Shown piece after piece: positions 1-64,000 of a stretch of DNA of 64,000 bases (within the stretch, counting starts at the first letter, position 1; every line of letters begins with the position of its first letter). The stretch covers positions 7,381,375 to 7,445,374 of the forward strand of contig CAIIXF020000005.1 in NCBI GenBank assembly GCA_903813345.2, read 5' to 3'. This DNA comes from Owenia fusiformis. Lineage: Eukaryota > Annelida > Polychaeta > Sabellida > Oweniidae. Position numbers and translations under genes: made by a program. The notes under the pieces were generated by a model. The model was not told the origin of the DNA and did not search any database. It saw only the letters and a list, made by a program, of their open reading frames with translations.

Positions 1-1079
1 TCATAAAACAACACACCAGAAAGGCCACCATTTTCTAAATGGTTGCTCACTAGCCAAGTTGTCATCAGAAGAAATAATATGCTTTTAAGTAGCCACCTCT
101 AAAATTTTTGAAAAATCTCACACGTACTTGTAAAATTACACACATAAAAATGGTGGCCATTTTTCAAAATGGCCATCTACTCCCCAAAGTTTTATTAGAC
201 AATGTGCCATGCTTAAAGTATTCACATATCAAATATGAGCAAAATCGCTCCACTACTTTTCGAGTTATAGTAAAATATGTTAAAATGGCGGCCATTTTTC
301 AAAATGGCCACCGTCTACCAAAAGTGTCATTAGAAATAGACAGTGTGCCATGCTTATAGTATTCACATACCAAATATGAACAAAATCACTCCACTACTTT
401 TCGAGTTATAGTAAAATACGTTAAAATGGTGGCCATTTTTCAAAATTTTTTTCAAAATGGCCGCCTTCTACCAAAAGTGTCATAGGACAGTGTGCCATGC
501 TTATAGTATTCACATACCAAATATAAACAAAATTGCTCCACTACTTTTCGAGTTATAGTAAAATACGTTAAAATGGTGGCCATTTTTCAAAATGGCGGCC
601 ATTTTTCAAAATGGCCGCCTTCTACCAAAAGTGTTTTTAGACAGTGTGCAATGCTTATAGTATTCACATACCAAATATGAACAAAATCGCTCCACTATTT
701 TTTGAGTTATAGGAAAAATCGTAAAATGACGAGTAAAGGCCGCCATTTTTCAAGATGGCTGCCATGTGCTTCTTTAATATCTACATTTGTAGCATTATTA
801 ATGTCCTTTATAATTCTTTTACATTTAAAACATATTGCTATTACAGTTTTACATATTACACCTAAATTACTGTAAAATCGGCACTAAAATGGCCGCCATT
901 TTGAAATGAGCGGCCATTTTGAAAATCGGCTATCGAGCAGAACTTCTACCCCCATAGGGTATATGTGTACAAAATATGAACAAAATTGGGCCAACGGTAT
1001 TTGAGTTATTGCCCGGACGGACGGACGGACGGAGGCGTTCCCTATATCCCTCCGAACTTCGTTCGATGGGATAATTATA
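1..1079. mobile_element. Repeat element with ~145 bp internal tandem and GGAC-rich end
   Basis: Between about 100 and 760 a unit of roughly 145 bp recurs. The phrase CCACTACTTTTCGAGTTATA recurs near 249, 392 and 538, and in diverged form near 692. Each unit carries AAAATGG(C/T)GGCCATTTTT palindromes. The element ends with a GGAC tetranucleotide run (1013-1034) followed by TATATCCCTCCGAACTTCG and GGGATAA. The same end structure occurs at 56640-56965, which suggests one mobile family. The right end lies only about 35 bp from the PMPCB splice donor at 1113. No transposase ORF is visible. The left end is cut by the window. Class unknown. Confidence 0.7.
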
Positions 1080-1113
1080 ATGCAATCTAATTACTTCATC
1101 CCTTGTCACATAC

Positions 1114-4100
1114 CTCAATTCTGGCCTCCAGCTCAGGCAGAGGAATCCTCCTACCATAGCAAAGCATCTGGCGTCCAATGTCCTCACAGATTGGTGTGGA
1201 GCCATCTAGCTGGAGCAGCATATTGGTCTTCAACAGGTTCTTGGCTCTCTGTACCTCAAACTCTGTGATGTTGGAGCAAAGTCTCATCCACTCTCCTTGC
1301 ACGTTGAACATCATGTCTTCAATAGTAGATCCTTCACTCACAAAGTACATGCCCCTGGAGGTACATACATATATTCTTCAGCCAATTATTGTATATTTAA
1401 TATGTATTTACAATGGCTTTTCAATTTAACAAGACAAATATATGATAAATGTTTGGTAGATTAGAACAAACTTTAAACATCATCACTATCTACCATAGAG
1501 TGACATCTCAAGTTCTTGTTATAGACAGTTCCTTATGAAAATATCAAATATGCCTACCATAGTCCAGTATCTTTATAACAGGTGTTAAATGACTGGAAGC
1601 TGACTGCTAGGTTCTGTTCTGCACAGTTAGCTGCTAAACGACTTGCAAGATTGGGACCTCCGCCATGAGATCTGTCCCAGCTGCCAATGAGTGTGTTGGC
1701 GACCATGAGGGCGATGTTGTCAGGGTTGGCCCAGCCAGCGCCCTCTACAGCTATTGCTACGTGGGCTAGAGGCATTGAGTCATCTCTTACTCTTATCTAA
1801 GATAAATAAAGAGGAAACAAATGTGAGATTTACACCAGGCTTATCACAGCAGCACCCTACATGTGAAGTCTAGTCAAAGTACCAATTCACCAAAATGTCC
1901 TTATGTTACTAAAAAGTCACCACCTTTTAGTGTAGTGGACCAACATGGTAAAAACTGATTTCTTAAAAAAAATGAAACAAAAGTAGAAGCTGAGAGTAAC
2001 AATGCGGGTTTTAATTTATCCAAAAATTGTAAATGGACAAAGGAGGCTGAACATTACTATTTAAATATTTTGAATAAATATTGGAAAATAAATGTCTACC
2101 TCACTTCCTGTGAATCTACAAGGCTGCATTGTTGGAATCTCATTCTCATAGGTGGCGCTCAAGTTGCCAAAATATTTTTGAGCGAGATTGCTTAGTTCTG
2201 CATGATCAACACCTGCAATGGAGAGTAACAGTCAGTAAGGTTCAAATTACAAAAGAATACACATAACATGTACAAATTACATTTATTCAAAGATTTGAGC
2301 AAACTAACGAGTTATCATTTGATATATTTCTTAATAATCCAAGAATTTTTATTGGATCTTGCACAACACATAAATGGAAGATACAAAGAAGGAATATAGT
2401 AATAAGGCAATAATCATGAAAAATTGACAGCTTTAACAAATGACCTCTTTTGAGTTACACATTTTGGCGAACAATGACTTGCAACCAAATCGTCAATAAT
2501 GATGGTTCAAAAATGGATCCTGGATATTTTGGTGATTTCACTAAGTTCATAAACTTGTACATCACACTTTCTCCAAGCACTTACTGTAGATTGGGTTAAT
2601 TTGGCGCCCGCTTTAATTTGGCGAATTTGGCGAAATTGAAAAATTCGCCAATATAAATCTTCGCCAAAATTTAGAATGAATCCCCGGGAATTATCTAGGG
2701 TATTTCGTCGAGTGTATTTAGGTCACTTCCGGTTTAGTTTTTTTCCAAAAATATGAAAAAAATGTCTCTCATAAATTGGCTCAGAACTGGTCAGTCACTT
2801 ATTAATACTCAGGGAAAAACTAGAAAGGAAAAGTGCAGTATAGTAGCAGCATCAATCGAGGTGCAAAATGTAAAGGATGATCTCACAAAAATGTACAAAC
2901 GTGGTGAATATTGCCAGTGGTCCTCAAAAGAAAAAATGAACATAAAATTCGCAAACAACACGTAAGTTAATTAAAATTTTTTTTGCATATCCGCCAAATT
3001 AAATAGCCGCCAATATGCCAAAAATGGCAAAATCGCCAAATTAAGTAGCCCCAAATTAACCCAATCTACAGTACCTCCAGCTGCAGCAAGCACTGTCCTG
3101 GGGCCTTTATAATGGTTCTGAATATACTCCTGGAGGTCTGTCCGACTGATAGATTGGATGTTTTCAGTGGGTCCAAGGATGGTACGACCAAGAGAGGTGC
3201 CTTGGAAAGCTGTGGCGTGTAAATGATCAAACACAACTTCTTGTAGGTTGGTCTCCACCTCCTGTAACACAGAATAACAATATGAAGTCTTGTAATAGCA
3301 ATATAAGTCTTGCATTTGTAATATAAAGTATTGTAACTGTATTACAAAGTCTCGCATATAATGTATAGTAACATTCTATACTCTTGCAACCGCAACATAT
3401 AGTCTTGCAACTGTAACTAAAGTATTGCTGCTGAATATGAAGTCTTGCGACTACAATTGATATATCATGGATTTGAATTCTTAATACTACAAGAAAGTCT
3501 AACAACAGTTAAACAAGGTCATATAAAATCTAAAAACAGTCATACAAGGTTTGTTAACAGTAATATAAATCTAATAACAGTCATAAATTCTGATTCTAAC
3601 AACAGCAATAACCTGTAAAGTGAAACACCTCTAAAAATGGAACACCTTTGTTAGTGGAACACTTTTCAGAGTCTCAAGACCAACTGACTTAATATTAAAT
3701 GAACCTCAATAAGTGGAACACCTCCCAATAGGAACAGTTTTTAGAGGTACCAAAGGTGTTTCAGTGAGACAGGTTTTACTGTATGTCTTTCAACAGCAAT
3801 ATGAAGTCTTTCAACAGCAATATCAAGTTTTACAATGGTACTATGATTCTAATTTTACAAAGTCCCTCCCTCTTTAAATTCACACAGCTACAGTGTCAAC
3901 CATTTTGAAGAGATTGAGAAAATCTGTGGTAGAATTTCATTAGAAACCATACTGTTAAACCAGCATAATCCTTCAGTCATGCAATACGTTAATGGATCAA
4001 GATGATTAGAAACTCCATCAGATTAAATATAGAGAAATTATGATTCATGTATTCTTAGAAGAACAGCTAACTCTTTTCTATTATTGATTAACACTATATA

Positions 4101-7100
4101 GACTTCAACAAGGATGTAAATAAAGATTTTCACCATGACCTGGATAAAACATTATTTTACCCATTCACAAAACCAAAATTGTTTGCAAAGTGTCATATAA
4201 ATCATTTTCTTGTTGAAAAGGAGTGTCTCAACAAATACTGGCCGTAAATCATTTGCAGTCAGTGGAGCACACTTAAGAATTCTTTGTCAACAGATTCAAA
4301 AAAATTTTGAATTGAATTGAATTACTGTAGATTGAAGATTGATAATTATAATATCATAATATCGTAATTACTTTACCTTAAAAACATCAATTCATAATCG
4401 TAATATTTAAACTTAAACAAATCAGTTCAAAAAAACATTACTGTTGTGTTTACAACTGAGGTTTGAATTATATTGATGAATTCATCTGCAAGGGATCCAC
4501 ATAAATACGAGAGCTCTTTAAACCAATATAAAACAACCACTAATGTAAAGGTATGGTATAGACATATTAGAATTGCGAAATATAACCAACCATGAGTCAT
4601 ACGACAACAGTAAACAGAATAAAATAGTTCACAGGAAACTATCTCATACAGAAAGATATTAGACCATTTCAATTCTTTAATTTTAACATATTTTGCACAT
4701 GTAACTTTACATGTACAAAGAACATGGGTAACAGTCTAGAAAAACACATAAAAGTGCAACTTGATCAAGGAGTGAAAGTAGAAGATCTGAAAAGAATTCC
4801 TGAAGACAAGAAACCTTTACTACAATGGGCCATCCGGACTAATAACACTAATGTTATAGAGACACTCTTGGAGTATGGAGTGATTTTGAACTGTGTCTGG
4901 AGCGATTCAAATGGGGACCTTACGACACCACTGATGTGTTGTATACAATTCAAACGTTGGGATATTTTACATCTGTTGATAAAATGTGGGGCAGATCCAA
5001 ACTTTACCACACATACAGACACCTCAGATGTCCTAAGTGATAACTTTAAAAATGAGGCTATAGAGAAGAAAGTAAAGATTTTTGAGACACCACTCAATGT
5101 GCTCATAAAGACAACAGATGCGCCATCTATGGTGATGGAGTTCATCAATACAGGAGCGAAAGTAAATACAAGAGAACAAGATATTGTGACACCACTGATG
5201 ACAGCAGTATTGTTAAATAAGAGTAACATTGTGTCTGCTCTGCTAAACAAAGGGGCAGATCCAAACCAGAAATCATACAATCCAAAAGTCTTAGGCCTGG
5301 ATATACCACTGAATGTTGCAATAAAGAACACTAAAGATCTGTCCATAATAGAAGAACTAATAGCTCATCGTGTAGATGTTAATGCAAAGGGATGGAATGA
5401 GGATTGTCCTTTAACTGTGGCTTTCAATCATAACAAGGACCTTATACCAATACTCATTCAACATGGAGCAGATCCTGAATCTACCGTTCAAAATGGGAAT
5501 ACACTTCTTCAAGCCTTGTTACACGCTGGTATTCAAAATAAAGACACTTATGACCTCATAAGAAGAGTAATAGAACTCGGCGCTATGGTGAATAATCCAG
5601 GGACTAGTGGAGAAACACCTTTAGCTGTTGCCATTGCCAAGAAAAATACCTGCATTATTGAGGTCTTATTGAAGAACAAAGCTGACCCTAACCAACTGAG
5701 TTACAATCCTAAATTTAGTACACAACAAACACCACTTGATACCATTATCAACATGGCAACAAAATGGAGTTATGATGAATTTGGAATCCTGAAGATTCTA
5801 CTAGCAAATGGTGCATCAGTTAACAGAGCAGGTCAAGGAGGAGACACACCTTTGATTAAAGCTCTGAAAAGAGAGAACACTGCTATTGTTGAAGAGTTAA
5901 TTAAACAAGGAGCAAATGTGAATGAAAATGATAGCAGTGGAACTGTACTCTTCCATGCTATTCAAAATAATGTACACATGGTACGGCCTTTGTTGAAATC
6001 TGGAGCAAATCCGAATCAGAAATCTGGGAGGGATACACCCCTAACTGCACTAATTAAGACAGCGTATCATTCTGATGTCACAACAGAGGTCCGTATGTAT
6101 GCTAAATATGTCATAGATTTGATTGAGTATGGGGCAGATGTTAACACACCAGATTCGTCAGGGTGCACACCTCTTATGCTTACGATCTACAACAAGAACT
6201 CAATATTGCGAAATGTCTTACTAGAGAGAGGTGCCGATCCAAACCTTGTTGGATATAACTCAAGGCTCCCTGGTAATGACACTCCTCTGAATGCTATATT
6301 ACGTGACATTGGCAACAATGATGCAGATGACATGGCAAGAACAATCATACAACATGGGGCAAACCCAAATGCAATAGATCCCAGAGGATACACTCCTTTA
6401 GATCTCGTCATTATATGGGGATTAAGAGCTTCTTCTAAACAAGGATACATCCGTGTAACTTTGTTGCTCATACAAGCTGGTGCTGACATCAATATGAAAT
6501 ATGGAGAGAACAAAGATATAACTGTACTGATGTTTCTAATATTGATGCATGAACAATATTCTCCAAATGAAGCAATTGAGTACTTAGTGGAACATGGAGC
6601 CGACGTGAATGAGGTTAGCAGCACAAGTAATGATGTCTACCAAGCAACATATACTACACCCCTTGATCTAGCCATGAAGAAAAACTACACAAAAATAGTT
6701 GAAATCTTGCTTCAGCATAAGGCTGGTGAACCCGCTTATTATCATGTCAATACATTGGCATATTTTACAAAGAGGTCAATCCGCAATGCCCTGGCTAAGA
6801 GTAAGGCTTTCAATGCTGGGAATGCAGGAGGGACATTACTGACTTATAGAGAAAAAATGGATTTACTTCCACTTCCAAGCGCACTCAAAAAAGAAATATG
6901 ACAGAGAAAATGATTAAATAATTGACTGGAAATGCATGCTATAAATATAATTCAATGTAAAACAGATTCGCTGCACTGCTTTTCCAGTTGAGCAATGATG
7001 TAAAATAACACACATAAAATGGCTGTCCTATATGGACACCCATAAAATGGAGATGAGCATTATTCAGAAAATAACCTGTGTTTTTGTCCGAAAATTGTTG

Positions 7101-10100
7101 TCGATTGGATGAATGGCTGAATTCATATTACAGGCTATTTGGTGATCCCAAAAAGTCCAAGCCAAAAACATAGTCATTTTGATAAGCTCTCTAAGATGAT
7201 TTTAATAATTCAATATTAAACTCAAATATTACCTGCATTTCTCTTAGAATCACACCTCTTTCTCTTTCTATCTCTTGTTCTCTAAGTGTACTGTTTTGTA
7301 AAATATCTGCTAATATGTCCATAGCTGGAAAATGATCACAGAAAATTAAGTCTGGGAATTTCACTGCAAGAAAGTCAATGTATTATTTGGTGACAGTATT
7401 TCATTATATACAGCACTCTCTTCTTTGTAATAGTAGTCAATGGACATTAAAAATGTAGTGAAATATCACTGCCTGTTTCAGGTAACCCTAACCACAAAAC
7501 AAAATGGAAATGACACTTTGAAATTCCTCATATAATAAAACAGTTAAGAGAGATGTGCATGAAATAAATGCATTCCTTTCGTCCAAACAAAAATCAACAA
7601 GGCATCAACATGTAAAATGTCACCATCTGTCATTTGTTACAAACCACCACTGACTGCCAACTGCCATCCACAGGTTACAGGAATTACAGGTGTCAAGTAC
7701 ACCAAACTTTGTCCAAACTCGTGGAACTAGACTCTTAATTTTGAACATTGAAAAAAAACTGTATCTCAGTTCAGAGAAATCGCCAGTATGATCAGTTCCC
7801 TACTCATGAGAGTTAAATATTTGGAAATGATCAAGCATAAAACAATAATTATACCTTTTGGCAGGTCTTGAGATAAGCATTTAGCGTAGTAAACAGTCTG
7901 CTCTCTGGATGTGTAGGCATTTAAATGTGCTCCCATGTTTTCTACTTCAAGTTCTAAGTCTGTTTGTGATCTTTTTGAAGTGCCCTACAAACAAAGAAGT
8001 AATGTGGTTTAAAAACATTAACATGTCATCCAGGGATTTCATTAGCAGCAGGCAACAGGCAATTTCCACTGGTTGTTTGCACAAAATCACCTGTTGTCTT
8101 TAGGGACTTTTCAACTTTTCCATGTTGAATTTATGAATTCCTGTTGTTTTCATTTATTTACCCTGTTGTGATAAATTCTAGTGAAACCCTTGTCATCTGT
8201 TTGTTATGTGCAAGTACTTATTTTACATCTTCTGGCAAAGAATATCAGGCAAAGATAGTAAACAATAGGTGGAGGTAACAATACCTTGAAAGCCATATGT
8301 TCCAGGAAATGGGCAACTCCATTATTTTGGGCATTTTCATAACGACTCCCTGTGTCAATCCATACTCCAACCTACAAAGCGAAGAAATATTGTCAATAAA
8401 TCCTCTTAAATAAACAAACAAGGAAATACATTTATTTTCAAGCTTTATGCAGTCTAATTAAACTGAAGACTTGCTAACACATGATTGTATAAACATTGAA
8501 AATCTTAAAGACCCTCCGACCCTGCCGTATATATAGATCTCAAAGTCATTGGGGTAAACTCCCTCTCAATTTTGACACCACCCTGAAACACCTTTATTCT
8601 ATAGGGAGAGTACATTATAGCTCATTGATCTTGATAAGGCATCTTTATCATAAGGTGTAAATCAATGTACATACCGTTGCAGTAGGTATTCCTGAGTCTT
8701 CTGAAGCAATCCTGACTCCATTCTCTAGTTTAGATGTTTTTGTTTCTGGCACATTTAGTAAGGTCTGTTCAAACGTTGCAGCTTGTGTTGAGCGCCATCT
8801 GTTTAAGCTTACTGTTGCAGCGGGAGCCTGAAAAAATAAAGAATATTAGACACATTTCCAAAATTAAATTAAAAGGACAATTGATGTGACCACGACTTCT
8901 TTGTCATTAAAGAGGGATGGGAACCATGTTTTTAACTGTTGTGGAAATCTTTACATCTATTGTTTTGCATTTCACATCCAACTGTTAATCCAATGAACCA
9001 TTTCAAATGAAACAAAAAGGATCAGGCCCGACATGGCAAGTGATTTTGGACAGCTGTATTTTTATTTTATCCATGGATAAGTCAGGTCTGATCCTTTCAT
9101 TCTGTAAGTCAACATAACTCTAATAAGGACTATAATAAATGCAATACTTTTTGCAGAGATTGAATTACTAGACTGAGATAGTGAAAATGTAAGTCTATCA
9201 AACTTGAAAAAAATAACTAGTTTGGATGTGTAACTAAATAGTTTTACCAAAACAAAATTGATGATGTTTTGATAATGTTGAACTGAAATAACTGCCAGAG
9301 GGCTGAAAAAGCTATTTCAGCATGGTAAAGGTCATTTTGACAAACAGGTGCTCCCTGGGTAATAAGAGTGTCAGTCTGGGTGGGGCGAGAATCAATAAGT
9401 CAATAGGTAGATGAAAAAATTTGGTTTACTATAGATTTTATTTCATTCTTTGCAATGTTTTGTCAATTTTCAACCGGAAGTTCAAAACTAGGTCAAATCT
9501 GGGAAGGTGGTACGCAAGAGACGTATTATGTCAGTCATTGCTAAAGCTCTGGGGCTTTTCCTCCTCTTAGGGAAGCCTGACACTCTTATTACCCAGGGAG
9601 CACCTGTGTTTTGACCATGACCATTGTGATCCTGGCGATGTAAATGATATATGGGAGCAGTACAACTGACTGAAGATCAAAGCAGAACTCTGTTATCTTA
9701 CTTCAAAAAAAACACATGGTTTTCCATTTCCTGTTTGATGTAAATTTCTGATAACTACCCCGAGACCTTAAATTCAAAGTTCTCATTAGAATTTTCGACT
9801 CTGACTGTAGGGAAGTTTCGAAGAACATTCATCAGGTCGATGCCTTCACTAATACCCAAACCTAAATATATACCCAAAACCTAAATCATATGTAGAGGTT
9901 ACATAGCGTAAATAAATGTGCCTGGATTGAACGTGTTTCAAGTATCACACCTTGTCACGGTAAATCAAGTTATCAAATAAAAATCTTTGAAAAAAAAATC
10001 ATGGAAATTTCGCAAGGTCACCAATCTATGGTAAAAATTTAAATATTTCGTAGGTGTTCTACTGAAACATTAACTTCAGGTGGTACCCTAATAAATAATA

Positions 10101-10199
10101 CATCCCTGGGAATACAGCAATACGATATATACGTACCCTCTGTGAAACTGAAAAGGTTTTAGTAAGAGTTGGTGCGATTCTCCAGATTTTGGCCGCCAT
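1114..10199 (-). CDS. PMPCB: Mitochondrial processing peptidase beta subunit (3' end outside window)
   Basis: This is the catalytic beta subunit of the matrix protease that removes presequences from imported mitochondrial proteins (M16 family). Coding exons, 5' to 3': 10137-10199, 8675-8827, 8285-8371, 7855-7984, 7233-7324, 3075-3261, 2100-2212, 1558-1796, 1114-1354. They join in phase to 435 codons. The final roughly 50 codons of the family are missing and must lie left of base 1. The start at 10199 gives a basic, Ser/Thr-rich, acid-free N terminus typical of a presequence; an in-frame ATG at 10259 is less likely. The zinc motif HFLEH is at residues 93-97, and the third ligand is Glu173, 76 residues after His97 as in the family. 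The conserved phrases [19 protein letters not shown] and SFQSFNT are present. The 3262-7232 intron contains an antisense intronless gene. The exon 3075-3261 donor lies on a MITE boundary. The gene is head-to-head with ASZ1. Confidence 0.97.
2582..3073. mobile_element. MITE inserted in a PMPCB splice donor (TA target duplication)
   Basis: The ends are inverted repeats: CTGTAGATTGGGTTAATTTG at 2584 and its complement ending at 3071, each flanked by TA (2582-2583 and 3072-3073). Inside are many 'TTTGGCG' and 'CGCCAAAT' segments. The right-hand TA supplies the T of the minus-strand GT donor for the exon at 3075-3261. The TA duplication suggests a Tc1/mariner-type or similar transposase. A 70-codon ORF at 2753-2965 has no recognisable domain and I do not call it a gene. 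Confidence 0.85.
3278..3860. repeat. Degenerate short tandem repeat in PMPCB intron
   Basis: Imperfect units of about 22-26 bp resemble CAATATGAAGTCTTGCAACAG and continue on both sides of a small MITE (about 3611-3781). The MITE therefore inserted into an existing array. The array begins less than 20 bp from the acceptor of the exon ending at 3261. Confidence 0.6.
3611..3781. mobile_element. Small MITE with CAGTAAAACCTG ends (copy 1)
   Basis: The right end is CAGGTTTTACTG followed by TA. The left end is a decayed ACCTGTAAAGTG. The interior contains several 'GGAACACCT' phrases. Relatives lie at 27908-28076, 54795-54885 and 55126-55204. CAGT ends with TA target duplications fit the pogo/Tc1-mariner group; this assignment is inferred. 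Confidence 0.6.
4724..6901 (+). CDS. Intronless ankyrin-repeat protein with SOCS-box-like C terminus (ASB-like), nested in PMPCB intron
   Basis: A single uninterrupted frame of 725 codons on the strand opposite PMPCB, entirely inside its 3262-7232 intron. I count about 17 ankyrin repeats (each with a TPLxxAI-type start and a GADPN or GADVN turn) over roughly residues 28-670. The C terminus has the layout of a SOCS box. Residues 677-686 ([10 protein letters not shown]) resemble an elongin-BC box but with Thr where Cys is expected, and are followed by RNAL. Residues 715-725 ([11 protein letters not shown]) resemble a Cul5 box. This suggests an ASB-type substrate receptor of a cullin-5 ubiquitin ligase; the function is inferred, not shown. 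The protein begins MGNS, which is only a weak myristoylation context because position 6 is Glu. Lack of introns suggests a retrocopy, but I see no poly-A tail or target duplication. Without the SOCS reading it is simply an ankyrin protein. Confidence 0.82.
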   Translation: MGNSLEKHIKVQLDQGVKVEDLKRIPEDKKPLLQWAIRTNNTNVIETLLEYGVILNCVWSDSNGDLTTPLMCCIQFKRWDILHLLIKCGADPNFTTHTDTSDVLSDNFKNEAIEKKVKIFETPLNVLIKTTDAPSMVMEFINTGAKVNTREQDIVTPLMTAVLLNKSNIVSALLNKGADPNQKSYNPKVLGLDIPLNVAIKNTKDLSIIEELIAHRVDVNAKGWNEDCPLTVAFNHNKDLIPILIQHGADPESTVQNGNTLLQALLHAGIQNKDTYDLIRRVIELGAMVNNPGTSGETPLAVAIAKKNTCIIEVLLKNKADPNQLSYNPKFSTQQTPLDTIINMATKWSYDEFGILKILLANGASVNRAGQGGDTPLIKALKRENTAIVEELIKQGANVNENDSSGTVLFHAIQNNVHMVRPLLKSGANPNQKSGRDTPLTALIKTAYHSDVTTEVRMYAKYVIDLIEYGADVNTPDSSGCTPLMLTIYNKNSILRNVLLERGADPNLVGYNSRLPGNDTPLNAILRDIGNNDADDMARTIIQHGANPNAIDPRGYTPLDLVIIWGLRASSKQGYIRVTLLLIQAGADINMKYGENKDITVLMFLILMHEQYSPNEAIEYLVEHGADVNEVSSTSNDVYQATYTTPLDLAMKKNYTKIVEILLQHKAGEPAYYHVNTLAYFTKRSIRNALAKSKAFNAGNAGGTLLTYREKMDLLPLPSALKKEI
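7600..7680 (-). repeat. Fragment of the 'TGACATTTTACATGTT' repeat family
   Basis: The phrase AACATGTAAAATGTCACCAT and following bases recur, in either orientation and with drift, at 51417-51515, 52970-53045, 53436-53512 and 61826-61930. Three of those copies adjoin GTTCGGCGTTCGG-like or GAACGCCGAA-like runs. It is a dispersed repeat fragment with no coding content. Confidence 0.5.
9342..9608. mobile_element. MITE with ~31 bp terminal inverted repeats
   Basis: The ends at 9344-9374 and 9577-9607 are perfect inverted repeats beginning ACAGGTGCTCCCTGGGTAAT. TTTTGAC stands on both sides (9335-9341 and 9609-9615), consistent with a 7 bp (or imperfect 8 bp) target duplication. It lies in PMPCB intron 1. 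The interior has no ORF. A 7-8 bp duplication would fit hAT-like elements, but the end sequence does not decide this. Confidence 0.75.
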
Positions 10200-10440
10200 A
10201 TTGCTTTTCGACTGCGCATACCGGTGTGCGCAGGGATGGATCAATTTGTCAAAATTCATGAAGCTTCAGTGTTTTTGATAACACCTTTATAATTTCAAAT
10301 AAATCTTACCTCGGTTGAAAAATATAAATATATATTTTATATATTGCCATTGAATACGTTAAGTGATTAGATTAGATTTACATTTTTGTCACAAATCACT
10401 AAATAGGTCAAACAGAATAATCAGTCCCTAAGAAATTTCA
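10200..10440. promoter_or_regulatory. Putative bidirectional promoter of PMPCB and ASZ1
   Basis: The two start codons face away from each other with 241 bp between them. A dyad CTGCGCA-N8-TGCGCAG lies at 10212-10233 and contains two NRF-1-like GCGCA half-sites. On the minus strand, CAATATGGCGGC (10192-10203) spans the PMPCB start codon and matches the YY1 consensus CAAnATGGCGGC. The ASZ1-proximal side is AT-rich (TATATATTTTATATA around 10330). Transcription starts and factor binding are inferred. Confidence 0.6.
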
Positions 10441-13400
10441 ATGAACATGAGTTGCCCAGCCGGATTTGAAGATGAAGAGTTCGATGAAGATGGCTTCATG
10501 TTCTCAAACGGTCCAAGTGATGAATATCAACGAAAGCAGTCCCCGCAAAAACCCTCAAATTTTCAAAGCTATCAACCAAGGCAAAGTGTATGTAATTTTG
10601 TAATTATTTCTTTTTTCAATTTCAACTCAAGTCAAGACCAAAGTGAAAGTAAAATTATTGTTCTTTTTGCATTGTCTAGATTGATACCTACTAGGAATGG
10701 TTTGTCTTGTTTAGATAGTTAAAACTTTCAAAAGGTTTATTTATTGAGATGGTATGAATTGTTTTGCTACTGTAAGTAACAGTACAGTACAGTTAACTTG
10801 TCAAGAGCTCACTAAACCGTAACAGGACGTCCCAGCTCAGATGAGTTAGATTATCAGAGTTTTTACTCACATGTGAAGTGTTTCCAACAATATCTGATTT
10901 GTTAAATGGTTATGAATGCTTTCTTTTACAAATGCATTATGACAGCTCCAAATGAATCTACTGGATCCATCTATTTTTAGATGTTTCAGAAATTAGAAGA
11001 GTTCGGGAAATTCCAGTTTATTGAAATCGTCTTTCTCAAGATGAAACTATTCGTTGAAAAGTTTATAATCAGGAAATATTGACAGGTTGACACACAAATA
11101 GAAGATCCTGAAACTTCATAGGTGAAATTGGTTTGTCAAAATAAAAATTCCCCTTTTTCCGTAACAATCTATGAGTATACTAGGCATTTTCACGAATAAG
11201 TGACACTTTTCCATTTCAAAATGTCAAAATTTTTTTTTCAAGTTTTCCTTATTGTTTATGAAGATTTTTACACTTTCATATGTCAGGCTCCTGACAATGT
11301 AAAAATTCTTAAGTATCCGCATCTGCAAATTTACAAAATATTGTCATCTTTATAGGTACTGAAATTGGCATTACGGACAATTCACTCTCAATATGTTCAC
11401 AAACCAACATTCAAAACAGGAATATATTTGTTTCTGACATATTTTTATAAGTCTTATATCATTGATAACACATTTTGTACAACAACTGGCTGCAAAATAT
11501 GAAGAAAAAGTATTATTTGTTTTGAACATGTCTACCTTATCACTTAATGAATTATATTTTACAAAATAAAGTCATATTATTAGCTTAATTCACATTGCAG
11601 CCCCAACAAAAGTATCCAATTTTGTGGATTATTCCATGGTCTTTCAATTGCTATCTACTGCATTATCTGTATTTGTTTCAAAATCTGTCAATTAATGTTT
11701 AAATAGTGAAAGAGATAGCATTACGGACACCTCAAATTTGCTTGTTTTAAAATCTTTCCAGTTTTAGGTCGCAAAAGCAAGTTTTGTTTGAAGATATATA
11801 TATACAAAAATCTTTTTGTAACAATTATTGATCAAAATAATTGAATATGTATACTTAATGGACTTGATTTTGCCCACTTGCCTAGGTATATAATACATTT
11901 GTAAACATACATTGAATGTTACAAAGAAATGAATGATTTAACAGTATATACTAAATATTGAGCAAGATAATTAGAGGAAAACAATATGTACCTAGATTGA
12001 ACAATTTAAGAAGTGAAATCACTTGGATATGGTCCTATTTAATTATTTAATTAATTATAGTCATTTTATCTCAAACATTATGGATATCTCAGTTTACCAC
12101 TGATTACTATACTTATGTTGCAATTTGGTATGTTTTGACGAGAATGTTATGTGGTAATATCGTTCTATTGGAACCATATTACTGTTTTAGTTTTGTCCAA
12201 CAAATTAGTCTTGCTTCAAGACACATATCCACCAAGTTAGGCAATTCAAATCAATGAACATAAGCTTAAGGAAAGAACAAGGCAAGGTAAACAATTGACT
12301 ACACTACAAACTTAAAGGTGTATATCAAATGACACAAACAATTTAAAATGAATATATAAAATTGAAAATGAATTATGCTTTTCATATATTTAACCAAAAT
12401 GAACTCGAAGCAACCTTGCTGCTCTGTTTTTGGGTACTTGCTGTTCTTTGGTCTAGTTGTTACAAAAGATCAAAACTCATCATCTCCATGTATACTGTAC
12501 AAGTAAAGTACAATGTATTTATATGAATTCAAATATCATGGTTTTTGATGCAATGCTTTTTTGATACTTCATGAGTCATTTCAGAATGTGTTTTCAGTAT
12601 AAACTCATTTCAGTACAATGGGTTAAAAGCTTTAGACTATATCACTAATAGATACATTGCCTTTTAAGTGCAACATTTTTAATTTTTTCTTTCTGGTACA
12701 TGTTTCCTCTTATTTTCTTTTGCTGGTTTATATTTTTAACCTAATATCTTTTTCCTTCTCTGTATACTTTGTTTTTTTTCCATTTTTACTTATAAAGGTA
12801 AAATTACTACTTTGAAAATAAGTTATTTTTGCTATAAACATTAAATCAATAGGCTTGAGGTGTCCGTAATGTTTTTTAAAAAACATTTATTCTTTTTATT
12901 TGTTTCCATTTATTTCAATAAACTAGATCTAGTTTTGACTCATTATGCCTAGTAAAGACTTGGAATTTAAAATCAATTTTAATTAATTTCTGCCTCATTT
13001 TTAATCAGAACTGATGTTTGTAAAATGGACCCCCATAGCTTATGGTAAAAAAAAATTCAAATATTTTTAGTGGCAATACCAGTTTAAATTTAATAAACAT
13101 GTGTAGAGAGACACTTAGGAAATATTTAACAGTGATTTTGGGGATAAAGTAAGCTAATTTTACAATTTGAACTGATAAACTATGTAGCATTACGGACACC
13201 TCACAACATTCCAGACAACATATCTGCTTCTGTATCATAAAGTAAAAGGTCAATCATTGTTAAATTATTATTTAATTGATAAGTTGTGTTCATTTCATTA
13301 AAAAATAAGAATAGTTAAGATATAAGTACTGTGTAAATTGTAGAAACTTTGCCATTACGGACACCTCATGGTTTGTGACTCCTAAAATATGATTCAGAAC

Positions 13401-14984
13401 TTTTATTTGCTATTTGTTGATTAATTAATTCCAAGTGAAAAGCTTTTTATAAGTTATATATGAATATGTTAGCTATTCAAAATCATTATATATGAAGGAA
13501 AATACTCAGCTGCAGATTTTCTGTATTAAAAAACATAAAATACCTCTCCAAAAAATGGAAAAGTGTTACAGAGTAGTCATGACATAAAAACGGTTACAAC
13601 TTGGGCTATATGACAGTGTTTGAAACAATTTAAAAAACATAATAAAGATAAATGATTTAGCTACCACTTGGTATCAAAATTGTCTATGTATCTATGATAT
13701 TAGCTCTTCTGTGATCATGTAAACATGGTCACAATTTAAGTGAAATGCCTGTTACACCAAAAAACAGCATATTTTGGGTCATTACTTGTTGATTTTTCAA
13801 AATAAGCATCAACATATTGTAATTTTTCATGATGTGCATATAAGAACATTATGATACCAACTTCTAGAAAGCATTGTTTTTCTTTTATACCTTTAATTGA
13901 ATAAATAAGGATGCTGTTACAAAAAAATACTGAAAAGTGTCACTTATTCGTGAAAATGCCTACTACACATTACTACATAAACAGGCAAATGTCTTTACAC
14001 ATGGACCTTAACCTTTGTATGCTCCTAAGTGTTATTCCAGGATGGCCTTTTAAAGGTGCAATAATTAGTGCAGAGGGGTCATTCAACGATCATGGACCAG
14101 TGTCAAAATATATTTAAGTTTGGATATTTCATCAAGACTAACATCTATTTTTATTATCTACAAAGATACCCCCTAGATAAACATTATTTTAGCTGATATT
14201 CCTCTTGAAACATAGTGGATCTTGAAAATATAAAAGTGGAAGTCTCCTTTTTCAAGCTTTGAACTGAATTTACACTTCTTAATGCTGAAATTGATAATTT
14301 ATTCATACATTTTAAGAAAATAGGTATGTCAAAGAAGATGTTAAACCAAATATTGCCTTGATAGCTCAGAAAAAATGAAAAAACTTTCCTATTTTCTCTA
14401 CAGTCCTTATTGCCCCTTTAACTAAACAGTGAGCATCATATTTTATTTTCTATTCCAGGGAGGTTTTGGACCCCCACCAGCTAGATTCAACAATAGAAAC
14501 AACTACAATGGCAACAAACAATCTACCAGAACTCCCAACAGGTTAAAGCAATCACACAGAGAAAGAACAGTCCAACAAAATGGGTCACAAAATGGCAACC
14601 ATAGAAACCTGGATTCCAGGAATATGCCAGTTGATAGAGATGACTTTAGGTCTGCTGTGCAAAGAGGAAATATTGATGTGATCAACCAGTATTTAAATGA
14701 TGGTACAGTTTTATTTATCAACAAATGGGATTTAGGAATGGAGACCAGCAATTGGTTCACAAAAGCTACCTTGATCTCAAATGGACCTTTTTATTTTATT
14801 TGTTTTATTTTAATCCATGATAAGTGCAGTTGCATGCTTATATATAAACTCATGTTGAAACCATTGAATCCGAGAGGTTCATCTATACCTTTCTCATACT
14901 CTCTCTCTCTCTCATATAATTCTTGAATTCAATTTTGTTGCATTTTAAGCTCACATGGTGAGCTATTGCAATCGCTCACTTGTC

Positions 14985-15016
<32 letters not shown>

Positions 15017-18000
15017 CGTCCGTCCGTCTGTCCGTCAACAATAGTGGCACGTTTTAAAACCTCTGTCAATAGGATTCCTGTTTTAAGTTATTTCTGTTCA
15101 ACATCAATACAGAAAACCCCCCTATGACTCCTGGTTCAAAAGCTCGCCTATTTTAAAAATGGCCGTCACTTTTGTCCCGCGAAATTCACTTTTGGCTCAT
15201 TTCCTAGCTTTACAAATAATTTCAGGTGTCCTACATTGTAAAAATCCATGTCAATGTAAAGATTAGATATATGAAATAATTTTGTTACAAAAAATCAGCA
15301 AAAAATTGTATCCATTTATTTTTATTTTCAGCCATTTTAGTTAACATTGATTTGTCTATCTGACTCGCGAAATCCACTTTCTGTCAATAACAGTGGCACG
15401 TTTTAAAACCTCTGTCGATAGGATTCCAGTTTTAAGTTATTTCTGTTCAACATGAATTCAGAAAACTCCCCTATGACTCCTGGTTCAAAAGCTCGCCTAT
15501 TTTCAAAATGGCCGCCATTTTTGTCTCGCGAAATTCACTTTTGACCCATTTCCTAGCTTTACAAATAATTTCAAGTGTCCTACATTGTAGAAGTCCATTG
15601 CAAAGTAAAGAGTAGATGTATGAAATAATTTTGTTACGAAAAATCAGCGAAAAATTATATCCATTTATTTATTTTCAGCCATTTTAGTTAACATTGATTT
15701 GTGCATCTGTCTCGCAAAATTCACTTTTGGACCATTTACCTTTAACCCTCTGTCGATAGGATTCCCATTTTAAGTTATTTTTGTTCAACATCAATACAAA
15801 AAACTCTCCTATGACTCTTGGTTCAAAAGCTCGGCTATTTTCAAAATGGCCGTCACTTTTGTCTCGCGAAATTCACTTTTGACCCATTTCCTAGCTTTAC
15901 AAATAATTTCAGGTGTCCTACATTGTAAAAATCCATGTAAAGGGTAGATATATGAAATAATTTTGTTACAAAAAATCATCGAAAAATTGTATCCATTTTT
16001 TTATTTTCAGCCATTTTAGTTAACATTGATTTGTCTATCCGACTAGCGAAATCCACTTTCTGTGGCACGTTTTAAAACTTCTGTCGATAAGATTCCTGTT
16101 TTAAGTTATTTCTGTTCAACATCAATTCAGAAAACTCCCATATGACTCCTGGTTCAAAAGCTTGCCTATTTTCAAAATGGCCGCCATTTTTGTCTCGCGA
16201 AATTCACTTTTGACCCATTTCCTAGCTTTACATATAATTTCAAGTGTCCTACATTGTAAAAATCCATATCAATGTAAAGAGTAGATGTATGAAATAATTT
16301 TGTTACGAAAAATCAGCGAAAAATTATATCCATTTATTTATTTTCAGCCATTTAGTTAACATTGATTTGTCCATCTGTCTCGCAAAATCCACTTTTGGAC
16401 CATTTACCTTAAACTCTCTGTCGATAGGATTCCCATTTTAAGTTAATTTTGTTCAACATCAATACAAAAAACTCTCCTATGACTCTTGGTTCAAAAGCTC
16501 GCCTATTTGGTTGCCATTCTTGTTTCGCGAAATTCACTTTTTGCCCATTTCCTAGCTTTACAAATAATTTCAGCTGTCCTGCATTGTAAAAAGCCATGTC
16601 ACTGTAAAAGGTAGTTGTATGAAATAATTTTGTTACAAAAAATCGGCAAAATATTATATCCGTTTTTTTTTTTATTTTCAGCCATTTTAGTTAACATTGA
16701 TTTGTCCATTTGTCTCGCGAAATCCTCTTTTGGACCATTTGCTCAAAACCTCTGTCGATAGGATTCCAGTTTCAAGTTATTTTTGTTCAACATCAATACA
16801 AAAAACTCCCCTATGACTCCTGGTTCAAAAGCTTGCCTGATTTCAAAATGGTCGCCATTTTTGTCTCGCGAAATTCAATTTTGGCCCATTTCCTAGCTTT
16901 ACAAATAATTTCAGGTGTCTTGCATTGCAAAAAGCCATGTCACTGTAAAGAGTAGTTGTATGAAATAATTTTGTTACAAATTATTGGCAAAAAATTATAT
17001 CCGTTTTTTTTTCAGCCATTTTAATTGACTGAGAGACAGATGGCTTGAAATAATTTTGTAACAAAAAATCAGCAAAAAATGTGACCATGTGAGCCCAGTA
17101 CCCACGGTACTAATTTTTATTATATATCTGGTCAGGAATTTAGAAAAATACAATTTCTGTTGTAGGTATTGCAGTAGATACAGTGATGCGTACAGGTTGG
17201 ACCGCTCTCATGTATGCAGCCAACAGTGCAAATACACCTACTGTGCAATTGTTGCTTGACAAAGGAGCAGATCCAAATTTTAATTGTGGTAAGAGTGCTC
17301 AGTGTAGCGTAGCTGAAGGAGTAATCATTTTCACCATTTAAAGAGCACTTTGCAACTTATTCAAAGATATTCAACATTTACCTGTATGCATATTTTGTCA
17401 GTGCTATAGCTAAAGAAGTAGAGCTAGTAACTGAGAAAATATTCAGCTTCTTTTATGCTTTAAAGATAACTTAAAGCCGAGGTAATTCTTTTTTATTCCA
17501 GACCAATATACAGTTCTTATAGCAGCATGTTCTTCCACAAGTGAATTTGAAGATGAGCTGCTTAGCACTATAAACCTGCTGATAAAAAATGGGGCCAACT
17601 GCAATGCTTATGACAGGTAAAAAGTTCAGACACCATATATCCTCACTGTTGTGCATTTCAGACACCATACATCCTCAATAATATGCATTTCAGACATCAT
17701 ATGTTCTTATTCGTGTACATCTCAGATATATGTAGAGGTGTCACGGTCCAAAAAAATTTCGGTACGGTACGGAACGGTACAGATGGTCTCAGAACACGGT
17801 ACTTTCGGGACTAGACAGAACATTAAAGAAAAATGATGCAATGTCTGATGATGGCAGTTTCACTTTTCAAAATCATATTCAGAAATAAAAAACATCAATT
17901 TAAATCTAATATAACGCATCTGCCACAAATGTGATCGGCATTTTACATAATCTGCACGGTGTACTATCACCAATTCGTTTACCTTGTAATATCAGAGTCC

Positions 18001-21000
18001 CAAAATACTTCCAAACTGCCGACTTTTTCAACTTAGATGCCGGCTCGATTTTTCAATTACTTTTCTACATCCGGCATACTGATAATGCACTCGATTTGCG
18101 AACGACAATGAAGAAATTTACGAACAAGCATTACCATCTTCCTGAAATCGCAGGTCCGTTAATAACAATTTTCAATGCAAAGAAGTGTAATTTAGGTACG
18201 AGGTAAGTGAAAATATTTAATTTTTCAGAATGAAATTGGAGGTGTTCCTCGCTATTTGTACACATTTTTATGCATTTTAGGAAAGGAATTTATGTACTGA
18301 TACCGTACCGGTATTAACCCTTTCTGTCCCATGTCCCGAACCAAAGCATCTGGACCGAAATTCTGTCCAATATCGGGAAACCGTGACACCTCTTATCATA
18401 TGTCCTTTTAATATACATTTCAGACACCATATGTCCTCACTGTTGTGCATTTTAGTCACGATATTTCCTCAATAATATGCATTTCATACATCACATGTTC
18501 TTATTAGTGTACATTCTATATATCATGAGTCCTTTTGATGTACATTTCAGACACCATATGTCCTCACTAATGTACGCAGCTAAGGCAGGCAGGGCTCTAG
18601 TCATACAGAAACTTCTTGAACAAAATGTTGACATTAACAAACAGGACTCTAGAGGTTGGACTGTAAGTTAAACTCATAATTCATTCATACTCTATGATAC
18701 CCTTTAATGTAAGCATATACTTTGGCCTTCTTTAGTATGTGATATATTGTACAGTCATGCAGATGCAAATGAACAAAAATTTAACTGTACAAAACTGTGT
18801 ATGTGATTCCATATTTAAGCAGAAAATGCAGAAATTATTTGAAAACGTGAAGGTTATGTACCCAGGCCCGTAGCCAGCATTTGCCAAGGGGGGGTTCAGT
18901 TTTCAAAAATTTCCAGGGGGGTTCACATTTGACAATTTTGGCCCAAATATGGCTAAAATCACTTGAAAAGTGCTCAAAATGGTGATAAACTGCATGATTT
19001 TGAAAGAATTTTTTGCTAGGGGGGGTTCGCCCGAACCCTGCGAACCCCCCCCCCTGGCTACGGGCCTGTGTACCTGAGGAAAGCAAAATTCAGAGATGAT
19101 ATGGCTCAGAATCTATTTTTGATTGTGTTGGTCTTGTGAACTTTTCAGAGAGCAATGAAGAGGTGACATGACATCATGAACAGTATGGATTGAATTCATA
19201 TTTTGAGTCCAATATATGGTGCCATGATTAATTTATTTTTATTTTGTCAAAAATTTTGATCGAGTTGAAACCATTTTTGCTTGCAGAGAATCACAAAGAA
19301 TTTATGCGCTTTTAAAAAACAGTGCAGAATTTTTACCATGAGATCAAAGATCTCTCCAGCATTAAAGCAACTGAGTGCTGTATCCTGTTGAAAATTAGAA
19401 AATTACATGCCACCCTGTTGAAAATAACAAAATTACACGCCACCCTGTTGAAAATAAGAAAATTTCATGCCATCCTGTTGAAAATAAGAAAAAAATTACA
19501 TGCAACCCTGTTGAAAATTAGAAATGTGCATGCCACCCTGTTGAAAATTAGAAAATTACATGCCACCCTATTGAAAATAAGAAAAAAAATTACATGCCAC
19601 CCTGTTGAAAATGAGAAAATTACATGCCACCCTGTTGAAAATAAGAAAATTACATGCCACCCTATTGAAAATAATAAAAAAAATTACATGCCACCCTGTT
19701 GAAAATAAGAAAATTACATGCCATCCTGTTGAAAATAAGAAAATTACATGCCACCCTGTTGAAAATTAGAAAATTACATCCACCCTGTTGAAAATTAGAA
19801 ATGTGCATGCCACCCTGTTGAAAATTAGAAAATTACATGCCACCCTGTTGAAAATTAGAAAAGTATATGCCACCCTGTTGAAAATTAGAAAATTACATGC
19901 CACCCTGTTGAAAATAAGAAAATTACATGCCACCCTGTTGAAAATAAGAAAATTACATGCCACCCTGTTGAAAATTAGAAAATTACATGCCACCCTGTTG
20001 AAAATTAGAAAATTACATGCCACCCTGTTGAAAATTAGAAAATTATATGCCACCCTGTTGAAAATTAGAATATCACATGCCACCCTTTTGAAAATTAGAA
20101 ATTACATGCCACCCTGTTGAAAATTGGGAAATTACATGCCACCCTGTTGAAAATTAGAAAATTACATGCCACCCTGTTGAAAATTAGAAAATTACATGCC
20201 ACCCTGTGGAAAATTAGAAAATTACATGCCACCCTGTTGAACATTTGCTTTCACCCTGCCAAAAGGGAGAAATATTGAGATATTTTGCCCAAAACAGTTT
20301 AAAATCAGAATTCAGCACCCTCTAGAAATCTTGGGGAAATAACTGCAAGGTGTACATGTACTATATGAATTGATTCTAGGCTCTGTCTCATGCTGCATTC
20401 AAAGGTCACCAAAGAGTAGTGACGCTACTTCTTAACCATAAGGCAGACCCCAATAAACAGTGTACAGATGGTAGGACAGCATTGGATCTGGCTTCTGAAA
20501 GCGGCTTCACAAAGGTATGTTCTGAAAAATGTTGGGTTTGATTAATATGTTGGGTGGATCAACCATGTATGAATTGTCATTATGATATGAAGTGTTCATG
20601 TAAACAGGGAAACCTGAAAAGGATAAGTCAGGGTCTATGGACATTGATCAGGATATTGATATTACTAAAAATTGTCATGTCAACTCAATCACACATATCA
20701 TTAAACCAATTAGCCAAAAGAATCAATTTGTATCACGATTAATACAGAATATTGGCATCAAAGACAATGCATATTAATATGCTGTTTGTCTTGACCCCTG
20801 TACATCCTTTATTATTAAATCTCTTCAGCATAAGACTAAATTATTTCTTTTCCTTCGTTATAACTTCAACTTTGATTTCTTATCTTCCAACTTTCTATAA
20901 CTTTTTACAATTAAGTTTTAACATTTTAATAATATAATACAGTACATGTATACAAAAGTATAAAATCAATAATTGATATAATATACAAACCAAATCTTGT

Positions 21001-24000
21001 TCAATTCCAACATCAATTAAATATGAAATGGAATATTGTAGTTTAGAACCACATGTCCTGAACATTCACTAATAATGAAAGAACCACATGTTCTGACCAT
21101 TCACTAATAATGATATGAAAGAACCACATATTCTGAACATTCAATAATAATGAAAGAACCGCATCCTGAACATTCACTAATAATGAAAGAACCACATGTC
21201 CTGAATGATAAGATAGATAGGGGTGCACCCCCCCCCCCTGGCCAAAAATTCTTTCGAAATCATGCAGTTTTTCACCAAGTGATTTTAGCCATTTTGGGGC
21301 CAAAACCTCACTCACAACTTCTGTTGGCAAAAGCTGGCTACTTGCCTGCTGGTATTAAATATTGACTATATGTATGAAGCAGACATAAACAGTATGAAAT
21401 GATATACATGAGAGTATACAGTATAATATAATAATGGCTTGAAACATGGAAACATGCATATGTTGGATATACTTAGGATAGAATCATAAAACCCAAAATT
21501 ACGCATCAGGATAAACCATTTACAAAATTATGAATGAATTAACATACATCAAAAGTATATATGGAATCAGATTAGGCTACAAACTTCCACATTGGGAAAT
21601 TGAAGTATTAAAATTTTACATAAAATCTCAAGATAGGATAAATCTAGTCAAAAAAGAATGTGAAACAAGAAGGGAATGGGAGGGGACTGAGGACTGTGGG
21701 TGTTACTTCTGTAAAGTAAGACTTGGCCTTGCATAAACGTAAGTGTCCATAAACTATATACATGCACATATCATTAACATTACTATACTGGATCAATCTA
21801 AACCTTAATCAGTTTGAAACTTTAAGCCAGTAACATATAGTATACAGGGTGTCCCGAAAGTATGTCCCCTGGGCAGACATGTACCAATGTCTCCATAGTA
21901 TGTGTCATATATCATTTTAAAGCTTATCCAAAGTTTCATTCATTTTCCAAGTATCATGGTTGTTCCACTCACAAATGGTAAAAGGTTACAGGCATTTAAA
22001 ACTTACTGTTTGGCCAAAAGTATAGTCCATTTCAGTATCCTGGAAACCGGCCTGACCTGAATCTGACCAAAAATATGGGTGCTATTGTCCAAGATAGGAT
22101 GGATATTGAGTTCTAAAAAGAGGAAATTCAGGATAGACACTCCAAGGAAACTCTTCTAGAATGCCTTATGAGGATTACAAAATGCCACATCCCTATTTGA
22201 AGCGTGTTTAAGGTCATATTTTTTTATAGAAAGCATTGCTGCTGTTAACATGGCCTAGGGAGACACACCAACTATTATTTTGGTGTAAAACTGACTTTAA
22301 TTTTGTAACAAATCAATTTTACAAATCAATGTGATTTTGGATGAGCTTTAAAGTGATATATGACACATACTATGTAGACATTGGTATTTGTCTGTCTAGG
22401 GGGGCATACATTTGGGACACCCTGTGCATAATATTCGACTTTGTAATGTTGTACAAGGTTCTTTACATGCTATTAACTAAAACTGCAATTTCTAGTTTGC
22501 TGTATCCATTGAAGTGATTAAAAAGTTGTTGTTTTCATTTACTAGTATCTTTATTAATGCAAAGATTACAAAATTTTCTTCTCAAAACAGTCAGATTCTA
22601 TAGTTGAATGCAATAGGATTTTCAAAAAAAGTCCAAAACCAAAATCAACAGTTTAAAGAACCAATATTAAAAGGCCTGAAGACAGTGTTGTTTCTTTTTC
22701 AGATATATGATATATTAGACGATATGACTGCTGATGATAGAAAACTAGGCACTATGAAACCAACTGTATTGTCCATACAACAAGCTGAAGCTGCTGGAGA
22801 TGCCAAAAAGAAAAATGTTCAGTTTAATTCTTGTGACCATCTCAAGCCTTCTAATACTCAGTAAGTTTTAATTATTAAGTCTTGATTCAAGCCCTTGTGG
22901 CCCCGAGCCAGGGAGGCTATCATTACAGATAGTTACAAATTAAAAAGATTTCAAGAGAAGTCCCATTATCACTAGGCTTTTGTAAAATCTAGTATCTAGA
23001 AATAGCTAATATGCCTTGCCATAATGAACAGAGTACTTTGATTACCATTTCTTTGATTTTGAGGAGCTCCCTAAATCCACAAATTGCTTGGGTGTTTAAT
23101 GATGGATACTCTTCACAATAAAGATTGAACTACAACTGATGTTGAATGTTTATTTGCAGGGGTTACAGAAGTCTTGGCGGACTAGAGCTCTTCTTACATG
23201 GGCTAGACTGTTCAGATCTTGTTCCATTGTTTACGGATCATCAGATCACATTTGAGGCATTTCTGCTCATGGATGAAGATGCTCTCATTAAGGTACATAA
23301 TATCAAATAAAAATCATTTCATCTTTCCAGCATTAAAATAAATGGATGCATGCTGTACTTTTTTGAGAATTCTGCATGAACCTTTTATAATAGTGAAATA
23401 AGTGCAAGATAAATAGAGTACCACATATAGTCGTATAGCCGTGCTTCACTGTTTCATTTTTCTCATGATTAAAAAACAACCTTTTTCCAAATTGTTCTGA
23501 AAAGCATCTGGTTACCTTACACACTAGGCTCTTAGAGTCATTGCACCTTGAAATGTGTTGAATATTCACTTGTATATCTAAAATATTCTGTAGCATGGTT
23601 TGATTAGAATTTAAATAATTGAGACGTTCATTGCAGCTTGGTGTGGAAAAGATGGGTGTACGTAAGAAGATTCTCGATGCCATTCTGGACAGTCACAAAG
23701 CAGAATGGAAACAATCCAGTATTATAAATCCTGGAATGGCGCCTAAGTCAAGTTATAATAGAACTATAACGTAAGTTAGCTGGATGCAGTTTGCTAGAAA
23801 GTTGGCTTATGGTACAACTATAGAAAGCTAAGATTTATTTTTTTTATCACAATATATTCAAGTTGTAAAGTCCTTTTGAAAAGGTAACCTATCTTTTTTG
23901 GATATGCTCAAAGTTTTCAAGAAATTAAAAAATGGAGCAAACATTTTCTGCATGGAAGAACATTCCAAATTTTATTGATTCTTTTCCAGTTGTCAGGATG

Positions 24001-25263
24001 CAGTTGCCATGGTATCAAACATCAATAATCATGTGACATATATCACATCATCAATAGCATACATAGAAAGAACCCTGAAGAAGAACCCTAAACTGTTACA
24101 TGGGGCACAGGTATCTACATAATTATTACACTCATGTGTTCTACGAAGTCAGTTTATTTTTATATTCATTCGGAAATAGATATATCATAAATAAACAGTT
24201 TGAACTTTAATAATGATTATGAGAAATAATGTAAACACCGAATAACTGACATCCCATTGGCTGTGAAATTTTATTATTGTGACATTCATCATGAGAATAA
24301 TCCTGATTTGTTTCCATAGCAACGATGCATGATTTGATAAAAACAAGAAAATTTATGGCATTACTTAAAACATTTTAGATTCTAGTTAGTACTTATTAGT
24401 CATTTATTGATGTATAATTAAGATCTCCATGGTTACAAAGATTAATTCAGGATTTTTCGTTAAGAAGAATGTTTGAAAAAAATATTTAAGAACCATTCAG
24501 TGACATGGCAACCTGCTGTGATTGTGAACATCTTCTTAAAGTTCACACCCTTTGCCCATTTAAAACTTGAAATAAAGTTTATTTTACATTTTAGGAGGGT
24601 AAGGGTGGCCAGCAGTTACACCACTTCACAGTAGACACCATGACACACACTAAAACACTTTACGATGAGTTAGGCAAATTAAGGCATAATGTATCTAGAG
24701 TAAGTCTATCTACTACAAAGTTTAATTATCTTAGTAACTACAGTACATGTATAGATATGTTCAATCTTTCAGAGGGTGGATAATATTAAGAAAAGGCCAT
24801 ATGGATAACTTTTGGGGATTAGGCCATATAAATCTTATATGTTTGTCTCATATAAAAATTCTACCATAAGTTATTCTTTTGAAAACTCATATCACTAGTA
24901 AGTCAATATATTTGATAAATAATGTTGGTAAATTAAAACTTAAGATATCCATTTGTATTGTACCGTAAAAAGTATTCTCTTAGTTTATTCATTACATGCA
25001 AAAATTGTCCACTTTGAAAAGTATGTAACATTTTATATGACAAGCATTTTGATTTTCTCAACATTCACTTTCAGATTTTAGAGAAAGAAGACTTGAATCC
25101 TACAGACCTCCTACAATACAAGGAGCGCCATAAACGGAGGAACTATAGACTTTCAGTAGTTCTAACTGGGACACTGTTGGTTGCTGGACTTTTATGGAAG
25201 AAGGACTTAGTGGTAGAAAAGATCACAGACTTTTATAGTTCATTTGGAGGCAGCTCTAGCTAG
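10441..25263 (+). CDS. ASZ1: Ankyrin, SAM and leucine-zipper protein (GASZ), germline piRNA-pathway factor
   Basis: Twelve exons join in phase to 571 codons plus stop: 10441-10587, 14459-14702, 17166-17288, 17502-17616, 18551-18662, 20380-20514, 22703-22860, 23160-23292, 23637-23770, 23990-24110, 24595-24699, 25075-25263. The acidic N terminus (residues 8-20) is followed by a Gln/Asn-rich stretch. Four to five ankyrin repeats lie at about 110-290 (TGWTALMYAAN, HHMSSLMYAAKAG, ALSHAAFKGH). A SAM domain follows at about 346-412, then a helical region. A basic stretch (KRRNYR) precedes a short hydrophobic segment (535-550) and KK, as in a tail-anchored outer-mitochondrial-membrane protein. In animals GASZ anchors piRNA biogenesis factors on mitochondria. 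The start could be Met1 or Met3. It is longer than mammalian GASZ (about 475 aa), chiefly at the N terminus. It faces PMPCB head-to-head and Wnt16 tail-to-tail. The exon 5 boundary lies in a minisatellite. Confidence 0.95.
11181..13962. mobile_element. 2.8 kb element with long inverted ends in ASZ1 intron 1
   Basis: TAGGCATTTTCACGAATAAG at 11181 is repeated in inverse at the right end (about 13943-13962). The inverted match extends about 31-34 bp inward, to GACACTTTTC. Inside, the motif CATTACGGACACCTC or a close variant occurs near 11368, 11719, 12856 (inverted), 13188 and 13352. The interior is very AT-rich with no long ORF, so it looks like a non-autonomous or decayed DNA transposon. It fills most of the 3.9 kb intron 1. 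Confidence 0.75.
14949..17094. mobile_element. Element with GCTCACATGGT ends carrying six ~335 bp tandem units
   Basis: GCTCACATGGT (14949-14959) is inverted at 17084-17094. A pyrimidine-rich GTCC/GTCT run follows the left end (about 14982-15035). From about 15047 to 17035 there are six diverged copies of a unit of about 330-348 bp, recognisable by CTCTGTCGATAGGATTCC near 15060, 15405, 15744, 16076, 16417 and 16749. Most copies carry a TTTCAAAATGGCCGCCATTT-like phrase and CTCGCGAAATTCACTTTT. Copies 3 and 5 resemble each other, as do 2 and 4, pointing to a dimer duplication. There is no coding capacity. It fills most of ASZ1 intron 2. Confidence 0.75.
17625..18575 (+). repeat. 32 bp minisatellite that includes the ASZ1 exon 5 splice acceptor
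   Basis: The phrase CATTTCAGACACCATATGTC and variants recur at a 32 bp spacing: the CAG begins at 17627, 17659, 17691 and 17723, then at 18421, 18453 (TAG) and 18485 (CAT), with a decayed copy near 18517 and the last at 18548. That last CAG is the real acceptor, and the following bases ACACCATATGTCCTCACTAA are the start of exon 5. A hAT-like element (17733-18395) splits the array. Confidence 0.85.
17733..18395. mobile_element. hAT-like non-autonomous element splitting the 32 bp array
   Basis: The ends are TAGAGGTGTCACGGT and ACCGTGACACCTCTTA in inverted order. GGTACGGTACGG-type runs lie just inside. The flanking bases (GATATATG on the left, ATCATATG on the right) are similar and could be a decayed 8 bp target duplication. 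An 91-codon ORF at 17931-18206 shows no domain I recognise. The hAT label rests on end style only. Confidence 0.6.
18863..19068. mobile_element. 206 bp MITE, CAGGCCCGTAGCCAG ends, 6 bp target duplication
   Basis: CAGGCCCGTAGCCAG at 18863 is matched by CTGGCTACGGGCCTG ending at 19068. TGTACC stands on both sides (18857-18862, 19069-19074). The interior has long G and C runs and the phrase AAATCACTTGAAAAGTGCTC. Decayed relatives lie at 21218-21348, 37149-37315 and 57246-57375. It is in ASZ1 intron 5. Confidence 0.85.
19383..20245. repeat. 30 bp minisatellite in ASZ1 intron 5, ~28 copies
   Basis: The unit is close to CATGCCACCCTGTTGAAAAT plus TAGAAAATTA. Because 30 is a multiple of three and the unit has no stop in several frames, open frames appear on both strands. 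They are by-products of the array, not genes. A few copies carry 1-5 extra A residues. Confidence 0.92.
21047..21206. repeat. Short tandem repeat in ASZ1 intron 6
   Basis: Four units of about 33-40 bp, plus a partial fifth, of the form GAACCACATGTCCTGAACAT followed by TCACTAATAATGAAA. Confidence 0.8.
21218..21348. mobile_element. Decayed copy of the CAGGCCCGTAGCCAG MITE
   Basis: It shares a C-run, GGCCAAAAATTCTTTCGAAA, CATGCAGTTTTTCACCA and an end phrase AGCTGGCTACTTGCCTG with the intact 206 bp element, in inverted orientation. It lies in ASZ1 intron 6. Confidence 0.6.
21845..22424. mobile_element. 580 bp element with long inverted repeats starting CAGGGTGTCCC
   Basis: CAGGGTGTCCCGAAAGTATG at 21845 pairs with CATACATTTGGGACACCCTG ending at 22424. 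The inverted match continues inward for about 90 bp on each side (ATAGTATGTGTCATATATCA is shared). It is a fold-back type MITE without an ORF. A TA lies at the left edge, but the right edge reads TG, so the target duplication is uncertain. Confidence 0.8.
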
Positions 25264-27907
25264 TTCTGTCCTGATACAGTGTACCTTATGCTCGTAGTTG
25301 ATTACACACGTGGCCTTGTTCACTCATAGATAAAATAGGAATGGTTTATGATGGGTCATCAACTTTGTGAAATCAAAGTAAACCATATTAACTTGAAAAA
25401 TATAAAGCAACACAAATTCTTGTTCATGTGATTTTTAGAGGAGCTTTAGCCACTCCAGACCACATGTTAATCTCATCACAGAGGGTCTTTACAAAGGTCA
25501 CTGTATTGTGCCAAAATATGCATTATGCACCTCATTCAGAACATATAAACTGAAAATTCTTGTAAGGATTTTAATTTGTTGTTGCAAACAGATTATTTAA
25601 GATTTTTAGTTAGCAAGATAGGCTCGTATTCATGTTAACATGTAAATGCATGACATGTTGACTGAAGTATACAAGTTTGTTTTATTGGTAAAGTTAATTG
25701 TAAGTCTTGCATGAAATGAAAAGATCTGTCAGATTGGACTAACATTGCTTATCAATAGATAAAGTTTTGGTTACATTTGCCCTACGGCAGGCGTTCGGCG
25801 TTCGTTACTTAATATTTTCACAAAATCGATATAGAAAATCTAAATCGTTTAGTCCTATATTTTATGCTGCATATTTATCTCCATTTTGGGAAGCTGCAGC
25901 TGCCGTACGGTTGCCATAGATCAAATGTGACTGAGGCATAACTTTTGATACCTGAGTAACAATTATCAAAAGAAGTGCAGAGCTCTGTGTGACAGAATCA
26001 GATTTTTTCCATTTACACAATGAATTTAAGCGTTCATATGTAAGTCTGTTTTGTAACTGCAGCATACAAAATCCAAAAGTGTTTTCATTCGTAAAATCAC
26101 AATACATCTCATTCAATTGAGAACAATAATACAAAAATGATCAATATCCAACTCTGTATTTCCACATTTAACTACTTATATCATATATTATATAAATGGT
26201 ACAATTATATACATCAAATATTTTGTATCTGTCCTTACTATAGCTCATATTGACAAAAATCTATGCAATCAGATATTGTGACTGTATTAGATGCAATCAG
26301 TTTTTCTTCGTCTAAGTGTCAAAGAATTGTTTCTATAGTAACTACATCTTACTTTTTTAATTTAACAAAAAATAATAAATACAAAGCACTAAATATTTTC
26401 ATTTTACCAACTATTTCTGTGTCTTTATTTACACTTAAAAGACAAGTTAATGTCAGACAAACACTTGTTGATTGAAACTTGTCTCGAGTGCTGCTTGAGG
26501 AAGGATTTTCAGTCATGTGATTGGTTGATTGTTTTTGATATATCAAATAATCACATGGCATTGTACAGGGTGTTACATAAACCCAGTGATCCCCCAAGTT
26601 TCTACTCAAGAGGGTGTAAAGTGCTACTTTTTCTGTTTTGTTTGAAATATCTCAATATCTCCGGAACAATTCCCTTTTATTCCAAGAACTAGAAAGAGAT
26701 TCTTGTTCTCAGCGTTCGGGGATGTTCAAACTCGACTATTCCAACTAAAATGTTGATTTTTTTTAAATTGCCTTAATGTCTGCTTTTTTTATGTATGTTC
26801 TCCATGTACTAAGTTGTATGCTTCAAATTAACAAGACCATGTCCAAACCTGGTGCAATAATGTCCATGTATATTTATTGTGTAAGTTACCTCTCATTATG
26901 AATTTATAGATACCATATTCTCTCTAATGAGTGCACAGTTCCAATGAGCACACATGTGACTTGTTAAATATGGTCTCAAGAAAACACAAAGTTTAATTCA
27001 TTAGTTCTGATTGTTTACACAAGGAGACATCAATTTATGATTATATTCAATACAGAAAAAGAAATACAGGAGCTGTACAGTTTTAAACCTTAGTGATAAC
27101 AACTAAAAAGATTATAGGTGATATTTTTCTAATTTTTGTGTGTGCGCTTATTGGAATCTCTGCATATCTTCCCCTTTTAAATTTCAATTTGGAAACCACT
27201 GTGCGCTCATTTGAGTCAAACCATCATACCCTGTTGGTAGTCAATAAGGAAAATATTTATGAAAACTGTCATACAGTCATAGATGAGTTGCTCTTTAACA
27301 CCTAATGCAAAGATATTTTTCTGAAAAAGTATCCTTTATGTCTAAATTGAAGTGAGTGGATGACCAGGTCCAAATGTGTTTAGCTTTTAAAGGTATATTG
27401 TACGTTAAATTATGCTTTCATAACATAATGTATATGACACATTTCATCAAAGTAAGTGTCAATTAATCTAGAACTAGTACTAGAGTTCCTTAAAAAAAAT
27501 TCACAAATATGATTTAATGGACATATTGACCCATATGAACCCCCTTACTTATAAAATGGATTTTACATGTTAACTTTCTAGCCCACATGATGATGAGCTT
27601 TTGTTATTACCCACATATAAATGATGTTAAACATTTTCAATGTTAGCAAGATTTACACTCCAAAATGGCTACAACTTTTGGTCACAAAAATCCAGATATT
27701 TGCCATGGTCATGTTAACACATATACCGGTAGTATATGTATTCTCCTCTATCTAGATCTACACCTAACATTTAGCCTTGGCTCTCCATACATAATATTTA
27801 CTTTAAGGATGTCCCAAGAAATAAGACTATAATACATATCAGTTTCAGTCTTATGTAACTCTCATATTCACAGTATATATACCTATATAGATAGTATATC
27901 TCCTATA

Positions 27908-28076
27908 CAGTAAAACCTGTATATCGGAACACCTCTCAATGCAAACACTTTATTCAGTCCCAAATTTGTTATCTCCTATTGACTTACATGTTAATAAAAC
28001 CTTGAAATGTGAACACTTGCTAATCTGAACACATTTGGCCAGTCCAAGAGGTGTTCCGATTAGACAGATTTTACTG
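27908..28076. mobile_element. 169 bp MITE with CAGTAAAACCTG ends, TA target duplication (intact copy)
   Basis: It begins CAGTAAAACCTGTATATCGG and ends CAGATTTTACTG, flanked by TA on both sides. The interior has GGAACACCTCT and, in inverse, AGAGGTGTTCCGATTAGACA. It is the best-preserved of four related copies in the window. Confidence 0.8.
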
Positions 28077-28344
28077 TACCAGAATCACTTTGAACACGTA
28101 TATACTTTCTTTGAATGTCTCAAAGATTGTCAGTTGACCTCAGTGATGCGTCAATTAGACAGCAAGCTTACTAAGGACTTTACAACCCCATTTCGTGGAG
28201 AGCAGGGTTTAGTAAATTATATCCACAATTATATTATGTACTTACTAAATTACATTTATAAATGTACAGTACAAAACAGTTCAGAAAAGTACAGTACATG
28301 TAAGTATAAATATACTGTAGGATTATATAATAAAAATCCTTATA

Positions 28345-28624
28345 CAGGGTGTCCCAAAAAATTATACCAAGATAAACACATAATGATTGATGAGTGATTG
28401 AGGAATATTGAAATTTGATCATCTGACAGACAATTTTATTATCATAAATTGAAATTGCATTTTTTGCATTGATTATGATGGATGTAATTTAGATATTGTT
28501 ACAAATTTCTATGAGCTTTAAAAAAATTCCTCATGTAAAAATATCTACTTTTTTCAATGAAGGAAAAAAGAAAAAAAAGAGTTATTCCTGTCTCATTTGG
28601 AAACAATTTGTTTGGGACACCCTG
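28345..28624. mobile_element. 280 bp MITE with CAGGGTGTCCCAAA ends, TA target duplication
   Basis: It begins CAGGGTGTCCCAAAAAATTA and ends TTTGGGACACCCTG, with TA on both sides. The ends are like the 21845-22424 element but the interior differs. It has no ORF. Confidence 0.78.
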
Positions 28625-29217
28625 TATGTAAAGCAGATAGTGTTATCTCTTAGAGGATAAAAAATACATCCCTTGAAATAATTGGATTCTCTAATTATTC
28701 TAAAAGTTATTATGATTTTGTTTGAACATTTAAATATGAACCTTAATTCCAATATCTCATATTGGACATTTTGATATTATACCAGATATCTACATTTCAT
28801 GGGTATCAGATTTGTCTCTTGGTGTTACCCAAATATCACTAAGATAGTGGGATGTTTGGCAATATACATTTGTATCTAACTTGTGTCTAATCATACATGA
28901 AATATACAGTATAACAACAATAAAAGTCATTACTGAGTATTCCTACGATTTCCCTCCATTTTCCTAGATTATAATTGCTGCTCTTTGATTTTTAGTTTTT
29001 GCAATCTTTGGAGTCTCTGCAATCACGTTTTAATAATCATAAACAGGAGTGAAAAATCTTGCATAGTTCTTTTTTATTCTCCCATGCTTGTGATGGACTC
29101 AAACAGTTCATAGGGAACAAATGAATGGCATGTCCCTTGTATGTCTCAAACATTCCATGTTGCGCATATATTGTCACACTATCACAACCTCAAATGTCAG
29201 GTTTCATCATATTGTTG

Positions 29218-29332
29218 AACACATTTAGTGTAGTCACATTTTGAGTGATCACATTTAGCGTAGTCACATTTAGCCAAGTCACATTTAGCTGAGTCACATT
29301 TAATGTAGTCACATGTACACTTAGGGTGATCC
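29218..29332. repeat. 15 bp tandem repeat 3' of Wnt16
   Basis: Seven imperfect units of the form CACATTTAGCGTAGT, the last one extended. The array starts about 175 bp beyond the Wnt16 stop codon. The open minus frame across it is a by-product of the 15 bp period. Confidence 0.8.
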
Positions 29333-29390
29333 CTTTTAGACCAATCATGTGTTGTGCTACTTTCAGGAATTTTGAGACTTGTGTCACTTA

Positions 29391-29396
29391 TTTATT
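29391..29396 (-). terminator. Candidate Wnt16 polyadenylation signal
   Basis: AATAAA on the minus strand, about 112 bp beyond the Wnt16 stop codon. Position fits a short 3' UTR; use is not shown. Confidence 0.5.
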
Positions 29397-29507
29397 TCCT
29401 CCTCAATGTTGTATTAATGGAGGGTAAGGTGTGCCAAGGCCCAATCCCAGTATATTCTACCATAAGATGGCCTCTACCTTTCGTAACAGGTTTATACCTA
29501 TATGTTG

Positions 29508-32500
29508 TTACTTACATGTATGTTGGTCTATCATTGTCTCGCATATTTTACATTTTACATAACAACACCACATAAACTTGCAGTGACATCTCTCTACATG
29601 TCTAATTACCTCAGTGTTGTATCCCCTCCCACAACATAAGAGGTTGCAACTGTCCGCACCTCGTGATCTCTTATTACACTCTCTTCCCTTCGTGCCCAAA
29701 ATGCCATTTTTTGAGTTCGCTCTACAATAATTTGGCGATGCGGCTATATGAACTATTTCTGTATCTTTTATAGGCACCCTCCGTCTTTGCCGTTCCCTCC
29801 GCCTTAACTTCCTTTTTGCCCTTGGAGCTATCTCAACTGATTTTTCGTACTTGTCCTTCAGTAAAGCCCCGACTTCACTAAATGTGGGCATAACTTTCCA
29901 GCATGTCTTGATTGCACATGACCCAGAGACGCCATGACAACGGCATTCTGTCTTCATCCCTGCCTGGATTATCTGAAAATTCATAAGAGAATAGAGTTAG
30001 TTTTGGCTGATTAATAAAAGGACAGGTAACATTGATGTGGAAAGGAATAGTGACGATGAGGAAAATATCAGTGTTGATGAGGACAAGGTTGATCTTGATG
30101 AGGACAAAGATGGTGTTGATGAGAACATTGTTGATGTTGGAGAGGCCAATTCTGGTATTGATGGAAATAATCATGAATGTGTTAAGATGGACATGACTGC
30201 TGTTACTGATGAGAATATTGATGTACACGTGGACATGATTAGTACTTTTGCACTAATGACTGTTGATTGCAAATAAAATTGTTATTTGAGGCATCTCACG
30301 CTATTAAAACTGATCATCTTTATAGTACTGCTATCTTAAAATAGTTTTAAAATGAAATGAAGTAAAGATGGCATACCAGTTGGAAACTTTGGCAGTATTA
30401 TATCAATCGAAACATAATGTTTGTAAATTCATTGTATGACTGTATCAACACCTGTCAAAGAGCACTCAAAATTGCAATATTCCCGACATGTAAACACCGA
30501 CATTCTTTACAACGTTGACACCTTGGTTTTTTAAAGTCTAATCAATGCTAAGAAAGACTTTAGATGGGATATTGTTAAAGTGATGTCTTAAAATGAATTA
30601 TTTGATGCGAAGTGTCAATCCTCGTGTATGGAATAACGTGACTTGGGCAATACATTTTGGATTAACACTTCACTGCGATTCAATACCTTATTCACACTGT
30701 TTAATTTGGATATTTAATTAGGAGTGGCAGAAATTAGAATCATGTATTTTGAAATTACTGTTTCGATCAGGTTGGTCATTTGAATTTTTTGCTACTTGGG
30801 ACACTAACAAATACCCGAAATCTTGTAAACAGGAACTGCATATTTAGTTGTTGTTTGTCTGAATGTGGCACGATTAATATCAATGAAATTGTATTATTTC
30901 ATAAATGAGGGTATACGTGGCCCACCCTGTATAACGCCACCAGTCAAGTGCGATCAATATTTCACTCAAGTACAATTGACAATAGCATTAGAAACTACAA
31001 GTAGTTTAAAGATTTTATTCCCAACAGTTTTATTGTTTTCTTCCAAATGATAGTAAATCTTGGAACTCTTTCAAAAGTATACATGTATCAAAACACACCT
31101 CGATAGTGTGAAATGAGGATAAAATGCAGAGAAGCGCACCAAATCCAAACAATCGTCAAATGTAAAACAACTTGCTAATGTTCACCTTCCACTCGGCGGC
31201 TTGTATAATGCGATAAGAACATGGGAAAACATTTTCAAGTGATGTAAATAAAACACCCTCGATGCTCGATGATACATTTTCTGGAATATGTATACGTTTT
31301 TAAAACTATGAAATTGCTCTTTTAAATAACTCAACGATACGTACTTTGAGTAATTCTAAAAAATTCTAGAAACATTAACCCAAGTTGTCAATTCGTGCTT
31401 GATTCTATAGGCTGTTAACGGTACCAAAACATTAACTGTATGCTTTGACATTTTCACAATAACGAATGGAGCAACGTTGTTTAGTAAAGACCCTTCACAC
31501 AATACTTTCATACTGAGCCTTGTTATTTTCAATTGAGGTATATATTTTGAGAGCAAACACGGGAACTCTGTGGTGATTTTGATATATCTGACAATTGTTC
31601 GATAGTGTAAAGACAATTACAAAGGCAACAACAAGTATTGTAAAGTTATTATAAGTTTCCTTTTGATGGTTATTCATTGCAATCCTGTTCAGTGGCATAA
31701 GTTATGGAGTCATTTCGAAAATATCATAAAAACTCATTGGTGTGTTTAAAAACAATCTTTTGAGAAAATAACCGGTAAAGAAATGTACATTCCTCCTTTG
31801 ACAGTTATGATTTACATTGGTAAATGTGATAGAATTATTACGACTGAACACTTAAGTGCTCAAAAAACGTTGCTATGTTACATTTGATATTATCATAACT
31901 ATTCAACTGGTTTTACTAAATACGTGGATAACACATGATTAGACATCTACAAACGGGAAAATTCTGATATCCACTTGACCCCCTCCCACATTTTTCATTC
32001 GTTAAGACACTGATAAATTATGGCGACACATTTTTGTTACACTCTAGAGGAACTAGCTCAATAGGCATCTATTCAGTTGAAAGTTAGGGAGACAGCATAA
32101 ACATTTTGATGACAGATATTTCGTGGTCGCGAGGAAAGACCGCGAGTAGCTCCAGAGGATTTTTCACTCAATATTTGTGTATCCATCTCGAGATTATGAA
32201 CTACCTCAAGTTATAAGAGTTGTCACAGGTCCAATTTCAAATATACTGGCAGGCTATACTTATTGGTCTAAGCGCAGCGAGTGAATTGAAATATTAGAGA
32301 AATAAAATGGAAAGTTACATTATTATACAATGATTACGAATTTATTGTTTGTTTGTTTGTTTGCTTGCTTGTTTGTTTGGTAAGTTACTGGATCTTTGTT
32401 GGGCGTGTTTGTTTGGTATTACTGAATACGACGCAAACGAGGAATCCCTCTGTAGTGTTCCTTTACATTGAAACACTAAGCATTCTCGATTGTATCAGTA

Positions 32501-35500
32501 GGGCAAGGTTCCAACAACTCATAATTGGTTCTTGCCTAACTCATTAGAGATGCTGACTGGAATATCCTGATAGTGCTATGAGATTGTACTGTCCAATAAA
32601 GCACGTGTGATAATCTTGTTAACTAGAGATATCATTGCGTGTCACTTAGGACGATAGGACTCTGATTATGATCGTGAAGTACAACATGATACCAAACAAT
32701 GAAGACAAGGCAAAGATGAGAACATTGACAGTGAGGGATCCGGACATGGAGATGACTTTGGCAGTGACGAAAATCACAAAATGGGCACGAAATATACATG
32801 ATGATCTGGCAGTGACGATAACATTTGCAATGACGATTATATATTATGATAAGATAATCCGTAGTGGCACCTTCAAATCAACCATCGGTTATTAATTTAG
32901 GTCAAGGTTAACTTTTTCTATAGACCACATGATTATATTCTTCCCTGTAGTGACTCAAAATGAATAAATTCCTTAGAATTATCCAAAACAACATTTCAAT
33001 TAATTGGGTGCACCATTATCTAACTGGCCGACTGGATGTTGATATCAACAGACATACTTCCTTCAGTTTACTTCTGCAAATCTTCAATTATTTAACTGAC
33101 AGGTACATGCATTGTTAGTTAGAGATGTAAGCTCGTGTTTTTCTAGTGTCAGTCTCGCGCAAAGTACCAAGAAGCGTGAAAAATAAAATAATTGGCCCAT
33201 TTGAATGAACGAACTGGATTCACCCCAGATATTCATTTTTAGACCAATGCTCTTTATCAAATGCTAGAATACGTTAGAGTTCTTCAAAGCATGAAGGAAT
33301 GATTTCTATGATTTTTTTGTTGCTGAGCATCATTAAACTGGTACCAATTTCTTTGGGATTTCTATGTAGTCTACTTCTCGTTGCCTAGCGTTTGATTTGT
33401 GTCAATATATCATGGATTCTTACGTTTTTCTTTTTGATGAACGTTAGACTGGTGACATTATTTCAGGGTTTTTACTATTATATCTTCTCGTTGACATTAG
33501 TTCAATAATTTTTACGACTCCGACTATTGTTCACTCATTTTTTCTCATCATTACATTAGTAGACCTTAGTTGTATGTACGTTTCCCGAGTACTCAAAAGG
33601 TTCATGCTTATCAGGGAGCAGGATGTTTAGATTAAAGACGTCAACCTAAAAATTACTTTTGTTAATAAAGACAACATGGAAGTTGTTCTGGTAGAAATTT
33701 TGGCTACCGTTGTTGATTTTTTAAAAAACAAGCAGTGACTGACTCATTCTTACACTAAAATTACTTAGTCAAAACTTTAAAAAAATAAAATAATATTTGA
33801 TAGTTGGTTTCTGGTTTCAATTCTAACCACATTGACATTAAACTGCTATATATCAAATCTTCAAAAGGAAGATACAATTGACCCAAGATGAATTATGGAC
33901 GGGGTAAGATATTTTTTAGTTCTTGTTTTATTTAGCGAGTAAATAACTATGTCGGGCCTGCCTCTATCTCACCTCTAAATGGACCCTTGAATACAGTAAA
34001 TTGAATTTTATCCGATTTATATAATCATATAGTTCCATCAAATTGTCAAATATAGTGAAAACGTTGCCAACCTATAATTTAGATCGTGAATTTCTAAAGA
34101 TGTTCAGATACCTGTGAAAGATGGGTTCAATTAAAATTACCGGTTGATGAATTTTGATAGAGGTTGTGAGATTTTTTGGCCACACACACAATCTAATACT
34201 TCTACTCGACGGTTTAACAGTCAGGATGGTTTCATAGTGAGTTTCACACACCTGCATAAGTAACTTAAATGAATTCGACGCATGGCATCGTATCTAGTTT
34301 CTTCAATTCTTAGGGGATCAGGGGTCAGTAATTGATACACGCAAATACAGGATCGATGTCATTCGAGAGTTGTTCAAAAACTAACATCAAATCACATAGA
34401 ACGTGAAATAAAAAATTAAATGATATTTGAACACTCCTCGGAAGCATAATGCCGCAACGTTTTAGATGAAGGATACTTTTTATAATTCACCAATCGTTAA
34501 CTTTATTGTCGTATCATTATGGTAAAAAATTACGAAAAAGAAGAAAAACCTGGCAATACAATTTGAATCATCCAACTTTAAATTAGATTAATACCTCACA
34601 GCATGCTCATTTCAAACTAAGTCTTTTTTAGAAACCAGTTGACCCAAACCAAATCTATAAATTTTCGAGACACATTCAAAAAACGACATACAAAATATTT
34701 TTGTTATTTTCTCAATATCCATTAAGCACAATGTAAGCCAAGCAACGCATTGTGTCACTGTGAATAATTTGATGGGCAATTTTTCATTCTTGGCAAAAAA
34801 TGTTGAAGTGTTGCTTAAATTATTTTAAATGGCCAGGATCTCACACCTTCTCCCGGGAAACGATAGGGTAAAGATAAGAAATGAACTAGGATATGTCTTG
34901 TAGTCTAGACGCATGATTCGGAATAAAAAGACAGTAGAATTGTAGAATTCATTAACTCCTAATTACCAGTTTTTGATCCAAAGTGAATCTGTCAGTTCTG
35001 TAGGACCACGGGTATCCTATACTCAACAATTAAAATACACGCTCATTTTGTAAATGATATTGTTTTAATGGATGAATTTTCCGAAATTCAAAATCGATAA
35101 AACCAGAAGCAAAACGAAGCAAACCAAGAGGGAATTTATAATGAAATTTAAGAAAATTATTTTTGGATCTTAAATGTGTAGGTTGAAATAAAAAACGATT
35201 TCAACTATATGTAAATCTGAATTAGTCCATATAAAAGTTTGATTAATGTTGGTTTTTGAGAAGAATCTGACTTGAATTTACAGTCTGGTAATATCTCCAT
35301 TGACTCTAATGATAAATGAGCCTAAAATGTCATGATATATTTGACAATGGCGTATGCACCCAAAAGGAGACCTCGATAAACTTGGAATACGGGATTCAGA
35401 TGGATCCCCTGTTGACAGAATAGATTTTTACCAGTCATTGTGTTATTTGTTAGCGCATTCTTTATATCCATAATAAATCAACATTATGTCTTCATATGTG

Positions 35501-38500
35501 TACCATACGTTATCCAGGTGCATTTCTGCGTGTGGGGATTAAGGGGTTAATACTAAATAAAGCCTTCGACTCGGCAGTATTCTCCAAATGGATGTGTTGT
35601 TTTGATTGAACGCTATGGAGAATGATCGGTAAGTGTTCCAATGGGATAGAATACTTCAGAATTCAGAATTGAGGGGTTAATCTTTTCACTATGGCGACGC
35701 AAGGGTTAATGCGACACAATTTTTGAGAATCTTGAATGAACCTATGTCTAAGTTCATTTGATCAATCATATCTGTTCCCAAATCTGCGTCAGTGTCAAAA
35801 GTGTTGCCTGATCAATTGTATATAGATACTGTATAAAATAGAGAATACACATTTCAGCAAAAACTGTTCGGGATTGTTTGGATGGAAAGGTGCGAATTTT
35901 TGTGTATTTACTCGAATTGGCTTTGATGAACGCTAAGATCCTCTAAATGGTGAGGATCGACTAAACGTGCTACATAAATAGCTATCATAATTTTTGGATC
36001 GCCAAAGGTGTATTTTGGATTAACAATAGTTTATTTATCATATTTATTTTTGCCTTCTCACAATCCATAGATAACAAAAGTAAATATTAATATGTTTGAA
36101 ATTGCTACCGCCAGCGTTTTGAGTTTCGAAAAGTTAATACAAAGTAAGGACTGTATTAGATAATTTAGCACGATTGAAACGCCTTTTCGGACATTGATAC
36201 TTTTAATATCCGTATCTTTTTTCCGCTGGTTTACTCAGTTTTGTCACATTTTCAGTATTAAAACATTTGAGGTGAACGTACATGCGAACCCGTCTTGACT
36301 TGGTTATCTCCATTTAGTATCTGCCGCATAACATTTTCAAAATGATATCCCAATTCAATAAAATTATGACAGCTCGTGTCTAAGTTTTGCTATCAAGATT
36401 GTAATTTGTTTCACCCCTCCTCAATCAATGGAACGCGTAAATGTTTATTTTCGGCACATAGATCTATAAAATAATGAAACAATTTTTGCATTGAATGTAA
36501 AAATGAGTTACAAACATGCGTCAGATAAGAAAGGGGACTTATGATACAAACTATCAATTCGACTTTAAAACCGCGTAGGACTAGGGCATCGAGTCCACAC
36601 TTAATCCCCTCCCCACACTTACATATAGGGCCTACCTACACTGTCTGCGAGCCCAAGCAACCAGAAATTTTATGAAGACTAAGTAGTTGGATGTTTACCT
36701 TTCTTCCAGCCTCATTGTTATGAAGGTTCATCATGATCCTAACTCTTTCTCTTGTTGTACCCAGATTGCGCCTATATCTTTCAGGGGCATCTACAAACTT
36801 TTTCCCGAACTGCATGCCATATTTAATATTGTCGCTGCAACCGCCCCACGTCCAGCCTTCTGGAGTAGGAAGGCCAGCTTTGGAGACGTCGCAGGCACAG
36901 TCGGTCAGGTTGCCGGCACTGCATGACTGGGTGACTGCGTGGACTACCCCAGCGCTAGTTATGGCGTAGATGAACGCTGTCTCACGTGTACCTGGAAACA
37001 CAGAAATAATCCATCATTCTCTTGGATCAATGGGCATAGAAATAGTTACAACAGTGTTAACGATTTCCGGTTGACCTTTTTTATTTTGATGCACGAAGTA
37101 TACTTCAAATGTAAATTGTCTTGCAGTAATAAATGGAAGTACAACTGTCAGGCCCATAGCCCCACCCCCACCCTCGGCCAAAATTCTCTCAAAACCATGC
37201 AGTTTTTCATCATTCTGAACATCTTTTAAGTGATTTTGGTCATTTTGGAACACGATAAGTTAACCCCCTCCCTGGAATTTTTTAAAAAGTGAACCCCACT
37301 TGGCAAAAGCTGACTGTCATACTTCTGCTCCTGTGTTACCATCATCAAGTCTCTGTCGACATTTATCTAACATCCCTTTTAGGAATTGATTAATTAATTT
37401 AGTAATACCAAAAAAGGCAAATCAAAGTGGTCAATAGTGTGGAAAAGAAACAAAATTGGAATTCGGATCGGAGAGCGTTTCCTATTGAACAAATGGGCGT
37501 TAGGACTCAGACAGTGGAATTTCAGACATTTAACATCTAGTTGCAATATTGTGTCTATCGACCGATCACTTTTAACCGACTTTGATTTTTTCACCAGCCT
37601 CTAAATTAAATGTTTACTTTTGTTGCTCCAGCATTGTTGTATTCGGACATCCACGTTGATAAAATAATTACGTCATTGTAGTGCCCTGGACACAAACAAA
37701 GGATAGGATATCAAATATTTGATTAGGACATTAAGTAATAGTAACTTAATTGTTGCTTTATGTTATAAGGAAACGTGATTTAACGTAGTTGTAATTTTCC
37801 TTGAATTTGTGTATTTTGTTGATTGTTTTTGCGTTGAGTAGGAGGCAGTTAAAGATTCGATTGGCCTCCAATTTCACATCAAATATTAATCAGTAACTAA
37901 GCCTTGTTTGAAGAAAACTATTTAACTATTTAACAAACTCAAAAATTGTCCCACGTAGTGGATTGCAAAGAATTTCTTCAAAATCGTGATATCAAGGATG
38001 CAGTCATCAATACCACATAAACATTCCCGCCCAAATAGTAGACAATGTTCATCAAGCCTCTCAGAGGTTTGAAAGTGTAAATCTCACAGACGACACATTA
38101 ATAAAAAATAAATTAGTCTTTAATAAATTAAACCTCTCCATTCTTCCTTTTATGAATACATTTATCTTCTGAGCGGAATTCTTTGAAGTGCTCGAGTCTA
38201 CACTGAACTAAGATTTGTCCGATTTCAATAATGTACATATTTTAAATTAAGAGGTATAGTCGACCAACGTTGACTGAGAATATGGGACAGAGAAGAGGAA
38301 ATAAATTAAACTTCCATTTGAAATCCATGTTGGTTGTTCATTCAGTTTATCTTTAAGTATTTGCGGTGAAGTTTTGGCAATGTTAACACAGTGAGTATCA
38401 TTTGTGAGACGAATAAGCCAATTCATGGCGAGATGATTGAAACTGAAGAGGGTCTCACCATGGCCTCATCCAACGCAATGACAGCTTCAGTTGAATATGA

Positions 38501-41500
38501 TGAGATCCAATGTGATAGATCATATTTGAGTGAATTAACAAACAATTCAATTGTCAATCTCACAAGGATCTGTCATCTTTTTCGAAAAAGAGCACGTTAC
38601 AACAAAACCAAATTCGATTCCAAAAAGATCATAATTTTAAATTATAGATATCATCTGGACAAAATTAAATTTTAAATTGTCTATGAATAATTTTAAATTA
38701 CACATGACATTGGTCAGTGAAAGTGACCATCAAATCGTCAAATAGTGACAGGCTTGACAGTTAAAAACGGCATATAGTTCGGTGATGGAGGACTAACATT
38801 TATAATTTAACGGATTTGGACAAAGATGGAAAACGATCGATCCAAATGTACATTTGATATCATTCGATCATAAGATGATGCAACTATTGCTAGCAAAATG
38901 AAAAACTCGAACTGGACGTTTTTGTTTACTATTATGAAGAACAATGAAAATAACAGATAACATGTAATTCCATTCTTAAAAAGCGGATCTCTGAAAAATA
39001 TTGTGAATTTTGTCAGGGGGCAATAAAAACATTGAATATAAAATTTAAAACTGTGAAGATGATTGACAGTTTTGGGTCATTGGCGTTGGATTCTGGATAT
39101 TTTGCCAAACGTTACACTTTTTTTTATAAATTAATTTAGACTGACTGAATATCTGGGAAATACTTTTTGCGGATAATCCATTGAATAAAGAAATACAGTG
39201 AAGTTATTGAAGTTCGAAAACCAAAGCCGTATGTTAACAATCACATGAGTAACTTTGAACAATCCACTTGAAGGGTACTTGTCACATAACCTTCTCAAGA
39301 ATTGTTGCCTGCATTTCACTTCCCGTCACTCGCCCCAGTTCTTCCAAACAAGGCTGATGATGGACATTGGCTTCTACAATCATGTGGTCAAAGCGTTCGG
39401 GTCATAACCATGGCGTCAACATCAACACAGTGTTTGCCCTAGGTTTTGCCATGGACTAAACTTCGGTATTTTCGTATATTTCAATATAGAAATGCAGACA
39501 ATAGTGTTGTCAGGGGTACAACCGGGTAGTTGGTAGGTACTTGAGTTAAAGTACTTGTAGAACAAGGTGTTAACACTTGAAATATTGTAATGTTACCACA
39601 TCCAACGATATGTTCAAAGTAATAATTTCATTATTTCAGTTTACATAACAATGCCATGACTTGTGAAGTCTACATTGATATCAGCGTATAGGTAACAAAT
39701 AGGATACTATTAATTAGGTTGAGAAGAACGCTGGCAACAAATGTTTAGAATCTAGAATGACTTCTACAGAGATACATGATATTGTGTAGATACCAACATA
39801 TGGAGTCGACACTGTATAACATGTTTAGTGATATCTTATATGGTCCAAAATTCTCCATCTTTCAATGAATAATATGCTATCAAACCATTGATCTAGCGAT
39901 TCCATATCATTGTGTAGAAACAAACAGAAGACTCTCATCATTAAGAATTTATCTGAACTCTAAGTGATCGCATATTTGTGGCTCTGAAGACGAAAGGTGA
40001 TGAAAATAAGATGATAATTCAAAACAGAATTTCTGAATAATAGAAAGCCTCATCATAACTAAAATAAAAGTGGAATTCGTTGAATTTATTCGGTGTAGGA
40101 CGATTATTTTGTTTGTTCGGTTTTTTGTAGTAAATTGTGAGGATAGGTCCATGAATTTTTCCCGTTGTCTCCCGAAGGATATACCTCATGATTGTGTACT
40201 TTCCCACGTGCTGAGAGGGTCACTGAGTTATTAAATTAATAATGGTAAATATGGATTGATTCATTTTTATCGTATGAAATTACACAACCGTAATCAGTTA
40301 CAATATTTATCGCGAAGTGGTCAATATGCCCAGGAGACATCAACGCACTTTGACATATACAACATACAGGAAGAACGTTTATTACCACACCTGTTTGCCA
40401 ATATTATCTCATGAGTACGAGTAGATGCGAGTGAGTACGAGTTATTCGTGACCCCATGTAAGAATTAGCAATAAGAAATCCATGATGTAACTGAGAAATT
40501 CGCAAGATTGATGTAGAATGACAATCATATAAACAGAACTGTTTTTGGTACACCCTGTATCTATCTAGATTGATTATTCTGTATTACGGTTCGACTGGTA
40601 CTTTTTATGAACCACAAAAACAGGACTTGACTTTGTGTATCCACCTGAACTTAAAACAGATGAATGTTCATGATTTTAATGAAAACAAATAAAACGTCTA
40701 ATCTGAAACTAGGATGCTTACTAGGTTGCATGACAGGTTCCTCTGATTCTCACAAACACGAATCCCTTTTCATGTTGAGGTATCATATCATATAGAAACG
40801 CATACAGTTACACTATTCAACAATAATTAACTGACAAAAGTCATTGAAATGTTGATTTATAGTAGATTTTCTTTAAATGAAAACGAGCGATTTGGGTTGG
40901 TTAGGAGAACGCCTAATTTGTTAGTCTCGATGGTTCCTTTATACGATCAAAGGCCAAGTCAAATCGGGACCAAAACACATGTCATATTAGTAGAGCCAGT
41001 GCATCATTCAATGTCTGATTGTTACTGATCGATGTTGATGGAACACCGGTGCAGAACTGAAGTTTGATCCACTTGGGTGACTTAGAAATACTATACTTTC
41101 ATTTTTAAACCTCAACTTTTTAACGCTTTAGGTACAGGAAATGTTAGACCAGCGCTTATTCTCAATGTTTTCTCAATGCTTGATATTACAGTTGGTGAAA
41201 CAGGGAAGCAGTCATAATAAAGAAGAGGATGCCATCGAACCTTTGAAACCAATAATACTATTAGATCAAACCAAAGAGCATCACTGCCATTCTGTTGTGT
41301 ACCATCCACGTGGCTTTTAAAAATGCTTGTTATGCAATTTGCGCAGTCATTTGCCAGAAAACATACTAGTATTTTGGTAGTCTTAAACTTTCAGTCAATA
41401 ACCCAGATGCGAGTAGAAATAATCTTGATTTACGTCATTAAAAATTCAAAAATCAGTCAAAGTAATATCATATTTAAAATCTACATGTAAAATTACATCT

Positions 41501-44500
41501 AGAAATGTGGTTTTAAAAAGTGTTTATCAACTTTGAAAAATTAATTTTCTTTGAAAATGTGACTTCTAGCTCGGGGAGATTCCCCATAGACCCCATGCTA
41601 TAAAATCACAAAAATGAAATATCTTTTCTTTTAGTGGACAGATAATATTTTGCTTTACTGGACATATTTTCATTAGTATAAGTATCAGACACATAAGGGT
41701 TATATTAAAATTAAGCCACTTAAATTGATAATATTCAAGTTTAAGGGAACTTTCTTATATACCTGCCATGTTAATTGACCCGAATCAGCCACCTGGTGGT
41801 GAAACTGGTAACTACCTACTCGCATTTGGGTAATTGATTTCACGATTTTAAGACTTTTTTTTATCTCATATGACTAATATGATATGAATATGCATTAATA
41901 ACATTTTCTGAATAAATGTTTTTAGATTTGTAAATGGCACGTAATAGAAACTATGGATTATTTCAGACAGATATCGTTAGCGGGAACAATTTGTTTCCCC
42001 ATATTTTAGGTATTACATATGCACTTGCCAGGCAGGTGATATATGGAAAAGTCGATGATATCTTAACCTGGAAACATGGAGTATGTTTACAGCTCTTAGC
42101 TCTTCTCCCGACTACTACATGCCTAATCACTGTTTAATAGCCGTATTGTTTCATAATGTTTCAGCACCTATCTATCAAATATGCGTCTCTCAACTTAAAT
42201 TAGGATCTTCATCCTGTTTCCATAGCAACCGCCCCATCAATAACACGTTGCTATCGTCTGCAGGATACGTTAATGAATGCCGCATCTTGCCGGTCAATCT
42301 GCCAATGAATTACAGGTAGAAATGTATACAAACTGAGTAAAACACATATTTAACAATCAAAATAATGATTTTCAATTATGTATTACACAGAAATTAGAGA
42401 GACATTTGAAAACAGGAGGTGACATGTTTAAGGTGTTGGCGCGTGTAATGAACACACGCTGGGGTGATGAAAAGCAAATTAGGAGGAAAAGTACCCAATT
42501 GCCAAATATTATGCTTTCACAAAATGCTCTAAACGAAATAGAGAAATTATAACAAGACCCAGCAGTGTTGAATAAAAACACAACGGCTATATGTGTGTTC
42601 CGAGGGTACTTACGCCGTGGGACGTACATATTGGAAACACCGTCTCGTGTAGGGGTTGTTGATATTTGATTTTCACAAAAATGTCCGACATGATATAATA
42701 CGAAGCTAGTGCCAAAACCGCATTTCTGATAAATTACAATGAAATGTGAATTGCAAGAAATTCTTAGTCGGCCGCGATATCGATTTGAGCCATGAATTGA
42801 TATAAACCTTAATCATTAATTAAAATTTTCAAATCCAAACATATCTGTTACAAAGTGGTATTTACTTAATTCTCAACATCAAATGACCGGTGATAAAGAC
42901 TGTCCAATTACACATTTAGTACACTTGGGACTTATCAACAATTTTACCCTTTCATGCTACGCCACCGAGTCCTGGAATCCTTGAACAAACTAACATTGAA
43001 AAAATGAAACTATTTCTGTACAGGATATATGGAGACGAATATCGTCCCTAAATGATTGAGAATCTAGATGTTTCAGGCTGTTCCCCCTTCTCAGAGAGGA
43101 AATCCAAGTAATCATCAAAACGGTTTGTTTTTATCTCCAAATATTGCCATATTCCCAAACAGACATTGGTACTCGGAGATAAGAATTTATTACTCTCAGT
43201 TAAATTCAAATATTAATTAAATCCATCGATTCTTGGACATTAATGACTGATCAATGTCTATAAATGGACAGCAAAGTGACCATCCGAGAATTGAGGATTC
43301 ATAATTAAGAATATCGTTCCGAGCGGGAATTAAACAACAAAACCCTGAAAGATCAACGCCCATGGACATACCGCATCTTGATTCACAAGGGTCGAAGATG
43401 GACATACCTACTGAATGATTGTGCTCAGTTTTCTACGCGTTCGGCAGTTGGATCTCTACCGTGGTTAACCCACGGAGGCCAACCCCTTGCCATACTGTCG
43501 CCAACGTCACTTGCAGTGTGGAAAAATTTTAAAAAATGCATGTGACTTGTGATATAGACGACCGGTTTTCGCTTGGTTCATTAACTTCGTAGTACTCAGT
43601 AGTTTTCGTTTTTATGACAAGACTTAGTTATTGGAACCACATTTATGACTTTGAAAAATTTGAGAAAAGATTGCTAAAGATAAACTCTATTGCAGTGATA
43701 GACCAAGTGTTGCAAAGGGGCCACAAAATGTTTGGTAAATTGCTCCTTAATTGAGACAATCTCCATAAAACACAAATTGGTATACAAAATAGAATCTATT
43801 CCTCCTTTAAATTTCCCTGACCCAATATATGCACTCACAACATTTTTCAAATTAAATTAAATCAATTAGGAAAGTGGAAATACAGGCAAATCCTGGTATC
43901 TATTCAGTTTTTTAAACCACGGTGACACACTGAATAAATGACGTCAAATTATTTAAAAAGCAAATCACACGCACAACCTCAAGTTATTTCCATCATTTGC
44001 CTTCTTCATAATTTTACATATTCCGATGTCTTTTGTCCAGCGACCTCATGGGAACAAAGGCTACTGTCAGCCAAGCGTAAATTAATTTAAGTCACTTATA
44101 TTCTCTTGATGTCCAGGATGATCACAGGCTTTTTCTCATTGGATATAGTTTTATTTCATGAGACATTATTTCAAATGAACGCATTAAAGTAAAGTGAAAC
44201 CATTGCTCCAGAAAAATAAAGGCAAACATAATATTACAGTTATGAATATTGAAATTGATAACTCTATTGATCCTCGCAAGTTTTTCTCAATGATACACCC
44301 CAGTGGGCATATTTAAGAGAGCACCTCAAATATTATGGTTTGAGAATATGGGCATACATATGGGCCTTGTGTAAATGAATTATTCTCTTAGATGGAGGGG
44401 GGGGGGCTTTCCTGAAAATATATCCATTAAGAATTCAATGAACGTTTCAAGACACACATTTTGTAAATCTCCATTCTCACCATTCTGCTTGGGGTGAATA

Positions 44501-46776
44501 CATAGTGGAGTTATGGCTAAATATAGCACCGCTAATCAGGCTGTGATATTGTTATTTCAAAGTTTATTCTTCATCCCCAGACAGATGACAAAAAAGGATG
44601 ACCATGGGGAGAATAATTCCCATTTTGCCTACTTTACTGTTTACGCAGACAACTCACCTTGGTGCAAGACAGGTCCAAATACAGAAGAATTTCTCGAATT
44701 TGTAGTGCAGTTCCATCGTTCAAACTTGAACTGATTCTTACACTCGATGATGCCTCGCCTAGCACCCTCACTGACACATGGCAAGGCCTCTGGGTTGTTC
44801 TGGCAGACTTCCAATTGGGGCTGGACCAGGCCGGGGATCCTTCCACAACTATCGGGCACCGGAACTACCCCGACTGATGAGAGCCCTAAGTACCTGTAAT
44901 CAAGAAACATGATGTCATACATTTTTTTGGTATGGTTTGTATTTCCCGATGAACCATGTTTAGTTATTTCAGTTCGATTTGAGGCAATTAAACAGATCGA
45001 GAAACTTTGACCTTGTTTTGCCATTGACCTTTCTTTAAAATGACGCTATTTGACCTGAAACGACACTGACCTTAGATCCGTGCATACAGACGTAAACCCA
45101 ATTACTGGGATTCGTATTTCTTATCTTGGACTTTTGATTTCGTGACATTATTCACACGACAAGTATCTTACACGAGTAATCGTTTTAAAAATCTCTCCGG
45201 CAATCACCGCATGGTAAATTCAAATGTCAAAAATTTGAAAACAAAATTTCGAGTTTTAACTAGTTGGAGGCTAGAAATATTGATAATAGATACATGTTTA
45301 TCTCATGATATTACTGTCATACCCCAGATACCAAAGCATTTTCAGATAATGTTAGTGTCCTGGAGCCTATATTCGTTATAATCTACAACGCCGTTATCTT
45401 TGCGCCTATAATTACAAATCAGATTACCCGCACTGAATACAATAATTACATAATGACAGAGATACGAGATTTTGTTTGTTTTACCTTTTTTCTTTTTTCT
45501 GGAGGGTTCGAGTATGAAATGTCAAGTTGGAAGTATTTTGGCAAAAAGCACAATTTGTAATTTCCCCGGGGGTCCACTTAAGCGTGACATATGATCACAA
45601 CCTATGTGGGGTATTGAGCACCCCTCGGGGAGCAAACCCGGAAAACCCCGGGAAATTGACAACTCTTCACGGGGAATCTTGTACCGGGTGCATTATCATT
45701 TTTAAATGACATAACTCAGCTTATACGTCACGTTGGGTCATTAAGAGTTACAACATGTTGTAATAGTACAACCGGACATGTGTTTTACTCGAAATCTCCA
45801 GGAAACCTATTTCACTTCGTCTCAAGAGGCGATTATATTGAATGTCTAACCCTTTCCTTACAACGAGCCATCCTTTACTATAAACTGCATGAATTAAATT
45901 ATGAATATGATTTTCGTCAATATCCCATGGATCTCAAGTATCAAAACACTTTTTAACCCAAATGTAACATCATTTTAAAGCTAAGGTATCATTTTAACGA
46001 GGTTAAACGGTGTGCGTTTTATGGCTCGGTTTTAAATCGTGATTTTTCAAAAAGTACACATCTACCCTTGAAATGGAACCCTATTTTAATTATATTTGCG
46101 GTTTTGATCCTGTCAATTTCGGAGTTTCGGTCAATTAATACTGCTACAGACGCTAATATCACTTACAGGTATTGGTTACCGTGCTCTCCAAAAAGTTCAG
46201 CTTGAAACAAATGCAAATAGTTTATCTCAGTACATTAGTTGGGTTTGTAAGAAAAGAAATTTTAAGAATTTAATTCGAAGTTTCATCTCCAATTATTAGT
46301 TATTCCCACATCTTACTCAAATAAATCTTGAAAATGAAATTGATCTCATGAAATTGAAAGTAAAATGGTATCAAAGCAATCCCTATAAACCATTAAAACG
46401 ATAGAAATAAACATCATCACATTTTTCTGCCTCGCAACGCAAAATGTTCTGATTTAATAATCAACAAAAAACTTAAAAAGGAAGGAGTCGACAGGGTTTA
46501 TCATGGTAGCTTTGGGTTTATAATACGCTCGGTGGGCCAGAATGATCCAGGGCAGAGATGACCATGCCAGAATAGCTTATAACACTTTAATAACACCATA
46601 TTATTATTATCTACATGCAAAAATAACAAGTTTATGCAATCACAGAAAGGCTTAGTACACCCAATTAGAAACCTATGTTATTCTGACGATTTTGTAAGGT
46701 ATGTTACTCACATCCAGTTTGCATGTACTTCGTATAGGGCTGATATAAATATAGCCAATTTTAATAATTTCTCCAT
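29508..46776 (-). CDS. Wnt16: Secreted Wnt ligand, Wnt16 subfamily
   Basis: Four exons join in phase to 352 codons plus stop: 46712-46776, 44658-44893, 36699-36991, 29508-29972. Exon 1 (21.7 codons, too short for an ORF scan) encodes a signal peptide ([19 protein letters not shown]). Its split codon completes the join [12 protein letters not shown], which parallels NWMWLG in vertebrate WNT16. Exon 2 has [10 protein letters not shown] and FERWNC; exon 3 has the conserved [11 protein letters not shown] and [11 protein letters not shown]. Exon 4 has [10 protein letters not shown], with the acylated serine at 214. Exon 4 also has a Wnt16-like basic linker ([13 protein letters not shown]), [30 protein letters not shown] and C-terminal HTCK. 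The linker and RHVERC phrase favour Wnt16 over Wnt2 or Wnt4. N-glycosylation motifs include NCT and NLT. Secreted; signals through Frizzled receptors. Confidence 0.95.
29973..36698 (-). other. Wnt16 intron 3
   Basis: 6.7 kb. It contains an imperfect 21 bp repeat (30034-30240) and a weaker GACGATGAC-like patch near 32690-32840. I found no transposon ends, gene or RNA in the rest, in contrast to the repeat-laden ASZ1 introns. Confidence 0.6.
30034..30240. repeat. Imperfect 21 bp tandem repeat in Wnt16 intron 3
   Basis: About eight units, the clearest being GATGAGGACAAAGATGGTGTT-like. It creates an acidic Asp/Glu-rich open frame of 79 codons on the plus strand, which I regard as a by-product. 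Confidence 0.65.
36992..44657 (-). other. Wnt16 intron 2
   Basis: 7.7 kb. The only clear repeat is a decayed MITE at 37149-37315. I see no gene. Its size and low repeat content make it a place to look for conserved regulatory elements; none can be named from one sequence. Confidence 0.6.
37149..37315. mobile_element. Decayed CAGGCCCGTAGCCAG MITE in Wnt16 intron 2
   Basis: It starts CAGGCCCATAGCC and includes GGCCAAAATTCTCTCAAAAC, CATGCAGTTTTTCATCATT and a closing GGCAAAAGCTGACTG, in inverted orientation relative to 18863-19068. Confidence 0.65.
45559..45657. repeat. GC-rich 99 bp inverted repeat in Wnt16 intron 1
   Basis: AATTTCCCCGGG at 45559 is inverted at 45646-45657 (CCCCGGGAAATT). The interior is unusually GC-rich for this window (GAGCACCCCTCGGGGAGC is itself near-palindromic). 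It may be a very small MITE. Confidence 0.5.
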
Positions 46777-47261
46777 TTTATTTTTTTATCCTTCGGGTTC
46801 CAGATATAAAAAATTCCGACGTCTTGTCATTGTCTTTTCAATGTCATTGTTCTTAATTTCTCCACGCTCACATGACTTTAAATTTTTAATCCAGATTTTC
46901 ACAATTACAAACTACATTTTGTTTATTAAAGTATTCCAAAATAATGAAACTGAGAGCAACCTGTTCAAATTTTCTGACGATTTCACAATAGATATTACTT
47001 TTCTTATCAAAGTTTAATTTTAATTAAGTTTTTAGAATGATTCCTTTTAACTTGCTGACGTATTCTCCGATCGACTGTTTACGATAACAACTAACTTCTA
47101 TTTCTGTTTGGTAAAATTCCCAATTAATATTCTTGATTTCATTTATAAATCCTTCTTCAAATTTCCTTGTATGCTTTATAATGCTTATTCTAACACATCA
47201 AAACTGTAATAGATACTTTACTAAGGGTCATCTTTACACTAGCTTAAAGAGACTGGTCCTG

Positions 47262-47349
47262 ATTGGTTGAAACGAGTTAAGTTTTGGCAGGTATACTCGG
47301 AACTGATTGGCTCACTTGGTGTAGCTACAGAGTGAAACAAAACAATTGG
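47262..47349 (-). promoter_or_regulatory. Three CCAAT boxes upstream of Wnt16
   Basis: On the minus strand CCAAT occurs at 47262-47266, 47306-47310 and 47345-47349. The first two sit in the larger shared phrase CCAATCAG. They lie about 485-575 bp before the Wnt16 ATG and may mark its promoter. I saw no convincing TATA box. Inferred. Confidence 0.35.
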
Positions 47350-48186
47350 CACGAACATTACAAATATAAATGTGCGGAAAAGTGTTCTCACAATCAAAAG
47401 ATGTCACTAGTTGCTTGCACATTATTGTGAAATACTTTGTATCATACATAGTAAAAATAGATGGCAGGTCTATAACACGATGGCAACATTATGAATGCAA
47501 AATGGTTCACAGTCATAAAGGCCACGTGTAAAGTTAAAACCATTTTGACAATAGATCGTAGTCTTACCCAATGTTATCAAGATGTAAAAATGTAAACATT
47601 TTTGATTTCAAAACTGTTTTAAAGGACTTTTTGATCGATAAATTGCGAAATTACTAATTTTAATGAAATGTTGGTTGTCACACGCACTACTGGTATTAAT
47701 TAGCAATGCTTTACACCAATATTTTGTGTTGAAAAACTAGGATTAGTTGAAACATAAGAGAAAAATTAACTCCGAAGCTCGGAAAAGTAGTTCATAGAAA
47801 TATCTAATTAGAATCTGAGTTCACATAATGGTGATCAGAGACGTGGTAGAGCCCATGATAAAACATATGTCTCTGTGGTAATGGAATGTCTAATAAATGA
47901 TAAAACAATTCTTTTCCACTAAGATATTATTGCTTTATTTTGAAATTTGTCATATCTTGGTAAGATTTGTAAGGGAAGGTCAACTTTTTTCAAGAAATGT
48001 CTAAAACAATCTATTTGGATTAAACCCAATATTTTCAAATCGTACACGACGTATTTAACAGAAGACAAATACCCTTTCATCCAACTTCGCCTCTCAGTAG
48101 AGCGCTTCGTCTTCAGTAATTAAAACTAGACTCTGTGCGCAGGGTAGAAGACAAATGTTACAAAGTATAAAAGATTGAGGAATATA

Positions 48187-49875
48187 GTCATCGTCGGTTC
48201 ACAGATGTAAGAGATGACGATTGGTTCACAATTTTAGATGATCCGCAAGAGATGATAGTGGGTTAACAATTTCAAAGAGATGAAAGAAGCTTCACACTTT
48301 CTAATTTATGAGATGACGAGGGGTTCACACTTTTCAGGCTTAGAATATGACAAGGGATGCGCCCCTTTCCACTCTTAAAAAATGACAATGGATGCACCCT
48401 TTCCAGTCTTAAAAGATGACAAGGGGTTCACACGTTCCCAATCTTAAAATATGACAACGGGGATTCATATGACAAGGGATTCACACTTTCAAGACTTAAA
48501 AAATGACAAGGGATTCACCCTTTACAGTCTTAAAAGATGACAAGGGGTTCACACGTTCCCAATCTTAAAATATGACAAGGGATTCATATGACAAGGGATT
48601 CACACTTTCAAGACTTAAAAAATGACAAGGGATTCACCCTTTACAGTCTTAAAAGATGACAAGCGATTCACCATTTCCAGTCTTAAAATATGACAAGGGG
48701 TTCACACTTCCCAATCTTAAAAGATGCCAAGGGGTTCACACTTTCCGGTCTTAAAATATGACAAGGGATTCACCCTTTTCAGTCTTAAAAGATGACAAGG
48801 GATTCACACATCTAAGACTTAAAAAAGACAAGGGATTCACCCTTTCCGATCTTAAAATACGACAACGGATGCACCCTTTTCAGTTACAATATGATAAAGT
48901 TGTCATCCTTTTCAGTCTTACAATATGACAAGGGTGTCACACTTTTCAGTCTTAAAAGATGATAATGGATTCACACTTTCTAGTCTTAAAAGATGACAAG
49001 GGATTCACACTTTCCAGTCTTAAAAGATGACAAGGGATTCACCCTTTCCGGTCTTAAAATATGACAAGGGATTCACCATTTCCAGTCTTAAAATACGACA
49101 ACGGATGCACCCTTTTCAGTTCCAATATGATAAAGTTGTCATCCTTTCCAGTCTTTAAATATGACAAGGGATTCACACTTTCCAGACTTAAAAATGACAA
49201 GGGAATCACCCTTTCCAGTCTTAGGAGATACAAGGGATTATCCCTTTCCCGTCTTAAAAGATGACAAGGGGTTCACACTTTCCTGTCTTATAATATGACA
49301 AGGGACTCACCCTTTCCAGTCTTAAAAGATGACAAGAGATTCACACCTTCCAGACTTCAAAATATGACAAGGGATTCACCATTTTCAGTCTGAAAAGATG
49401 ACAAGCGGTTCACACTTCCCGGTCTTAAAAGATGACAAGGGATTCACCCTTTCCAGTCTTAAAAGATGGCAATGGATTCACTCGTTCTAGTCTTAAAATA
49501 TGACAAGGGATTCACCCTTTCCAGTCTTAAAATATGACAAGGGATTCAGCCTTTGTGGTCTTAAAATATGACAAGGGATTCACACTTTCCAGACTTAAAA
49601 GATGACAAGGGATTCACCCCTTCCAGTCTTAAAAGATGACAATGGATTCACACGTTCTAGTCTTAAAATATGACAAGGGATTCACCCTTTGTGGTCTTAA
49701 AATGTGACAAGGGATTCACACTTTCCAGACTTAAAAGATGACAAGGGATTCACACTTTCCAGTCTTAAAAGATGACAAGAGATTCACACTTTCCTGTCAT
49801 AAAAGATGACAAGGGATAATCCCTTTCCAGTCTTAAAAGATGACAAGGGGTTCACGCTTTACAGACTTGAAATAT
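48187..49875. repeat. 34 bp minisatellite, roughly 45-50 copies
   Basis: The unit is close to GATGACAAGGGATTCACACT plus TTCCAGTCTTAAAA. The left edge decays (48187-48330). A block of about three units around 48480-48590 is repeated almost exactly directly after itself, so there is higher-order duplication. It lies 1.4 kb upstream of the Wnt16 start. Confidence 0.92.
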
Positions 49876-51416
49876 AAAAGTAAATTAGATTTCTTTTTCT
49901 TGTGTTCTGTAACAATTTGTGGTCCTTTCCTTTTGGCACTTGAGCATACATATTTAGAGTTTTAGAAATTACAAGATTTCAAAGATTTCAGGGACTGATT
50001 TTTGTTTGATTTATATTTGGTTTTGATTTAATTTTTATATGAAAATTGTGCCAACAATTCCAAATTAACATACCATTCAAAGCAACAACCAATCAAGGCA
50101 AATCTTCGATGAGGGTATTTTATGTCAAGATACCACGTGTTGCATTTCACCATACATTTTGAATCTACTTTATTTATTGTAACACTTATATTTTACCCAT
50201 TCACAGAAATAAATACCCTACAGGGCCATACAAACAACGCCAACAAGAAAATAAAAGCTTTCAAAAGTGAACGGAAAAAAGTGCAAGTAGAATTAGGACT
50301 GACATATTGTAAAGACAAAACAATAGGCTTTCAAAGTTGTAACCTCACAGTTCATAAAATGAACTAACGTTCATATTTGAAGGGGTATTACAAATAAGTA
50401 TTGTAATGAGTCAGAACGGGTAGGGTGGTGGTAGGGTAGGTCGCAGACACAGCTGACAGCGTCATATTTGCAGCTCAGACGCACGTAGAGATGAATGGGA
50501 TAAGGACACATCAGGTAAAGCTTTAGAAATTTTCTAGGTATTATAACTCTCATTTTAGTTTATTTTAACTAGCTTCTTTTTTTAAACATTAAATATCAAA
50601 ATCAATTTTGGAAAGGACGCGTGCAAGTACTGTCTGAATGCAAAATGTATCACGTATGCAAACTAATTAACTTAAGAATTAACTTACTTTAACGGTGAGA
50701 ATTTTACTTGAACGACTGTGCGTTGCTCTCTTGGCAGATTGTAATATATCTGCGTACAAAAAATCAAAATTCTGTTTAAATAGACTTGAATAAAATAGTT
50801 GTTTTATTGATCGATGTTATTCACATGGTGTTTCTGTGTTTCAAATGTCTTGTAGATTATATGCTTTCCCCTGATGGCAGTCAGCTAGATTTTTAAAACA
50901 TGCATTTATCGGTTTGGCAATACTGATCCCATTTGTGGAATATGGATCAGTCGATTTTAAAGTTTTATAAAATGGCGATTCTAAAGTTAATAAGATGCAA
51001 GAGAAATGTATTTCAGGTTGATTTGGTAAAGTAATAAACATGTTCTTTGGTGAATTAGTTAGCTCAACATGCAAAACTCTTTCTTTGGAGGTTTAGTTAA
51101 CAAATACCCACATTACATTCTACGAGTAAATCAGTGTTCACAATTCTATAGGGGTGGAGGGGGTTATGTCGACCCATATGGTACATGCAGGAAATGCATA
51201 GAAATGACTTGTTATTACTTATTTTCAGCATCGTCATACGGACAGGGAAGTTAATCGTCATGTGTTGCGTAGGCGTTGTGCACAGAGTTAAGTTACTCAT
51301 CTGTGTACGATGCGTACGCATAATGTAGACGACTATTATGCAATTAAAGTGTTTTGGCCCACTTCTTAAGAAACACCATTCGTTTCGGTGAATGATATGT
51401 CACCTGAAGTGATGTG

Positions 51417-51515
51417 GAGGGTGTTCGGCGTTTGGCGGTTAATGTTCGGCGTTCGGCGTTCGGCGTCTGTAACAAAATCCAGGTGGTGACATTTTACATG
51501 TTAATGCCTTGTTCA
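51417..51515 (+). repeat. GTTCGGCG / TGACATTTTACATGTT repeat fragment
   Basis: A run of GTTCGGCGTTCGGCGTTCGG leads into CTGTAACAAAATCCAGG and GGTGACATTTTACATGTTAA. Partial relatives are at 52970-53045 and 53436-53512 (inverse), and at 7600-7680 and 61826-61930. Confidence 0.55.
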
Positions 51516-54053
51516 AGTTATTTTGGGCAACCCTATGAACCACCAGACCATCAATGCAACGCCAAACAAGACATGCGTCCAATACGTTTGTAAGAGAAGA
51601 ATGCAAAAATAGTGAATAGTGAGTGAGATATATATTATACTTTGTTTAATCGCAAACACAATAAATGTTAGTATGTCTAGCAGTATGTTAAGGTTTGACA
51701 GAGAAGCAATATTATTTGTATACACAAAAAATAAGTATACACTAAATTAGAAAAATTAGTTTTTTCGGAGAACTGAAGATTTTCTCGATATACTAACTGT
51801 AGTGTTAAATATAGAACTTGAATTCATCGTTTCACCTTATCATGCCCTTCTTTTAACTGTATTTCAGACTTGCGACAAAGAAAGACTTCTACATTAGTTG
51901 ATACATTTTTTCTCAGAGGTCCCCACAAAAGAAATGGCTTGAATTTTAATGTGTAAATAGCAATTCAAATATTGAAGTTAATAGACTTAAATGCGCTTCA
52001 ATTTACAAGGAGTTCCTTGATAATACAGTCCCTTAGCAAATAACGAGTTCAGAATGTAAGTACCATGTAGTCATGTTCCTGCATTTCTATAACCATATAA
52101 AAAGTATCAAAAGACTTTTAGAGGCGGGAGTTAGTTTAATTGATAGAGTATATGTGGAACTATGTAAAGGCCACAGACTGTAACTCGATCTGAACTTTTC
52201 ATTGTGGTAAACCTTTCTATTTAAAATGAATAATAGAAAATATGAATCTGTGCTAAATGAAATATTTTATTTTTCTTGTAGTTGAATATCAAATTCTAGT
52301 TTTGCACGTTTTCTTAAGCAAATATAAAAATTGGCAACATCGTGGTGAATCCGATGTCTTCTCAATCTCCGTCCTTCTGGACATCTGCTATGGAACAGAG
52401 ATTATCACAATGTTCACAGGACAGTTTTTTCTAAAAATTGTCATAATCTGAGAACGATTGATAGAATTAAAATGAATGGCCGCTTTATTCCAACACATTT
52501 TGCATTTACTAAATACATCAACTACTATGTTCAGGCTTTCCCCCATCCTTCTTCAAAGGACTTCATTTATGCTTAAATTCAGAAAAATGTGGAAAGAAGT
52601 GAAATACCCTTGGACCAAGGATGGCTTTCCTCAACACTGCAGTGTCTTGACGAGATTTTAATTCATAATTCCTTTTCAACCCCAAGAACAAATACAATAT
52701 TGGCTCTATTTATTTTCATCATGTCCCTTGCAGGTGACAATTACTGTGATGATATATTTGACCAATTCCCGGGATTATTGTTTGATAACGTTTCGTTTAG
52801 TCCAATCCTTACCATGAGGCCAGTAGGAATTGCTATCCTCTAAATGGGACAAATAAACATATAGGTTTAATTACCGCAAAAGTGTTGCCATGGCCTTTCA
52901 TGGGAGATTAATGGGGAAGTAAGTGCCAGCACCAGAAGAGGTGACATAATTATGGTCTCCAACTTCTTTGTGGATGGTGTTCGGGATCTGTAACAAATGA
53001 CAGTTGGTGACATTTTGCATGTTGCCTTGTTACTGATATTGATAGGGCAGAAACTAATAAGGTAACTCGCTACAAACAAACCAAAGCGATGATGGAATGA
53101 AATTACGAGGGACGGTGTGAAATGTTGAAAAGCATGATAGGGAATGAGAGCAAAAAGTATTGTTTAATCCTGGCAGTTTTCTTAACTTGTTTCTAATTCT
53201 ATCCCTTCTAGCCCCTTAAATCTAAATTGATTCAACTATTCCACATTGGGGAAAAGGAAACATATATATCCAGATAAAGTACATATATTGTATATGCTTG
53301 TTTTTACAATTTCAATTCATAAGTTTTGCATTTTGTGCTTTTGCTAAACATAGATGTCACCAGAGAAAAGTTACATGCAGAATAAAAGTGCAATCTGAGA
53401 ATTAACTTGTTCTGAGAAAAAAAACGACAAAAGAATTTAACATGCAAAATGTTGCCATCTATCATATGTTACAGAGGCCGAACGCCGAAATCCCAGAAGC
53501 AAACGGCGTCACAAAAACTGAAGACCATAATATGTCAACATTGTGGTCATGGTGACATTAAAATCAAATGGTTATTACTAATGCAATGTTAACAATGTTG
53601 TAGTTAAATTCAAGCATGTGCTTTCAAGAGAGCCAATGGTTCAACAAACATGCAAAATGTTATTAAAACGATACACATGCTAATAACTGTGTTATAATTG
53701 GAAATGTGTGAGCGGTTTCTGGAAATTTTAGCACTCCCTTTAAAATAACGATCCATTTAAAAACTGAGCCCCTCTTCCACATCTCATGAAAGCTGGCTAC
53801 AGGCCTGTTTTCATCATTCCAGCAGCAGCTATTAACTATTTCTGTCATACCAAAAATGATTTTGGCAAGATTTTTGTCCCATGGGTAGAGCAATTAAACA
53901 ATATATCTAATTAGACAAGTAGAGGATTAAGTGAATAATGAACACGTTTGTCTAGATTTTAGGGCAAAACATGAATATGGCATTGCTTAAACTTACTCCA
54001 TTGAATATTCTATTGAAATCATAACATTCAATGAGATATAATCCACAATAAAA

Positions 54054-54059
54054 TTTATT
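54054..54059 (-). terminator. AATAAA overlapping the RFT1 stop codon
   Basis: The minus strand reads GAATAAATTTTATTG at the end of the frame. The stop codon TAA lies inside AATAAA. If used as a polyadenylation signal, the 3' UTR would be only about 10-30 nt. Confidence 0.45.
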
Positions 54060-57000
54060 CTTTCTTTTTCTTGGAATACATATTATGATATTGTTCTTTT
54101 ATAAATGCTAAGAGTTTTTTCTCTGTGGCATATATCAAGGCGAGTATGACTAGTAGAGAGGTGGCCCCTATACAGATATGTAGCAACTTGGACAAGACAC
54201 TATGCTGGCAGCAGAGATATTTCTGAAATGAAAAATGTACAGATTGAAAGATATAATACAAAAGCAGTTTAGCTATTTTTGAATGATTTTACAAAATACA
54301 AATTATGATTTTCTAAAAATAATTTCATGAGAGTTCTAAGAATTAAACTAAACAGACAGAAAATGGCAACAATTATATAGGCTCAGGTGGTCAAAAAGCT
54401 GATTTCTCTGATACAAGGCAAAGTGGGAGCCAGGATTAATGGAGTTATATAGAGATCTCCCATAATATGTAGATGACCATTGTTTCAATTTTTTCATTTT
54501 TATTTCACAATGATGATTCCATAGGCTCAATATTTATGCCAAAATACCAGGAAATGGGAGAAGCCCTTACATTTCCTTTTGACTCACTTACTTCTGATAT
54601 AACTGTAGATATGAAAGCTATAATGTATGCCACCATCACTGTGGTGCTAGGGAGAAGACCATGCAATGGACGGAAACTACTGTCTTTGTAAAATCTCCAG
54701 ATGTAAAAAACACTGAAATAGATAAAGAATTTGTAAATATGTTTACAACTGTGCAGCTGTTGGAATTTAGAAGTATTTTTTGTACATAAATAAATAAAAC
54801 CTGTTGAACAATGTTTAAGTGAAAAAAATTTCTACTAACAGAGGTGTTCCATTTCTAAAGGTGTTCCACTTTACAGGTTTCACTGTATATAATACAGTTG
54901 TCACATTGGTTTCAATTGAATGAAAGGTAACTTTATAAATTCCCAATTGGGCACAATACCAGGTTGCATTATTACTGCAATTTCTAATATTACATGTATC
55001 TTTCAACAATGCACCCTAGACTAGTGTAAACATTGATGATTGTATTGTTATATCCAGAGCATTTAGATGCTATATGAAAGTATCAATATAGGAGTTTTGT
55101 GTGAAAATCGTTGAATTTTTGATTACAGTTAAACCTGCCATACCTACCTACAATGAACACATTTTTGTGGATCCATAGGTGTTCACTGTATACAGGTTTT
55201 ACTGTAACCAAATGGGTAAACTAACCTATGGCAGATCCTAGCTCCCATGTTACAGCAGTTGGCAAGTATAAAACCCACGCTACCCAACAGGGATGTCAAA
55301 TACCACGATGATGTCAGGAAAACCAACGAGAATAACAGCATTTTGTGGTTATACCTGTAAGTAAATATTTGATTTAAATATCAATGGCACAATTCAATGG
55401 GCTCACATGATGACTGCTTACAATAGACCTCTCCAATCAACCCTGCTATCTTTTGATAATCAAGGAAGCTATGATATATCGACTAGATTGATGATGTCAT
55501 TGGTTGTACCTTTTACAAATTAGCAATAAGTTAAGCCTATTCTGCTTGGACAGATACCTACATCTAGCTTATATATCATAACTTCCTTGATCTACCAAAA
55601 GGTGGCAAGATTTATTGAAAAGGTCTATTAATTTCTAAAAATGGGGAATAAAAAATGAAGAATGTTTCTATTTGACAGTCGGAGTGTTTTGTTTTTATAT
55701 TTCTTTGAACTTTTATATTATTTCATATTGTGGGACTACTTCCTCCACTTTGATACTTTAATAATGAAAACATGTAAAACATATTTGAAAACAAAAAAAT
55801 CCGATGACCATGTAAGTCACAGTTTTAATCAATAAAGGTCATGCATCCTTAGCGCAGATTTCATTCTGTGTTTTCATTAAGGTTATGATCAGTATGCGTT
55901 TCATTTTAAAATCTGCCATATTATAAACCTCCCTTACTTATCAACTTGCACCTTGCTCATGGTTGCAAACACAAAGCATTCTGATATTCCATTAATGGCC
56001 AGCATTAGAACATAACCACAGTAGTAGCGTAGCAGCATGGGACCTGCAATCATAGATACATGTACTCTTGAGCCTGTATTCCTAATCACTTTGTAATCTT
56101 ATACAATCATAGTAACCCCTTCATTAAAAAATTAGTTTACCAATATAAAAACGAGAAAATGGCAACTCCACGGAGTAGCAAATCCCAACGAACACTATAT
56201 AAATCATCAATCTGTACAGTCACAATGTAATATTTACCATCTACTCTTACCTTCAATAAATATTTTAAATCATTGTAGTATCATGTGACCATACTTTCAA
56301 GATAACTCTAAGTAATGGCGAATTTCTGCTCTAGTCAGCCATTTTGAATTTTCAGAGGCGCAAATCAGAAAATAAAACAATGCCATAATTGTGATCTACT
56401 CTGAAATTCCTTCCATTTGAGTATAATATAGCCATACTTTTAAGAGATCAGAAAATAATTGCGAAATCCCGCATTAGGCGGCCATTTTGAATTTTTTGAG
56501 GCCTGAATCAGAAAAACGCTACAATATTTGCAATCTACTCTAAATTGCCTTTCCTTTGAGTATAATAAAGATATACTTCAAAAACATCTCAAAATTAACG
56601 CAAATTCCTGTTTTTCCATTCGCCCATTTACGGCCCCTGGGGGTCAGGGTGAAAAACCTGGGATATATGTGAAATAGATAGATGTTGTTAATATACTACC
56701 AAAATTTCAAATAAAAATATTTATTATTTTGGTTAAAAATGAAAACATAAAGAGTTTTGTGAAAAATTCCCGCCATTTTTTAAACTGGCGGCCATCTTGA
56801 AAAAAAAACTATTCACCAATATACATCTTTCCACCAAATATGAAGAAAATCCGTCGACTAGTATTCGAGTTATCTTCCGGACAGACGGACTGACTGACTG
56901 ACGGACAGACGGACGGACGGAGGGCTTCACTATATCCCTACAGAACTTCGTTCGTTGGGATAACAAGCATTGATATTTTGACGGAGCCCAGGAGTATAAT

Positions 57001-60000
57001 AAAATCATAAGATCTCCCAAGATTGCTGTATTTTCTTACCAGTCCCTGAGCTGAGTAGAGAACCCCCATATATATCCAGCAAAAGATACGAGTAACTGTG
57101 TCCATATACAAGAATTGTCAGCCCAATCAATGTGACAACTTTTAGTAGAGATTCTAGCACGTTAGTTGCAAGCTTCAATGAATCCTAAAAATAAAGTTTT
57201 GTTTTTTATTATAACTTTTTATTACTGTCTGAGGCAAAATCTCATTCCGGGGAGGGCAAATTTTGGCCTAAAATCACTTGAAAAGTCCAATGCTCAAAAT
57301 GGTGAAAAACTGCAGATTTTGAACAAAATTTTAGTTAGGGGCATTTCAAACCAACAACCCCTCCTGACTATGCTCATGTCAAATGTTCAACAATATTTTT
57401 GTAATTGATTAAAAAACTGACAGAATAATTAGGAGTTTCAAAATAGTCAGTTATATTTATTAATGGATTTTATTTTGATTCATTCAGAAATGTTTAAGTT
57501 AAGAAAAGCTGAAATACTACTTACAGGCTTCTGATCATTTATGTTAATTTCTCTCTGAAGAAGTTGCGTGAAAAACAGGTAGCCACTGTCCTCTATTGGC
57601 AAGAATATAAAACGAGCTGCTAGAGATCCAAGATTGTTTATGACATCATAGATACCTGGAATGTTTGATTATTGTACAGTACTGTAAATGTACTATAAAA
57701 TGAACATAAGCATTTTAGCAACAATTAAACAATGAACTGAACACAGAGTACATTTACTTTGATTGGCTGCTGAGAAAAGATTGTGGCACCAATCAAACTT
57801 ATCACTTTTCAAATTATCATCTCACTACACACTAGTCATTTAATGCTGAAAGGATTTACCCTGCTCTATGTACTGTACTCACTTCAATCTATGGCATTAA
57901 CCTTTTGATTTAAAATCAAGTAAACAATAAATAAATAATAAAAACTTAAAAATAAAATGTCATACCTTGATCTGCAAAGCTGAGGATGCTAAACATCGTC
58001 ATCACATAGCGTTCCCCTGGAAAAAGGATGCATTCATTTGAAAAATACTATTGAACATATTTATCTGAATCTTGAGTCCAAGCTTTCTCATTTGGACAGA
58101 TACCATACCATAAGTGGTAATAGGGGGCATGAAGGCCAAACATTCAAGAGGCATAATGTGAAAATGATAAAATGAAATTGGGCTGAATTATTAGTGTGGC
58201 TAGGGCTAGAGGCTTATTGGATTCCAAAGATCTAACATAATTTTATGTTTTTCACCAAGAGTGATCAAAATGATAAATCCAATTTCTACTTCTTGATATT
58301 TAATGTTCCAACTTTTATTTAGTGGCTGACAAGATAGATCTCCTCCTAAAAAACTGTAGAGGATTAATGGGATTTTGTTTTAACTCCTTTAGTACAAGGG
58401 TTATTGGGATGGATGTCATATTACCTTCTGTAAGAATCTGCTTGAGAAATGACTGCTTACTAAAGCTCCATGTCAGACTTGCCATGTTCCAGTCTATAAG
58501 TACCTGGAGAATAATTTATAACATGCTTTAACAAGGCACAGACGTGAACAATATCGTACCTAAAACACAGCAGTGTGACAGTGAAGAATTTAGGACGGAA
58601 AATCCAAAATGGCCACCTTAAAATTTACCCAGAATGCCCAAAAACTAATCAGTTCTTAACTTTGATACATAGAAATATCCCTGAAAATTTCAGATGAATC
58701 CATCAAATGATTTGGCTGGTAACCTGTAGACAAGTCTTGAAAGTGAAGATTTTAGGACAGAAATCCAAAATGGCCACCTTAAAATTAACCCAGAATGCCC
58801 AAAAACTAATCAGTTGTTAACTTTGATATGTAGAAACATCCCTGTAAATTTCAAATGAATCCGTCAAATGGTTTGGCTGGAAACCTGTAGACAAGTCTTG
58901 AAAGTGACGATTTTAGGACGGAAAATCCAAAATGGCCACCTTAAATTTTACCAAGAATGCCAAAAAACTAATCAGTTCTTAACTTTGTTACGTAGAAACA
59001 TCCCTGAAAATTTCAGATGAATCCGTCAAATGGTTTGGCTGGAAACCTGTAGACAAGTCTTGAAAGTGAAGATTTTAGGACGGAAAATCCAAAATGGCCA
59101 CCTTAAAATTTGCCCAGAATGCCCAAAAACTAATCAGTTGTTAACTTTAATATGTAGAAACATCCCTGTAAATTTCAAATGAATCCGTCAAATGGTTTGG
59201 CTGGAAACCTGTAGACAAGTCTTGAAAGTGAAGATTTTAGGACGGAAAATCCAAAATGGCCACCTTAAATTTTACCCAGAATGCCAAAAAACAAATCAGT
59301 TCTTAACTTTGATACGTAGAAAGTTAAGAAACATCCCTGAAAATTTCAAATGAATCCGTCGAAATGGTTTGGCTGGAAACCTGTAGACAAGTCTTGAAAG
59401 TGAAGATTTTAGGACGGAAAATCCAAAATGGCCACCTTAAAATTTACCCAGAATACCCAAAAACTAATCAGTTCTTAACTTTGATACGTAGAAACATTCC
59501 TGAAAATTTCAGATGAATCCATCAAATGGTTTGGCTGGAAACCTGTAGACAAGTCTTGAAAGTGAAGATTTTAGGACGGAAAATCCAAAATGGCCACCTT
59601 AAAATTTACCCAGAATGCCCAAAAACTAATCAGTTCTTAACTTTGATACGTAGAAACATTCCTGAGAATTTCAGATGAATCTGTCAAATGGTTTGGCTGG
59701 AAACCTTTAGACAAGCTGAAAAGTGAGACGCCGCCCGCCGCCCGCCCGTCAAGCTGACGACAATATCGTACCTTTATTAGGTACGATAACAAGCTGACGA
59801 CAATATCGTACCTTTTTTAGGTACGATAAAAAGAGTCACACAAGAAGATTAGATTTACCGAATCAATAAGAATATATAACATTTAATGTCTAAATCTAAA
59901 CTTCATTAAAAACAATGAGGCTTACAAGAACAAAGAGGCATATTAGAATATGAGATTAATTAACCAGAACAATAATGAAGTAAATAATGAGGCAAATCAA

Positions 60001-62731
60001 TGAAATAAGTTGGATTTTAGAACAAGGAAGCATAGCTTCACCTGAAAATGAGACTCAAAGAGGTATTTTCAGGTAAGAATTGCTTTGTATCAGAGAGTCA
60101 TAATGGAGTAAATTCTTGATTGAATTTAGAGATCAAAGGTAGAGCTTGTATTCCTTTAAGAGAAAATACAAGAAACAAAGCTGTGAATACTTACATCATT
60201 TGGAAGCCATTTTGGAAATAAGTCCCTGATTGTTTTAAAGGGAAGTTTGTGTTCCTCTTGTGTTTTGGTGGTAATACACCAGATGAAGTAGGCATAGTAT
60301 AACCCTGTAAGTACTGCAGTGTATGCAATCTGTAACAGACCAGACTCTAGTTAAGAACAAAAGCATCTAAAATGTGAAGTTTTTTTTTATTGTATCTGGT
60401 TTTGGGGATCCAATGAAAAAATAAGATCATGTGAAAAATATCAGAAAGTTGAAAGCCCATGAAAATATTAATCATTGTACAGGTGAATGTGAAATATCAG
60501 AAAAAAAGGTTTGAAGGAATGTAGACTTTTTAATATCCAAATAATCTATTCTGACAAATAAATGGGAACGGGTATTACCAATCAATGCAAACAATAAAAT
60601 ATTAAGAAAAGAGAGAAGTTTTAAAGTCTATGAAAAACGGAAGAATACATTTTGCAATGTTACCTGAGAAATTGAGAAGATGAGGATTCCCCACTGAGGA
60701 AACAAGATGAGGAGGACAACTGTGAGGATACATCTTGTCGCTATGGCAACACCTTCAACAATTACCTAAAACATTAATATTTTTTCTCACAATTAATTTT
60801 AAAAAAAGAGTGTTGTGTTTGGATACATTGAGGTAGATTGTACAATCTAACAAATATTAATCTTCACTATCTTTATATAATACATGTATAAAGAGGAAAA
60901 TACCTCTTAAATATGAAGATACATGTATGATTAATGATAAAATTAGAATTTCTTGGTGTCTGTATTTTATTCATGGTAAACTAATGCGCAAGGATAGTTC
61001 CCAGACAGCGTGCTTACAGTTATCTGTGTGATCATTGGCATATTCATTCAACTGAATTTGATTTGTCCTCGAATGAGCAATAACCTCAGTGAAAGTACAT
61101 TTTACTCCATGAAAATAGATGTATATATTATATAACCAAATAGGCTACAGAAGACCTTTAGCAATATGAAAATTGATATACACATAGAATGCCATCTTTA
61201 TCTGGTTCTAATACAAAAAAGGATGATATACTTACCTTCAAGCGAACAAACAGGAATGTCTGACTTATCACCCATAATGGTTCTGATAAAAGTTCCAAGA
61301 TGGCCGACACAGCAAAGAAAATGACACCTAGTGAGTAGTTTGGAACTACTGATGGATCGGGTTGTTCAAGCACATAAATCCAGAGTGATGCAAAAACAAG
61401 GGTAAATATGATTCCAATTGGTGTCCTAGAAATGAAGATAAAACTACATCAATTAAATGAGAAAACTGAACTTACTGAAATCAATAAGAAGTTTAAATAA
61501 AACTGAGCTTTATGACATCAATATGAAGTTTAAATAAAATAGAACAAGTTAAAGCAAAATAAATCACAGACAACCATAGCCAAATCTGTTGATATTGCGA
61601 TTTACCCCTGATCAAAAAAGTCCTGTACATGTACATTTTATTTTCAAGGCAAATTTATTTTAAAGGTATCACTCTTTGTATCTTACGTAAGCCACAATAA
61701 GTTGATCAATTGTGTTGACTTTCCTTCAGTATTTTTACTCAAACATGCTCGTCTAAAGGCCTCTCTGGCAATAAACACCACTGTAGTGTAAAGTAAAGTT
61801 AATCTGAAAAACACAAACACTGTATTTAACAAGGCATTAACATGCAAAATGTCACCACCTGTCATTTGGTGCAGACGCAATTTGCTACAGACACTGACCA
61901 CTGAACTCCGAACACCACCTGTCATCCTCAAAAAAGTTGGAGACTATTACAATACATCCTCCTAAGCAGGTGTCCAGAATCCGTACCTCCTTCTTCCCCC
62001 TGCTATAAGCAGTTAACATTTCCTGATTAAGAACTCGCAATTTGATTCGTTGTCGCAACACTGCGACAGCAATCATGTATACATCATCGGCGCATAATTA
62101 GATCACATTATTCAGTTTAATCGGGCGCTTCCAACTTGGTTAAAGCAGGGGGTAAAAAGAAAGAAGATATTCTGAGTTTTGAAGCCCAGTGATTGGAGGA
62201 TGATTACAATATCACAGGAGACTATTACAAAAAATATGTCTACAATTCTACATCCTTATTGCATCTTCTAAATATGTTGATTGGAAAATTAAGTTACATT
62301 GATCATTGTAGGTCTATGGCTGCCTCTCCCACTGTGATAATATTATTGCAAGTAGTGTCATCTTAAAACATAAAAATTTACAACATTTGGGGCTTACCTG
62401 ACATTAACGACACCCAGGAGATCTTTAGAGATATAGCGTAAAACAAACGCATTCAGCACAAAGGTCAGCACCCTAAAGATGAGCTGCAAAATAGAAAGAG
62501 ACATCATTGTATTCATTCCATTACATGTACAAGTACGAGTACATGTATATCCTCTTTTAAAACTTTTTCTATTTGGACCATTTGCACTTGCTATGGTAGT
62601 AACTATGATTCAAAGAGACAAATTGATTTAATTAATATATCATTCATAGACAACATTAGACAACATACCTGGAGCACCATGTTATATGATGCTGCTTTTG
62701 CAGCACTTGCAAGGACCCCTGTATCAGCCAT
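54055..62731 (-). CDS. RFT1: RFT1, ER membrane protein of N-glycan precursor assembly
   Basis: Fourteen exons join in phase to 540 codons plus stop, against 541 in human RFT1: 62669-62731, 62398-62483, 61687-61803, 61236-61425, 60664-60765, 60195-60329, 58425-58503, 57966-58016, 57525-57655, 57040-57184, 55938-56043, 55226-55354, 54592-54712, 54055-54222. It is a polytopic membrane protein of the MOP flippase superfamily, needed for handling of the dolichol-linked Man5GlcNAc2 intermediate; whether it is the flippase itself is disputed. Diagnostic phrases are [63 protein letters not shown] and [13 protein letters not shown]. Arg67, altered in a human glycosylation disorder, is conserved at the same number. 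The C terminus is lysine-rich (SKKKKE), compatible with ER retention. Introns carry several MITEs and a satellite element. Confidence 0.97.
54795..54885. mobile_element. Shortened CAGTAAAACCTG MITE in RFT1 intron
   Basis: AAAACCTG at the left, AGAGGTGTTCC and AAAGGTGTTCCACTTTACAG inside, and CAGGTTTCACTG at the right followed by TA. A decayed relative of 27908-28076. Confidence 0.5.
55126..55204. mobile_element. 79 bp CAGTAAAACCTG MITE in RFT1 intron
   Basis: CAGTTAAACCTGCCATACC at the left and ACAGGTTTTACTG at the right, flanked by TA on both sides. The interior contains ATGAACACA and ATAGGTGTTCAC. An internally deleted relative of 27908-28076. Confidence 0.65.
56640..56965. mobile_element. 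Repeat element with GGAC-rich end (relative of 1-1079)
   Basis: It has the CGCCATTTTTTAAACTGGCG segment, CACCAAATATGAAGAAAATC, a CGAGTTATC phrase, a GGAC/GACT run (56879-56921) and the end TATATCCCTACAGAACTTCG followed by GGGATAA. It matches the end of the element at the left edge of the window in order and spacing. It lies in the RFT1 intron between exons 10 and 11. Confidence 0.7.
57246..57375. mobile_element. Decayed CAGGCCCGTAGCCAG MITE in RFT1 intron
   Basis: It retains GGCAAATTTTGGCCTAAAAT, CACTTGAAAAGT, GCTCAAAATGGTGAAAAACT and CCCCTCCTGACTATG from the 18863-19068 element. It lies in the intron between RFT1 exons 9 and 10. Confidence 0.6.
58552..59829. mobile_element. Composite element: seven ~162 bp satellite units with TATCGTACC ends and terminal hairpins
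   Basis: It opens with TATCGTACCTAAAA (58552). Seven units of about 162 bp follow; the phrase AGGACGGAAAATCCAAAATG recurs at 58592, 58754, 58915, 59078, 59239, 59411 and 59573 (small variations; one unit has a 10 bp insertion). The tail is GC-rich (GCCGCCCGCCGCCCGCCCGT) and then has two 40 bp repeats beginning CAAGCTGACGACAATATCGT. Each repeat contains a perfect hairpin with arms TATCGTACC and GGTACGATA (59764-59788, 59804-59828). It lies in the RFT1 intron between exons 6 and 7. Class unclear; no ORF. Confidence 0.8.
61826..61930 (-). repeat. Fragment of the TGACATTTTACATGTT repeat family in RFT1 intron
   Basis: AACAAGGCATTAACATGCAA and AATGTCACCACCTGTCATTT match the inverse of the 51480-51515 sequence. 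GAACTCCGAACACC further right echoes the GTTCGG end. Confidence 0.5.
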
Positions 62732-62735
62732 ATTG
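62725..62735 (-). promoter_or_regulatory. YY1-like motif over the RFT1 start codon
   Basis: The minus strand reads CAATATGGCTG across the ATG, close to YY1 sites reported at start codons of housekeeping genes (CAAnATGGC core). PMPCB has the same CAATATGGC core over its own ATG. Inferred. Confidence 0.4.
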
Positions 62736-64000
62736 TCTGTCTAACTTTTCAACTTTGTTGTGAGAATTGTCAAGCCTAGAATGAAAAGGTATGTCCTTCC
62801 AATGTAGTAATGTGTGATGTAGAACTATTTTAACAACATGTATAAAAATGAGACAACAGGCACCAGAATCAGAGGTGAAACATGGGTGAAAATACTGCAC
62901 TTCTGTAAATATAACCTTAAATGTGACTGCACACCCTTATAAAAAATTCAACCTTGAAAGTCCGAATTTAAACCGTTGCACAATCATTGATCCGATCATT
63001 TATGCAACCATGCCAACCGTTACAACGCAACCATTACAATTTTGGTTGTAAACTCATTGAAAATGTTTCAATCATATGTAACCATTGTAAACGCTTGAAA
63101 ATTTTGATTGAATTTCTTGCAACCGTTTCAATCGAATGCAACCCTTTAAACCTATTGCAATATTATCTCAATACAACATAAAATAATTATATTGCTCTTT
63201 AAAATATATATTTCAAATGTATGTATTTCATGCATACATGTCAGAATTTAAAGTTTTTGATCAAAAAGATATTTAAAGTATTGAAATAGTTTAGTAAACT
63301 TGTCTTGTGAATGAAAATATATTGAAAAGATTTTCATCTAACTTTGAAGGATGACGATTGTCTCACTCACATGTATATTATCTAGATACATGTAACAGCA
63401 ATGCTAAGGCATAGTAAATCCCCTCACTGTCATGACAATCATTTTTACAAAATCCCTTCACTACTTTTTAAGTTATTGCAAAAACATTTGAAATAATTTT
63501 GATCGGGGTGAAGTCTTGAATTTTACAAATTCAGACACTTATACTTCACCTGAGAAATTATCACAATTATAAAGGAGGGAAGATCTGTCTGGAAGGAAGA
63601 AATCCTTCAATCAGAAAATAATCTGTTTATTGATTTGATATTTTTGATTTGATAGAGAAGATGCAATCAGACATTACAGGATGTGTTTTAAATAGTTAAG
63701 TCAATAAGCATAACTTAAAAAACTCTGATTACAGAAAGACTCAGTTTCTCTAGTTTGATTAGAGTCTGCTTTGAAGGATGTGTCTAAAGAAACTTTATTA
63801 ATCCATAAACAAAACAAAAATAATTTGGCAAGGCAAAACAAACCTTATTACAGAGAGACTCACAGTTTGATTAGAGTCTGCTATAAAGGAAGCATCCTAT
63901 GTAATTTAATTATTCCATACACAGAACATGATAAATAATTTGCCAAAGAAAATTTTCCATATTTTCCTCCAGATTTTTTCAAGTTTAGAGTTTTGAAAAA
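62732..64000. other. RFT1 upstream region
   Basis: The first 45 bp may be 5' UTR exon sequence, because CATTCTAG on the minus strand near 62775 could be a splice acceptor. 62950-63180 is rich in CAACCGTT/CAATCAT-like words. 63450-63500 resembles the CCACTACTTTTCGAGTTAT unit of the left-edge element. Two related segments of about 105 bp lie at 63731-63838 and 63850-63955 (shared TTTGATTAGAGTCTGCT). No gene seen. Confidence 0.5.

Follow-up and report, generated by a model that had tools for sequence, protein, structure and literature searches.

In a PMPCB-like mitochondrial-protease gene of the annelid Owenia fusiformis, the 5' splice site of intron 6 appears to be interrupted by a short transposable element, and two donors can now be read where the joined flanks hold one. 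We analyzed a window of 64,000 nucleotides (contig CAIIXF020000005.1, positions 7,381,375 to 7,445,374), and all coordinates below refer to it. The explanation we favor, and consider fairly probable, is that a TA-targeting transposon split the intron 6 donor, that the donor left at the exon end (D0) is still the main one, and that there is some use of a second donor at the far edge of the element (D1) or some skipping of exon 6.

The host gene lies on the minus strand. Its exons were located with a human PMPCB query and then with exon motifs. We take the gene to be PMPCB from its match to this query and from the HFLEH motif, which is present in the open frame. The search gave exons 2–9 only, with exon 1 outside the located part, so the exon numbers are relative. 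The eight exons, between 1114 and 8827, form a single open frame, and each is preceded by AG and followed by GT: exons 2–5 (8827-8675, 8371-8285, 7984-7855 and 7324-7233), exon 6 (3075-3261, 187 nt), exon 7 (2100-2212, with the acceptor ccattgcag/GTG, a slash marking the splice junction here and below), and exons 8 and 9 (1796-1558 and 1354-1114). On its own, exon 6 has PDB matches to MPP-beta and complex III core 1 chains, and exons 6–9 match Peptidase_M16_C. Positions 1-1113 yielded no match to the C-terminal residues, and that end of the gene presumably lies outside the window. The first-pass annotation had exon 6 joining the next exon in phase, and it does (GGA G/GT GTT), with the frame open across exons 2–9. 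A pseudogene or partial duplicate, considered as an explanation for donor decay, was rejected because the part of the gene in view, exons 2–9 without its two ends, keeps an open frame and joins in phase. The located part of PMPCB looks intact and the splice site should therefore matter. Two other features were noted around these exons. Inside intron 5 (7232-3262), on the opposite strand, there is a 757-codon stop-to-stop frame (4628-6901, plus strand) with ankyrin-like repeats by eye, and upstream of exon 2, at 9344-9607, there is a short inverted-repeat element with 34-nt arms, 97% complementary, and 196 nt between them.

The element occupies donor positions +2/+3 of intron 6. On the minus strand, the exon end reads CTGGAG/GTACTGTAG and the other edge of the element reads CTACAG/TAAGTGCTTGG. 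Joining the flanks with one TA removed gives CTGGAGGTAAGTGCTTGG, that is CTGGAG/GTAAGTGCTTGG (GAG/GTAAGTG). TA positions within GGTAAGT are rare in the window (4 of 10,578, both strands), which makes it improbable that chance gave the joined flanks a good donor. That the element landed on the TA inside a GTAAGT donor, as first proposed from inspection, is thus well supported as the best reading of the sequence. The description of the empty site as a perfect consensus donor holds from −2 to +6; position −3 is a G, so the match is not perfect throughout. Whether the donor is said to be split after +1, +2 or +3 is equivalent, owing to the duplicated TA. Intron 6 is 372 nt long without the insertion and 862 nt with it. 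Because the 21-bp ends are perfect and both TA copies and the old +4 to +6 bases are intact, the insertion probably took place recently, and it may be polymorphic.

The element itself (2584-3071, no strand assigned) is a MITE-like short DNA transposon of 488 bp with perfect 21-bp terminal inverted repeats (TIRs) and no recognized transposase. Its coordinates and its flanking TA dinucleotides are as originally annotated: the ends at 2584-2604 and 3051-3071 are identical as inverted repeats at 21 of 21 positions, and the target-site duplication consists of one TA on the intron side (2582-2583) and one on the exon side (3072-3073), the latter now serving as donor +2/+3. The 3-bp alternative for the duplication, TTA versus TAC, is mismatched. 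With TA counted in, the arms are 26 nt at 96%. The 21-base end, searched with up to three mismatches, is found in the window at the two ends of the element only, and the mean over 100 shuffles was 0.00. G+C content is 36% for the element vs 34% for the window. Several AATTTGGCG-type motifs lie close to the element ends, and five of the six occurrences of AATTTGGCG in the window (both strands) are within the element.

Tc1/mariner-type MITEs have TA target duplications and short terminal repeats. Our element resembles them in its perfect TIRs, TA duplication, size below 500 bp and lack of a recognizable transposase, and differs in that a single full copy is visible and that no autonomous partner or transposase match was found for it. 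From its ends and the TA, the element is best described as a Tc1/mariner-like, TA-targeting cut-and-paste transposon, the superfamily being putative. The label MITE suits a short element with TIRs and TA; the term also implies a high copy number in the genome, and one full copy is seen within these 64 kb. Apart from this copy there is a 12-base end at 4323-4334 (plus strand), an exact match to TA plus the element end, which could be what is left of a related element. Exact matches to these 12 bases number three in the window, the other two being the element's own ends, and the shuffle mean was 0.01. The exact TIR gave no matches in viral contigs and none in prokaryote contigs, where such an element is not expected, and a literature search with 12 letters of the TIR returned matches that look unrelated by title.

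The longest open frame inside the element, 75 codons, is within the chance range (equal or longer in 668 of 2000 shuffles). An internal frame at 2738-2965 (plus strand), which terminates at a GTAAGT, bears what we took to be a faint resemblance to the start of some transposase-type proteins. A Pfam search with the 70-residue internal frame gave no family above the cut-off, the best match being a DUF at E 0.1 and 13 bits vs a cut-off of 27, and of eight pattern-matching stretches in viral contigs none was confirmed by tblastn. On the grounds of chance length, sub-threshold Pfam match and lack of a confirmed relative in viral contigs, we rejected this frame as a transposase fragment. Within the element, 2813-2961 (plus strand) looks exon-like by eye, with AG before it and GTAAGTT (2962-2968) after it; the length of its frame is within chance. 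Elsewhere in the window, inverted repeats with ACAGGGTGTCCC-type ends occur at 21835-22434 (about 600 bp, including an 80-nt arm pair at 86%) and at 28342-28627 (about 290 bp, 20-nt arms). Those at 51452-53489 have TTCGGCGTTCGGCG ends and 53-nt arms at 81%, and a second pair at 52976-53486 has one arm region in common with them. Imperfect repeats rich in AAAATGGCGGCCATTTT-type palindromes cluster at 150-930.

Two donors are present at the split site. D0 (3069-3077, minus strand) reads GAG/GTACTG and takes its +4 to +6 bases from the element. That the terminal repeat supplies the donor from +4 onward had been claimed at the outset; the sequence reads so, and a working donor here is plausible. 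Because the last base of the element on the minus strand is G, its far edge reads CTACA/GTAAGT. This site, D1 (2579-2587, minus strand; ACA/GTAAGT), on which the first-pass annotation was silent, combines that G with TA and the old +4 to +6 bases, so that positions 2584-2579 again spell GTAAGT. Donors were scored with a matrix of human frequencies, which may not suit the host, and by U1 pairing energy. The joined, empty site scores 12.07 bits and −11.8 kcal/mol, and D0 scores 4.99 bits and −6.6 kcal/mol, so that the donor has lost roughly 7 bits and, in U1 pairing, roughly 5 kcal/mol. D1 is slightly above D0, at 6.55 bits and −6.7 kcal/mol with structure ignored. The minus strand has 90 GT or GC sites between 3261 and 2214. 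Of these, D1 has the best matrix score, followed by a site at 3258, right at the beginning of exon 6, and then by D0. Use of D1 adds 490 nt, not a multiple of three, and leads to a stop after 33 codons; skipping of the 187-nt exon 6 is a frameshift.

We compared D0 with the seven other donors of the gene, which were placed by protein continuity, not RNA: ACG/GTATGT, AAG/GTATTG, AAG/GTATAA, CAG/GTAATA, GAG/GTAGAC, ATG/GTAGGC and GAG/GTATGT. Four of the seven (GTATTG, GTATAA, GTAATA, GTAGAC) lack the G at +5. Five have a matrix score above that of D0, and two (GTATTG and GTATAA) fall below it on both measures; GTATTG differs from the GTACTG of D0 by one base. With four donors lacking +5 G and two below D0, D0 looks ordinary, within the apparent range of its gene.

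Pairing of the terminal repeats is predicted to form a strong hairpin whose base holds both D0 and D1. The folding and U1 energies are equilibrium values, with proteins and timing left out. For the element plus its TA copies the folding energy is −140 kcal/mol (z −6.1), a value matched by none of 100 shuffles. In a 566-nt context, 22 of the 23 TIR+TA pairs form at a probability of at least 0.92, the outermost pair at 0.23. Positions +1 to +8 of D0 lie in helices at a probability of at least 0.92; −3 to +2 of D1 are likewise paired, and +3 to +6 are more open. If the hairpin is kept, U1 gains −5.7 kcal/mol on D0 (AGGUA) and −3.2 kcal/mol on D1, where one hairpin pair is opened. The unconstrained co-folds are mutually inconsistent on the U1 site. 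In a 507-nt context the best one places U1 on AGGU of D0, as read from the printed ends of the structure, whereas in the 566-nt context U1 prefers an exonic site, 3106-3104 (about 0.6), or an intronic one, 2556-2553 (about 0.3); D1 reaches no more than 0.20, and no base of D0 exceeds the listing limit of 0.05. On the empty site, by the same calculation, U1 pairs with the donor along AGGUAAGU at 0.93 to 0.99. Given its helical pairing in the 566-nt fold, D0 may be masked after transcription of the second repeat, and U1 may bind D0 before that repeat is made. With a weaker donor, the rival D1 and a strong predicted hairpin all arising at once, the earlier view of the locus as a clean natural experiment on donor strength is not supported.

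Based on these observations, we suggest that a short Tc1/mariner-like element inserted at the TA within the GTAAGT donor of intron 6. The two donors into which it is split, D0 next to the exon and D1 on the distant side of the element, can both be seen in the sequence. D0 would stay the main donor, since its score lies within the range of the gene, it comes first, it keeps the exon at 187 nt, and U1 can pair there while the main repeat hairpin stays closed. Some of the transcripts would probably use D1, with the 490-nt extension and its early stop, or skip exon 6 and shift the frame.

The main rival, which we consider rather unlikely, is that the assembly carries a loss-of-function allele, on a rare or heterozygous haplotype, in which D0 no longer works and frameshifted PMPCB results from D1 use or from skipping of exon 6. 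PMPCB is generally essential. The loss of donor strength, the first rank of D1 among the 90 sites and the truncating or frameshifting outcome of both routes all fit such an allele. Against it, two donors weaker than D0 are apparently in use within PMPCB itself, and exons 2–9 are open.

Another group of alternatives starts from the hairpin. Folding could occur co-transcriptionally and the donor be restored in the RNA, either by SOS-type excision or by a spliceosome reading across the hairpin base; the chance of this is small. The second of these routes is disfavored: U1 placed across the hairpin base on both old donor halves gains −3.9 or −3.4 kcal/mol vs −5.7 for D0 alone, in a model that ignores proteins, and we rejected bridging as the favored state. 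SOS splicing is triggered by paired terminal repeats, and the inverted repeats of this element are pairable in RNA, as the z of −6.1 and the shuffles attest. RTCB-dependent SOS splicing could cut the repeat hairpin from the pre-mRNA and rebuild GTAAGT, or part of it, before normal splicing, which we regard as improbable. A review presents SOS splicing as a metazoan process in which transposons are excised from mRNA and RTCB then ligates the ends (PMC13247085); the substrate described there is mRNA, and action before spliceosomal splicing is our extension. Least probable of all is a two-step spliceosomal removal of the [D1,2] stwintron kind, in which an inner GT-AG intron (3074-2584), starting with GTACTG and ending with CTACAG, leaves before the outer donor is used: complementary near-terminal repeats are known in fungal stwintrons (PMC12403724), but here the product would be CTGGA/GTAAGT, one exon base short and with the frame broken, and we rejected it as a productive route.

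Judged by title or the start of the abstract, the matches listed from the open-licence literature contain no matching case of a MITE or mariner element in a splice donor. Tc1 insertions in C. elegans can be spliced out of RNA, and the elements concerned are in exons or mRNA. Our preferred reading, in which D0 remains the main donor, shares with these cases, and with SOS splicing as outlined in the review (PMC13247085), a genic DNA transposon whose RNA may still give a usable message; the element here is inside a donor, whereas theirs are in exons or mRNA. Introners are transposon-derived introns in which transposon ends and target duplications supply splice-site bases (PMC9860276). The end and target duplication of our DNA transposon likewise provide splice-site bases, but the intron pre-existed and no new one was made: the joined flanks hold the donor, and the acceptor lies about 370 nt past the element. 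In stwintrons an inserted intron splits the donor, and some of these introns have near-terminal repeats that are complementary (PMC12403724). The present donor is also split by an insert whose ends can pair as RNA, and differs in that GT-AG removal of the insert leaves the donor one base out of frame. The locus is thus neither an Introner nor a stwintron by definition, and is related to both in principle. The event is of a recognizable, known kind, and this locus is a fresh and unusually legible instance of it.

Splice donors are natural landing sites for such elements, whose TA target is part of GTAAGT, and an element that ends in G on the transcribed strand automatically rebuilds GTAAGT at its far edge. 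The locus is a compact test of how splicing handles two competing half-strength donors linked through a hairpin; the gene has a housekeeping role, and picking the wrong donor truncates its protein. Its chief value is that the previous, the new and the competing donors are all legible in one sequence.
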